64,000 bases of DNA, from NCBI RefSeq assembly GCF_022965805.1, contig NC_133102.1, positions 5,092,885-5,156,884 on the forward strand. Direction: 5' to 3'. Under the pieces are notes generated by a model that had not been told where the DNA came from, made no database searches, and was given only the letters and a program-made list of their open reading frames with translations. Each line of letters begins with the position of its first letter. Position 1 is the first letter of the stretch. The position numbers and the translations under genes are program-made. This DNA comes from Primulina eburnea. Lineage: Eukaryota > Streptophyta > Magnoliopsida > Lamiales > Gesneriaceae. Below, one piece after another: positions 1 through 64,000 of the stretch.

Positions 1-84
1 TCACGCACAGCACATTTCACACAATAGAGATCAGACAGTTGCTCCGATATTAGAAGAAAATAACAGTTCTTTGATCAAACGTAC

Positions 85-828
85 CTTGTGTCTTATTTGA
101 TTCAAGAATACAACCGTGCACCCAGCTTTAGAAGCATTGCAGACATCTTGCGCAATGCTTGGCTCATAAGTCAAGCTTGCAAGCCCATTTGTTGCATCCC
201 TATTTCGCCCTATTCAAATGATATAGCTCAAACAATTTAAATGTTCTAGAAAACCACTAGCTTAGAATACACAATGCATACAGTAATACAACTTGAGCAG
301 CTTACTTCGATTTCAGCCCGTGGGGTAAGTGCTGAGACTGAGTCAATGCAAATAAGATCAACAGCACCAGATCTCCACGAATGGTCAGCAACTGACACAG
401 AAACCAATCAAAAAAGGTCATGGATAAAAAGTGTAATTCATGTCATAGCAACTTAACAAGGAAACGGATTTACTTTCTAGTGCCATTTCTCCATTATCAG
501 GCTGGCAAACAATCAAATTTTCTACATAAACACCCAAAGCTTTTGAATATGTTGGATCAAACGCATGCTCAGCGTCAACTAGCATGACATTTCCACCAAG
601 ACTCTGTATAACATTGAGAAGTTTCAGAGTGTTTTTATAACGCAACGTGGGCAAAACCAGCATACGAAGAATGCTATCAATTAAGATTTTAAAATGTGTT
701 CAATTATATACGATGGACTGTGAGTTTCAAATAGCTGGCATAAGTAAAACAAACACATACTAAACCCAGACTTCTGCAATTGCACGGAGTGCTAATGTAG
801 TCTTTCCACTACTTTCTGGTCCATATAT
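85..828 (-). pseudogene. Organellar-type RecA recombinase pseudogene (four exons visible)
   Basis: Four exon-like blocks on the minus strand match plant organellar RecA in order: 766-828 (Walker A, GPESSGKTT), 474-603 ([10 protein letters not shown], then [17 protein letters not shown]), 306-391 ([22 protein letters not shown] split over the Walker B region) and 85-209 (MGLQA, LMSQALRKMS, then NASKAGCTVVFLNQIRHK). AG acceptors and GT donors sit at the block edges, and the first three blocks splice in frame. The last block is broken twice: an Arg codon after MGLQA is TGA (171-173), a typical CpG decay of CGA, and one base is missing near 140-142, between RKMS and NASK. RecA catalyses ATP-dependent strand exchange; this copy cannot encode a full protein. 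No N-terminal exon is recognisable upstream, and the C-terminal part would lie before base 1. Whether the parent was a plastid or mitochondrial form cannot be settled from these blocks. Confidence 0.85.
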
Positions 829-2235
829 CTGACAAGAACAAAGTTTAAAATTTGTCAAGTGCTAAACTGCAGGTATTATTATGCCAAGATTTTCAGTTTC
901 CATGTTGAAAAACTAATCAGTACACATTTAGAGAGGAAAATTTATCAAGCTTTTTCCCCGAATCCTCGGACTTAAATTCTTGTTGGTCCCACTTGCGAAA
1001 ATTTGAGATAATAATACGAAGATAAAGAATAAATTAGACATCGAGATTTGCGTGGAAAACACCTAAAAATTATTAGTGTAAAAACCACGGGCAAGATGAA
1101 AAGATTTCTACTATAATATTTTATGGTGTACAACTCAGTCACTATGTTTCCAAAGAGAACATATTCTTTTAATAAGAAGAACAAAACACCTCACAAATAT
1201 TATAAACTAAGCACTCAAATGCTATAAACTGAGAGAAGACTCGAGAATTGGATAATTTAAGAATGAGGGGCTCTACTTATAGAAACCTAAGTCCGTGCGA
1301 AGACGCGTATAAAACGAGTCGTCTGAAAATTCCTCGTCAAATATACCAACAGCGTTTCTGCTGCAAATTATGACTTTTTCCCCTCATTCGTTGGATGATT
1401 CCTATTTGTTAATGCATATTGCCGACAATTCTCACCAGTCACAAGGTGACAATGTCTCAGTGTTGAGACCCTCAGACACTAGGCTCAACTTCAGAAACTG
1501 AAATCTTGACCCTACTTCATCCTTTATCAAAACGTCGATCAAAATTTTGATTCCCGAGAACCAAAGACATAGTAAATAGGAGCTAAGCTGAAGAACATGA
1601 AGGATATGGAGTAAGCAAACAAGCCAATGCCTCCACAATTCTTCCTTTTTGCTGTCATAAGAATGTGAGCTTGTCAGCAACAGTAAAAAATACAAAAATA
1701 TTATGAGACTATCTTTGCACTGATATCCCCTGAACAATCAGATTTAGAGGGCCATGGCAAAAAGCAGACAAGGTGAACGAAGTGCTCGCCATTTTTGCTT
1801 GTTCAGAATATTGTTTGAGAGGCTTTTCTTTAGGTGAAAGCAAGCCCATCCCTCCAAGTGATCCAACATAAGAGGGCTATTTGTTTAGGCCATAAAACAA
1901 ATGGGTTGTTACATACATATATACATATAGACACACACACTAGTACATTTTTATTTTCACACAATATTTACATGTAAATTAAATTTTTATATAAAATATA
2001 GTTTTATATTTATATATAATTTTTATAGGAGAGAATGAAATTAGAGTATTTCCTTATTAAAGATCTAATTTATATTATGCTTTTTATTTTAAAAATTATG
2101 GTATTTTTGTGAAAGGGGTGTTTTGGAGAAAAAATTTGGTATGACATGAGAGATCGAAAGTAGTTAAAATTCATGTCACATTTTTAATAATAATAATAGT
2201 AATAAATAATATATGTATGTAGGTAGGTATTTGTC
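829..2235. other. Intergenic, no gene recognised
   Basis: AT-rich sequence upstream of the RecA remnant. One minus-strand reading frame of 101 codons (1432-1737) has no recognisable domain and no homologue I can name. No RNA gene or clear transposon end is seen. Short poly-TA and (CA)n stretches occur near 1915-1945. Confidence 0.5.
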
Positions 2236-2239
2236 TTTG

Positions 2240-2350
2240 AAGAGGTGTCCGAGTTGATGGAGTATATCAGGACTTGACCAATGGTTATGATTTTGATTTC
2301 CTCTACCAACACTTTCTCGAATTAGTGCCAATGATTTGTTTTAAATTTAA
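2240..2350 (+). repeat. tRNA-derived SINE-like copy 1
   Basis: The stretch beginning GAGGTGTCCGAGTTGATGGA resembles the A-box half of a tRNA gene, and GATTTTGATTTCC about 50 bases later is a decayed B box. A second, better preserved copy lies at 3715-3880 and shares this head and the following CACTTTCTCGAATT-like block. The shared arrangement suggests an old tRNA-derived SINE. The family assignment is an inference. Confidence 0.5.
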
Positions 2351-2479
2351 TAGTACAAAATTTTAAAAATAATAAAAATATTATAATTTTGCATACCTGA
2401 TCCTAAATCCTAGTTACGCATATGCTCGAACCCAACTTTTCGGATGCATATAAATGTAATTTTATTTTGGAGTGAGTCT

Positions 2480-2652
2480 CATGTCATGTAAGACCATCTC
2501 ACGGATCTTAATCTATGAGACGGTTCAACCCTACTCATATTCATGATAAAAATTAATACTCTTAGAATAAAATATTACTTTTTCATTGATGACCCAATAA
2601 GAGATTTGTCTCACAAATATGACTCGTGAGACCGTCTCACACAAATTTTTGC
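2480..2652. mobile_element. Palindrome-ended MITE (Mutator-type family), copy 1
   Basis: Non-coding element with the inner motifs of the family: GACGG near the left end, an AATACTCTTAG core, and GTGAGACCGTCTCACACAAA at the right end. The flanks carry a near-match of about 9-10 bases (TTTTATTTTGG on the left, TTTTATTTGG on the right), as expected for a Mutator-type target duplication. Five other copies occur in this window. Confidence 0.7.
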
Positions 2653-2816
2653 TTTTATTTGGATGGGTGAATGCCCCAAGTTTGAAAAAATACATTTGAG
2701 TTGATATGATCATATAAGTTAATTAACATCTTATATATGATTTATTGTCCTCAAAGGTAATGTTGCTTTATGTGTACTATGGGAATCATGATGTGAGTTT
2801 TCTACTAAGCGAATAA

Positions 2817-3710
2817 GGGGTGTATTCGTTGCAGAGGTTTGCTGATTTTTTTTAATAACAAATTTTTGTGGAGTCGATAGATTTCTACTGACTTTTGCAG
2901 AATTTCACAAATTTCTAAAGATTTTTACAGAATCTTGTAGATTTATTTACATGATTTTATTGATATTTGTAAACTTTTTCGTAGAATCCTGTAGATTTTG
3001 TAATTTATTATTGTGATTTTTTAAATTTATTTGTACTAACAATTGAATGTGAATAACTTTTATTTATTTCAAATATTTGTCTCTCTCAATATAATATTTT
3101 TTACATATTATTTTACGAAAGATAATAAATAAGTTAATACTAAATTTATTGCAATTAAATTTCAATTATTCATGTCAATTCAACATGTTTCTTTAAATAA
3201 ATAATATTTTTAAAAAATAATATTTTGTGACTGGAACTCTAAAAATAAAATGAACGATGTTAATAATTTTGATTTAAAACTATTTTTATCAATTAAAAAA
3301 TATGTTTCTAAAAAGTACAAATAAAAAGAAAAATATATGGATGAGAAAAAATAATGAAAATTTTAGTATTTGTATTGAGTATGTAAGTTTGGGATATTTT
3401 CCAAATTAAATGTACATCTAAATTTTTATGTTGAATCAAAGACATTATTTGACATTTTATTGTGGTATCTTAAGCTTTAGTTCTTATACTTAATAGAATT
3501 TTATGGAGTCAATAAAAGTTATTTATTGATATTTTGAATACCTGTAGATTTTTGTAGAGTTTTTAAAAGTCAATTTTGAATGACACATTACTTTTAAAAT
3601 TTTATAAAAAAATTATATTGAATACCACTAAACTTTTATAGAGTATATAAAAAGTCTATATTGAATATTTCTAAACTTTTAAACTCTATAAAAATAATTA
3701 AAAGTCTAGT
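2817..3710. mobile_element. Harbinger-like non-autonomous element, right end lost
   Basis: Starts after TAA with GGGGTGTATTCGTTGCAGAG and contains many repeats of the GTAGATTTTTGTAGA type, as in the better preserved copy at 22742-24882. It runs to about 3710, where the SINE-like copy begins; no right terminal repeat is seen. No coding capacity. Confidence 0.45.
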
Positions 3711-3714
3711 ACTT

Positions 3715-3880
3715 GTCTTTAGAGGTGTTCGAGTTGACGGAATAGATGATAGATCAACCAATGGCCAAGAGTTAGATTCTACCTACCAGCACGTTATCGA
3801 ATCACATGTGAGTCTGTCGCAAATGACTTGCCCAGTACGATTTAATCAGTGCACACCAAAAGGTACTACAAGTTTTCACG
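3715..3880 (+). repeat. tRNA-derived SINE-like copy 2
   Basis: Head GAGGTGTTCGAGTTGACGGA (A-box-like), then a decayed B box near 3770, then CTTGCCCAGTACGATTTA, which resembles the 3' half of Au-type angiosperm SINEs. It abuts the end of the Harbinger-like remnant, so it may have inserted into it. Confidence 0.5.
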
Positions 3881-5225
3881 TCATAAAAAAAAAAATCAAA
3901 ATTCATACTAGAACTACAAATTATTTTTCTAGTAACTCAAAGTGAATACAATTTTAAATTTATTTTCTAAAATTGAATACCTAAATATAAGATGACGAAC
4001 TCGACTCAACTCCAACGATTTGAACCACCCAAGCTACTAACTACCACCTAATAGCTCAGATCCGATACAACCCACTTGCCATGAGCATAGAATATTTGAT
4101 ATATTTAATCACAAAAAATCATATAAAAACGTCACATGATTCAATTTTATGATTATAATCTTCTATCCGACCTAAAAAAATATAATATATCACTTACACA
4201 ATAAATATAATCGATCGATTATCTCACAGATATAGATACGTTGATATGATAAATACCTACCCTATTTCACATGCAACACAATAATAGACCCATTGATGGA
4301 GTAGTTGGCGTACATATATTTACGCGTTGAACATTGCAGAGCGCGACATGGACATATCATATCGTACAATTTGTCCCTCCACAAATAATAAATACAAATA
4401 AAAAAATAAGGCCACCCAAAATCATATCGTACAATTTGTCCTCTACAAATAATAAATATCCAATAAAAAAAAAAAGGTAATACTACAAAAAAATTGTAGG
4501 GCATGGAGATCTAGCCCATCGGAGGTAAATTTTGAGATTCGTAATATTTTTACTTTGACTTTTCATTTTTTTTTTCTGTTTCTATTTATTTTAAAATATT
4601 TTTTATTTATTTTTAATATTGAAAAGATAGGTCCCTATTTGGGAGCTGAAAATACTTTTACTTAGAAACGCAACCAAATAATTGTTTAAAAGAAATAACC
4701 ATTCAAACACAACGTTTTATTAATGTTTAAATAAATAATTAATAAAATTTGTTTTTGAATATATATAATAATTAATATTTAAAATATATGTGTTATATTT
4801 AAAAAATGACATGATAAAGTTTATACAAATATTATCAAATAAAATTAGGAAGATTTGTGTATCAATATGCATAAATGATAATGCATATTTATAAACAATT
4901 GCACGGTAAAATAAAGAAAAATATTCCTTTAAAAAAAATAAATGATCATATGCAACCCTATATTTTTCAAATTGAGGAAAAAAAAACTTTTTCATTTGTA
5001 TTTAATTAAATTTTTTTAAAAAAAATTTAAACAACAAAAATAAATTAAAATAATTTTTATTTCATATTAAGTTAATAACAAATCCAAAAAAATATTTTTA
5101 ATTATTTATCATTATTCTTTGTTTCATTAAAAAATCGGATCGTTAGATAACGAAAATAAAACAAGGATAATATAATTCAATAGGTGATATTGTTACTATA
5201 GTTTATTTTGACGCCCGAGAAAGAA
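3881..5225. other. Repeat-rich intergenic sequence
   Basis: No gene recognised. It contains a direct tandem duplication of about 70 bases around TCATATCGTACAATTTGTCC (4354-4480). At 4610-4720 it holds a copy of a dispersed repeat (GAGCTGAAAATACTTTTA, then CAAACACAACGTTTTATT) that recurs at 12165-12265. The rest is long AT-rich sequence. Confidence 0.6.
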
Positions 5226-5544
5226 ACTTAATCAAAGTTAGGTACGAATTAGATAAGTAACTAAATTTTTATTTCTAGAAAATGAATGTAGAATGAAATA
5301 TTTTATATAAAAAAAGGGAAAAAATACAAAATAATAAGTCATATATTCCAAACAATAACACAATCTTACAAACACACATCTCAAGCAGGAAGGATACAAA
5401 GATAGAAAGAAAAGTAGGCTTAACAAGTACATAAAACACTCGTCGCCTCTTACAGGAACAGCGACATGAAACACAGAAAGCTTGCATGCATCGACAATTT
5501 ATTGGACATTAATGGATAGAATACATTACGATATCGACCAAGAG

Positions 5545-6048
5545 CTAGAGAGAAAGCTCTGTTTTGGATACGATAATTCCATCAGTATCTGCATACAACC
5601 ACTCTCCATCATGAATTTCAGCCCCTGCGATATAAATCCTGCTGTGCCTCTCACCGGCGCCGTTTTTCTTTGGTTTCTTGGGATGTGCTGCCAACGCTCT
5701 AACCCCGATATCACAGCCATTGATATCATCCACATCCCGGATACAACCGTTGACAACTATTCCGGCCCAACCATTATTTCGTGCTACTTGGCTTAGTTTT
5801 CCTCCAATCAAAGCACACTTCATGCTTCCCCCACCATCTATTACAAGAACTCTACCATGGCCTTTGCTTGCAACAAACTCTCTGACCAATATGTTGTCCT
5901 CGAATACCTTGACAGTGACGATGCGGCCGGAGAACGCTCGACGTTTCCCATACATTTGGAAGATAGGGGGTAGGATTCGAATGTCACCACTTTCAAGAAA
6001 TGGTTCGTTTGCATCACAAGCGTCGGTGATTGCGAAATAAGCAGCCAT
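5545..6048 (-). CDS. RraA-like protein (4-hydroxy-4-methyl-2-oxoglutarate aldolase-like family)
   Basis: A 167-residue protein of the plant RraA-like family, close to the usual ~166 residues and encoded by one exon. Family members are related to class II HMG/CHA aldolases and to the bacterial RNase E regulator RraA; the substrate of the plant enzymes is not well established. Visible landmarks are CDANEP near the N terminus, FSGRIVTVKVFEDN around residue 40, VLVIDGGGSMKCALIGG around 70, and NGWAGIVVNGCIRDVDDI around 95, which contains the conserved Arg-Asp of the active site. The C terminus is WLYADTDGIIVSKTELSL. The ATG at 6048 is chosen because an AG splice acceptor lies 9 bases upstream; an in-frame ATG at 6078 would lie inside the 5'UTR intron. 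No targeting peptide is evident, so a cytosolic location is inferred. Confidence 0.93.
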   Translation of the reverse strand: MAAYFAITDACDANEPFLESGDIRILPPIFQMYGKRRAFSGRIVTVKVFEDNILVREFVASKGHGRVLVIDGGGSMKCALIGGKLSQVARNNGWAGIVVNGCIRDVDDINGCDIGVRALAAHPKKPKKNGAGERHSRIYIAGAEIHDGEWLYADTDGIIVSKTELSL

Positions 6049-6285
6049 GGGTTCCTCTGTAAACACACGAGTAAGCAATCGTAACAGATGCAGATAACAT
6101 TATAGGAAAGAATTCTAAACGAGCCATGCATTTCTCTAAACAACGCAGACCATATATATAATATCTATCTATCGTAAAGTAGAATGGATTAACGTTGTGA
6201 TGAATGTGATTCTTACCTTCGAATGTCGAGATCACAGAAATGGCAAGTGGTGAGGCTAGAACCCCAATAGTTGGGGATTTTATAC
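6049..6285 (-). promoter_or_regulatory. 5'UTR intron, leader exon and TATA box of the RraA-like gene
   Basis: On the minus strand, a donor GAAG|GTAAGA (intron begins 6216) and an acceptor TTTACAG (intron ends 6057) define a 160-base intron just upstream of the start codon. The leader exon runs from 6217 to roughly 6250. AGTATAAAAT at 6278-6287 is a TATA box about 30 bases before the inferred start. The transcription start itself is an inference. Confidence 0.7.
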
Positions 6286-6299
6286 TCCACCGAGCTTCT

Positions 6300-6483
6300 A
6301 ACCTTCCATTATTGTGCCGTCAACTTGCGGTCTACCCACCGACATAGTTGTGGCCGGGACAAGTTGCGGTTAGTTGGTAGGAAAATTAATCATTCAATGC
6401 AATCATAGAGTTTGGTTATAATATATGTATTTTTTTTTACTTATTTATCATACATAAATCAAATAATTAATTATCGTTTTTCG

Positions 6484-6514
<31 letters not shown>

Positions 6515-7115
6515 GAAGTTAATATTAAATATATGATCAAATATCTCGTAATTTCATAATCATTATTAAATATATATTAAGTATATTAATATAAATATCA
6601 TCAAATGTTATAAAGTTATTTCTTATAGCTTGTAAATTAAATGATATTCAGATAATATATTTAACATGTCTTATAAATCCGTACTTTTTCTTCTTTTACT
6701 TATATCATAAATGATTTTTTTTTATTTTAAAAATGACAAAAATTATTTATGTACCGTTTCTCAAGTTCTACCAACAACTTATTTTCTCATTTCCTCAAAT
6801 TTGGAGTGGAAAAATAATTTGATATTAAAAAATGTGATTTTATTAAATTTTGAAGAAATTAATAATATATTAATCTATTATAAAGTATATTATATATATA
6901 TATTAAAAAATATAAAAAATCTAACATTTTTTATTATAAATTATTTGTATTATTTGGTTGCTTAATGTTGTACATTTTATTTTATAATCTTTAAAATTGT
7001 TTAGTGATTAATATTTTAAAGAAGGAGAATATCAATTTTATGAAAGAACGATAATATCACGATATTTTAATTAATGTGATGTCTATAAAAAAAGTTGTTT
7101 GAAGTTTTTCGAGGC
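6300..7115. other. AT-rich intergenic sequence with (TA)n
   Basis: No gene. Dinucleotide (TA)n runs occur near 6488-6515 and 6890-6902. Short reading frames here are of very low complexity and look like chance. Confidence 0.6.
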
Positions 7116-7120
7116 TTCAA

Positions 7121-7545
7121 CCAATTAATGTTCTCATAATCAGACCGATAATCGAATCGATTCACCTTTAACAATGGTTCGATAGGTCCGATCGATTGAA
7201 TCGACGATCGGACTAGAAAACATTATATTATATAAAATAATAATATATTTAAAAACATTCTAAATATCTTTAATTTTATATATAAAAATAAAAAATATTT
7301 ATCTAAATTTGAAATCTAAACAATATAAAAACAATCACATATAACTACATATATATATGTATATTAAAAAATAAGATATAATATTACTAAAATAATATAT
7401 ATTTTTTATACAATTTAAAATCAAAATAATCATATATATTAATAATAAAAATATTAAAAAAGCAAATATTCAAACGTTTTTTGATATTGTTCATACTAAA
7501 CTCGTGATCGGTTTTCGATCGAACAATTTTGAAAACACTATTACA
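7121..7545. mobile_element. hAT-like MITE candidate
   Basis: Left end AATGTTCTCATAAT and right end ATTTTGAAAACACT are imperfect inverted repeats (11 of 14), and both ends carry CGATCGG-type subterminal motifs. No convincing target duplication is seen, so the exact ends are uncertain. No coding capacity. Confidence 0.45.
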
Positions 7546-7555
7546 AAATTTTGTA

Positions 7556-7766
7556 AATGCAGTAAGAATTCTGATGCACCTGGAGCAAAAGCCAATATCT
7601 GATATGTTTCACTTGTCACACAATAATTGCCGAGTCAATGAAATAGCTGGCATGAAAATTATCTGACACATTAAACATTTAATGAGTCATCATTGTACCA
7701 CAAATATGCAATAAAAACACGTCCTTCCCATTGGACCATCTAATTTTTTGGACTCAAATAAACGTC
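7556..7766. repeat. Dispersed repeat, copy 1 (partner at 11650-11880)
   Basis: Shares an ordered series of blocks with 11650-11880: GGAGCAAAAGCCAATAT, TGTCACACAA, AGCTGGCATG, CATTGGACCA and TTTGGACTCAAATA. This suggests that both belong to one duplicated segment. Identity is moderate, so the duplication is not recent. Confidence 0.65.
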
Positions 7767-7771
7767 CATTT

Positions 7772-7776
<5 letters not shown>

Positions 7777-7848
<72 letters not shown>
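7777..7848. repeat. (TA)n microsatellite
   Basis: About 70 bases of almost pure TA dinucleotides, interrupted once by CA near 7818. It forms the left edge of the first copy of the triplicated unit. Confidence 0.9.
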
Positions 7849-7852
<4 letters not shown>

Positions 7853-7982
7853 TTCCATTAATTTCGATATATAAAATGTAAATAAAATATAATTTTTTTA
7901 CATAATTTTATTTTTCCATCTTTTTTATAAAAGAAGTTTTTCCAGTGCGGGGTTTTAAAATTTGAACCGACTCTTTTGAAAA

Positions 7983-8312
7983 TCTATACTATTTTATTAA
8001 GTTTGAGACATTTAGAGTAATTAATTTTGGTGTCATTGTCTGTTTTAATAATTATATATATTAATAAAATGTTAAAAACTTAATGTAAGTTATATGTAGT
8101 TTAGCGGATAGATTCATTGTCTCTTGGGGATTAAGTTGTAGATTCAATTCTCATTGTGGTCATTTTTTTTTATTCTTTTATTTTTTTATTTATATATCAA
8201 AAGTACATTATAGTCCCTACTATTTCTTATAATTTTATTTTATTCCTCATTTAAATATAAACCAAATGAATTATAAAAACATATTATACAAGTGCGTGCA
8301 TCGGTGTACTAG
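7983..8312 (+). mobile_element. Non-autonomous Helitron A
   Basis: Begins TCTATACTATTTTATTAAG after an A and ends in CTAG before a T, the classic Helitron terminus inserted into an AT dinucleotide. The GC-containing stretch AGTGCGTGCATCGG just before the end is the decayed 3' hairpin. Copy C of the surrounding repeat (12640) has the uninterrupted site (AAAATTCAAAATAAG), which fixes the boundaries. A tRNA-like segment at about 8097-8160 lies inside. Confidence 0.85.
8097..8160 (+). promoter_or_regulatory. tRNA-like segment with Pol III A and B boxes, inside Helitron A
   Basis: TAGTTTAGCGG fits an A box, and GATTCAATTCTCA, roughly 45 bases later, fits a B box; a T-run follows. The same pair lies in Helitron B (about 9637-9702). 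It is not a foldable intact tRNA gene; it could be a captured tRNA or SINE head. Activity is unknown. Confidence 0.5.
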
Positions 8313-8663
8313 TTCAAAATAAGTCACAGGGTTCGTACCACAACCCATAACCTCTCTTTCTTATAAAATTTTCGAAGAAAAAATTGTAAAATATTTTGGA
8401 AAATTATTAAGTTTCGAGTATCTTTTAAATTTAAAAAAATACCCTTAATAAAAAATAATAATTTTATGTATCTAATATCTATTTTAAAAAATACATGCAA
8501 ATAAAGTGTGTGAATTATAATGCATAACATATACTATAAAGTAGCAAGGAATGTTGAGGTTGCTCACCAGCAGGGAGGAGTAAATTTTTTGGGCCCATAG
8601 TATTAAGTATAAAATATTTTTATTTGATTTTTACAAAAAAAAAAAAAAAAAATCAAAATATTA

Positions 8664-8847
8664 TGAATAGGTTTATTGTGAGACGGTCTCACAAGTCTTT
8701 ATCTGTAAGACGGGTCAACCCTACTGATATTCACAATAAAAAGTAATACTCTTGGCATAAAAAATAATATTTTTTCATGGATGATCCAAATAAGAGATCT
8801 GTCTCACAAAATACGACTCGTGAGACCGTCTCATACAAGTTTTTGTC
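8664..8847. mobile_element. Mutator-type MITE, copy 2
   Basis: 184-base element running from TGAATAGGTTTATTGTGAGA to CATACAAGTTTTTGTC, flanked on both sides by AAATATTA. GAGACGGTCTCAC near the left end is itself palindromic and faces GTGAGACCGTCTC on the right. Copy C of the surrounding repeat keeps the single uninterrupted AAATATTA. Confidence 0.85.
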
Positions 8848-9521
8848 AAATATTATATATCTTCTTGTATAGTAAAGTGTGTGAATTATAATGCATAAAT
8901 ATAGGAATATCATATTTTATTAAGTTCGAAAAAATAATATTTAAAAATGATTTTTATATGTTCATAGTTCAAATCTCATTAAATCTCTTCAATGTGACAA
9001 ATATTTCATTTAATTATACCAAATTTCGTCAAATCCCATAAAAATCTATGCAATACTAATTTCACATTAAAATTCTACGTGCCCAAACATTCAAAATGGA
9101 ACTTCTAATTCCAAAACAATATAGTGAATGTCTAAACTGAACACTCAAACCTGATATTTATAGAAAAATACGTGGATCCTTGATGGGCTTATCTTCTATT
9201 TTGGCTAGAGATGGGCCAAGGATAGTAGGACCTTTGATGGACATGTCTTCCATGAAGTATCAAATAATATTTTCACTTTTTGATTTTGTCGGTTTGTTTT
9301 TTCTGTTTCTATTTATTTTCAATAACTTTTTTTAGACTTTGATGTATCTTAAAAATATAAACTATATTTAAATATATATATTGATTATATCATTTTATTA
9401 ATTCCGATATAAAAATGTAAATAAAATATGATTTTTTTACATAATATTATTTTACCATCTTTTTTATAAAAGAAGTTTTTCCAGTGCGGGATTTTAAAAT
9501 TTGAACCGACCCTTTTGAAAA

Positions 9522-9868
9522 TCTATACTATTTTATTAAGTTTGAGATATTTAGAGTAAATAACTTTGGTGTCATTGTCTGTTTTAATAATTATATATAT
9601 TAATAAAATGTTAAAAATTTAATTCAAGTTATATATAGTTTAGCGGATAGAGTCATTGTTTTTTGGGGATTAGGTTGTGGGTTCAATTCTCACTGTGGTC
9701 ATTTTTTTTATTCTTTTATTTTTCAATTAATTTTTTAATTTATGTATCAAAAGTACAGTATAGTCCCTACTATTTCTTATAATTATATTTTATTCCTCAT
9801 TTAAATATAAACCAAATGAATTATAAAAAATATTATATAAGCACGCAACGCGTGTATCGGTGCACTAG
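9522..9868 (+). mobile_element. Non-autonomous Helitron B
   Basis: Begins TCTATACTATTTTATTAAG after an A and ends CTAG before a T. Just before the end is a clear hairpin, CACGC-AAC-GCGTG, followed by 12-13 bases to CTAG, as in canonical Helitrons. Sister of Helitron A at the same site of the duplicated unit, and carries the same tRNA-like segment (about 9637-9702). Confidence 0.9.
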
Positions 9869-10188
9869 TTCAAAATAAGTCACAGGATTCGTACCACAAC
9901 CCATAACCTCTCTTTCTTATATAATTTTCGAAGAAAAAATTGTAAAAAAATTTGGCAAATTATTCAGTTTCGAGTATCTTTTAAATTTAAAAAAATACCC
10001 TTAATAAAAAACTAATAATTTTATGTATCTAATATCTATTTTAAAAAATACATGCAAATAAAGTGTGTGAATTATAATGCATAACATATACTATAAAGTA
10101 GAAAGGAATGTTGAGGTTGCTGACCAGCAGGGAGGAGTAAATTTTTTGGGTCCATAGTATTAAGTATAAAATAAATATCAAAATATTA

Positions 10189-10372
10189 TGAATAGGTTTA
10201 TTGTAAGACGGTCTCACAAGTCTTTATCTGTAAGACGGGTCAATCCTACTGATATTCACAATAAAAAATAATACTCTTGGCATAAAAAGTAATTCTTTTT
10301 CATGGATGATCCAAATAAGAGATCTTTTTCACAAGATACAACCCGTGAGACCGTCTCATACAAGTTTTTGTC
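10189..10372. mobile_element. Mutator-type MITE, copy 3
   Basis: 184 bases, same ends as copy 2, flanked by AAATATTA at 10181-10188 and 10373-10380. It sits at the same position as copy 2 in the duplicated unit, so the insertion predates the split of copies A and B. Confidence 0.85.
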
Positions 10373-11243
10373 AAATATTATATATCTTCTTGTATAGTAA
10401 AGTGTGTGAATTATTATGCATAAATATAGGAATATCATATTTTATTAAGTTCGAAAAAATAATATTTAAAAATGATTTTTATATGCTAATAGTTCAAATC
10501 TCATTAAATATCTTCAATATGACAAATATTTCTTTTAATTAAACCAAATTTCGTCAAATCCCATAAAATTCTATAAAATACTAATTTCACATTAAAATTC
10601 TACGTGCCCAAAATTCAAAATGGAACTTCTAATTCCAAATCCCATTTTTTTCTAATTACAAACACATCATTAATAAATTTGACATTTACCTCTCTAAAGT
10701 GTTGTAATTTTTATGCTTAAAAAAGGTGATAAGTGGTAAATATCATGGAGGTAAATGCTAAACACTAATTGTTTATATCACATTAATCAAATCACGAATT
10801 ACAAAATTACAATATTATATTTCATAGTTTTTTAAATGTATATTAATTATTGAGAATGCATTTTTTTTTAAATTTATCAACTTATATAAATTTAATCAAT
10901 CAATCAATCAAATCAAATATATTATTATTTATCCAATATTATTTCACATCATACTCGAATACTTTAATAATTGTGAACACAGTCTCATCAATCCAACTAA
11001 AGGGATCTTAAAATAAATAAACTAATAGATTTTATATAATTATTAATTATTTTAAAAAAATTATTGACAATGCTTTATTGTTAGATACATTACATAAATA
11101 AAAATTGATAATAATTTTTTTAGGAGATATATTAAACTTTTTTTTTTAAAAAAAAGACAAAAACCATTTTGGCCCAACATAAAACATGTTGTTTGCTCAA
11201 TTATTTGTTAATGTAAATAATGAATAAAAAAGATATTAACCAG

Positions 11244-11343
11244 TTTTGATGAAAATAATCAATACACTTGCAAAATTAACGTAGGAGAAAATCCTTTTTG
11301 ATGAAAATAATCAATACACTCGCAAGATTGATCTCAAGACATG
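11244..11343 (+). pseudogene. Displaced fragment of the DUF868 gene coding region
   Basis: 11281-11343 is nearly identical to 17674-17732 inside the DUF868 gene (the part encoding ENPFDENNQYTCKIDLKT). It has one extra T in the run before GATGAAAATAATCAATACAC, which breaks the frame. Immediately upstream, 11244-11277 repeats the same GATGAAAATAATCAATACAC piece once more, so the fragment is partly tandem. No open gene surrounds it. Confidence 0.85.
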
Positions 11344-11350
11344 TTACTAA

Positions 11351-11960
11351 AATAATATTTTTAATAAAATTTAAAATCAAAATAATTATATGAGTAAGCT
11401 CATCAAGATTAGGCTCAATCCAGATTCTGGACCTCCGGCCCAGGTGTGTTCTTATAAATATCATGTTTGAGCGTCCAATTCATTCATTCGTTATATTGAT
11501 TTTTAACAGCACCCTTAGCTGCTCTCTCATTATATTCTCAGTCTCTAACTTGAGCGTCGAAGGTACTACGTCGAGACATCCTCTCGAGCCCCTTTAACGA
11601 TCTCTTTCGGAGCATGTGATGAGTCGGATTTTGAAAATAATATTCCAACATTGTAAATGGAGTAAGAAATATGATTCACCTCGAGTGGGAGCCAATATTT
11701 GATTTGTCTTACATGTCACACAAGAATTGCTATCGTTGATGGAATTGCTGGCATGTAAGACATCCGACACATCAAACATTTTAATGCATTGGTCCTCCTC
11801 CCACGAATATGCAATTAAAAAAACGTGTGGTTCCCCCATTGGACCACTAAATATTTTGGACTCAAATATAGGTTCATTTGAGATTCATAATATTTCTACT
11901 TTTGATTTTGTCGGTTTGTTTTTTCTGTTTCTATTTATTTTAAATAATTTTTTTAAAAAA
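11351..11960. other. Intergenic, includes dispersed repeat copy 2
   Basis: No gene. 11650-11880 matches 7556-7766 block by block. The following TTTTGATTTTGTCGGTTTG, TTTTTTCTGTTTCTATTTAT stretch also recurs at 9275-9325, so the repeat array is wider than the triplicated unit alone. Confidence 0.6.
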
Positions 11961-11963
11961 AAA

Positions 11964-12147
11964 CGAGTAGGTCTCTTGTGAGACGGTCTCACGAATCTTT
12001 ATCTGTGAGACAGGTTAATTCTACCGATATTAACAATAAAAAGTAATACTCTTAGTATTAAAAGTAATATTTTTTTCATAAATAACCTAAATAAGAGATC
12101 CGTCTCGTAAAATACGACTCGTGAGATCGTCTCACACAAGTTTTTGA
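11964..12147. mobile_element. Mutator-type MITE, copy 4
   Basis: Full copy from CGAGTAGGTCTCTTGTGAGA to CACACAAGTTTTTGA, with GTGAGACGGTCTCAC on the left and CTCGTGAGATCGTCTCAC on the right. The flanks are A/T runs, so the target duplication cannot be read with certainty. Confidence 0.8.
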
Positions 12148-12382
12148 TTTAAAAATATGGGGAAGATAAGGTACCTATTTGGTAGCTGAAAATACTTCTA
12201 GTTGATACGCAAAACAAATATTTTTTTGAAAGATCCAATCAAACACAACGTTTTATTGTTGAAATGGTTGAAGTAAATATTAATAAGATGTATTTTTTTG
12301 AAAATATATCTTTTTAAAAATGAAATTATAAAATTTATTAAAAAATATTATCAAATAAAATCAAGAAAATTAGTGTATGCAT

Positions 12383-12590
12383 AAGTGAACTAAACTGTGA
12401 ATTGATTGATAAGAGTATAAAAAATAAAAAAAAATGTAAATTACATTATCAAAATATTGTTTTTTCATAATAAAATTATAATAAACTTTATCACTATAGC
12501 TTATTGATATCAACCTACCAAATTTGTGAGAGACATGTAGACAACAAACCCTCCACAATTAGAAGAAAACAATAATAATGAGCTTTGCCT
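12383..12590 (+). repeat. Duplicate of the DUF868 5' flank
   Basis: Matches 16735-16950, which lies upstream of the DUF868 gene: AACTAAACTGT, TTTTTCATAATAAAATTATAATAAAC, and the long block from GATATCAACCTACC through CAACAAACCCTCCACAATTA (in pieces) to ATGAGCTTTGCCTAAA. The copy stops there and leads into unrelated repeat, so it is a promoter-side fragment without its gene. Confidence 0.85.
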
Positions 12591-13141
12591 AAAAAAATTT
12601 CTCCGATGGCATTATTATCGTTATTATTTGAACCTACATTTTTTAAAATTCAAAATAAGTCACGACGATTCGAACCACAACCCATAATCTCTCTTTCTTA
12701 TAAAATTTTCGAAGAAAAATTGTAAAATATTTTGGAAAATTATTGAGTTTCGTGTATCTTTTAAATTTTAAAAAGGACCCTTAATAAAAAATAATAATTT
12801 TATGTATCTAATATATATTTAAAAAATACATGCAAATAAAGTGTGTGAATTATAATCCATAACATATACTATAAAGTAGCAAGGAATGTTGAGGTTGCTG
12901 ACCAGCAGGGGGGAGTAAATTTTTTGGGTCCATTGTATTAAGTATAAAATATTTTTATTTGATTTTTACAAAAAATTTTTATCAAAATATTATATATCTT
13001 CTAGTATAGTAAAGTGTGTGAATTATGATGCATAATTATAGGAATATCATATTTTATTAAGTTCGAAAAAATGATTTTTATATCATTTTTATATGCTCAC
13101 AGTTCAAATTTCATTAAATCTCTTCAAGACCACAAATATTT

Positions 13142-13925
13142 CATTTAAAATGAGACAAAACCACCCCAAACTTTTATGTCATCTCAACCTCAAAATACTT
13201 TTTTACACTTTATTCGACGCTAGAGTGGTCACATTTTACCGCCCTAGATTGGACCTCTCGGCCAAAACACCAAAAATCCAGAGCTGGCGCACTGGGACGG
13301 TCAAATCGTACCGCTGGGGCGCACTCTGCACACAGCTACAACAAATATTGCTTCCGAAACGCCTCTTCCTTTCATAATTTGAAAAGGTAGTAAACATGAA
13401 AGTTGTAGTCCTATGCCTTGGATTGCATCCTCAATTGGTCTCAAGTCATTTGAAGGTCTGACTAAAAAATTATGCTCATGTTACCAAAATGAGTCAGTGC
13501 AAGAACGACGATACATACGACATACTTCGGGACGCTTTTGACTTGTATTCCACATAGATTTGGACAAAACCCAAAAAACTAAAGTTATAGTCCTTATATC
13601 TTAAGCTTTTTTATTGGTAATATCCTCATATCATCTGGATCCATATCCAAATAATTATGCTAAAATCTGTAACCGTTGTCGCACTTCCATCTCATTTCTG
13701 CACATCAAAATTCCAATTCCACTTACCCTTACTCTACTTCATTTTCTCCCGTCTAAAGTATCACATTTACATCAATAATTCAATATTCAACTTACACAAC
13801 CAAACAACCAAATGAACATGAAATCAATAATTTAGCTAACATGACCAAACTTTTCATGCTCTCCATAATACACTCAATAATCCAAGTATGTAACATATCA
13901 ACATCATAATCGTCTTAACTCAAAA
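13142..13925. mobile_element. Inserted LTR-like fragment with decayed palindromic modules
   Basis: About 780 bases interrupt copy C; copies A and B run straight through the site. It has a richer base composition than its surroundings, and blocks such as ATGAAAGTTGTAGTCCTATG are of a kind I associate with plant LTRs. At 13216-13322 it holds two decayed GC palindromes. The exact ends are ambiguous by a few bases because A-runs flank it. Confidence 0.5.
13216..13322. repeat. Two decayed palindromic modules
   Basis: First module about 13216-13250 (CGACGCTAGAGTGG, then TTTTACCGCCCTAGA). Second module 13285-13322 (GGCGCACTGGGACGGT, then TACCGCTGGGGCGC), followed by ACTCTGCAC. The CGGT and TACCG cores, the GCGC ends and the CTCTGC tail match the LTR modules at 37174-37489 and 47463-47642. 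Confidence 0.65.
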
Positions 13926-14477
13926 TCTTGTCGAATCTCATAAAATTCTATCACACACCAATTTCATTTTAAAATTCTACGCGTCCAAACATGTAAAATG
14001 GAATTTCTAATGACAAATCCCATTTTTATCTAACTACACACACTATTATTATATTTGACATTTACCTCTCTACAATGTTATAATTTTTATGCCTAAGAAA
14101 GGTGATAAGTGCTAAATACCATGGAGGTAAATGCATAACACTAATTCTTTATCTCGCATCAATCAAATCACGAATTAAAAAATTACAATATTACATTTCA
14201 CATATTTTTTAAAATGTATATTAATTAATTATTGAGATTGACAAAATTTTAATTTATTGTCTTCTCTCAAATTTAATCAATCAAACAAAAAAATATTATT
14301 ATTTATCCAATGTTATTTCACATCATACTCAAATATATTTTAATAGCCACAATATTATATGTGAACACAATCTCATCCATCTAACTAAACGGGCCCTGAA
14401 AATAAAGAAATTAATAGATTTTATATAATTATTAAATCATAATGAATAAAAAATTATTGATGATGCTTTATTTTTTA

Positions 14478-15513
14478 TAGAGATGTCAATCTACTGGGTA
14501 TGAGACGAGTTTGGCTAAACCCAAGATTCTTCCCATGAAAAAAAACTTAGACATATTACTCGCCCCACCCAGGTTAAATATTCTTCGGACCCACCCCACC
14601 TCGAATACGAAATAGGTTCGGGTAGACCCTGAGACCCGAATTTTTTTAAAATAAAAAGCAATAATTCTTCTCATATGACTGAATTATGAAACAGATAGGC
14701 CTCTAAATACAACATTGTGAAAAATTAATTCATGTTTTCGACCACACTTAATAATAACAAACAAAATATTTCCACGACATAAATACTTAAATAAAAAAAA
14801 GAGTTACAAGCTCTCCAAAAAAATCTTGACATCCCCAAAAATAAGTCATAACATAATTTAAACAGATCAATATAAAGTCAGTGAGTAGGAAATATTTCAG
14901 ACACGTTCTTCGGGATTATTTTCCTTTTCATCAAGAATGATGGGACAAGTTGGTAAACTACTTGAAGAATTAACTACAAAATTAAATATAGAAATTACAT
15001 TGAAAAAATAAAACTGTAATTTCAAATTGTAAAAAAATGTAATTTAAATAGAGAAAGTACAGTAAAAAAATTAAAATGAAAATACAATAATAAAATAAAA
15101 CTGTGATTTATTTACCTTTCACCCCATCCCACAACCATCTTCGCGAGCATATCAATGCCTCCAAAGTCGTTGTATTAAGTCTACTAAGATGAGGACCAAC
15201 TATTTTTCCACTATTGCTAAAAACATATTCAAATATAGCAGTTGACATAGAAATAGCTAATATCGTTATGGTTGATGTGAGCTACTAAAAAAATGAAAAT
15301 TAATAAAAATAAAACACTAGAATATTTATACTCACATATATGGGGCGAGTATGAGGCGGGTATTATAGGACCTATGATCCGTCCCATATCCGGACGGGTC
15401 TGAAAAATTGGACGTGAAACCCGTCCCATGACCTATTTAGTATACCCAAAACCTTCTCATATACGTGGGTCCATTAAAGATCTGGGTAAAACCCGGACTC
15501 ATTGACATCCCTA
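14478..15513 (-). mobile_element. Non-autonomous hAT element with a transposase remnant
   Basis: Ends TAGAGATGTCAAT and ATTGACATCCCTA are inverted repeats, flanked by a perfect 8-base target duplication ATTTTTTA (14470-14477 and 15514-15521). On the minus strand, 15110-15240 still reads as the end of a hAT dimerisation domain: GKIVGPHLSRLNTTTLEAL, then WLWDGVKG. The rest of the transposase is missing, so it needs help in trans. GC-rich subterminal blocks (ACGGGTC, CCCGTCCC) lie inside both ends. Confidence 0.9.
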
Positions 15514-15650
15514 ATTTTTTACATAAATAAAAATTGATAATATTTTTTTACGAGCGATTAAACTTCTTTAAAAAAAAGATATTAACCATTTTGGCCCAAC
15601 ATAAAACGTGTTGTTTGCTCAATTCTTTGTTAATTTAAAGAATGAATGTA

Positions 15651-15680
15651 TGTCTATTTTATGTTTTATTGCTTCTTTAA

Positions 15681-15711
<31 letters not shown>

Positions 15712-15971
15712 GTCAATAAAATAATATCATTTTTAGTTAAAAAAATGTTCAAAATTTAATTTTTATTTATTTATTTTAACATTGAGAGTTACTTTAATTT
15801 TAGTGTGCGTTATCGTGTAATCTTCAACTCGTAACAAATTTGCCCCTATGCTGAATTAATTTTCCATGTTATTTTTCCTATTCATATCTAATAGAAAAAA
15901 TTTCCAGAATAAAATCATATTTTAAACAAAAAATCGATGGAAATATCTAAAAAATTGTTTATGTCATAATA
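15651..15971. other. AT-rich intergenic sequence
   Basis: Contains an (ATT)n run near 15680-15710. No gene or element ends seen. Confidence 0.6.
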
Positions 15972-16310
15972 TGTAGGACCGATCGCTAGTCGTTTTAGCA
16001 AAATTTAAAGCTAATGATAATTGTGCAACTCAAATTTTTTAAACCACATAGCAGCCCAAAAATCATGGGTAGATCGCTCTATCAACATGGATAATTATTA
16101 CATCTCAAAAATCTCTATTTCAATAATTGTGTTATTTGCAATCAATGAGGATCGAATACATGAACTTGACTTTGATACTAATTGTAGGACCGAACGCTCG
16201 TCATTTTACCAAAAACTATAGCTAGTTGTAATAGTACAAATCAAAATTTTTAAACCATATAACAATCCAAACATCATTGTTTGATGCTATCAACAGAGAC
16301 AATTATTACA
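15972..16310 (-). mobile_element. TRIM-like miniature LTR retroelement
   Basis: Two direct repeats of about 130 bases, 15972-16102 and 16183-16310, each starting TGTAGGACCGA and ending ATTATTACA. Next to the right repeat, on the minus strand, TAGTATCAAAGTCAAG is a decayed initiator-Met primer-binding site, and next to the left repeat is a purine-rich stretch. No coding sequence fits in the ~80-base interior. No 5-base target duplication is preserved. Confidence 0.65.
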
Positions 16311-16734
16311 CCTCCACGTAATACATTTTGTATAAAAAAAGTTCAACGAAGACCCAACATTTATTCAAATTTGACATCTCATTTAAAAACATTTAAAAAA
16401 AAACTTTGACATTTCTAAATTCAATTTAACGATTTAGAGGTTCTCACCTGGTTTCCTTGTTACCTCTAATTCAGAATTCCATTATGGTCATACATTTACT
16501 AAATAATAATAAAAATAATAAGATGACATAATTTTTCATTTTTGTTATCGTTATTAGCTAATTCTCAATTTTAGTCCACTAATTTGTATATTTATTCACA
16601 ATTCGACAATTTTTTTATCGGAGTGCTAGTTTGACATTGGAGAATAGTGACGTGACGGACATTGCAAGTGTCCGATTTCATACCAACACTCCAGTGAAAA
16701 GTACCAAATTTGGAAAAAAAAAATTGTAAAAGTT
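16311..16734. other. Intergenic, nothing recognised
   Basis: AT-rich sequence without a recognisable gene, RNA or element end. Confidence 0.6.
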
Positions 16735-17478
16735 AACGAACTAAACTGTAAATTACTAGATAAAAGTAACAAAAATAAAAAATTTACGTAAATTACATGA
16801 CCAAAAATATTATTTTTTCATAATAAAATTATAATAAACATGATCATTTTAGCTTGTTGATATCAACCTACCAAATTTGTGAGAGACATCTAGACAACAA
16901 ACCCTCCACAATTAGAAGAAAACAAATAATAATGAGCTTTGCCTAAAACTATTTCCATTTAATGCTTAGTCTTCCCTAAATTTCCCTAAATTTTGATGCC
17001 AGAGAGCCCTAATCTTGCACCCCCATCTCCATTTTGATGTATATCTGCTCTAGATTGAATGCTACAATTTGATCCAATTCCACGATATTCTACAATCGAT
17101 AGCCTCCCAAACGAAAAGGTGCCGTTTTTTTCTTCAATCAATCAGCAAAATATGCCGTGTTTTATCCTCCACAGTTTTCATGCAAATCCAAGAAACGCCT
17201 GCGTACAAGAGTCGCGCGCTTAGTTACAAGGTAAAATCCCACGTATAATGTGGTAAACATTTCAAGTTTTTTTTTCGGCTGCATGATCAATCTATGAAAA
17301 GGTATACAAAAATACTAGCTGATATATTAGGCAGAAATTAAGGATGTTGGGAGAAATAAATCCTTGATCTGCATTGCGAGCTGTAGGTCACGCCATTTTG
17401 ATTACAATGATTTGTGCTGAATTCTGAAAATATCAGAAGGAAGAAATGATGTTGATTGCCTGGTATAATCCCTGAAAA
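16735..17478 (+). promoter_or_regulatory. 5' flank and leader of the DUF868 gene
   Basis: 16735-16950 is the parent of the duplicate at 12383-12590. The pyrimidine-rich stretch TTTTTTTCTTCAATCAATC near 17126 suggests transcribed leader. GTTACAAG|GTAAAA at about 17230 and AAATATCAG near 17435 could bound a 5'UTR intron. No clear TATA box was picked. All of this is inference from sequence. Confidence 0.45.
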
Positions 17479-18357
17479 ATGGTTAGTACACCTTCGGATT
17501 CTTGCAACATAAAGGGACTGGAACAGAAACCGAATCCGGAAGATCCGATCACAGTTAATAAATCCGGGCAGAATTTTGTCACTTGTATTCACAGAGCCAA
17601 ACTTGCCGAAAAATTTCGGAATATAGATATAACGTGGGACAAGAATCTCATCAGCCACTCCCTTCACATTACGGTAGAGAATCCTTTTGATGAAAATAAT
17701 CAATACACTTGCAAGATTGATCTCAAGACATGGCAGTTTTGGGGTAAAAAGGGCCTCAAATCATTCAAAGTCGACGAGAGTCGGGTGGACGTTTTCTGGG
17801 ATTTAAAGTCTGCAAAATTTAGCAACAGTCCAGAACCCAAGTCCGATTATTATGTCGCCATCGTGTCTGAGAAGGAGGTGATTTTACTGCTTGGTGATCA
17901 GATGACAGAGGCCTTGAGAAGGACAAAGTGCAGACTGTGTTCAGAAGGTGCGATTTTGGTGAACAAGAAAGAAGTGGTATTTGCCAAGAAATGCTTCTGC
18001 ACCAAAACCACATTAGGCCAAGGGAAAAGGGAGCATGATATCATCATCGAATCAGCCTTGTCCGGTCCTTACGACCCAGAAATGTGGATAAGTATAGATG
18101 GGATTGAGTCGATTCGCATAACAAATCTGCATTGGAGATTCAGGGGTAACGAAACAATTGTGGTGGATGATGTGAATGTGGAGATATTATGGGATGTTCA
18201 TGATTGGCTTTACAATGGACTAGGCTCAGGAGGGGGCACGTTTATCTTCAGGCAAGGAGGAGAAGAAGAAGAGTCTTCATACTTGGAATTCTGCCATTTT
18301 CTTTATGCTTGGAAGCTTGAAACTGAAGAGGCTAATTTTGATGGTTCAAAGTTCTAA
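17479..18357 (+). CDS. DUF868 family protein
   Basis: A single-exon gene for 292 residues, within the usual size of the plant-specific DUF868 family, whose biochemical role is not known to me. Visible family features are the N-terminal VTCIHRAKLAEKFRNIDITW (about residues 34-54), the block CKIDLKTWQFWGKKGLKSF (about 78-96), VDVFWDLKSAKF and the following YYVAIVSEKEVILLLGD (about 104-140), and a C-terminal GGGTFIFRQ with the ending FCHFLYAWKLE. The protein is soluble with no signal peptide or membrane segment. The first ATG is used; stops precede it in frame. A 60-base piece of the coding region and 215 bases of its 5' flank exist as displaced copies at 11244-11343 and 12383-12590. Confidence 0.92.
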   Translation: MVSTPSDSCNIKGLEQKPNPEDPITVNKSGQNFVTCIHRAKLAEKFRNIDITWDKNLISHSLHITVENPFDENNQYTCKIDLKTWQFWGKKGLKSFKVDESRVDVFWDLKSAKFSNSPEPKSDYYVAIVSEKEVILLLGDQMTEALRRTKCRLCSEGAILVNKKEVVFAKKCFCTKTTLGQGKREHDIIIESALSGPYDPEMWISIDGIESIRITNLHWRFRGNETIVVDDVNVEILWDVHDWLYNGLGSGGGTFIFRQGGEEEESSYLEFCHFLYAWKLETEEANFDGSKF

Positions 18358-19290
18358 TTGTACATCATCTATAAGCTGCAACGTTGTACATGATCGAGGA
18401 CTGGTTGATTTTAATGTGTAATTTCGATTTACTCTATCCAGTTTTCTATTAATGTTGTTTCGATTTTTTTTTCTCTCACAAAATTAAATTAAATTCCAAA
18501 GCATTTGAAAAATGGCGAGCCTCACTATGTGTGTGTGTGTGTGTACGAATCAACAAGGGACCCTTTCCTCGGACAATGTTAGTGCATCATGGGTGCACGA
18601 AGTATGCATTGAGTAAGTCCAGATGGCCGAGTGCGTGCGTGATGCATAAAATGTGCAACGATACACTGAATCAGTCACGGGCTTGGCTAGTCGGACAAAA
18701 CTTCATCTAATGTGTGTTTCAATGCTAGCTCAGACACACGGGAGCTTGGGGAGTTCCGACCATTCGAGCATTTGGTCAAGCACTCAAACCTCTGTAGTCT
18801 GTCCTGAGGAGTTAGTCCACTGTTGGACTGATTATATCCTCGTTAAGCCCGAATGTAAGCGTATGTGTTGAGAGTTAGTCACATGTCCATCCTTGGTGTC
18901 AGCCACTCGTTGCTAGGAGTATCATCTATCCCTCTTGTAATCTTGTTAATATTTATGTATGGAATAACATAATGATCTATCACAGGAAAATAAATTATAC
19001 TTGAGAAGTAGTTCACTGGAAAGATCTTCTGATTTACTGCGTCATCAGGGGAAGGTTTACTTGATAAAAGCAGCAAGGATAAGGGCATCCAATAGCAACC
19101 AGTGTAATGAATCTCACATTTTCCACAAGGAGCTGGAGTCTGAATGGTGTATCAGAAACTAACAATGGAAAAGAACTAACTGAATGTTCTGGATTTCATT
19201 TTTGTTCCATTCGGTCCTTGTTTTTCATTTTAGTGTTTGAGTCCATTAAGGACTGAAACTCTAAACTTAACTGTGCCATAATTTATTTCA
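18358..19290. other. 3' flank of the DUF868 gene; nothing else recognised
   Basis: The first ~110 bases are probably 3'UTR. A short (TG)n run lies at 18529-18544. The sequence is less AT-rich than the surroundings (18540-18870), but its reading frames show no domain. Confidence 0.5.
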
Positions 19291-19292
19291 CT

Positions 19293-19476
19293 GTGAGGAC
19301 GACTCTAGATATTCATGCAGAGATGTATGAAAATGTTATGCAAGAAAAGAAAAGAAACATTGAACAGTTTCTCCGTGCGCTGTATCCCGAGGTGTGTAGC
19401 AAGCTTACAAGAATAAAAGAAATTAAATTAAAAACCGAAGCAGTCGAAGCTGAGACTAAACAAAGGTATTCGATCA
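19293..19476 (+). other. Exon-like open stretch, product not recognised
   Basis: An open frame rich in Lys and Glu (EMYENVMQEKKRNIEQFLRA, then IKEIKLKTEAVEAETKQR) ends at AAAG|GTATTC, which looks like a splice donor. About 170 bases further on, 19620-19730 contains a second open stretch reading DYNEYGPEDKKTLHSI. Together they look like two exons of an unidentified or decayed gene with helical, charged protein. I cannot name the family. A transposon or gene remnant is equally possible. Confidence 0.35.
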
Positions 19477-19739
19477 TATAACAAGTAACTATTTTTAGTC
19501 CATATGGATGGATTGAACAAAAATTAGCTTTGTAGTTTATTTTGCTATCTGTTTATACCTATGTTTAGCACAATATTTTCTGCTGTAATAAAAAATTACT
19601 GTGTGGTACCAAATGTTGGGATATTTAGAACATGATTATAATGAATATGGTCCTGAGGATAAGAAAACATTGCATTCAATTGCTGATGAAAGTAGAATCA
19701 ATAAATATGAATTGCTGGATGGTCCAATGGAAATGTTTG

Positions 19740-20885
19740 TGGTATGGAGCGCAGGCTAATGAATGTATCTGGTCCTAAAGTTGAAATTGGTGCTATCGAA
19801 AGCTAAGAGAAATTATTGTGAAAGATCCATGTAGTATGGATTTATCTGGCAAATTGAGGTTACATATGACTTCTTCCTAATCATTGCATTAAAATGTATG
19901 GGTGTTGAATAAAAAATATATCTTTTACAAAACCAGATTAATAAAATTACACAATGTTATGGCTTTCCTTTTATTTGTAATTGATTATATGCTTCTTTCT
20001 ATCGGCTGGCAAATGTGTTCTATTTTTCTTCTGCATTTTCTGATTGCTTGTAAACTTTTTTACATGAAATGTTAGCTTTCCGCTATTTATATGTTGGAAT
20101 ATTTGACCTTCCGCCAAGGGAGCATGCAGCTGAGCATAATGTCAGACAGTATTGACTTGAATGATATACATATTTCAATTGAAATTTCCAAAAATTCTAA
20201 ATTCCAAAGTTTATCACACCAACTGTTGCCTGGCATTCGAGCCAAGCGTGTCTGTAGATAAAGACAAGATTATCTTTGTTGAAATTCTGTTTGCTCAGTT
20301 GTACAAACTGCTTCCTCGCATAAGCACATTTGAAACAATTTGAAAATTCTTGAAAATAATAGTCGAGCCATTACATTTTAGATGAGCATCATCTCATAGA
20401 TCCTTGGAGTTCATGGTGTTTTTGGAGGCAGATAACTTCTTAAGTTGTCTAAGAAAAGACGTTGTTGCTCGAAAAGCTCACAAGCACCCACGAGACCTTT
20501 GAACAGATTTCTCACAAGCAACACATGAATTTGTAAGTTGTCAACTCTACTCCTTAGTCAATTGTGGGTGTATTTGCCTAGGTATCTGCTGGTTTGCCCA
20601 CCCTTTTACATACATGCATGTTTAAATACTCTTTTACCCAAGGCTGTGTCAACTCCTAGAGCGCAAGTGAAACTAGTGTTCCATTCAAGTTCAGATTGGC
20701 ACTGGCTTCTGGTTGAAGGGTGCTTTAGTTCAATGGAAAGTTAGTAATTAGTCATTGTTCATTTCAGAAGGATTTGGCCACATACAATTCACAAAAGACC
20801 TTCACCATCGATCCTAAAAAAATTATTATATAGTTTCTTAAATATATTTTTGATAATTCTGTACTCCTTTCCAAGATAACAGAAA
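19740..20885. other. Intergenic, nothing recognised
   Basis: Mixed-composition sequence with pyrimidine-rich tracts, possibly introns of the unidentified exon-like stretches just upstream. No domain-bearing frame. Confidence 0.5.
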
Positions 20886-20888
20886 GAC

Positions 20889-20990
20889 AAAAACTTGTGT
20901 GAGACGATTCACGAGTCATATTTTGTTAGACAAATATTTTATTTGGCTAAGAGTGTTACTTTTTATTGTGAATATCAGTTCAGAAATTGT
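20889..20990. mobile_element. Mutator-type MITE, copy 5 (truncated, inverted)
   Basis: Starts ACAAAAACTTGTGTGAGACG and passes through GGCTAAGAGTGTTACTTTTT, the reverse complement of the family core, then stops at ATATCAG. The other end is lost. Confidence 0.75.
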
Positions 20991-21235
20991 TGATTTCTTA
21001 TCTTTTATTTGTAAAATATATTAAGGAAAAAAATATTTGAACTATTTTTACTTTTCTTTTAAATTTATATTATTTATATAAATTAAATTAAATATAGTAT
21101 CAAAACTTGACAAGAATTTGACTTATCAAATTCAGTAACCTAATTGATTTAAATATCGGATAAAATATTTATTTCAGGAAATAAAATATTTTTATATACA
21201 CCAAAAAATATAACACATCATCGCTTACTTCTATT

Positions 21236-21417
21236 AGTGAGTCTTATGTGAGACTGTTTTACGGATCTTAATTTGTGAGATGGGTCAACCCTACCCATGT
21301 TCACAATAAAAAGTAACACTCTTAGCATAAAAAAATAATATTTTTTCATGAATGACCCAAACAAGAGATCCGTCTCACAAATACGACCCGTACGACCGTC
21401 TCACACAAGTTTTTGTA
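21236..21417. mobile_element. Mutator-type MITE, copy 6
   Basis: 182 bases from AGTGAGTCTTATGTGAGACT to CACACAAGTTTTTGTA, flanked by the 10-base direct repeat TACTTCTATT (21226-21235 and 21418-21427). This is the clearest target duplication of the family. A duplication of 9-10 bases points to the Mutator superfamily. Confidence 0.85.
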
Positions 21418-21570
21418 TACTTCTATTGCTCCTATTCTTGGAACATTCTACTCGTTTAGTATATTATATTTTCATCGCAAAAAATAAAATCAAACATTAT
21501 CATGTTTTATCATCATACATTTTACATCTCAACATGATTACTAATTTTCATTTAGTTATTATCACTTCAG

Positions 21571-22267
21571 GCATAGTTTGGTACACATGATAGGATAAAC
21601 ATGTGATATATAATATAAGGATAAGTTAATGATAAATAAGATGTAGGATATTATATTTAATGTTTGGTATGATTTTAATAAGAGTGATTAAATTTATATA
21701 TTAGATTGTAATGACAAAATTAACCTTATCATGATAAATTTTATAATTTCGAAGTTGTTGCTTGAGTTCATATTTTTTACCTGTTCATGCGCCGATAGTG
21801 CTTGCATGATTTATTTATTTTTACCTAATTTTATATATTATATAATATGATAATCGAGCCTTTGATTTTGTGAGTCAAGTCAAATATCAATTTTAAGGTT
21901 AATCGAGTAATACTAATAATTTTATTGAGATTTATAAAAATTATTTATGTAATTATCTCGAATTCATTTATATAAATATCATATTATATAATATATAAAA
22001 AAAATAAAAATATTTATTTGATTTTAATTTCTACCTACGAGCATATATTTATAAAAAAATCATTTATAAATTGAGGGTAATTAAGTCATTTGTAGTGTAT
22101 TTTATCATTAAATTAAAATTATCACACCTAATTGAAGAGATATTTTATCCTTCTAAAAAATTATTTATCAAGGGCCCATGATATTATCATGAGTTTTTTA
22201 AAAATGTACCAAACATGGGATAATGATTATTTATCAATATTTCCCTTATATCATGTACTAAACTATA
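21571..22267. mobile_element. TIR element, superfamily uncertain
   Basis: Left end GCATAGTTTGGTACACATGA and right end TCATGTACTAAACTATA are imperfect inverted repeats. A second inverted motif (GTACCAAACATGGGATAAT) lies at 22206. AT-rich interior with no coding capacity. No clear target duplication. Confidence 0.5.
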
Positions 22268-22741
22268 TTCTTGACTAATATTCTAATACAATCTATTTTT
22301 AATTATTCATGCACCGAGTGATATTTTATATCCAAAATAAATGTCCTAAAAATTAAACTATCCACTATCGGCATCACGTAAATAATATTGTTTGTAGAGT
22401 ACTGCGTTAGTCGATAAATTTACACGATTCCCACAACGGTTATTAAAAACAAAAAACAAAAATTGGATATAATAGAGATAATCAACCGTGCACATGTATA
22501 ATTATGGACATGCTCGTCCTTATATGGAAACAAATGTCGGGCCAATATTAGCAACCAAATCTATCTCACACGAGATGCTAAGAATTCAACCATTTTAAAT
22601 ATTTTTTTTCACAAAAACAATCCAGAAACATGAAAAATAAAATATAATCCCATCAATTTTTTTACAAGAAAATTACTAAAAAATCCCAACTATGAAATTT
22701 CATCTTTTAAATGTCATTAATGAGTTAATAGTAAACATTAA

Positions 22742-24882
22742 GTGGGTGTGTTTAATCAAGAGTTTTGATGACTTTTCCTGATTTTTTTAAATGATAGATT
22801 TTTGTTAATATGATATATCTATACTTCTACACTATTAAGTGTGAGGACATGATAATAACTATCTAGAGAGAACACCAACTTTTTTCCTTTCAATTTTACC
22901 CTTATATGATACTGATATTACACTTTTGTTATTTATTTTTTTAAATTTCAGCACACACTTTTATTTTTATTTTTATTTATTTTCAAACATTCAAATATCA
23001 ATTTAGTCCCTCCATAATTTGTTAAATTTCACTTTAGTCCATCGATAATGATAAAAAAGATTGTACACACACGCCTCACGTGTGCAGAGTAACTAGTTTT
23101 TATTAACTTTCATAGAATCTCACATATTATTTACAAATAAGTATGTGGATTCCTGTAGATTTTTTTACAAGTTTTTTATGATTTTGTATCTATTTATAAA
23201 ATATTATTTTTATTAATTTATTTGAACTAATAATTAATTTAGTTTTAAAATTTATATTAATAAATAAATTTAATTCTTTAAAATTTAAATATTTAATCAT
23301 TAAATATTTATGTTTATATGTGGATTTGTATCGTATGTTTGTAAATTTTAAAAAGACATCACTATATTAATAAAATTAAGGGGAATTGTAAAATAAATCT
23401 AGTCATATAATTGAAATTAATAGCACTTTTTCAATAAATAAATTAAATATTTTGACTAAAAATTTATTTTTTTATTTCTTTTTAATATTTTCAATTAATC
23501 TATAAACTATCATATTTTATAAAAAAAATTATATTTACAAAATGATAAATAATAATCTTTTCACAATAATATAAAAACAAAGTATATCCTTTGTCACTTA
23601 AAAGTAAAGAAGAGATATAAACTTTTGAATTGGTAGGATTGAAGATGAAATCGAAGGCATTTGCGGTTAATACAAGTCTTCCTTCTCCTTACCTAATGCA
23701 ATTAACCGATCTGCCATCTAATGTCTTTGCTTTGCTTCACTTCAAGACGTTATCTACCTTGCAAAACTACCTTTTTTAATGGAAGAAGTCGAAGAGACTT
23801 TCGAGTCCCGCACACACACATATATCTTCATGCGAAAAGAATATTATTTATCATTGTGTAAATATATATTTTAAATAATAATATGATAGTTTACAAATTA
23901 ATTGAAAATTAAAAAAAAAAAACAATTTCTAGCCAGAAAATTAATAAAAATATGTAATTTTATTTATTAAAAAATATAGTTAATTTAATTTTATGAGCCA
24001 ATAAAATTTTATGATATTTTCATATTTAGTGAAATAATTTTATTCACAATTTATAATTATAATTTTAAACCTCGTAGAATTTTAAGATTATATCAATAAA
24101 ATAAGGATATAAAATGTAACTTTTAAACAATAAAAGAAAAAATTGTTTTATCAATTATATCATAAAATTTCTATATAAATTATAGATTAAAATTTTAATT
24201 TTTATTTTTTATCACACTTGTTGCGAGACTATTCAACTATTAAGAATTAAAAAATATTATTTTTTGGATAATCTTTTGTTATTATTGAATGTTAAATTCA
24301 TTTCTATATATCATAAATTAAAAATCACAAAATCAATAATAGAATTCAAAATTTCTTATAACATTAAAATACAAAATTATTAAATAAACAATCAACAAAA
24401 AAATGAAAAATCTGAAAAAGAAAAAAGAAAACGTATATAGAGATACATTCTTAAAATTAGAGAGTGATCGAGACAAATGAGAAGAGAAAAAAATGAGAGG
24501 AGAAGAGATGTGACGTGAGATGAGAAAAAGAAAGAACTTGAGTATAAATTAGAATTTTTAAAAATCCATCTAAATTTTTGGGTTAAACCAAAGAAATTTT
24601 TTGACAATATATAGTTATACCTTAGACTTTAATGCTTGTATGTAAAAAAATTTCATGAAGTTACTAAAAATCTATTAAAATTTTGAAAAGATCTAGAGAT
24701 TTGTAAAGTTTTTAAAAGTTAATATTGAATATCACTTGACTTTTTAAAATTCTACGAGAATCTATTTTAGATACTACTAGACTTTTATAGATTATGCAAA
24801 AGTCTTGATTAAATATATATAGGCTTTAAAATCTACAAAAGTCATTTAAGTTATAAAAACTCAATCATTGAATACACTCATC
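22742..24882. mobile_element. Harbinger-like non-autonomous element (2.1 kb)
   Basis: Left end GTGGGTGTGTTTAATCAAGA and right end CTCAATCATTGAATACACTC are inverted repeats with one gap, flanked by TAA on both sides, the target typical of PIF/Harbinger. The ends carry repeated GTAGATTTTTGTAGA-type motifs. No transposase. Helitron C sits inside at 22818-23096. The short pyrimidine-rich frame on the minus strand at 24392-24607 looks like chance. Confidence 0.6.
22818..23096 (+). mobile_element. Non-autonomous Helitron C
   Basis: Begins TCTATACTTCTACACTATTA after an A and ends CTAG before a T. A hairpin (CACACG-CCTCA-CGTGTG) lies 11 bases before the end. It is 279 bases long, has no coding capacity and is nested in the Harbinger-like element. 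Confidence 0.85.
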
Positions 24883-25370
24883 TAAAGAATGAGATTCAAT
24901 ATAATCTTATAATCATACAAATATTTGATATGGAATTTCTAATATTTTATATGTATTTTTAAAAAATAAAAATCTAATATTTTCTTCCAAAATAATTAGA
25001 AGATAAAATTTATAAAGTACAGATATATATTTTATTTTTTGCTATTTTTGGACAAGGGAAATGTTATGCTATATAGTAATCAACTTTCAGTACCTTAAAA
25101 AATTTTGGGCATCGTTTTCTTCAATCGGAACGTGGACATTCAAGAGATCGGAGAAAAGCAAGTCTCAAGTTAAGGTGGTTGGTTGCGGGGAAAGAGAGAA
25201 AAAAACAACCATTTTTGACACCCCTTGTCTGAAAACCAGCCCCCATCCGCATTCCACGCCATGTGGAGACTCCAATAACTATTTAAAGGGGAAGGGGATG
25301 AAATTTGAAACGGAGTCTGAATCTTTTGGTGCAAATTGTTGAGTGCGTGAAAGAAAAAAAGAAAGCAAAA
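24883..25370 (+). promoter_or_regulatory. 5' flank of the Sec14-like pseudogene
   Basis: From about 25100 the sequence becomes less AT-rich and purine-rich (GGAAAGAGAGAAAAAAACAA), consistent with a promoter and leader. The gene start ATG is at 25371. ACTATTTAAAGGGG at 25278-25291 contains a possible TATA element. Not proven. Confidence 0.4.
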
Positions 25371-26785
25371 ATGGTTTTCATAACCGAAGAAATGATCAAT
25401 CAGCTTCAATCCCATGTGGAAAAAAGGTTAGCTTCCTTATGTTCTTAACTAACTACTTATTAATACAGTCTCTCCCCTCAGGATTTTCTCATTTTTCTTG
25501 ATTTTTCGATCAAAGTTTTGCTTTTTTCTAATGTTGTTGATGAATCATTGAAGAAGTCTTTCCAGGTTTGCCGTTTTAACTTATCTGTTTAGAATTTTTG
25601 TGGACGTTGAAAAAATTTTGATTCTTGATGAGCCTAGGTTTGATCTGGGTTTTGGATGGTGGGCTGCATACTTGGTTTGCTCACTTCCAAGCGTGGTTGT
25701 GATGATAGATCGGTCAATTATGTGGTTTGAAACTCTGATTTGTAAGGATTACTCTTGTAAACAACATGTTCTTACGTGGAAATTTGAGCTGGATTTGTGG
25801 TGGGGAATCTCATTAATCTCTGTCTTGTGTGTTACTCAAGTACATGATTTGATCTACTTTTTAGTAGTAGCAAAAGAAATTGATGTTTCTCGAGTTTACT
25901 AGATTAAAAGTTTTTCTATTTTATTCATTGTCATGATCCCGCATTGATTCTGCAAGTGATTGTGTTTTATAATCTTGAGGAGCTCTCCCCTGTATAGGCT
26001 ATCCTTTTGAGCTTATAGCTTAACATTGGTTGTGATGCTGCGACTTCATGGAATCTCAAAATAGACGAGTTGGGTATGCCCGTCTTGATCATCACCAACT
26101 ACCAGGCTCCAACCACAGCTAGAATTAATTCAATGAAGGGAATCGGTAGAATGAAAATCGGAATTTCTCAATTTTATTTTAAAAAAATTATTATAATAAT
26201 AATTATTAACACATGCTTAATGGAAATTTGTGAATCATTCAAAAACAAAATTGAGGACAAACGGAAAACAACATGCTTGGCCTTTTAAATAGAAAACGAC
26301 CGAGGCAAAAATACGCGTTATAAACTGAACAAAACAAGTACACATTATAAACTGAACAAAACAAGTACTGTAGTGCAAACTTGAATACGCTGGAATTGAC
26401 AATCCTAAAGCAATAAGCGAGTTTAAATTACATCCCAAGAACATTCTGAAATTGTCTAAAAATTATTAATGATCCAGGACTACGTAAAGGCCGACTTTTG
26501 ACTGCTCTCTGCCTGAACACTCCTGCTTCTAGTCTTGTTCTTCTAATAACTTATCTAAAACACCTTACAAATTTCAAAGGCGCAGAGTGTGTTATCAACT
26601 TAGTCGGTACAAGTATTTTACAGATTATATCATTAATGTCAGATAAGCAGTTTAAAACATACATAATATGAGTATAACATAATGCGTAATAGAATAGAGC
26701 ATAACCGAATGCGTAATACTAAATTTAGGCAATTGTGGCTTCCAAATACGTTTACAAAGTGATTATGTAACGAGTTCTTATCTGG

Positions 26786-26840
26786 AAAGACAAGACGTAG
26801 CACGTGCTCAGCATATGTTCACATGCTATGTCTTGTCTTT
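26786..26840 (+). other. Near-perfect hairpin in intron 1 of the Sec14-like pseudogene
   Basis: AAAGACAAGACGTAGCACGTG pairs over 21 positions with the arm ending GTCTTGTCTTT, with one G-U pair and one mismatch, around a 13-base loop. It resembles a miRNA precursor or a tiny foldback element. I do not recognise a known miRNA. Confidence 0.6.
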
Positions 26841-27999
26841 GGGAAATTCTATTCTGATCAATAAGGTTGTTCAAATCTTTGGATTAATAATAAAGTTGAG
26901 CTTGATTAGAATGCATTAGAAAAGCTGGCCTTCTTTTAAAGTTTCATTTGGTAATTTCGATTGTTTAACCTTTCATTTCCCTTGCTATCGTATTTTTTGG
27001 GTTTTTTTTTGGCTATTGTATTTCTGGTTTTTTTTAATGCAATTATACAAGACTTAGCTTTGATTTCAAGTTATTTGGAGAAATTGTCCTGCCATGCCAC
27101 TAGGTTATGGCATGTGAAACTTAAGGTTGAAAAATACTGCCTGATAATCTTGACTTAATTTGCAGAAATATTGATCACAGACACGAAAGTGAGACCTTGG
27201 TGAGGTATTTTAAAAGCAAGGGATGGGAATGTTTTGGATGCACATCAAATGGTTTGTTGCTGTTCATCCAACTTGTTTGAGTTTCTTTCTTTCTTTCTTG
27301 CTTTTTTTTTTAAGTTCTTACCAGTGCCCACTTTTTTCAGCTTATTGACTGTTCGAAATGGAGGATACAAAATCAAATTGATAACATACAACTGGTGAGT
27401 TTTTAGTTACTCAGCTCTGTGTTTCTGCTATTGATTTACATGTTTGTGATTTATCTTGGATCAACGCATCATATTATTGGCCCCAGAGTATGAACTATAT
27501 CACTCTACTGATACTTTTGAGCTCGAGCTCAAAAAATTCATTACATCGATTGAGCGCAAATCTAGCCAATTCTACTTATCATACACCCTTATTTGATGAG
27601 AATATCATGATTCTTTGATCAACAAACATCGCAAGGTCTTTTGATCGAATGAAATAATTTGAATATAGAAATTATGAGTGAATGAATAATATTTTTAGAA
27701 AATCTCGTATGTTGGGAGCATTGATTGCTTCAGCAAGCATAAACTATTACCTCAATTTATAAATGACCATACAATAACGGGTGGTCACTTGGTATTAGAA
27801 CTAAGATAACATGTTTGATTTTCATAACTTGAAACTTTGTACAATTACTGGAAATGATCATTTCTTGCTCTAAATCGTCATCAACATAACAAGCAATTAT
27901 GGTTTAATATTTTATTAAGACTTAGCATAATCTTTGAGTCATTTGGACTTCTCGATGAAGACAACTCGAATATATGCTCCATAATTATATTCGGGTTAA

Positions 28000-28132
28000 G
28001 TACCCTTTTTGTCCCAATATATTACTTGGGCGTAATTCCTAAAACCATTTGTCCCTTTTGTTGTGATGTGCTAAAAGGTCCATCGACTTATTCATTTTAG
28101 ACCCAATCCTTGAAGACTAACAAAAAGGGTAC
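28000..28132. mobile_element. Small MITE-like element with 13-base inverted ends
   Basis: GTACCCTTTTTGT and ACAAAAAGGGTAC are perfect inverted repeats enclosing about 107 bases of non-coding DNA in the same gene's intron. The superfamily is not determined. Confidence 0.5.
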
Positions 28133-28336
28133 ATGCGCCATCCTAGTTTTCACCCAAAATTGAGTATTTTTCTGACTAGGATAGTATGTTTTCCCATCCC
28201 TGTTATTTGGGGCCAAAACTGTTTTGGTCCCTTTTCCGTGAATTTTGTATGATGCATATATGTCGGGGACCAAATATACGTGCTTACCATGAAGAGTCCA
28301 AATACGTGCTTACTTCAACCACTACATGGAAGGATG

Positions 28337-28520
28337 AGATTGGCGTCCCACTCATCCGGACTGTGGCATTCCTTTTCTGCTTTCTTTCCACAAGTTCAAT
28401 TCTCAGTCGAATTCTAACATGAAGTGGATGAGATGCTGGGATTGGCGTCCCATCCCTCCGGACTGTGGCCTTCCTTTGCTGCTTTCTTTCCACAAGTTCA
28501 ATTCTCGGTCGAATTCTAAC
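28337..28520 (+). repeat. Two-copy tandem repeat of about 100 bases
   Basis: The block GATTGGCGTCCC, then CTCCGGACTGTGGC, CTTTCTTTCCACAAGTTCAA and GTCGAATTCTAAC occurs at 28337-28420 and again at 28440-28520 with few changes. Reading frames crossing it are coincidental. Confidence 0.85.
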
Positions 28521-30206
28521 CTTTCTTAGCTCATTTAAACACAGTCAAAACATTTCTTTATAAATTCTAAAGGCCATTTGAACTAATCAAAAAATCGCAA
28601 TTTAATGAACAATCTCCTTCTATTACAATATCCTCGGGAATGATAATTTCTCCAGCTACCATTGCGATCTAAACTTGGTACTCGGGTTATACTACATTTC
28701 AAAAGATTTGAGTTGAATATGTATTGTTTTTGGTATTACGTCAAACTTTTGTCCTATTCTATGTTTTTGGAACCCTCGCTAAGTGCATCCAATTGCTTTA
28801 TGTTGAATTCTTTAATTGATTGTTCACTTTATTTTTAACGGGTGATCTTTGCAGCAGCCAATTGATACTCACATGTATACATCAATACGAGAATCACAGC
28901 TTGTTGGAATTTCTGGATATTCAAAAGAGGTACTCTGCTTGGATATAATTGGAGTTTATTTTATCTGAGCTGTTTTGCCAACCCTGGAAAAACATACCAA
29001 ATTATTAACTCCAGCTTACAACGACCATATAAAATAATGGAAAAAAACCACCAGTCACCCAGGAATGACACAAAAAAGATCACCCCTTTAATTTTACAGG
29101 GTCTTCCTGTAATTGCTATTGGTGTAGGGCAAAGCTTCTGTAAGATATCATATTCCATTGTTTTTTTGTCCTTCACCTCACTAGATATGAATATTCAAAA
29201 AATAATTTCAGCAAATGAAGTGCCATAATGACTGTTTTGCTTTTACAGAACCATTATTATGTTGAAAATAGATCTGTCACATAGCTAGACTAACATTAAC
29301 TCTTGTGATTATAGCCTTCTGCAACGAAAAAATATGGACGATATATTGGCACCTGCATAAAGATTTCGGACATGACTGGCCTAAAGCTTTCAGCATTAAG
29401 TAAAATTAAGGTACTTCTTCATATTACATTAATAGCAACACCAGAAATTTTGTGTAGAAGATATGATTAAAACTCGAAAAATTTAGGAGGGACAAATTTA
29501 CGATTTTCCTCGTACATAAAAATATACAAATTTATCGAAATTTAAAAATAAAGAGGGGGCAATGGCCCCAGCCCATCCTGCTCTAGCTCCCCACTGAATT
29601 GCATGGCATTCAAGAGCTCCGACTAGGGGGTGCAAGTAGACTTGTCAAATTGGGTTAGGCCCGTCGGGCTGGCCCGCCCCGCCATAAAATTTGAACGGGT
29701 TGGGTTGATAAAATAACAGCCCATTTGGAGGCGGGCCAAATGGACTGAGCCCGTTTGGGTTGCGGGCCAAGACGGGGCTGGCTGGCCCAACAAATTAGGG
29801 CAGTGTTTTATATTTTTAAGTGAGTAAATCTGTCGCAATTAGACTTGTCAAAACGGGCTCGCGGGGCGGGCCAGCCCGCTACCCGTCGTAACCCGCCATT
29901 AGGCGGGGCGGGGCGGCCCACCATTTTGGCGGGCCTATAAATGGCCAACCCAGCCCAACCCACCTTGGGCTGCGGGTTACGCGGGCCGACCCGCTTATTT
30001 TTTTAAGAAAAAAATGCTAAACCTTATTATAATAAACATACAAGAAAAATATACTTCGTCAAATAGTTTCATAAAATACTTACAAACATTAAAATAAGAA
30101 ATTAAGAAGCATACAACATAATCCATAAAAAATAAAGTGCTTAAACTTAAACGAAACATGAAAAAACTAAACAAATACTATAAAGTTCATTCTCATTAAA
30201 CTCCAT

Positions 30207-32057
30207 TCAATCATCATCCTCTACAATAGCTCCCTCCACTGTTTCTGCATCAAAAATTTCAACAACATTGGATCCTTCTTGGGATGAAGTTGTTTGGAAA
30301 TTTTCACATTCATCATCGTCTATATCTAAAAGACACGAAGTAAGCCAATATATCAATTTAAGAAAAGTTATATATATATATATAATAGTGAAATTACCAT
30401 AAACATAACCATGCAACCAGTTACGCATGCAAATAAGAGCTTGCACTTTTTCAGGAAGGATGCGACTTCTGTACTTGGTGAGCACGTGAGCACCAATGGA
30501 AAAAGTTGACTCTGATGCAACCGTAGTTATGGGGATAGACAAAATATCGCATGCCATCAATGATAGTGAAGGATATCAATGCTTATGGTTCTTCCAATAT
30601 TCCAAAACATCTAAATTTTGATAATATACAAATTCAAGCTTTGGCTCCTCCAAATAAAGATCTAATTCAGATTTTCCTGCACTTCTAATTGTTTGACTCT
30701 CATATGCCATGATTTCCTACATCAATTAACTTATGGTAAAGCAATCTATAATAAAAACAAACCAAAGAGTGAATATAAGAAACATAAAAGAAATAAATCA
30801 TTCTAATGCTTATATCATAGATATTAGATTCTTTTGCGTTTATTTTTAATTTCTCCTCCACTTTGAGTATGTGAAATTGTAAGAGAAGACGATCTTGGTT
30901 GTGAAGAACTTGTCTGATTGGTGTTAGAATACTGCTCAAAAAGCTTATACAACTTTGTCTTCACAATCAACATCTTCTCTTGGCATTTGATAGGATCATC
31001 ATCAAGCTTCGAATAAAAAAACTCTAACATAAAAAGCTTTATTCGTGGGTCAAGAATAGCCCCAAATACAAGCACCACGCTGTATTGATTCCATTACTTA
31101 TCAAACTTCTCTTTCATCCTTTTACACATATCACTTACCACCAAATCTTCATTTGACAAGTTCTCATTTAACAAAACCTCAATCTTCCAAACTTGCATTT
31201 GATGTAGGATAAAAAGAATCCGAGATCAAATTAGTAGTATCATAAAATGATTTAAGAAATTCACATATTTTTTCTCCTCTTTTCCACTCTTCAATTGAAG
31301 GACAATATTTATAATTATTATCATTCAATTGAAGAGAAGAAAATGACTTTTTATGTTTGATGGCACTATCCAACATCAAATATGTTGAATTCAAACGAGT
31401 AGGCACATCCAATCTCAAGCCAATACCACTGTCAATGTTACCAACTGCTCTCACACATTATTCAAATTTTCTCATCCTACCCTCTGAGCCTTTCACATAC
31501 TTGATAGATACTCTAATTTTATTCAAAGCTACACTAGCTATTTTGAGACCTTCTTGGACAATGAGATTCAATATATGAGCAGAACAACGAACATGAAAAA
31601 ATTCACCATCACACAACAAGCTATCATGCAACGAGAGTCGTTCTTTCAAAATGCCTTGCATATTATCATTACTTGATGCATTATCCAATGTCAAAGAGAA
31701 AACTTTTTTCTCAATCCGCCATTCCTTCAATAATCCAAACAATTTTGATGCCAATTCGACTCTTGAGTGTGGATGAGGCATATGAGCAAAGCTAAGTATT
31801 TTACTATTCAATTTCCAATCATCGTCAACAAAGTGGGCACTCAAGCAAATGTATCCCTCACTAGTGTATGCAGTCCATACGTCTGAAGTTAAACAAATTC
31901 TATTTTTTATATTGGCCAAAGTTTGCCTAAGTTTCACTTTCTCTCTCATGTAGATTCTTGAAATGTCGGCGACAAGAGTATTTCTAGAAATACAAAGCAC
32001 ATCAGGATTGTTTGGATTCAATTTCCAAACAAGTTTGCTCATATGCCTCATCCACAC
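30207..32057 (-). pseudogene. hAT transposase remnant, left arm
   Basis: Minus-strand pieces of a RICESLEEPER/Ac-type transposase: RICLTSDVWTAYTSEGYICL and LDNASSNDNM of the RNase H-like catalytic core (31458-32057), the TRLNSTYLML region (31179-31454), the LFEQYSNTN linker (30824-31078), and the hATC dimerisation domain with [19 protein letters not shown] (30207-30560). An intron with a TA-rich tract interrupts it, as in the right arm. A short deletion breaks the frame after FYPTSNA, and the right arm has the same deletion. The canonical Trp of TRWNSTY is Leu here. No BED zinc finger is present. Confidence 0.85.
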
Positions 32058-32079
32058 TCAGGGGTCGAATTGACATCAG

Positions 32080-33604
32080 AATTGTTTGGATTTTTGAAAG
32101 AATGACGGATTGAGAAAAAAGTTTTCTCTTTGACATTGGATAATGCATCAAGTAATGATAATATGCAAGGCATTTTGAAAGAACAACTCTCGTTGCATGA
32201 TAGCCTGATGGTGAATTTTTTCATGTTCGTTGTTCTGCTCATATATTGAATCTCATTGTCCAAGAAGGTCTCAAAATAGCTAGTGTAGCTTTGAATAAAA
32301 TTAGAGTATCTATCAAGTATGTGAAAGGCTCAGAGGGTAGGATGAGAAAATTTGAAGAAGGCGTGAGAGCACTTGGTAACATTGACAGTGGTATTGGCTT
32401 GAGATTGGATGTGCCTACTCGTTGGAACTCAACATATTTGATGTTGGATAGTGCCATCAAACATAAAAAGGCATTTTCTTCCCTTCAATTGAATGATAAT
32501 AATTATAAATATTGTCCTTCAATTGAAGAGTGGAAAAGAGGAGAAAAAATATGTGAATTTCTTGAGTCATTTTATGATACTACTAATTTGATCTCGGGTT
32601 CTTTTTATCCTACATCAAATGCAAGTTTGGAAGATTGAGGTTTTGTTAAATGAGAACTTGTCAAATGAAGATTTGGTGGTAAGTGATATGTGTAAAAGGA
32701 TGAAAGAGAAGTTTGATAAGTATTGGAATCAATATAGCGTGGTGCTTGCATTTGGGGCTATTCTTGACCCAGGAATAAAGCTTTCTATGTTAGAGTTTTT
32801 TTATTCGAAGCTTGATGATGATGCTATCAAATGCCAAGAGAAGATGTTGATTGTGAAGACAAAGTTGTATAAGCTTTTTGAACAGTATTCTAACACCAAT
32901 CAGACAAGTTCTTCACAACCAAGATCGTCTTCTCTTACAATTTCACAACCAAGATCGCCTTCTCTTACAATTTCACATACTCAAAGTGGAGGAAAAATTA
33001 AAAATAAAGGCAAAAAAATCTATGATGTAAGTATTAAAATGATTTATTTCTTATATTCACTCTTTGGTTTGTTTTTATATATATATTGCTTTACATGTAG
33101 GAAATCATGGCATATGAGAGTCAAACCATTAGAAGTGCAGGAAAATCTTAATTAGATCTTTATTTGGAGGAGCCAAAGCTTGAATTTGTACATTATCAAA
33201 ATTTAGATGTTTTGGAGCATTGGAAGAACCATAAGCATCGATACCCTTCACTTTCATTGATGGCATGCGATATTTTGTCTATCCCCATAACTACGGTTGC
33301 ATCAGAGTCAACTTTTTCCATTGGTGCTCACGTGCTCACCAAGTACAGAAGTCGCATCCTTCTTGAAAACGTGCAAGCTCTTATTTGCACGCGTAACTGG
33401 TTGCGTGGTTATGTTAATGGTAATTTCACTATTATATATATATATATATATATATATATCTATATATATATAAATATATATAACTTTTCTTAAATTGATA
33501 TATTGGCTTAGTTCGTATCTTTTAGATGCAGACGATGATGAATGTGCAAATTTCAAAACAACTTCATCCCAAGAAGGATCCAATGTTGTTGAAGTTTTTG
33601 ATTA
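32080..33604 (+). pseudogene. hAT transposase remnant, right arm
   Basis: Plus-strand mirror of the left arm: TLDNASSND-like core (about 32130-32170), the intact VPTRWNSTYLMLD motif (32246-32638), the same break after FYPTSNA, the linker with a 30-base tandem duplication absent from the left arm (ACAACCAAGATCG, 32926-32975), and the hATC domain ([20 protein letters not shown], 33164-33413). Several further frameshifts are present. It cannot make an active transposase. Confidence 0.85.
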
Positions 33605-33995
33605 AGAAACAGTGGAAGGAGCTATTGTAGAGGATGAAGATTGAATGAGTTTAATGAGAATGGACTTTATAGTATTTGTTTAGTTTTTTCATATTTGGTT
33701 TAAACACTTTATTTTTATGGATTATGTTGTATGATTTCTTAATTTCTTATTTTAATGTTTGTAAGTATTTTACGAAACTATTTGACGAAATATATTTTTC
33801 TTGTATGTTTATTATAATAAGGTTTAACATTTTTTTTCTTAAAAAAATAAGTGGGTCGGCCCACGGCAGGGGTTGGGCTCGGTTGGCCATTTATAGGCCC
33901 GCCAAAATGATGGGCCGCCCCGCCCACCCCGCCTAATGGTGGGTTACGATGGGTAGCGGGCTGGCCCGCCCCACGGGCCCGTTTTGACAAGTCTA

Positions 33996-34528
33996 GGTGC
34001 AAAATCATATATTATTTGAACAATTGATTCTATCATGTTATTGAGTAAGTTGATGATATTAAGATACCGTATTTTCTTTCAAATACTCGGTGTTTTTTAA
34101 GCGAAAAATATGAATTCTTAGCTAATCAATTGTTTATCAACATCAATCTCGCTAATAATTTAGCTGAGTAGTTAGCTATAGATCTTTAAGGATTTAGGTA
34201 CTGTCTTCGAGTTGCATGGGCGTGTGTTGTCGAAATTCCTTTTTAAATAATTAATCAATGACAAACTTTGGGGGCTCAAACTCAAATCTATTCATTGAGT
34301 AAATTAGTTGATTTTATATAGTTCATTTAAATCATGTTGTTACAACGTTTAGAGTAGAAAATAAACATGAATAAATTTGGCCAATTTTATCTATCATATT
34401 GTACACTTTCTGGACGTACATTATACTGCTAGAATTTTTATATATTCGTCCATGACCCTTGTCGAATATGAGTTTTTAAAAAGATGGCCTCCTTTTGTTA
34501 AAATAGGTATAGTCTCAAGGATGATATC
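33996..34528 (+). other. Host sequence between two insertions
   Basis: Stretch of the original Sec14-like locus between the hAT element and the outer LTR element. It starts with the hAT target duplication and ends with ATATC, the LTR element target. I see no Sec14 exon in it. Confidence 0.6.
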
Positions 34529-36142
34529 TGTGGGGACCCGGACGCTAATCTAGTTCTTAATCGTCATTGAGACTAATTAATCACTTATAATAAACAGGGT
34601 CTAAATTTTTTTTCTAAAATACACAGCGGGAACGTAATGTAATTAAATTCAAATTACATATTAAACATAACATACAATTATTGTATAATCTACAATAATC
34701 CGACTAGGTTCAACTACATATCAGTGCTGAATCCTAAGTTGCTTCAAAGCCCGGATCTCCACGCTATCTAGTCCAGCCTCGTACTCTTCTTGACCCTGAT
34801 CCTAGCCCACCTGTTGCCATGCACACATACAAACAAGACAACAGCCGGATAACTCCGGTGAGATATAAATATCCCAGTATAAATCATGTATACATGCAAT
34901 CATCTAAACCATATAATCGCATATAACAGACAATCATATCATATATCAAAGTCATGATATGAATCAATAACAAGAATAAATCATATTCTAAACATGTACC
35001 CTAATCCGGAACATAAATCCATATCAAGAATAAAGTCTATTCTAAGCATGTACCAATATCAGGAACATAATTCAACATCCATCAGAATCAATCAATCAGA
35101 CTGTCACTCAAACTCGTGACTCTACGTTTTAGACTAGACTCAATCCTAGCCTAGGGATCCCGGTTTCCAGACATTGGCATTCCATATCGACCAACAGTAA
35201 TAGAAAAGACTCCAGTTCTATCCACGTCGATATAGTATCGATCACCAGAAATAGAAGAAGCTCTGTTTCTATCCACATCAGTATAGTATCGATCACCAGT
35301 AATAGAAGAAACTCCGATTCTATCCACATCGATATAACATCGATCAACAGTAATAGAAGAAGTTATGATTCTATCCACATCGATACAATACTGATCACCA
35401 GTAATAGAAGGAGCTATAATTCTATCCACATCGATAGCCAATTATCCAGCGACAAACTATGGCACTTCCGCCAATACAATATCTCATGACATCGTGCAAT
35501 GTGCCCGTGGTACTCCTACCACTATCAGACACTTCTGTCACAAAATTACTCGTCTAACACCAGTTATCTATAATTCAAGAGAACAAGTATATCAATCAAC
35601 TCAATGCAAATATCAATGCAATAAGTAAAGTATGTGATTTAGGAAAACTCGAGTCAAACCTCACCCGAATTGTGCAATCCCAACTCAACATTAATTTATA
35701 CCTTTATCTTCTCGCTCAGAAGAAGAAGAAGAAGTCCCGACTCTATCTCGGTCCATTCCCAATCTGGTAATAACAATACCGAACAGATATAATATCAATA
35801 TTCAATTCAATACATGTTCTGATCACAATAAAATCTGATCAATGTCAATTGAGATACGATCTAATCCATATCGACGATATCACGATATAATCAAAATCAC
35901 TATCGAATCTGTTCAATATCAATCAACTGATGTTTCGACGGCATAACAATACAGTCTTGATAACCCCGTCAGTCCAAACATCACAGATATAATACCAGAA
36001 CTCATAATTAATGTCGTTACCAGTCATAATCTCAATAACCATACATATCTGATATGAGTTCTCAGTCAAATCGACTCCAAAAATCATAACAATTACATAA
36101 TCAGTCTATTCTTCGATCTGGCTTCGATTTTACGATGTCTAA
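34529..36142 (-). repeat. Left (3') LTR of the outer element, first part
   Basis: 1614 bases, nearly identical to 51060-52675. It continues at 47160-47773 after the nested insertion; joined, the LTR would be about 2228 bases against 2231 for the right LTR. Includes the 51-base minisatellite. Confidence 0.95.
35189..35436. repeat. 51-base minisatellite in the LTR (about 5 units)
   Basis: Unit of 51 bases around TTCTATCCACATCGATA, then ATCACCAGTAATAGAAG. Because 51 is a multiple of three, frames stay open on the minus strand, giving a repeated DRYYIDVDRIG-like peptide. The same array is in the right LTR at 51719-51966. Confidence 0.9.
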
Positions 36143-37690
36143 TGATCGAGCAAAACTTGCACAGTAAAATCCCCAATAAAAATATGATTTTGTATGCTCA
36201 AAATAAATCGCAAGTGCACGATGTCAAGTAATAGTATAGTGTATATGAATACGAGTATCGTTCCACTGGAGACTGTATTTAACAATTATTATTTTAGTTA
36301 TTAAAACTTTAGCGACGAAATTTGATTGTTTGTTTATAACTACTAAAATGCAAGAAAATTAAATAAACAAGTTCAACGATTAAATGATAAAATATGAATG
36401 CTAAACCAATGGATTAAATTTCAAATGATAAAAGAATTTGTTGGGACTTCTGGTTCACCTACCCCTTATTAATTAATTAATTCGTTCGATTGTGTTCTAC
36501 GCTTCCGACAGGATTTCCTATTCAATTGAACACGCTCTCTCGAGCTATGCCAAACTAATTCACTCAATGAAGTAATTAAATGTCTTTAATCATTTATCAA
36601 GAATGAACCGCATTTCGATTGATGAAATCCCCTAGTTTTCGACCCTAAGGACTATGACTATCGGCACGTATCCAATTTCATATGTCTATGCAAATTGTAG
36701 ATCCGCAGATTATACTACTCGATCCTATCACTAGTTATTCTCTCGAACTCACTCGTGATATAAAATTGTCGTAAGAGTTAGCTACGCTCAAACGACACAA
36801 TAAAAATCGTAATACAATCAAGAGCAACGCACAACTCAAAATATAAATTAATCAACTAAAAGTTTGGGGTAGGATCCCCTTCAATCCCAACAAATATGAA
36901 AGTTAGCTACTAGAATTCATAATTAAAATAAGCAAAACAATGTTTAAACAAAGAAAAATAAACTAGAAATACTAGGCGTGACGAAATCTGCGAAGAACGA
37001 TGCCCGGAAACCGTCGAATCTTCAATCCAAGTGCAAAAGCTCTCCCCAGAAATCCTTTTTGGCTCTCCAAATCTGTCTGAATCCTCTTCAAAAGTCGACC
37101 CATCCTTTTTTCCATAGCAACCCCCATCCAAAATAAGGTAAGAAATCGCGTCCAAAATTTTCCAAAAATAGGCGGCGCTCGGGCGGTAGAAAAGTACCGC
37201 TCGAGCGCCACACTCTCTGTAAGTTGCTGGACTTGTGCGGCATTCGCGCTCGGGCGGTAGAAATATACCGCTCGAGCGCCACACTCTCTGTCTTGGCCCT
37301 TTGTCTTCTCGCGCCCGGGCGGTATAAAAGTACCGCTCGGGCGCCAACTTTCTGTAACGATGGCTTCCGAAGACACCTTCTCGCGCTCGGGCGGTAGAAA
37401 ATCACCGCCCGAGCGCCAACGTTCTGTCTTGTTTCCTCGGCTGGTCTTCTGTGGCGCCCGGGCGGTAAATTTCTACCGCTCGGGCGCCAAGTATTCTGTC
37501 CAACTTCTTGGATTCCACATTTTTCTCCGCTTTCCGACCATTTTTCCTGCAGATTCACCACACACGAGTGAGACATGATAAAATGCCAATGATTACTCTA
37601 AAATGAACAAAATGTAGATGAAATGCATGCATGCACAATGCAAACACAACTAAAACTAATGCAATAAACACGTAAAAACACCACCTATCA
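36143..37690 (-). repeat. 3' LTR of the Athila-like element
   Basis: 1548 bases, TGATCGAG to CCTATCA on the plus strand. Differs from the other LTR at a handful of bases and by one palindromic module. Contains the five-module array at 37174-37489. Confidence 0.95.
37174..37489. repeat. Array of five palindromic modules in the Athila-like 3' LTR
   Basis: Modules at about 37174-37210, 37245-37280, 37311-37345, 37383-37419 and 37453-37489. Each is GGCGCTCGGGCGGTA or a close variant, a loop of roughly 4-7 bases, then TACCGCTCGGGCGCC, followed within 3-6 bases by a TTCTGT or CTCTGT tail. Spacing is about 70 bases. Variants swap GAG/GGG and CTC/CCC in the arms while pairing is mostly kept. Frames reading GARAVIFYRPSA through these modules are a by-product. 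Confidence 0.95.
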
Positions 37691-37705
37691 ACCCCCTCAT
37701 ACTAA
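37691..37705 (-). promoter_or_regulatory. Polypurine tract of the Athila-like element
   Basis: On the minus strand TAGTATGAGGGGGT directly precedes the 3' LTR start TGATAGG, as needed to prime plus-strand DNA synthesis. Confidence 0.8.
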
Positions 37706-39080
37706 CCTTTTGCTTGCCCTCAAGCAAAACAGGTTAAAGCACGAGACCCTAAACAAACACAACAAAAATAAAAGACTCAAACAAGAACTAACCAACATAA
37801 GTCAATGTTAATGGTGAGTTAACAACTTTTATGCTCATGCCTCAGTGAAATTTCCACATACACATCATAATCAAGTCAAATCACAAACGAATACTCATTC
37901 TCATCTACACATAAATCTTGACACTAATTTGAACGTGTGTGTGTGTCATGATGGGTCTAGTCATTCGTACTTCAAATAGATCAATCATCAAATCATGCGA
38001 ATCACTCAATTAACACTTCAATACAAGTCTCACTAGCATGCACCCCCGTGTCCATTCATCACTAACCATCATTTGAACTTTATTAAATTCTTAAGTGCAG
38101 ACAAGAGTGTCGAAAAGAAGGAAAGTAAGCTCAAGTGGCTAAAAGTTGGGAGTACACCGATCATTTTCATTGTGCACTTGTCAAGACTTTTCGTCTGACT
38201 TTCCTCGTCTCCTTACATCTCCAACTTTTAGCCTAGGAATAGATTTTCATTCCTTTTATTTCGGCTCCCCCCTCACCTTACATCTCCTTTTTCTTTTTTC
38301 TTTTTTTTTTCTTTTTTTTTTTTTGCTCAAAGTTCTTTTTGCAAGTAACTTTGTTATTTCAACATGTTGATGCACAATTTTCACACGTGTACTCCCTAGG
38401 CTAAGAATATATGACTTTGGATTATAGCTGGTTAGGAGTAAGATATTTGAATTTAGTGCATTGAAAAGGAGGTATATGTAAAGTTCAAGGCAAATCAAAT
38501 TCTCTATTCAAGGTCTCAATCAGTGACTTATTTCCACGGGTTTACATGCCAAATCAACTCATAAATGATGTCTTTCAAGTTAACACACAAGACCATCAAA
38601 TGTCACCATTCTTCCTACAAAATTCTAGTCCCCACACATATGTGCTCAAAAAGTTCAAAATTTGTACCAAAATTCATGTTTCAACAATCAAGAGTATCAT
38701 TCATGAAGTGACCCACGCAATATTTTTGTATATTATCAGTTCAACATCATCATTGGCGCATAAATTATGTCTTCTCACCATAAACGACACTAGACAACAT
38801 AAATGCAACGAATAACTAAGCAACCATAACAATCTACCCCCCCTCATACTAGAGTTGTGCAATGCCCTCATTGCACAAAACGAAACAGACATTAAAAATA
38901 AAACAACTCATGAATGGAAATGCAAACATAGAAATGCAAACACAAATATGCAAACACAAATGCAGACTAAATAAACATGAAAGGTAATAAACATGCAAGA
39001 CGGAAACAATGATAAGAAAGAAAAACAGAAAATCGGTAACGGGAAAAAAATTGCGAAGTAGGGGAAACAGTAAACTCCCC
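37706..39080 (-). other. 3' non-coding region of the Athila-like element
   Basis: No domain-bearing frame. It carries a pyrimidine tract (38280-38325) and, at about 38838-38856, a second copy of the polypurine-tract neighbourhood: AGTATGAGGGGGGG preceded by a GAGGGCA block, as at 37691-37725. Confidence 0.6.
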
Positions 39081-39083
39081 TGA

Positions 39084-40343
39084 TCAAGGCTCATCCTCGT
39101 CATGTTCCGGCGGTTGCACTCCGGCGGCACCCCCGTGCTGGTGATAATCATACTGGAACTGGAATGGGGGAGGAGGTAGCGGAGACGGCGGCACGGTCGA
39201 TGGGTCAACGCCCCCTTGCACAAGCAGCGATCGCATCATGGAGTCAATGTGAGACAGATGGTCGGTGACATACGAGTTGAACTGCCCTTGATGCGTTTGG
39301 AAGGTGAGATTCTCGGCCATCATATCGGTGTGAGTTCGCCGGCGGGGTGGTGGTGGACGGCGGCGTGGAGCGGCGGCGCTAGAGCCACCTAAATTTTCCT
39401 CCTCAGTGGGGAAGTCAATCTGTCGCTTCGCATACTTTCGCTTATCGTCTTCGATGGTAATCGGCTTCATGGGTTGAATCCACTCCTCGTCGTCCCGGAA
39501 TAGAACTCCCGCCCGGGCACACAACTCGGAGATAATTGTCGGGAAGAATAGACCGACGTGACTGTTGCGAGCACACAACATGATTTGAGAGTAGATAAGT
39601 GTGCCCACATTCACGTCGTAGCCGTGAGTTAACGCAAAAAAGAGAACCGCTCGTTCCTTTTGGACCTCGCTCTTATGCGATACCGGCATCATCCGTCGGG
39701 CTACAAATAAGTACCACATGGCAGCGTCAACGGTCAAGAATTTCTCGTCGAAACAGCTCGGCGGTCCGCCCACTGGTTTCCACATCGCACCCGCACCCGG
39801 ATGGCATAGTGCGGTGATAATCAAGTCATAGTTCGGGTCAGCAGCTAAAGCCTCAAAACGAGAGTTGTCGACCTCCGTCGTTTCCAACAGTGCATTGATA
39901 GTTGCCGAGTCACACGGGACGTGTACACCTCGAACAAACACCGTCCCATTTCTCCCCTCCACAGCATTCGCGTAAAATTCACGCACCACCGAAACTACCG
40001 CCGCCTTAGGATGATTGGAAAAAGTTTCCCATCCGCGCCGTTCCAATTCTATCCGAGGTCCTAGGTGCCTATCGGCAGTTTCTTTTCTAAATCCCCTCTC
40101 TACTATCGGATTTCTATTCATCTTGGCATGCTCATACCTGGCCCGAGCTTCTTCACTAACAAAGCGATGCCTATCAAAAGTCGAAGAAGAGGAAGAAGCG
40201 GAAGTACCTCTTTGTTTCTTCTTTGGAGCCATAGTAGTGGATGAGAGAGATTTTGGGGAAATCGGAGAAGATGACGCTTGAATTCCGAAGGATGAGCTTG
40301 CCCACGATGCTTGAGTCTTGATGGTAGGAGAGATTGCCTGCAA
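39084..40343 (-). CDS. Third ORF of the Athila-like element (plant transposon protein domain)
   Basis: 419 residues, uninterrupted, downstream of pol in the sense direction, where some Athila/Calypso elements carry an env-like frame. The central part (NRNPIVERGF, ERRGWETFSNHPKAAVVSVV, then VRGVHVPCDSATINALLET, about residues 75-170) matches the putative plant transposon protein domain often annotated on plant retroelement ORFs. A basic Ser/Lys-rich N terminus is followed by this globular domain and a Pro-rich C terminus (RRRPPPPRRR, then a PPSPLPPPPF stretch). No signal peptide or membrane segment is seen, so an envelope function is not supported. Two palindromic modules lie 107-206 bases upstream of its ATG. 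Confidence 0.8.
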   Translation of the reverse strand: MQAISPTIKTQASWASSSFGIQASSSPISPKSLSSTTMAPKKKQRGTSASSSSSTFDRHRFVSEEARARYEHAKMNRNPIVERGFRKETADRHLGPRIELERRGWETFSNHPKAAVVSVVREFYANAVEGRNGTVFVRGVHVPCDSATINALLETTEVDNSRFEALAADPNYDLIITALCHPGAGAMWKPVGGPPSCFDEKFLTVDAAMWYLFVARRMMPVSHKSEVQKERAVLFFALTHGYDVNVGTLIYSQIMLCARNSHVGLFFPTIISELCARAGVLFRDDEEWIQPMKPITIEDDKRKYAKRQIDFPTEEENLGGSSAAAPRRRPPPPRRRTHTDMMAENLTFQTHQGQFNSYVTDHLSHIDSMMRSLLVQGGVDPSTVPPSPLPPPPFQFQYDYHQHGGAAGVQPPEHDEDEP

Positions 40344-40449
40344 GAAGATGAGAGGAGAGTGAAAGGGGGTTAGGGATTGAGAGGAGTAATTTGGGAAATT
40401 TCGTGCAGAATGGGAAGGGGAAAGGGGAATTCGCGCTTATTAAAGCGGT

Positions 40450-40549
40450 CGCGCTCGAGCGGTAAAAAGTTACCGCTCGAGCGCCAACCGTCTGGAATCC
40501 AAAGTGAGTTGCGCGCTCGAGCGGTACAAAAATACCGCCCGAGCGCCAA
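40450..40549. repeat. Two palindromic modules upstream of the third ORF
   Basis: 40450-40486 (GCGCTCGAGCGGTAA, loop, TTACCGCTCGAGCGCC) and 40512-40549 (GCGCTCGAGCGGTA, loop, TACCGCCCGAGCGCC), each with a tail (CGTCTGG and TTTCTGTCCC). They lie between the end of pol and the third ORF, in the same sense orientation as the LTR modules. Confidence 0.95.
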
Positions 40550-40687
40550 CTTTCTGTCCCGAATCACACATTTTTTTTTTTTTTGAATAAAAACATGAAA
40601 TAACACTAAAATCAAATTGAATGCAAGATGAAGGGAAAGAAAAAATAGTTCTCAATTTATAGTCGAGAGCTTGACTGTCGGTCCGTC

Positions 40688-43501
40688 TCAGTTCGGATGA
40701 TCTTGGAACCGTGTGATTCCAAGTTGTGGCTCAACTGTGCCACCCATGTAGTGCTTGAGGCGCTGGGCATTGACCGTGAATGTCCCGTCCTTCCCATCTT
40801 TCAATTCGACAGCTCCCGATGGATGAACTTTCGAGATCACGAATGGACCGGACCATCGCGACTTCAATTTACCGGGAAACAAGCGCAACCGGGAGTTGTA
40901 GAGCAGAACACTTTCACCCTCCTTAAACTCTCTCTCGATGATTCTCTTGTCATGCGCCTTTTTGGTTTTTTCCTTGTAAGACAGTGCAAGATCGTAAGCC
41001 AAATTCCGGAACTCCTCCAATTGGTCCAACTGAAGCAAACGCTGTTCACCTGCATCAGTAAAATTAAAGTTTAGCGCTTTTGTGGCCCAGTATGCTCGAT
41101 GCTCTAACTCAACAGGTAGATGACATGCTTTACCAAACAAAAGCCTATACGGTGTAGTGCCTATAGGTGTTTTGAAAGCAGTCCTATACGCCCAAAGAGC
41201 ATCATCTAACCTCACCGACCAATCTTTCCTACTGACACCTACTACTTTCTCCAAAATTCGCTTAATCTCACGATTCGACACTTCCACTTGACCACTCGTC
41301 TGTGGGTGATAAGGGGTAGAGATTTTATGTGTGACACCATATTTGCTCAAAAGTTTTTCAAAGAGTTTGTTGCAAAAATGAGTGCCACCATCACTAATGA
41401 TTGCTTGTGGTGTTCCAAAGCGGTTAAAAATGTTTTTCTTCAAAAATTTTAGAACCACTTGAGCATCATTAGTGGCGTATGCTTCCGCCTCTACCCACTT
41501 AGACACATAATCCACCGCCACCAAAATGTATTTTTTCGTGGAAGAACTGGGAAACGGTCCCATGAAATCTATCCCCCATACATCAAAAACCTCACACTCA
41601 ATGATATTATTTAAAGGCATTTCGTGACGGTTAGAGATGTTACCTGACCGTTGGCATTTATCACAATGTAGCACATAAGAACGAGCATCTTTAAAGAGGG
41701 TTGGCCAATAAAAGCCATATTCGAGTACCTTAGACGCCGTCCTCGTTGGTCCAAAGTGACCACCTACCTCACGATCATGGCAATGGTTGAGAATCTTATA
41801 AAACTCTTCCTCCGCAACACACCGTCTTATCATGGAATCTGCACAAATCTTAAACAAGAACGGTTCCTCCCAAAAATAGTATTTCACGTCAGAAAAGAAT
41901 TTCTTTCGTTGGTGAAAAGATAGGTTTGGTGGAGGTGTGCCTGTGACAAGATAGTTAGCGAAATTTGCATACCATGGACAATTTCTCACCTCAAATAGTT
42001 GCTCATCCGGGAACCAATCATTGATAGCATGCTCAACAGAATCATTACAAATACATTCTAATCTAGACAAATGATCTGCTACCACATTCTCAACACCCTT
42101 CTTGTCCTTGATCTCTAAATCAAACTCTTGCAACAATAATATCCACCGAAGTAAGCGTGGCTTTGCATCTTTTTTAGCAAGTAAATATTTGAGGGCCGAA
42201 TGATCAGTGAAAACAATTATTTTGGACAAAACAAGGTATGAATGAAATTTGTCAAGTGCAAACACTACGGCTAATAATTCCTTCTCAGTTGTTGCGTAAT
42301 TTAATTGAGCCTCATCTAAGGTCTTACTTGCATAGTAGATTGTATGAAATACCTTGTTTTGTCGCTGGCCAAGCACGGCCCCCACTGCAGTGTCGCTGGC
42401 GTCGCACATTATCTCGAAAGGTAGATCCCAATCCGGTGCCACCAAGACAGGAGCCGTCACCAAGCGCTCCTTCAGATTCTCATATGCCTGTAAACAGTCA
42501 GAAGTGAAATCAAATGGCACATCTTTCATAAGTAAAGAAGAGAGAGGTTTTGCAATTTTTGAAAAATCTTTTATGAAACGCCGATAAAAACCGGCGTGGC
42601 CTAGAAAACTTCTAACTCCCTTTATGGACGCCGGAGGTGGTAACTTCTTGATGACTTCCACTTTCGCCTTGTCCACCTCTATCCCGTGCTCCGAAATCTT
42701 GTGCCCTAGGACAATGCCCTCTTGTACCATGAAATGGCACTTTTCCCAATTGACCACCAAGTTGGTTTCTTCGCACCTCATCAACACCACCTGCAAGTTC
42801 TGCAAACAGTCATCAAAAGACGGTCCGAAAATAGAGAAGTCATCCATAAATATTTCAAGAAAAATTTCTATCATATCATGGAATATAGCGGTCATGCAAC
42901 GTTGAAAGGTGGCGGGTGCATTACACAAACCAAAGAGCATTCTTCTAAAAGCAAAAGTGCCATAAGGACAAGTGAAAGTGGTTTTCTCTTGGTCCTCGGG
43001 CGCAATCATGATTTGGTTATACCCAGAATACCCATCTAAAAAACAATAAAACTCATGACCCGCTAACCTCTCAAGCATTTGATCAATAAAAGGGAGGGGA
43101 AAGTGGTCTTTTCGGGTGGCATCATTCAATTTCCTATAGTCAATGCATACACGCCATCCCGTGACAGTCCTGGTGGGTATTAGTTCATTCTTATCATTTG
43201 TAATCACAGTAATACCACCCTTCTTTGGCACACATTGAACAGGACTTATCCATGCACTATCAGATATAGGATAGATAATACCTGCATCGAGAAGCTTAAT
43301 CGTCTCAGCTTTCACTACCTCTTGCATATTAGGATTCAATCTTCGCTGAGGTTGCACAAGAGGTGAGTACTTGTCTTCCATCAATATCTTGTGCATGCAG
43401 ACTGAGGGATTGATCCCTTTGATATCCGCCACCTTCCATGCAAATGCGCCCTTGTGCGCTTTTAGAACCTCCACTAGTTTGGCTTCCATCACATCTGTCA
43501 A
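40688..43501 (-). CDS. Pol of the Athila-like element: RT, RNase H, integrase
   Basis: 937 residues in one frame. Reverse transcriptase with [13 protein letters not shown] and the FMDD catalytic box ([10 protein letters not shown]); RNase H starting [17 protein letters not shown]; integrase with an HHCC zinc finger ([13 protein letters not shown], then CDKCQRSGN), the D-D-E core ([37 protein letters not shown]) and a GPY/F-like [11 protein letters not shown] near the end. The frame is open a little before the first ATG ([12 protein letters not shown]), showing that pol once continued from the upstream protease. A deletion at about 43525 put the two frames out of register, so pol is no longer fused to gag-protease. 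No downstream stop inside the domains. Confidence 0.95.
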
Positions 43502-45503
43502 AGCGGCAGAAATAATGACAGGTAATGTCCACTTTCACTAGCACATCCTCAATCACTCCGCGGGGGTACTTGACAGACCTGTCAGCCAGTTGTAAAGACA
43601 TCCTCGTCGGCTTAGGCTCTCCTAATCCGAGTTTCCTGAAAACAGATAAGGGCATCAGATTAATACTTGCACCAAGATCACACAACGCTTTACGAAAAAC
43701 ATCACCAATCATGCAAGGGATAGAAAAACTCCCTGGGTCTTTTAGTTTCGGTGGGATTTTGTTTTGCACCAAAGCAGAGCAACTCTCAGTCAAGTTCACT
43801 GTCATGTGATCCTCCAATTTTCGCTTGTTAGCTAAGATGTCCTTTAAGAATTTGGCATAACTAGGCATTTGCATTAAAGCATCGGCAAAGGGAATATTGA
43901 TATGCAATTTTTTAAACACCTCAAGAAATTTACCGAATTGTGCATCTAGTTTTGCCTTTTTCAATGCTGCGGGGAAAGGCGGGGGGATAACAATCTTAGG
44001 ATGTGCCGTGGGTGCTGGTGTAGAGTTAGATGACTTACCTTTTGACGCCTCAGCATGCTCATCCGATACTTGGTTTTTCTCTTTCTCTCTAGGCTCCAAA
44101 ATCTTTCCACTCTTCAACTCAATGGCCTTCACTTGCTCTTTTGGATTAGTTTCGGTGTTGCTTGGCAAGGTGCCCGGCTCTCGATTTGCTATCATCTTGG
44201 CCAATTGCCCAATCTGAGTTTCGAGCCCCTTAATCGACGCATCTTGATTTTGAAGTCTAGTTTCAGTGGATGAAATAAACTTAGACATCATTTGCTCCAA
44301 GTTGGACTTTTCTTCTCTAGGAGGATCGGATCTGTACATTGGTTGTTTGCCATATTGTTGTCCTCCTTGCGGTCTAGTTTGACTGTTTTGACCGCCCCAT
44401 GAGAAGTTAGGATGTTGCCTCCACCCAGGATTGTATGTGTTCGAATAAGGGTCATGCCTTGGGCGGTTTTGGACTCCTACTTGATGCACCGGTGCTCCTT
44501 CGGGCACATAGAATGGATTGTCATCTTGACAGTCTTTCACATAGTGCTCACCCCCACATTTCTCACAGAATACCTCTTGCAAACGCATAGCCGTGCCACC
44601 CATGTTCAAGCCATCCAGTTTCCTGTTTAACACATCAAGTTGTGCAGTAATAGCAGATAAATCAGTTACCTGGTGAATCCCTACACTTTTCCGTTGATTG
44701 TTCCTGTCAGATTGAGGGTGATAACTGCTAGCAGCCATCTCCTCCAGTAGCTCATACCCTTCCTCAGCAGTTTTTCTCAATAGATTTCCACAAGCAGCAG
44801 CATCTATCATAGTACGATTAGGAGTGAGCAAGCCATAATAGAAGGTTTGAACGACTAACCCAAGTGGCAACTCGTGATGTGGGCATCTTCGTAATAGGTC
44901 TTTGAAACGCTCCCATGCCTCATATAGTGACTCTTGATCGAACTGAGCAAATATTGTGATGTCTGCCCGCAGCTTCATGGTCTTCGATGGAGGAAAGTAT
45001 TTGATGAGAAACGCCTTCGCCATGTCCTCCCATGTAGCTATCGAACCTACAGGTAAACAATTCAACCAAGCTTTAGCTTTATCACGCAAAGAGAAAGGAA
45101 ATAAACGCAGTCTAACAGCATCATCAGAAACTCCATTAAATTTAAAAGTATCGCAAATCTCAAGAAAATCCGCGATGTGTGTGTTTGGATCGTCCACAGC
45201 AGTTCCTCCAAATTGGACGGTGTTCTGAATCATCTGGATAATGGCTGGTTTTATTTCGAATTGGTTTGCCCGCACAATCGGCCTCACAATGCTGGGGCGT
45301 GCACCATCCAAAGAAGGTTGGGCATACTCTAACATGGGTATGCGGCGTGGCATCTCAATTCGTCTCTCGTTTTGGCGCTCCGCCTCCTGCTCTGGCTCGT
45401 GCCTCTCCATCAGTTCCTTAAGTCTTTGCTGTTGTCTTCGCCTGCGGAAAGTCCTTTCAATTTCAGGGTCACACTCAGGCTCCAAGTCAAGTGACTTTGG
45501 CAT
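43329..45503 (-). CDS. Gag-protease of the Athila-like element (3' end frameshifted)
   Basis: ORF of 724 residues. Retrotransposon gag domain in the N-terminal third ([20 protein letters not shown], then [19 protein letters not shown]), one zinc-knuckle-like [13 protein letters not shown], a Gln/Arg-rich linker, and an aspartic protease start with [19 protein letters not shown]. After VLVKVD (about 43530) the sequence jumps directly to the LPVII region just before RT, but out of frame, so the last ~65 residues are nonsense. The missing part includes the rest of the protease and the linker to RT. Confidence 0.92.
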
Positions 45504-45602
45504 GCACCGGAAGAGATATCTGAATTAAAATATGGAGTGTTAGTTCGGTAAAAATAAAATACACTAAAGAAAATAACTAAAAATATAATTATAGATTAAC
45601 AG

Positions 45603-45620
45603 TCCCAGGCGACGGCGCCA
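45603..45620 (-). promoter_or_regulatory. Primer-binding site of the Athila-like element (tRNA-Asp type)
   Basis: Minus strand TGGCGCCGTCGCCTGGGA, six bases from the LTR end, is close to the complement of the tRNA-Asp 3' end that Athila-type elements use (assignment from memory). Confidence 0.75.
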
Positions 45621-45626
45621 AAAACT

Positions 45627-47154
45627 TGATCGAGCAAAACTTGCACAGTAAAATCCCCAATAAAAATATGATTTTGTATGCTCAAAATAAATCGCAAGTG
45701 CACGATGTCAAGTAATAGTATAGTGTATATGAATACGAGTATCGTTCCACTGGAGGCTGTATTTAACAATTATTATTTTAGTTATTAAAACTTTAGCGAC
45801 GAAATTTGATTGTTTGTTTATAACTACTAAAATGCAAGAAAATTAAATAAACAAGTTCAACGATTAAATGATAAAATATGAATGCTAAACCAATGGATTA
45901 AATTTCAAATGATAAAAGAATTTGTTGGGACTTCTGGTTCACCTACCCCTTATTAATTAATTAATTCGTTCGATTGTGTTCTACGCTTCCGACATGATTT
46001 CCTATTCAATTGAACACGCTCTCTCGAGCTATGCCAAACTAATTCACTCAATGAAGTAATTAAATGTCTTTAATCATTTATCAAGAATGAACCGCATTTC
46101 GATTGATGAAATCCCCTAGTTTTCGACCCTAAGGACTATGACTATCGGCACGTATCCAATTTCATATGTCTATGCAAATTGTAGATCCGCAGATTATACT
46201 ACTCGATCCTATCACTAGTTATTCTCTCGAACTCACTCGTGATATAAAATTGTCGTAAGAGTTAGCTACGCTCAAACGACACAATAAAAATCGTAATACA
46301 ATCAAGAGCAACGCACAACTCAAAATATAAATTAATCAACTAAAAGTTTGGGGTAGGATCCCCTTCAATCCCAACAAATATGAAAGTTAGCTACTAGAAT
46401 TCATAATTAAAATAAGCAAAACAATGTTTAAACAAAGAAAAATAAACTAGAAATACTAGGCGTGACGAAATCTGCGAAGAACGATGCCCGGAAACCGTCG
46501 AATCTTTAATCCAAGTGCAAAAGCTCTCCCCAAAAATCCTTTTTGGCTCTCCAAATCTGTCTGAATCCTCTTCAAAAGTCGACCCATCCTTTTTTCCATA
46601 GCAACCCCCATCCAAAATAAGGTAAGAAATAGCGTCCAAAATTTTCCAAAAATATTTCTACCGCCCGAGCGCCACACTCTCTGTAAGTTGCTGGACTTGT
46701 GCGGCATTCGCGCTCGGGCGGTAGAAATATACCGCTCGAGCGCCACACTCTCTGTCTTGGCCCTTTGTCTTCTCGCGCCCGGGCGGTATAAAAGTACCGC
46801 TCGGGCGCCAACTTTCTGTAACGATGGCTTCCGAAGACACCTTCTCGCGCTCGGGCGGTAGAAAATCACCGCCCGAGCGCCAACGTTCTGTCTTGTTTCC
46901 TCGGCTGGTCTTCTGTGGCGCCCGGGCGGTAAATTTCTACCGCTCGGGCGCCAAGTATTCTGTCCAACTTCTTGGATTCCACATTTTTCTCCGCTGTCCG
47001 ACCATTTTTCCTGCAGATTCACCACACACGAGTGAGACATGATAAAATGCCAATGATTACTCTAAAATGAACAAAATGTAGATGAAATGCATGCATGCAC
47101 AATGCAAACACAACTAAAACTAATGCAATAAACACGTAAAAACACCACCTATCA
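45627..47154 (-). repeat. 5' LTR of the Athila-like element
   Basis: 1528 bases, 20 shorter than its partner; the difference lies in the module array. It should contain the promoter of the element; no obvious TATA box directly follows the modules. Confidence 0.95.
46658..46953. repeat. Array of four and a half palindromic modules in the Athila-like 5' LTR
   Basis: Full modules at about 46709-46743, 46775-46808, 46847-46882 and 46917-46953. At 46658-46674 only the second arm (TACCGCCCGAGCGCC) is left, and the preceding arm is replaced by direct continuation of the flank (CCAAAAATATTTC). The partner LTR has this module complete. Confidence 0.95.
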
Positions 47155-47159
47155 TCTAA

Positions 47160-47773
47160 CATGACAAGAACATCATATACGAATCCTATTCAATTCTGAC
47201 AATAGTCTAATTTCAAAACTTGTCAAAACGTAGCAAAACTTACGTCAAGTTGTAGTCGACGTCGATAGGAACACAATACCGTATTCAGATTCAAAATCGA
47301 ACGGACATATTTCTCGTAAATTAATTTCGAAATTTACGAACGACGCCTTTCCCCAAAGCTTTCCTTTCCCTTTCTTTCCTGATCCTTAACGTTTATATGT
47401 ATATATATATACACTCATGCTGCATACGAGAGACCAAGTGGCATTCTCACGTTTTGCATGACTGGCGCTCGGGCGGTAAGAAACTACCGCTCGAGCGCGG
47501 CAGTTTCTGCCCAAGATTTTCAACTTGCACCCTTGGCGCTCGGGCGGTAATATTCTACCGCTCGGGCGCCACATCTTCTGCCCGAGACACATTTCTGTTG
47601 AACATTGGCGCTCGGGCGGTCAAAAACCACCGCTCGGGCGCCACACTCTCTGCCCAACTTCCTCGAATTTCACATGTCGTCTTATTTTCATGTTCCGATT
47701 AATCCTTTCATAATCATATCAAATTATATATCAATAATTATAGATTACTAGGATTAAATTTCCGGGCATTACA
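47160..47773 (-). repeat. Left (3') LTR of the outer element, second part
   Basis: Continues the LTR interrupted at 36142; matches 52676-53290. Includes the (TA)n stretch at 47395-47412 and the three-module array. Confidence 0.95.
47463..47642. repeat. Array of three palindromic modules in the outer LTR (left copy)
   Basis: Modules at 47463-47500, 47534-47570 and 47605-47642, each with GGCGCTCGGGCGGTA or GGCGCTCGGGCGGTC and the facing arm, tails TTTCTGCCC, TTCTGCCCG and CTCTGCCC. In the sense (minus) direction a TATATATATA stretch follows about 50 bases after the last module. Confidence 0.95.
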
Positions 47774-47788
47774 TTTCTCCCCCTCTAA
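47774..47788 (-). promoter_or_regulatory. Polypurine tract of the outer element
   Basis: Minus strand TTAGAGGGGGAGAAA directly before the LTR start TGTAATGCCC. Confidence 0.85.
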
Positions 47789-49686
47789 GATATGATTTCG
47801 TCCCCGAAATCACAAACACTCAACTCGTGTTATACAGATAATCAGATCATATCTCAAATCAGATACCGGAAGGAGATGTACAGAATATGCAATAAGCTCA
47901 TATCAACAACATCATTCGTGATAAAATCAACCTCAGAACCATGGCTATACAACATCCGTATATACCAATCAATCAACTCATAACAATCAATATCCTTATC
48001 TGTTAATCCCAGTCAAAGACATATTCAATCTTCGGCTTCAAATACTAACAATCATCATCCGACGTTAGCATATTTAGTCTATGTATTATGAGCTATCCTC
48101 TTTTCTTCTGAATCAGTTCTATTTTCTTTATCAGATCACTGATCTTAGCAAATCTGCTCTCAAGCATCACTGTAATATCATTCCCATACGAAGGAAATTC
48201 ACAGTTCTCACGGTACAATACTTCAACTCAAGCTATTTCGATACTCGTTTAATAGCTATTATCATACAATAGTTTAAAAGTGACAATGAATCATGTCAAC
48301 TAGTGCTATAATCCAGCACTACATTTCCTGGATATCCTCCAGTATCAGGATAGTTCACTCCGACTATCCGTCAATCTATAAATCATAGATGAAAAATCAT
48401 GTTATACACTCAGCCAAAAGTATAAAATCAAACGAAAATTATAAAATCAACTTTGGCATTTAATACAATCTGACTCCTTTTCTGACATCTCTCTCAGTCG
48501 TCTGGTCATATTTGTACGCCATCCTGTACCATATAACGTATACAGATTTGAACAATCGTTCAATCATAACCACTATCTTGGCAAGATTACAGTAGTGTCA
48601 TCACACCATCTATAGAAATGTATTCCCATTTCTATTTAGAAATCAAATATCAAGATCATTAATCTAAAAGTTTCTATCTGTCTGTCTTCATCTGTCAGCG
48701 ATTTAGACATTTCAATACACATTCTGACATAACTGATTTTCATCTGTTTACTTCAAAACTGTCTATTCGAATTATCACACATTTCCTGTTACCAGAATAA
48801 TATTGAATCTACTATTGTGTGCATCTGACAATACCTGTCAAGTTCCAATTCGAATATCTGACACAAACAAATCAGTTAATAATATAAATTAAAGAAAAAT
48901 ACATACCTGGTATTCAGTTCTGACTATCAAAATCAAGTTCTGGACAGTCTGCTCAAACTTCTGAACTGCTTTAATCTTCAAAATCAGTTCTGACTCGACT
49001 GAACTGTGTGTAAGCTCAACGGTTCATAACAATCGGTATCAAACACGGATTCAGAATGATAACAATATCAGATCAGATTCAGAATATCAATACACAATAC
49101 TGATTTAATAACTGCATAGAATCAATTTCTGACATTTCGAAAATTCTGCTATATTCAATGTCGTTCTCCTGTATTCAATGTCGTTCTCAGCCACTGACCA
49201 TGGTCTCACAGTGCTACAATCAATCAGTATACTATCTTCAGATATCACAGACTCTGAATACAATCTGTTACAATCCCAATTCATATCCAAACAATTCTGT
49301 ATACAACACTCTCAGTACCCAGAATATTCAATATAAATGTCAACTGTTCGATTCAATCAATCATATGCTACGAATATATCAAAAGATCATAGATAAAACG
49401 AGCATAAAATCATCAGAACACTTCCGAGCACAGGATTTATCAACCCATGATTGGAACTGAAGTACTTTACAGAGAAACATATACTTAGATGTAACTCTAA
49501 CTTTCAAGCAGTAATTCTTTCAACTGATATATCATTTCTCTCAATTCAATCAATATCAGTCTATAAGAAATTCTCAAATGAAACCAATACCTGGAATAAC
49601 ATCAAGGCCGAAGTCACTCTCCCTGATACAGGACCAACCTGAAATCTCATCTGCCAGCCTATAGCAAACTTCCTGCTACTAGTAAA
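47789..49686 (-). other. Non-coding interior of the outer element
   Basis: No domain-bearing frame on either strand; pol is absent. Repeated CTGACT, CAGTTC and ATCAGA words give a monotonous texture, perhaps decayed internal repeats. Confidence 0.6.
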
Positions 49687-50110
49687 TCAATCCCTGATAG
49701 GCTCATCTTCAGTCATCAACTGAATACATAAGGAATTACTCCATTCCTTTCGATATGATAGAGGTACAAACCTTTGATAAAATTCAACTTTGAAAAGTTT
49801 CCACGTAATCGTGAAACCACGCTGTGCTATGGCTTCCCGGGTTATCAGCCACCAACTCCTAGCGACTTCCCGTAGTTGATTCCCAACCAATTTAATTCTG
49901 CACTCATCTGTGAATCCCAGAAATTCAAACAACATTTCAATCTCCTCCAGCCAAGTCTCACAATCAGCTGGTGCTTCAACACCCCTCAATATCGGTGGTT
50001 GAAACGACTGAAACCTTATCATCTGTGTTTCCATCAGAGTTTCAGACACATCCATCTGATCATACGATGTACTACCCCGTTCTGGAATCCTTCTAGGAGG
50101 AATATCTGAT
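49687..50110 (-). pseudogene. Ty3-type gag fragment in the outer element
   Basis: 122 codons with a retrotransposon gag core: CETWLEEIEMLFEFLGFTDE, then WKLFKVEFYQRFVP, the pattern of the Ty3 gag domain. The frame continues upstream to about 50110 (PPRRIPERG). There is no zinc knuckle, protease or pol downstream, so it is a remnant. Confidence 0.85.
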
Positions 50111-50393
50111 AATCACAGGCGTTAGTAGTAACAAGAGACAAATCCGTCTCAATCCCAATCCTGATCAGCTTACCTCTGATCAAGAATTGGTTCTGATCCA
50201 GTTTCAAATAATACATATTACCAAATCAACTCAGATATTCAGGTAACATGTAGCTTAAGATACAGTAAAAACATACTGAAATCTTAGCATATACAATGTA
50301 GTTTCAACATTATTTTCAATCATGTGCCATATAAATCCAGGCAGTAAAACATAATATCATGCTAGCATACACAATGTAATTCCACACTATACT

Positions 50394-50933
50394 CATAGTT
50401 GTCAAGGGCGCAAGGCGCACCGAGGTGCATAAAGGCTCTGGAGCCTGAGGCGCGAGGCGCAAGGCGAGGCGCGCCTCTTACTGAAGCAAGGCGCACATTT
50501 TTAATTTTTTTTTAAAAATATATTTAGCTTATAATAATATGTTAAAATATGAAATAATTAAGTCACAATATCACACAAAACAACAAATAATTAATAAGTT
50601 CATAACAATAAGTAACACAATTAAAATTCTTCAATCATCCTGAGAAGTTACGTTTGGGGTTGGTTTGGGCTTTTACATTTTAAGTTACTATTAAAAAAAA
50701 CTGAGAAGTTGTATTTTCAAAATGCAACATCTCTGTTACTGAATTTGTTTTTAAAAAAAAAAGCAACTCAGGCGCACCTCAGGCGCACCCGAGAGCCTTT
50801 CCAAGGCAAGCCCAGGCGCGCGCCTGGGCGAGCCTTTGGGAATCGTTGCGCCTGGGATGGCCCCAGGCGCAACGCCCACGCCTGGTGGCGCCTCTCGCCT
50901 TGAGGCGAGAGGCGCTCGCCTTTGACAACTATG
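50394..50933. mobile_element. hAT MITE with GC-rich palindromic ends
   Basis: 540 bases, ends CATAGTTGTCAA and TTTGACAACTATG, flanked by a perfect 8-base duplication ACTATACT (50386-50393 and 50934-50941). Both ends are rich in GGCGC/GCGCC words; the right end contains a strong foldback (GCGCCTCTCGCCTTGAGGCG and its reverse). AT-rich centre without coding capacity. Inserted in the interior of the outer element. Confidence 0.92.
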
Positions 50934-51037
50934 ACTATACTCAATCATATGCTAGCCAACACATGCAAGGAAAGAAAACTCATTCTACCCCGCTCACTCT
51001 CCTCTATCTCAGTGCTAAGGAACCTACAGTTCAAGGA

Positions 51038-51054
51038 CCTAGGCTCTGATACCA
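51038..51054 (-). promoter_or_regulatory. Primer-binding site of the outer element (tRNA-iMet type)
   Basis: Minus strand TGGTATCAGAGCCTAGG, five bases from the right LTR, is the usual initiator-Met primer site of plant LTR elements. It confirms the minus orientation. Confidence 0.9.
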
Positions 51055-51718
51055 CCTGTTGTGGGGACCCGGACGCTAATCCAGTTCTTAATCGTCATTG
51101 GGACTAATTAATCACTTATAATAAACAGGGTCTAAATTTTTTTTCTAAAATACACAGCGGGAACGTAATGTAATTAAATTCAAATTACATATTAAACATA
51201 ACATACAATTATTGTATAATCTACAATAATCCGACTAGGTTCAACTACATATCAGTGCTGAATCCTAAGTTGCTTCAAAGCCCGGATCTCCACGCTATCT
51301 AGTCCAGCCTCGTACTCTTCTTGACCCTGATCCTAGCCCACCTGTTGACATGCACACATACAAACAAGACAACAGCCGATAACTCCGGTGAGATATAAAT
51401 ATTCCAGTATAAATCATGTATACATGCAATCATCTAAACCATATAATCGCGTATAACAGACAATCATATCATATATCAAAGTCATGATATGAATTAATAA
51501 CAAGAATAAATCATATTCTAAACATGTACCCTAATCCGGAACATAAATCCATATCAAGAATAAAGTCTATTCTAAGCATGTACCAATATCAGGAACATAA
51601 TTCAACATCCATCAGAATCAATCAATCAGACTGTCACTCAAACTCGTGACTCTACGTTTTAGAATAGACTCAATCCTAGCCTAGGGATCCCGGTTTCCAG
51701 ACATTGGCATTCCATATC

Positions 51719-51966
51719 GACCAACAGTAATAGAAAAGACTCCAGTTCTATCCACGTCGATATAGTATCGATCACCAGAAATAGAAGAAGCTCTGTTTCT
51801 ATCCACATCAGTATAGTATCGATCACCAGTAATAGAAAAAACTCCGATTCTATCCACATCGATATAACATCGATCAACAGTAATAGAAGAAGTTATGATT
51901 CTATCCACATCGATACAATACTGATCACCAGTAATAGAAGGAGCTATAATTCTATCCACATCGATA
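51719..51966. repeat. 51-base minisatellite, right LTR copy
   Basis: Same five-unit array as at 35189-35436, with only one or two base differences, so no unit was gained or lost since insertion. Confidence 0.9.
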
Positions 51967-52978
51967 GCCAATTATCCAGCGACAAACTATGGCACTTCCG
52001 CCAATACAATATCTCATGACATCGTGCAATGTGCCCGTGGTACTCCTACCACTATCAGGCACTTCTGTCACAAAATTACTCGTCTAACACCTGTTATCTA
52101 TAATTCAAGAGAACAAGTATATCAATCAACTCAATGCAAATATCAATGCAATAAGTAAAGTATGTGATTTAGGGAAACTCGAGTCAAACCTCACCCGAGT
52201 TGTGCAATCCCAACTCAACATTAATTTATACCTTTATCTTCTCGCTCAGAAGAAGAAGAAGAAGTCCCGACTCTATCTCGGTCCATTCCCAATCTGGTAA
52301 TAACAATACCGAACAGATATAATATCAATATTCAATGCAATACATGTTCTGATCACAATAAAATCTGATCAATGTCAATTGAGATACGATCTAATCCATA
52401 TCGACGATATCACGATATAATCAAAATCACTATCGAATCTGTTCAATATCAATCAACTGATGTTTCGACGGCATAACAATACAGTCTTGATAACCCCGTC
52501 AGTCCAAACATCACAGATATAATACCAGAACTCATAATTAATGTCGATATCAGTCATAATCTCAATAACCATACATATCTGATATGAGTTCTCAGTCAAA
52601 TCGACTCCAAAAATCATAACAGTTACATAATCAGCCTATTCTTCGATCTGGCTTCGATTTTACGATGTCTAACATGACAAGAACATCATATACGAATCCT
52701 ATTCAATTCTGACAATAGTCTAATTTCAAAACATGTCAAAACGTAGCAAAACTTACGTCAAGTTGTAGTCGACGTCGATAGGAACACAATACCGTATTCA
52801 GATTCAAAATCGAACGGACAGATTTCTCGTAAATTAATTTCGAAATTTACGAACGACGCCTTTCCCCAAAGCTTTCTTTTCCCTTTCTTTCCTGATCCTT
52901 AACGTTTATATGTATATATATATATATACACTCATGCTGCATACGAGAGACCAAGTGGCATTCTCACGTTTTGCATGA

Positions 52979-53159
52979 CTGGCGCTCGGGCGGTAAGAAA
53001 CTACCGCTCGAGCGCGGCAGTTTCTGCCCAAGATTTTCAACTTGCACCCTTGGCGCTCGGGCGGTAATATTCTACCGCTCGGGCGCCACATCTTCTGCCC
53101 GAGACACATTTCTGTTGAACATTGGCGCTCGGGCGGTCAAAAACCACCGCTCGGGCGCC
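52979..53159. repeat. Array of three palindromic modules in the outer LTR (right copy)
   Basis: 52979-53016, 53051-53087 and 53122-53159, identical in layout to 47463-47642. Confidence 0.95.
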
Positions 53160-53295
53160 ACACTCTCTGCCCAACTTCCTCGAATTTCACATGTCGTCTT
53201 ATTTTCATGTTCCGATTAATCCTTTCATAATCATATCAAATTATATATCAATAATTATAGATTACTAGGATTAAATTTCCGGGCATTACAGTATC

Positions 53296-53735
53296 CCTTG
53301 TTTTTAGTCAAAAGAGACGACTTGTTGAAGGTAGGCCATTTATTTAGTTTCGACCAGTCACGAGGAAACTTTTAAACTCTGAAAATTATTGTTCTCACCA
53401 TATTGCCAAATTTCTGGGAGGATCATTAGAACTTTGATAGAAGTTGATGGTAGAAACCACATCATTTTCACATGTGGATGATTGAACGACCAAAATTGAA
53501 AATTGTTAGCGACTGTTTTTCATTTAATTATCCCTTCCACCAGCAGCTTTACAACAATATCAAGGAGCAATCAGCACAAGTCACCTTGCCTGTACCAATC
53601 AAACAGGGCTCATTCCACGTGGATTTTCCCGAGCCTGATCCGGAAGATGTAAAAATAGCTCAGACTAAGAAAATGAGTTTCAAAGTATCCGTAACTAAAA
53701 CGGGGTTTCCCACTCGTTACACAAGCTTAACATAA
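53296..53735 (+). pseudogene. Sec14-like pseudogene, 3' part
   Basis: Directly after the LTR target duplication, TTTTTAGTCAAAAGAGACGA and on to 53330 reads KRDDLLK and ends at GAAG|GTAG, matching the GRDELLK exon of Sec14-like proteins. From about 53381 the last exon follows: a decayed LPNFW (family LPHFC) with an in-frame stop, then an open part with FNYPFHQQLYNNIKEQ and PIKQGSFHVDFPEPDPEDVK, typical of this family's C terminus. After KIAQT the frame is wrong by one base; the alternative frame reads ENEFQSIRN then stop. It is the continuation of the gene beginning at 25371. Confidence 0.85.
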
Positions 53736-54715
53736 AAGGTGATTGAAATTGGATGCTGATGTTGATGGAGTTTGACTGGATACTACTTATTCCAAGGTTG
53801 TGATGTAGAATTCTTGCATTATGTGGATGCAAGTTTCTTGACAGGCTATGAATGCATCATTTTAGAAATACTTCGGATTTGAACAAGAGATATATGCTGA
53901 GTTTCTTGCGAAGTGTTGCATCTATCTTATGGATTGGATACCAAATGGCTTGAGTATTTGAGCTTTGAGCCTCTATGGGTAGTGGGAAGCGGAATGGAGG
54001 CTTCTTACATGTGTTTAATCTATTCTTGCCACGAACCAGAACATTGTTGTGTATCAAAAGTTATAGATAATATAACTTGTGCACATTTAAATCTTTTAAT
54101 CTATATCGAACTCCATACATGATGTTTCGACTGTTTGTGATATAACTGCATAAAACATCCTTATCCTCGGTTTAGTTCAACCTATCCTTGGAGTAATATC
54201 ACAAATGTATATCCAAAAATCCACAATTATTTTTATATGTGAGATCCGTGATTATTTCAATGGATCTCATTTGTGAAAATCAATGAGGACCATTGGATTC
54301 AACTCTAGTAAAATCCATAATGTTAGCTTCTATTTGACCATTATGCTCATGTTGTAGACTCCATTCTTGCGAGTTGTGAACTTCTCAAATAATAACATGC
54401 TATTCTCACATGTCATAAACCAAAAATTTCTGCAACAAGTAAAAGCAAAAAGAATGAATATTGGGCCGCCTAAAGATTCAAAAAGTACATAAACCAACTT
54501 GTTGCAGAAATTTCTTTGTGCTTCCAGAAGGTCCGCCTCTTGCAAAAAGTAAGATTCACCATATTTTCTGCAAGTGCAGGAAAGTTAGAGGCACGTCATG
54601 CAAGTTGGACTCCAAAAGTAAGAATCACGCCGTCTGGAGGCTTAACTTTGACAAATGGAAGATGGAAAATTTATCTAGAGATAGACAAACGGACAATATA
54701 GCAGACTGGAGAAGT
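53736..54715. other. 3' flank of the Sec14-like pseudogene
   Basis: No gene recognised. 54424-54440 and 54496-54512 are inverted copies of AAATTTCTGCAACAAGT, a small foldback. The segment 54530-54715 may belong to the LINE remnant that follows. Confidence 0.5.
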
Positions 54716-55340
54716 ATGTTCACAATTGCAGTTTGGTGAATTTGGAAATGGATGAATGATTATGTGTTTAGAAACAATAAGATGGAGGTCAGATTGAAGA
54801 TTAAGTGGATCAAGTAACAATATCGGGATATTAGGGATGGTTTCTCATCAAAGAAAGTAATGTCAATAACATGAATGCCTACAAAGATCAGTCCATTAAG
54901 TGGATTCCTCCACCTAAAGAATGGTGTGCTCTGAATGTGGATGGATGCGTTAATCTTCAAGGCCAAGGGTAGGTGGAGGAGGTCTCCTGAGAAAAGAATA
55001 TGCAAAATGGATCAAGGGCTTCATCGATAACATCGGCGTTTGCACAAGTGAGGAATCGGAACTATGGGTCGTATACAAATGCTTGGAAATTACATGGGAG
55101 TCAGGGTACAATAAGGTGGTGTTTGAAATCGACTCAGAGATAGTAATAAAGTGGCTTTATAGAGTAGGGGCATAATATTCATCCTCGTTCAATTTGGTAT
55201 CCCAATGTAAGAAATATTCGCTAAAGAATGAGAAGTCATCATGCATCATATCTAGAGTGAGCTGTGAACAAAACAAAGCAGGAGACTTCTTGACATCAAC
55301 AACCCTTAATTATGATAGAAGTTGGACTACAATTGAGATC
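54716..55340 (+). pseudogene. LINE remnant with RNase H-like domain
   Basis: Translation in shifting frames gives IWKWMNDYVFRN (the tail after the zf-RVT region of plant LINE reverse transcriptases), WIPPPKEWCALNVDGCVN and SEESELWVVYKCLEITWESG with VFEIDSEIVIKWLY, the plant RNase H-like (RVT_3) fold with its DG and E residues. Several stops and frameshifts. It might instead derive from a stand-alone RVT_3 gene, but the upstream piece favours a LINE. Confidence 0.75.
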
Positions 55341-56414
55341 TCCCTGTAAGATTAAAAGAGGTTATGAGAGAAGACATGCTGAGAATGAGCTTCGCCAAAA
55401 GGGTGTTAATAAGAAACGTTTTGTAATTGATGTCATCATCCTGTAGATAAAAAAAATTGAATGAGATCATACTCCAAAAAAATGAGAGTGACTCGAGTTC
55501 GAGAATCACTCTTCTTGATTAAAAAAAACGAAGAGAAAGAGAAGAGAAGAGAAGAGAAGAGAAGAGAGAAGACATAAAAGAGATGCTATATATCAATTTT
55601 TCAAATCTCAATCAAATTTTACGTATTGAATTCACATCCATTTTTTATATTACTAATGTCTACAAATGTTTATATCGTTAGACATTTTATAAATTATTTT
55701 TACTTCTACTATTGAACTTACCATTTTTCTTTATTGATCTTAATTATTCAATTTTATTATTTACTCATAACATTCTATAGGGGACGATAGTTTGCCTTTG
55801 TCTCTAAAAAAATTTTATTTTCCAAAATACTCAATTCATCATATTATTAGTTTAAAAGAAAATAAAACATAACAAAATGAAACTCAAACATTAACTTTAA
55901 ATTATAGAATCACTCTAAAATAATCATTATATATTTCACACAAATTTATTACATATAAAGTTATTCCCCATACCGAGTCTAGTAGTAGATAATTGCATAT
56001 TTAGTTATTAAATATATAATTGATTTTTATTTTAATTTAAAAATAACATATCCAAAAAACAAGAACTTATTTCTTCATTATTTTAACAATAATAAATTAT
56101 TTTGACTATCCTCCGAAAACGAATATTATAATGTTTTTAATTTAAATATTTTTTTATTTTTAACTTTCAAATATATAATTTTCTATTTAATTTTTAAAAG
56201 AAAAACATCTGACAAACGATATTCAACATGCTGTAGCTAGCACGCACCGTTGGCGAAATAATAGGAATCTCGCATGGATCCAACGTAGAATTTTCTCGTA
56301 GATTTTTAGGATTCAGCGCTGCACAGCTGTCAGAACATACACCTGTGTTAAGTTTTGTCCTCTCTTCCGTCTCTGTTTTTGTCTGCAGGTGGCAGCCGTC
56401 TCCGCCCGGGAAGG
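55341..56414 (+). other. Intergenic and 5' region of the KH gene
   Basis: An (AGAGA)n microsatellite lies at 55529-55572; long AT-rich sequence follows. From about 56240 the sequence becomes mixed and pyrimidine-rich (CTCTCTTCCGTCTCTG near 56360), as expected for promoter and leader of the KH gene. The transcription start is not determined. Confidence 0.5.
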
Positions 56415-59400
56415 ATGTCGTCTGGAAGGTATATGGCATACTCACCGTCACCATCCGGTCCTCACTCTCCGCGCTTCAGTGCTGGAGCTGCCGGAATTCG
56501 CTCCGCTTCTGCTGTAGTAGAACAAGAGAAGTACTTTCTTGTTTCTTGTTGTGGTTTTTTGTATCAAGTGTTGTGTTTGAAGAAATCGGTAGCTTTATTT
56601 ATAGTTTTTGTTTATGAGAGGAATCGATGGTTTTGACTTGATGTCGACTCCCCGTGGATCTTTGTTTTTTCTTTTATTTGTTTCTTCCGTTATTGAGTAG
56701 AATCTTGTGAGATGTATGGTGACAATTGCTTCCTTCCTTCAATTGTTTGGTAAGCAGAGACCATCTCAAGATTTGATTGATTTAATGTCCTTTTATATTC
56801 TTCGGTCTCCCCGCAGTTGATCACCACCCCCCTTGGTTCTTCTCCGGCCTCTTGAGAAAACAGAATCACGATATATTTTAACTAAGCAAGAATTTGATGG
56901 GGCATATTTTCTTGGATTTGATTGTTCTATAACTCCGTTTTTCTCCTTTCTTTCTTATGTTTCCATTGCTACTTTCTGTGCTAAAACTAAATACTGTTTC
57001 ACTTTGATAGGTATTTATCAGAATTGCTTGCTGAACGGAACTCTCTTTATCCATTTATGGCCGTGCTTACACACAGCTACCGGTTTTTGAATCAAGGCAT
57101 GTATATAGCTTTATATGTTCTCTATCATTTGATTATACTACCACGAAAGAAATGTCTCTGAATGTTTTCCTTCCTGTGTTTTGGTTAGGTGAAGTTAACT
57201 GATAACAACTAATCACTCAATTTCAATGTTTACTTAGAAACACTTGAGATGATATACTCTGCGCGTATCCACTTTAAAACACAATCATCGATAAGTAGGG
57301 CATTGCGTATTGTAATGTTAGATTAAGCATGCAAGCCTACTTGTTCGGATTGTTGTTTAATATGATTGGCAGAAACTTGAATAACTTTGGTATCTATTTG
57401 TTTCTCTTAGTCATTGTTCTACCAGGTTGACTGGACTTAAGGGCTAAGTCCTCTATGACATTTTAATTCTCTGTCAATAGAGAACATATACTGAGCTCAA
57501 TTCCTCTCACTTTCTGTGGTTTTTTTATGGGTTTTTTTAATTAGTATTAGAAAAAAGTAGCATGAAACCACCAAATGGGACAGCAATATCAAAAGCAGCT
57601 GCTGGTCTAGATGGCCCTGCAGTGTCAAACACATCAAATGACCATGCGGTATCAAAAACATCAAATGGACCAGTAGTGCTCATAGAATTGATTTGAGGGA
57701 TAATCGTTGAGCTACAATAGCTCGGTTCTTGAAATATTGAACACCAATGAATTAAATCGAATTTAGTTTTAAAATCAAGTGGAAAACACTCAAAATAATC
57801 ATCCTTATAAACCGATTAAACTTCTTGTAACGAAAGCCCAACAAGTGCCAAAACCACCTGATGGCCCAACCATGTCAACCCAGGAACTAACCCTAATGAT
57901 GATTTTTGGTGTGCTAAAATTTTGTTGAAAATTATTTTGTCTGGCAACAAATAAATCGTATGGATATGGCCGGAAACCAACCTCATGCACTGTAGGCAAT
58001 ATAATGCTTACAATAATGCGTTCGTACCATTGAAAATCATCATCATCAGTTTACCTAGATCTGCAATGTTTTCACCTTGGACAAAATATCTCAAATATGT
58101 ATTTAGTTACAAGAAAGCTAATGCAGTCGATGGTCTACCATTTGTGTCATCGTAATCAATGTGGTGCCTAATATAACTTCCTAAAATCATGTAACACCAC
58201 CATTAACTTGAGAAATACCTTTCAAGTAATCTTCTGCCACAACTTTGTGTTTAGTGAGATTATCAATGGTGAATTAGAAGCCCTTTAATTTCTTATTATT
58301 ATTGTTTTTTAAAATGAAATAAATTTCCATGAAAAAATGGTAAAAAGATTTTGTACATATACACTGGACATCCTCAGGAAATGATAACCGATACAAACTC
58401 AATCGACACCAAATGGTGTGCCAAGACACCAAAAATAGACAATCAAAAGACACCAAAAATAGACAATCAAACAACTACGATGGGCATACCTAGGAACATA
58501 CACATACACGGAGCATACCATGGATCTCCAGCTGCAAATACACAGTGCATGCCCTGAGGCTCCATCTAAATATATGAAGATGCATAGGCTACATCTTCAG
58601 TCTCAGTTATGTATCCTATATATCAAAATTTGAACTTATGGTTTAATGTAGTCATCTTCAAATAATTTTTTCTTCCTCATATCCCAAATATAATATATAG
58701 TAGCTGCAATAGCCGCATATCAGATCTCCATAACCTTGGATGACCCTCGATACTGACTCCTAAATGCTCGAAGCAAAGCATGAGCCGACCCCATGAGTTT
58801 CTTTATCCCCAACCACCTCTTGAATCTTATCCATAACTCCCTTGTTTATTGACATGAGAAAAACAAATGCTCAAAGGACTCGACCGATTGTTTGCAAAGG
58901 ATACATAACTTATCTAGAATATAAGGCTGACAATCCTTTGTCAGAAATTTCCCATGAGCAAAATTCCAGAAAACAATCTATGATATGGGAGGATACCCGG
59001 CTTCCAAACCAGGGGCTTCCATGGCCATTGCATAGGGTTGGGTGAAAACCAAAGATACGCTTTTCCCAACTTGTTTTTAACCACAAACCAATCTCTCATA
59101 TGCAATGTTAGGGCCAGTTTGGATACAGAAACACTTAGCTTAAAAAAGGTAGAAGATTTTTGATATCTTGTTCGGGTAAAGCAGTAAAAAAGAGCTTATT
59201 TTAAGTTTTGAAGGAGAGCTATTAAAGAAGTATAAAAGATACATTTTGTAGATTTTGGCTTTTTAAGCGTTTCTTTTAAACAAAAGCTAGCTAGAACACA
59301 AGTTTTCAAATAAAATAGTTCTCCCTGTCTTTCTTTGTTTTTCTTTTTCACGAAACTTCTCGACTTTAATTAACTTATCAAGACTAGGTGTTGTTTATCC

Positions 59401-61706
59401 GTGCTGAGAAAACTATGTACTAATTTTTTAACCAATGTTAACATCTTATTATTGGAAATTCATCTTTTCGAAGCAGAGATATCACGTGTATCTACATTGT
59501 TGGGAAATGCATCCATTTTAGAACAAAATGGGTTTGAAGATGCAAGCCCTCAGGCTTCACGAGGAATATATTCAAATGGAGTAGCTAATGTCAGCAGATG
59601 GGCATCACCATTTCAAACAGAAGTATGGATATTAGCCATTAACATTACCTTTTGTTGTTCTATTTCTTTTACTTATTTAGAATATACATCAAGAAGTAAT
59701 TCGACTTTTGAATTATGACTTGGTTACATCTTCTTCTTGCTTTAGCTTTAAGTTAGGCTTTTCTCATGACAGCTAGTTCTAAAACGAGTTCAAGAATGAC
59801 GTAGGATTATCTTTACATATTCATTTTGGGATTTCACTTGTTATTTGTTTGGTGTCGTTTTGTTGCATTGATCTGACATCTGGTGAGCAAGTTGCAACTT
59901 AATTTTACCAGGTTATAGCTATGAGTTTCACAAATGTATTAGGTACCTGCTTCATGGTTTAGCTTTGGTCCTATTATGTGTGTTATTCTCTTTCCCCTTT
60001 CCATAAAAGTATTGACATGTGGTTTGCTTTGTTTTGTAACTTGCTTCATACTTGGGAAAAAGCTTTACTTCTTCTCTGGCTAACTAGCTGGATAACCTTA
60101 TTCTGTTACGAAATGAGGATCATTTTCTGCTTTTTATGTTAGTGAGCATTGAATAATTACCACAATAACAGTAGTTGAGGCTCTTTGCTGCCGTGGTTTT
60201 GCTAATCAAACATTTTTGGGATTTTTAAAATATTTTGTTCTTGTCTATCATTTTGTCCTTAAAAATATTTCGAAGTTATACTTGGTAAAATCCTAATCAC
60301 GAAGAATTTAAGAATGTTCTCTTTATTTTCATGTTTTCTTCCATAACACTATGGAGTTATCACATACAGATGTCAGGTTTGATGCAGTCCTCTTCTGCAC
60401 AGAACTGGCTCGGTTCCCAAGGTAGTTCATCTGGCCTCATAGTCAAGCAAACTATCCGCGTTGACATACCAGTTGATCAATATCCCAATGTACTTCTTTG
60501 TTACGTTCTCTGAATGGTTTTCTCATATCAGTTTTGGGATTATTTTGTTTCTTGATGACTTGATCCCTTTTATTTGGATTTGCAGTTCAATTTTGTCGGC
60601 CGCCTTCTTGGTCCTAGAGGGAACTCTTTGAAGCGAGTCGAAGCAACTACTGATTGCCGTGTTCTGATCAGAGGGCGTGGCAGCATCAAGGACCCAGTGA
60701 GGGTAATATTCGTTTTGCTTGTGTGTGCCTGGGATGTGATTCTGACTGATTATTCCTTCTATCTGGCACTTGCATTTTTCTGCATGCGTTATTTTGATCA
60801 GAATCTGCAGAAATAATGAGTTTTGACACTTCGCTATATGTAGGAAGAGATGATGAGAGGGAAACCAGGATACGAGCATCTGAACGAACCACTCCACATA
60901 CTTCTTGAGGCAGAATTGCCAGTTGAGATAATAGATTCCCGTCTAATGCAGGCGCAGGAGATAATTGAAGATTTGCTTAAACCAATGGTAACGCTTTCCT
61001 CCACCATTCAAATACCTGAGTTGCATTGTTCTAGCAGCAGAACTAACACTCATATTTTCAAATGAAGAAATTTCAAATCATGTCTATTTTTTTCTGAAAA
61101 CTAAGGTAATGTTTTGTGGCGTTTTTGGGTGTTTTGAGAGAAGATTTTTTTGGAAAATGTGATCCATGTTTTGCAGATATCATTTTATTAAGAATTTGTT
61201 GAGTTAATAATGTGACATAGTGTATGTTTATTTATTTTGATAGTGTATGATGTATTTTAAATTTTTAAAACAAAAGTATAGTATTTTTGAGGAATGATAA
61301 AAAGTTGAATCTAAAATAAAGATGACGTTGGAAAAAATAAGAATGATACAACGGTAGATTTCTGAGAAATTCTATTGAAGAATTTGACATGAAAACGAAA
61401 TTGTTTTCTAAAAACATTGTCCTATATTGTTTGGCTAAATCCCATCCTCAAATTTCTCGATGCTCTGACTGTCTTGTCTTCCTTTTCCTACTTAATAATC
61501 TCTGTGTTTTGACTCTGATATCGATTGCAATTGCCAAAAAAAAAAACGTAACACAGGATGAATCTGAAGACTTCTTCAAAAAGCAGCAGTTACGCGAACT
61601 TGCAATGCTCAACGGTACACTTCGAGAAGAAGGCTCTCAAATGTCTGGCTCTGTATCCCCCTTCCATGACAGCCTCGGAATGAAAAGGGCAAAAACCCAG
61701 GGGTAA
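56415..61706 (+). CDS. STAR/KH-domain RNA-binding protein (Quaking-like)
   Basis: Seven coding exons splice into 292 residues: 56415-56530, 57011-57096, 59477-59622, 60370-60489, 60586-60702, 60844-60987 and 61557-61706. All junctions keep frame. The N terminus is [19 protein letters not shown]; exon 2 begins the dimerisation-like segment ([15 protein letters not shown]); exons 5-6 hold the KH domain with its GxxG loop ([16 protein letters not shown]) and the STAR-type extension ([17 protein letters not shown]); exon 7 ends [16 protein letters not shown] and [15 protein letters not shown]. The closest match I recall is Arabidopsis At5g56140. STAR proteins bind single-stranded RNA and act in splicing or mRNA control; the target here is unknown. 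Intron 2 uses a GC donor (CAAG|GCATGT) and is 2.4 kb long because of inserted repeats. Confidence 0.93.
58680..59095 (-). pseudogene. LINE reverse-transcriptase tail (zf-RVT) in intron 2 of the KH gene
   Basis: On the minus strand, broken frames read [23 protein letters not shown], then [13 protein letters not shown] and [24 protein letters not shown] segments, the zf-RVT region at the end of plant LINE reverse transcriptases. Stops are frequent. The insertion lies against the sense of the host gene. Confidence 0.65.
59107..59300. mobile_element. MITE-like segment in intron 2 of the KH gene
   Basis: Starts GGGCCAGTTTGGATACAGAA, an end motif seen on hAT- and Harbinger-type MITEs in plants, and contains several AGCTTA and TAAGCT-type words. 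No right end or target duplication could be fixed. Confidence 0.35.
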
Positions 61707-62240
61707 CGCTCGAACCTTAAAGTTCGTTCTTCCAGTAAACAGATGTTTCAAAGCCACATGTTCCACGGTGCTAGCGATTCCTCTAGCTTCCATCGAGACA
61801 CTGGTACTGGATGGTGTATATCGTATGAATCGTGCTTTTATTAAATTTGTCATCAATACGTTAATATGATATGTCCTTCGGTTGAAGGCTTGCATGTTTG
61901 TATGTTTGCTTAGGTGGTTTGGTTAATGCATTGTCTTTGCTCACATTTTCATGTGATTACTTCATTTTATTGCAAGCTTGTGAATATGGAATTTGTGAGA
62001 AAATAGCTTGTGAATGTGATTATTCCATTTATTGCAAGTTTTTGCTTTTTATTTAAAATTTTTTTCTCTAGCTAGTTAACATTTTGCTAGAGAAGCGATT
62101 GTATTCCCCATTACCTCGATTTTGTAACTCTGTATTTATCCAGCCTTTGTTTCATTCTATGTTTAAGAGCTGGATTTGAATTTGAAAAAGTAGATTAAAG
62201 AGAGTGGGTGGACAAATTTTTATAATTAAATATAATCAAC
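61707..62240 (+). other. 3'UTR and downstream flank of the KH gene
   Basis: Probably transcribed to around 61900-62050; TGCAAGCTTGTGAATATG and a variant recur at 61972 and 62034, a small tandem feature. No other gene. Confidence 0.5.
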
Positions 62241-62244
62241 AAGT

Positions 62245-62480
62245 AATACTACCAAAAAAAAATTTGCAACGGTTTAAAAAAAAATAAATTTGCGGATAAA
62301 CCGCCGCTAATGTTATTTAGCGACGGTTTATCACAATGTTGCTAAAGTAATCGTCCCTAAATTTTGCGACGGTTTTTCGGATTTTGCGACGGATTTTGCG
62401 ATAGTTAAGAGAAAATATGTCGTTAAATTAAGGACAGATCTCGATGGTTCCCATGCAATGTCGTTAATGAACAACGGTGA
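62245..62480. mobile_element. CACTA-like terminal fragment
   Basis: ACTACCAAAAAAAAATTTGC, then repeats of GCGACGGTTT in both orientations (AAACCGCCGC, TTAGCGACGG, TTGCGACGG) resemble the subterminal repeats of CACTA elements. Only one end is visible. Confidence 0.5.
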
Positions 62481-62636
62481 ATAGAGACTAATTAAAAGAT
62501 ATATAATAGATTAAATTATATTATTTTATGAGGCATAAAAATTAAATTGAATTTCTTCAAGAGTCGTAGTCATATCCACTTGACTAATTGGATATATTGA
62601 CTCTTGCAGGAATTTGATTATAAGCCGATGAAAATG

Positions 62637-64000
62637 TGTAAGGCCCGAGATTTTATTACCGTAATCTGAGATTAATCTGAAATAATTTATTGAGTAATCG
62701 ATATGATTATAGACAGAAAAGATCGGACCGGGAAAGACAAGATAATACATGAATATGCGCGAGCAGTCCAGTAGCCAACGTTTTGGGACAGAAGCTTTGG
62801 CGCATATGCGCCGGATTGAGGCTTGCGAAGCCGAGCATTGAGACAAGAGGTCTCGCGCATATGCGCGAGTTATGCAGAACAAGAACAAGACATTTGGCCT
62901 TACTTATGCAACGTGTGTGTGTGTGTGTCTATATATATATATATCAGCCTATATTCCTTCAGATGGATTAAAGGAAAAGAAACGGAGGGTCAGGGGAGTT
63001 TAACTTCCTTCGAAAAGTTTAAGTCGATTTGGGAGAAATCCGTCCGTCTGATTTTAAATCTGAGTATAGTACCGAGTTCTTAGCGACGACAGCTACAACT
63101 GGACGTAAGTTTTGTTACGTTTTGATATGTTTTGAAATTATGGTATTGTCAAAATTGAATATGAATCATATATGGTGTTTCTGATACAGTAGGCATTATA
63201 TATCTGAAGTCAGATTGAAAAACAGACTGTGTATGAAATTGTTATGAATTTTCAGAAGTGATTCGATTGTAATTATACCAAATTGATATCAGACTTATGG
63301 TATTATTGGTTATGTGGTATTTGAATTGATATCTGATTTATATTGCATCACTGGGTATATTGATATTATTCAGACTTGAATCAGATAAGTTGTTGATTCA
63401 TATATACTGAGATTGTATTACCGATATTGCGAGACTGTGCAGAATTGAAATGATATTTTGTATTGATATTGATTATGGGCCGGATTATTATATCTGTGAT
63501 GTTGGGACTGACGGAGTTATCGAGATTGTATTATTATGCCGTCGAAACATCCGTAAATTGATATTGATCAGATTTGGTATTGGTTGAGATTGTATTGTGA
63601 TATCATATGTCGATTGGCATTGATCAGATTATGTTTTGATTTGAGTATTGATTCAAAACAGGTTTTGAACTGAGTTATCTACTGATATTGTATCTATTCG
63701 ATTGTCATTATCAGATTGGGTATGGACAGAGTTGAAGTCGAGACTTCGTATTCGTCAGACCAAGAAGATAAAGGTATAAGTCAATGTGGTATTGGGAGAT
63801 CGACTTGAGTCGGTTTAGACTTGAGTTTCCCTAAATCACATACTTTACTTTATTGCATTGATTTGATTGATGTACTTGTTCTCTTGATTTATAGATAGCA
63901 GGTATTAGACGAGTAATCTTGTGACAGAAGCACATGGTAGTGGCGGGATCGCCACGGACACATTGCACGATCTCACAAGATATTGTATTGGCAATAGTGC
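62637..64000 (+). mobile_element. LTR of a relative of the outer element (truncated by the window)
   Basis: Begins TGTAAGGCCCGAGATTT, matching the sense start TGTAATGCCCGGAAATTT of the outer element's LTR. From about 63400 it follows that LTR block by block: GACTGACGGAGTTATC, GCCGTCGAAACATC, AGAAGATAAAGGTATAA, CTAAATCACATACTTTACTT, TATTGTATTGGC. It is plus-oriented, opposite to the outer element. Neither its inner end nor a partner LTR is in the window, so it may be a solo LTR or a full element. A (TG)n(TA)n stretch at 62913-62944 gives a candidate TATA. Confidence 0.85.
62752..62869. repeat. Variant palindromic modules (GCGCATATGCGC type)
   Basis: 62799-62812 GGCGCATATGCGCC preceded by GGGACAGAA (the reverse of the TTCTGTCCC tail); 62852-62869 CTCGCGCATATGCGCGAG preceded by GAGACAAGAGGT; and a half module ATATGCGCGAG at 62754-62764. 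Same place in the LTR as the CGGGCGGTA modules of the outer element, about 60 bases before the TATA stretch. Confidence 0.9.

Follow-up and report, generated by a model that had tools for sequence, protein, structure and literature searches.

Tandem repetition within U3 is an already known feature of LTR elements, as in the BII boxes of tobacco Tnt1 and in the enhancer repeats of retroviruses. Mobile GC-rich palindromes likewise have precedents, namely the GC clusters of yeast mitochondria, the PstI palindromes of Neurospora and the bacterial REP/BIME sequences. For an anti-silencing function, the nearest described analogue is provided by the targets of the VANC proteins of Arabidopsis VANDAL transposons (PMC5735166, PMC10398659). 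Tandem repeats are also already known in plant Ty3 elements such as Retand, where they occur along with supernumerary ORFs downstream of pol and ahead of the 3' LTR; the Retand repeats are reported to be family-specific, and these ORFs to be mostly antisense and to contain a TRP28 domain (PMC11963269, PMC7264820). A preference of LTR elements for insertion into palindromes is described in another study as slight (PMC6911290) and has no bearing on arrays that lie within LTRs.

Here we analyzed arrays of GC-rich palindromic modules in a window of 64,000 nucleotides of the Primulina eburnea genome (C2:5092885-5156884 of 812 Mb) and their relatives elsewhere in that genome. Like the Tnt1 BII boxes and the retroviral enhancers, the modules are head-to-tail repeats in LTRs, in part of the groups close to a TATA-like box; however, they are common to LTRs with unlike flanks, consist of paired palindromes in a fixed geometry, and use two alternative site sequences (hereafter alphabets) with thousands of copies each. 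With the mobile GC-rich palindromes they share a high number of GC-rich palindromic copies, but they reside in the main contigs of a plant, form arrays of at least two modules, and lack stem compensation. They resemble the VANC targets, which are short, dense, noncoding motifs of one orientation, different for related VANCs, with one motif shared by the unrelated element AT9TSD1 (PMC5735166). In contrast, the VANC21 motif has nine bases, the word palindrome does not occur in that paper, and VANDAL carriers encode VANC (PMC5735166), whereas the carriers of the modules are LTR elements for which a VANC-type protein is hypothetical. One carrier, element A, is similar to Retand in that both a tandem array and a further ORF separate its pol from its 3' LTR, but its internal array is made of the LTR module and its ORF3 lies in sense and contains a PF20167 domain. 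No description of the modules was found among the titles and abstract openings of the open-licence papers listed. On balance, the sequence evidence favors the reading of the modules as putative DNA operator arrays in the U3 regions of LTR promoters.

The carriers in the window are referred to as elements A, B, and C (Table 1). A Pfam scan of the long ORFs of element A detected gag, protease, RT, RNase H, integrase, and PF20167. Element A is inserted at the inner edge of a B LTR, and the self-alignment implies a 5-bp target duplication (52668-52672, common to both halves); element C (62.7-64 kb, plus strand) is a divergent relative of element B. Element B itself seems to be a tandem (LTR-internal-LTR-internal; 34529-36142 with 47155-53290) that became interrupted when A inserted at the LTR edge. 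The window also encodes a DUF868 protein and contains, within repeated segments at 7.5-14.5 kb, about 76 bases (7774-7849) that match their own reverse complement at 94.7%. Rfam models applied to the window at gathering scores gave one match and none on the modules; this match, to snoR71 (44869-44974, plus strand, 51.4 bits against a gathering score of 40), lies on the antisense strand of the A gag region and is perhaps a captured or chance match.

Table 1. Coordinates of the modules, their carrier elements, and neighboring features in the window.
Feature	Position	Strand	Remarks
5-module array, element A 3' LTR	37174..37499	-	36-bp paired site, 5 nt, TTCTGYCC-like tail
Element A 3' LTR (Ty3/gypsy type)	36143..37690	-	self-BLAST partner 45627-47154, 98.1%; gag and pol domains
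Element A 5' LTR	45627..47154	-	self-BLAST partner of 36143-37690
Array in element A 5' LTR	46638..46963	-	4 full modules and one without left arm
Internal 2-module array of element A, between pol and ORF3	40450..40560	-	
TATA-like stretch TTTAATAAG	40437..40445	-	directly downstream of internal array; putative role
ORF3 of element A	39084..40232	-	382 aa from ATG; PF20167 domain; start MAPKKKQRG
gag of element A	43329-45524	-	fixes sense strand (gag and pol span 40688..45524)
pol of element A (Ty3-type: RT, RNase H, integrase)	40688-43534	-	fixes sense strand
3-module array in one element B LTR	47464..47655	-	LTR 47155-47773; sense by gag match
3-module array in other element B LTR	52981..53172	-	LTR 52668-53290
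TATA-rich stretch	52903..52929	-	start ~52 nt downstream (sense) of last B module
Two decayed modules	13216..13323	.	starts 13216 and 13288, exactly 72 bases apart
Two second-alphabet sites (GGCGCATATGCGCC, CGCGCATATGCGCG), element C	62799..62867	+	upstream of TATA

A preliminary description of this DNA had reported about 17 full or partial modules in two retroelements, each with paired arms around a short loop and a TTCTGYCC-like tail, repeated every ~70 bases. This anatomy is confirmed by five exact modules at 37174-37489 with start-to-start steps of 71, 65, 72, and 71 bases, and the count now stands at 17 full modules (5 and 4 in the A LTRs, 2 between the A genes, 3 and 3 in the B LTRs), one half module in the 5' LTR of A, which has its right arm at 46659 and has lost the left one, and the decayed pair. 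A 24-position mask fits all 17 window modules with zero mismatches, and the gap from GGT to ACC is 8 bases in every one of them; no mask match occurred in 10 order-1 Markov simulations of the window even at up to 8 mismatches. The tails of the array at 37174..37499 lie on the plus strand, the sense of element A being on the minus strand. The flanks of the internal array of element A are unlike those of the LTR arrays. A genome-wide pattern search returned 5,593 matches for the 15-base arm and 9,029 for the full palindrome when its loop was allowed a length of 0-30 bases, versus 0 for each reversed control, and the loop measured 8 bases in 50 out of 50 distinct listed places of the full palindrome. 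When only the outer GGCGC/GCGCC and the tail were fixed, 7,115 places were found versus 2 in the control.

For the analysis of module anatomy, loci were fetched around listed motif matches, all from the first 25 Mb of contig C1; such motif-based finding favors intact arms, and array neighbors were not individually selected. In total, 254 modules from 73 module-bearing loci and the window were scored; L076 contained no module, overlapping or extra loci (L001, L003-L008, L015, L017, L024, and L025) are omitted from the anatomy, covariation, and flank counts, and L072, L078, and L080 are additionally omitted from the spacing and column statistics. Every fetched module-bearing locus (73/73) has an array of at least two modules; of 170 module spacings, 122 measure 71-72 bases and 34 measure 62-67. 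Among arm pairs at gaps of 0-24 bases, 251 of 260 have a gap of 8, and the tail begins 5 bases past the palindrome in 192 of the 219 modules with a tail score of at least 6. Information content amounts to 0.85-1.93 bits in the arms (columns 1-13 and 22-34), with the minimum at the Y/R positions, to 1.1-1.4 bits in TTCTG of the tail, and mostly to less than 0.3 bits in the spacers. Identity within families A (18 loci) and B (27 loci) amounts to 0.934 and 0.924 for arms, 0.736 and 0.574 for loops, 0.642 and 0.556 for tail plus spacer, and 0.52-0.78 for the 250-bp flanks; across families, palindromes are 0.777 identical versus 0.283 for spacers. The TTGGCGC edge of the module may resemble E2F-type sites, and TGTC in its tail may resemble auxin-response sites; the latter is disfavored because 61% of units have T as their sixth tail base.

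The second alphabet was encountered in element C, where GGCGCATATGCGCC and CGCGCATATGCGCG occupy a place equivalent to that of the B array, before the TATA box, with GGGACAGAA 5 bases ahead of the first. A 14-bp palindrome SGCGC-N4-GCGCS followed after 5 bases by TTCTGYC has 4,481 matches in the genome versus 0 in the control, and about half of the 100 listed matches of SGCGC-N4-GCGCS have, as judged by eye, an ATAT center. Two copies of GCGCATATGCGC within 30 bases form 20,302 pairs genome-wide versus 0 in the control; the distances among 50 listed GCGCATATGCGC pairs are 22-23 bases in 33, 20 in 2, 31 in 9, and 41-42 in 6. In eight ATAT loci hand-picked from the 100 listed SGCGC-N4-GCGCS matches, taken together with element C, neighboring distances of 22-23 bases account for 32 of 64, those of 31 and 42-55 also recur, and a CAGAR tail stands at 5 bases in 21 of 23 matches. 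The main distance of GCGCATATGCGC pairs (22-23) is also that by which the arms of the 36-bp module are offset. Since the second alphabet keeps this pairing, we prefer to read the 36-bp hairpin as a pair of 14-bp near-palindromic sites with centers 22 bp apart, about two helical turns, a single paired geometry on which the site sequence is either GCGCYCGRGCGGT or GCGCATATGCGC.

The two-site reading competes with one in which the modules are RNA hairpins, either in the element transcript or in an antisense RNA, that serve export, packaging, or stability. Single modules do fold far better than shuffled sequences on either strand (z from -5.6 to -8.1, 8 folds), and the internal array would sit within the genomic RNA. 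However, in 226 units two variable position pairs show no association across the arms (OR 1.46, p 0.52; OR 1.56, p 0.22). A second set comprised 71 distinct 49-mers from 100 listed GGCGC/GCGCC-plus-tail matches, after removal of duplicated rows, rows with a different length, and one 49-base row that lacked the arms. In these 71 copies, pair 5-30 shows a strong association (p 3e-6) that runs counter to Watson-Crick pairing, with T·G or C·A in 62 of 69, and pair 8-27 is not associated (p 0.79). None of the 21 other inner-arm changes is compensated (10 A·C, 7 G·T, and 4 other), so that A·C is no rarer than G·T, and 14 of the 21 are C>T or G>A. With wobble pairs included, 167 and 168 of 186 copies retain pairing of the antisense strand at the two variable position pairs, compared with only 93 and 82 for the sense strand. 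The sense RNA also folds more weakly than the antisense one in the three LTR modules that were folded; for the internal module, the sense fold is the more stable one, by 0.4 kcal/mol. Finally, the ATAT alphabet divides the module into two small palindromes. From the missing arm covariation and the unpaired sense strand we conclude that pairing in the sense transcript is not kept; a sense-RNA hairpin with covariation was rejected on the absence of arm association, the 0 of 21 compensated changes, and the A·C mismatches in sense RNA.

A sense-transcript hairpin is thus disfavored, an antisense hairpin without compensation is unsupported, and RNA hairpins of either kind are very improbable as the role of the modules. 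The earlier statement that arm changes mostly keep pairing holds only if G·T pairs on the plus (antisense) strand are counted, the same changes being A·C mismatches in sense; its proposed examination of compensatory changes turned out negative in both copy sets, contrary to the structural reading, and its suggestion of hairpins in the LTR transcript finds no preserved sense-strand pairing. As a separate observation on positions 5, 8, 27, and 30 of the first alphabet (type 1), TCGG is frequent in both arms when these are read along a single strand, the antisense one, as though C>T changes had affected only one strand; TCGG in both arms on one strand is not expected from a symmetric palindrome.

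Another possibility is that the modules are methylation-dense landing pads kept for their CpG content. The observed/expected CpG ratio is 1.35 in arms versus 0.99 in flanks, and the predominance of C>T or G>A among the inner-arm changes agrees with this idea. We nevertheless hold it to be extremely unlikely, given that CpG density leaves unexplained the exact 22-bp pairing, the tail, and the ATAT alphabet, which is devoid of a central CpG.

Returning to the paired sites, we clustered the flanks of 78 arrays by nucleotide similarity. On the tail side they form six multi-member groups (38, 20, 7, 5, 3, and 3 arrays) and two singletons, and on the opposite side eight multi-member groups and three singletons. 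The tail-side group of five represents the internal region of A-like elements; this accounts for one of the six groups, so five LTR flank groups remain. Modules lie inside LTR pairs in A, B, L065/L086, L071/L087, and L059/L098. The carriers that could be classed by protein are Ty3/gypsy elements of different depth: A, L086, L087, L089, and L059/L098, the last by tblastn and its LTR pair; gag, RT-RNase H before integrase, and an LTR pair are present in A, L086, and L087. The pol identity to L089 is about 30% for A, about 38% for L087, and about 77% for L086. The carrier of H (L078) gave no protein match in this test.

The origin of the sharing by derivation of one element from the other was rejected, because the six multi-member groups (five LTR, one internal) have no detectable tail-side similarity and the spacers do not match between families. 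Contrary to what such derivation would predict, the modules are not restricted to two elements, being present in 9,029 exact copies and in several unlike LTR groups. The idea that they form a unit of their own, common to LTRs with unalike surroundings, is upheld by the unlike flank groups, the 0.283 spacer identity, and the exchange of whole arrays described below.

The claim of a constant orientation relative to the element's sense strand stands for part of the carriers. All clear module orientations agree within 70 of 73 module-bearing loci (L072, L078, and L080 are mixed), and the tail is on the antisense strand in A and B of the window as well as in three further protein-checked families, L065/L086, L071/L087, and L020. 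In flank group F (L059/L098), however, pol is on the tail's own strand, the arms still reading CCGA on the sense strand as elsewhere. In the locus of L063 with L089 (C1:17313400-17322000), Ty3 pol is inverted between direct LTRs ~7.1 kb apart as compared with its relative L065/L086, and this locus is probably rearranged.

The two alphabets are mutually exclusive in the 82 fetched stretches (including L098, the partner end of L059): 74 contain type 1 only, 8 the ATAT type (type 2) only, and none is mixed. Homologous LTRs carry one alphabet or the other as whole arrays. In a cross-type comparison of flanks that omits L093, 6 of 8 ATAT cases (L090, L091, L092, L094, L096, and C) showed homology to type-1 LTRs on each side of the array, and L095 and L097 on one side only; L096 matches element B at 78% from the first bases past the array. 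This two-sided homology across alphabets implies that related LTRs have swapped arrays, through either recombination or template switching. A tree was built from the 19 rows that contained enough of the R-U5 region, and 9 of its 16 inner branches are open. On it, the four ATAT rows require four changes, as do shuffled labels (mean 3.8), and the starred branches alone force one change only. The AU test rejects a single ATAT origin in these LTRs with p 0.016, and less strongly, with p 0.0485, when the long-branched L092 is left out.

Cassette-like exchange of this kind would also be expected if the modules were palindromic repeats that have no function and were propagated among element copies by gene conversion or template switching. 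Slippage would be possible between the direct CGCTCGGGCG copies, which lie one in each arm at a distance of 22 bp; a single-site unit next to L079 (C1:23297909) fits a 22-bp loss between them. Such an explanation is quite improbable in view of the restriction of conservation to the two sites and the tail, against the low spacer identity between families, the fixed spacing, and the use of one geometry with two different site sequences.

A role of the paired sites in transcription is suggested by their location. TATAWA occurs within 60 bases downstream (in sense) of the last module in 31 of 78 arrays, versus 4 of 78 upstream of the first module; it is missing from this downstream interval in 47 of 78, and most of the 31 positive arrays are B-like LTRs related by descent. 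The TATA start follows the last module by 48-57 bases in B-like LTRs, by 4-6 bases in 3 of 7 D-like loci, and by 134-139 bases in group E. The LTRs of group A have only an TATTTTTGG-like stretch, most of them reading CCTATTTTTGG or a close variant 1-3 bases past the last module, and no TATA was seen after the arrays of groups F and G. That TATA proximity is seen only in part of the groups slightly lowers our confidence in the operator reading. Internal arrays have a comparable arrangement: in four A-like relatives, CTTTATATG or CTTTATAAG comes next (TTTAATAAG in the window), then a pyrimidine-rich stretch, which in the window precedes ORF3. We infer a putative second promoter for ORF3 behind the internal array; the pyrimidine-rich stretch may also serve as a splice acceptor.

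ORF3, which lies downstream of the internal array in sense, starts with MAPKKKQRG, presumably an NLS-like sequence. An extra ORF with such a start behind its own array would fit a further explanation, namely that the modules are targets of a VANC-like anti-silencing protein that is encoded by some elements, exploited by others, and strips methylation from LTRs. The properties of VANC targets outlined above are in line with it, as are the two alphabets on one geometry and the sharing by unlike elements. On the other hand, Pfam scans of the long ORFs of A, L086, and L087 revealed no VANC gene, the examined ORFs of L086 and L087 have retroelement domains only and no PF20167, and the predicted structure of ORF3 is uninformative (pLDDT 39.9), with no solved relative found for ORF3 as a candidate binding protein. 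We therefore regard a VANC-like system as rather unlikely.

The fixed spacing of about two turns with an unconstrained spacer, the letters conserved without compensation, the two alphabets, and the promoter-near place in part of the families match paired DNA-binding sites. Among the roles listed in the preliminary description, protein-binding promoter repeats thus fit best, by TATA placement and by the two alphabets on one geometry, and pairing preserved by arm changes is not supported. According to the operator reading, a sequence-specific protein would bind both sites of one module on one face of the DNA, and several occupied modules would switch on the neighboring promoter or protect it from silencing; in element A, the internal array would have this effect on a separate ORF3 transcript, and the operator cassettes would be swappable between LTRs. 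Since the sites are common to unlike element families, the host is the more probable source of the putative binding protein. Activation and anti-silencing are inseparable on the present evidence. Going further, we tentatively propose a genome-wide operator code, possible but still doubtful, in which paralogous DNA-binding proteins would read two, or maybe more, alphabets that exclude one another and share a 14-8-14 plus tail geometry, families would swap whole arrays, and the operators would record a promoter contest and also drive the ORF3 transcript.

LTR promoters are usually regarded as family-specific, whereas throughout this 812-Mb genome a single precise cis-unit is common to LTRs whose flanks are unlike, and either alphabet occurs, on one geometry, in homologous LTRs. 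The modules may thus offer a handle on the proteins that control mass expression of retrotransposons in plants and on the switching of controllers by the elements, and a module is short enough to be used as bait for the putative binding protein. If the proposed operator code is real, many thousands of operators would constitute a record of a running contest over the activation or silencing of promoters.
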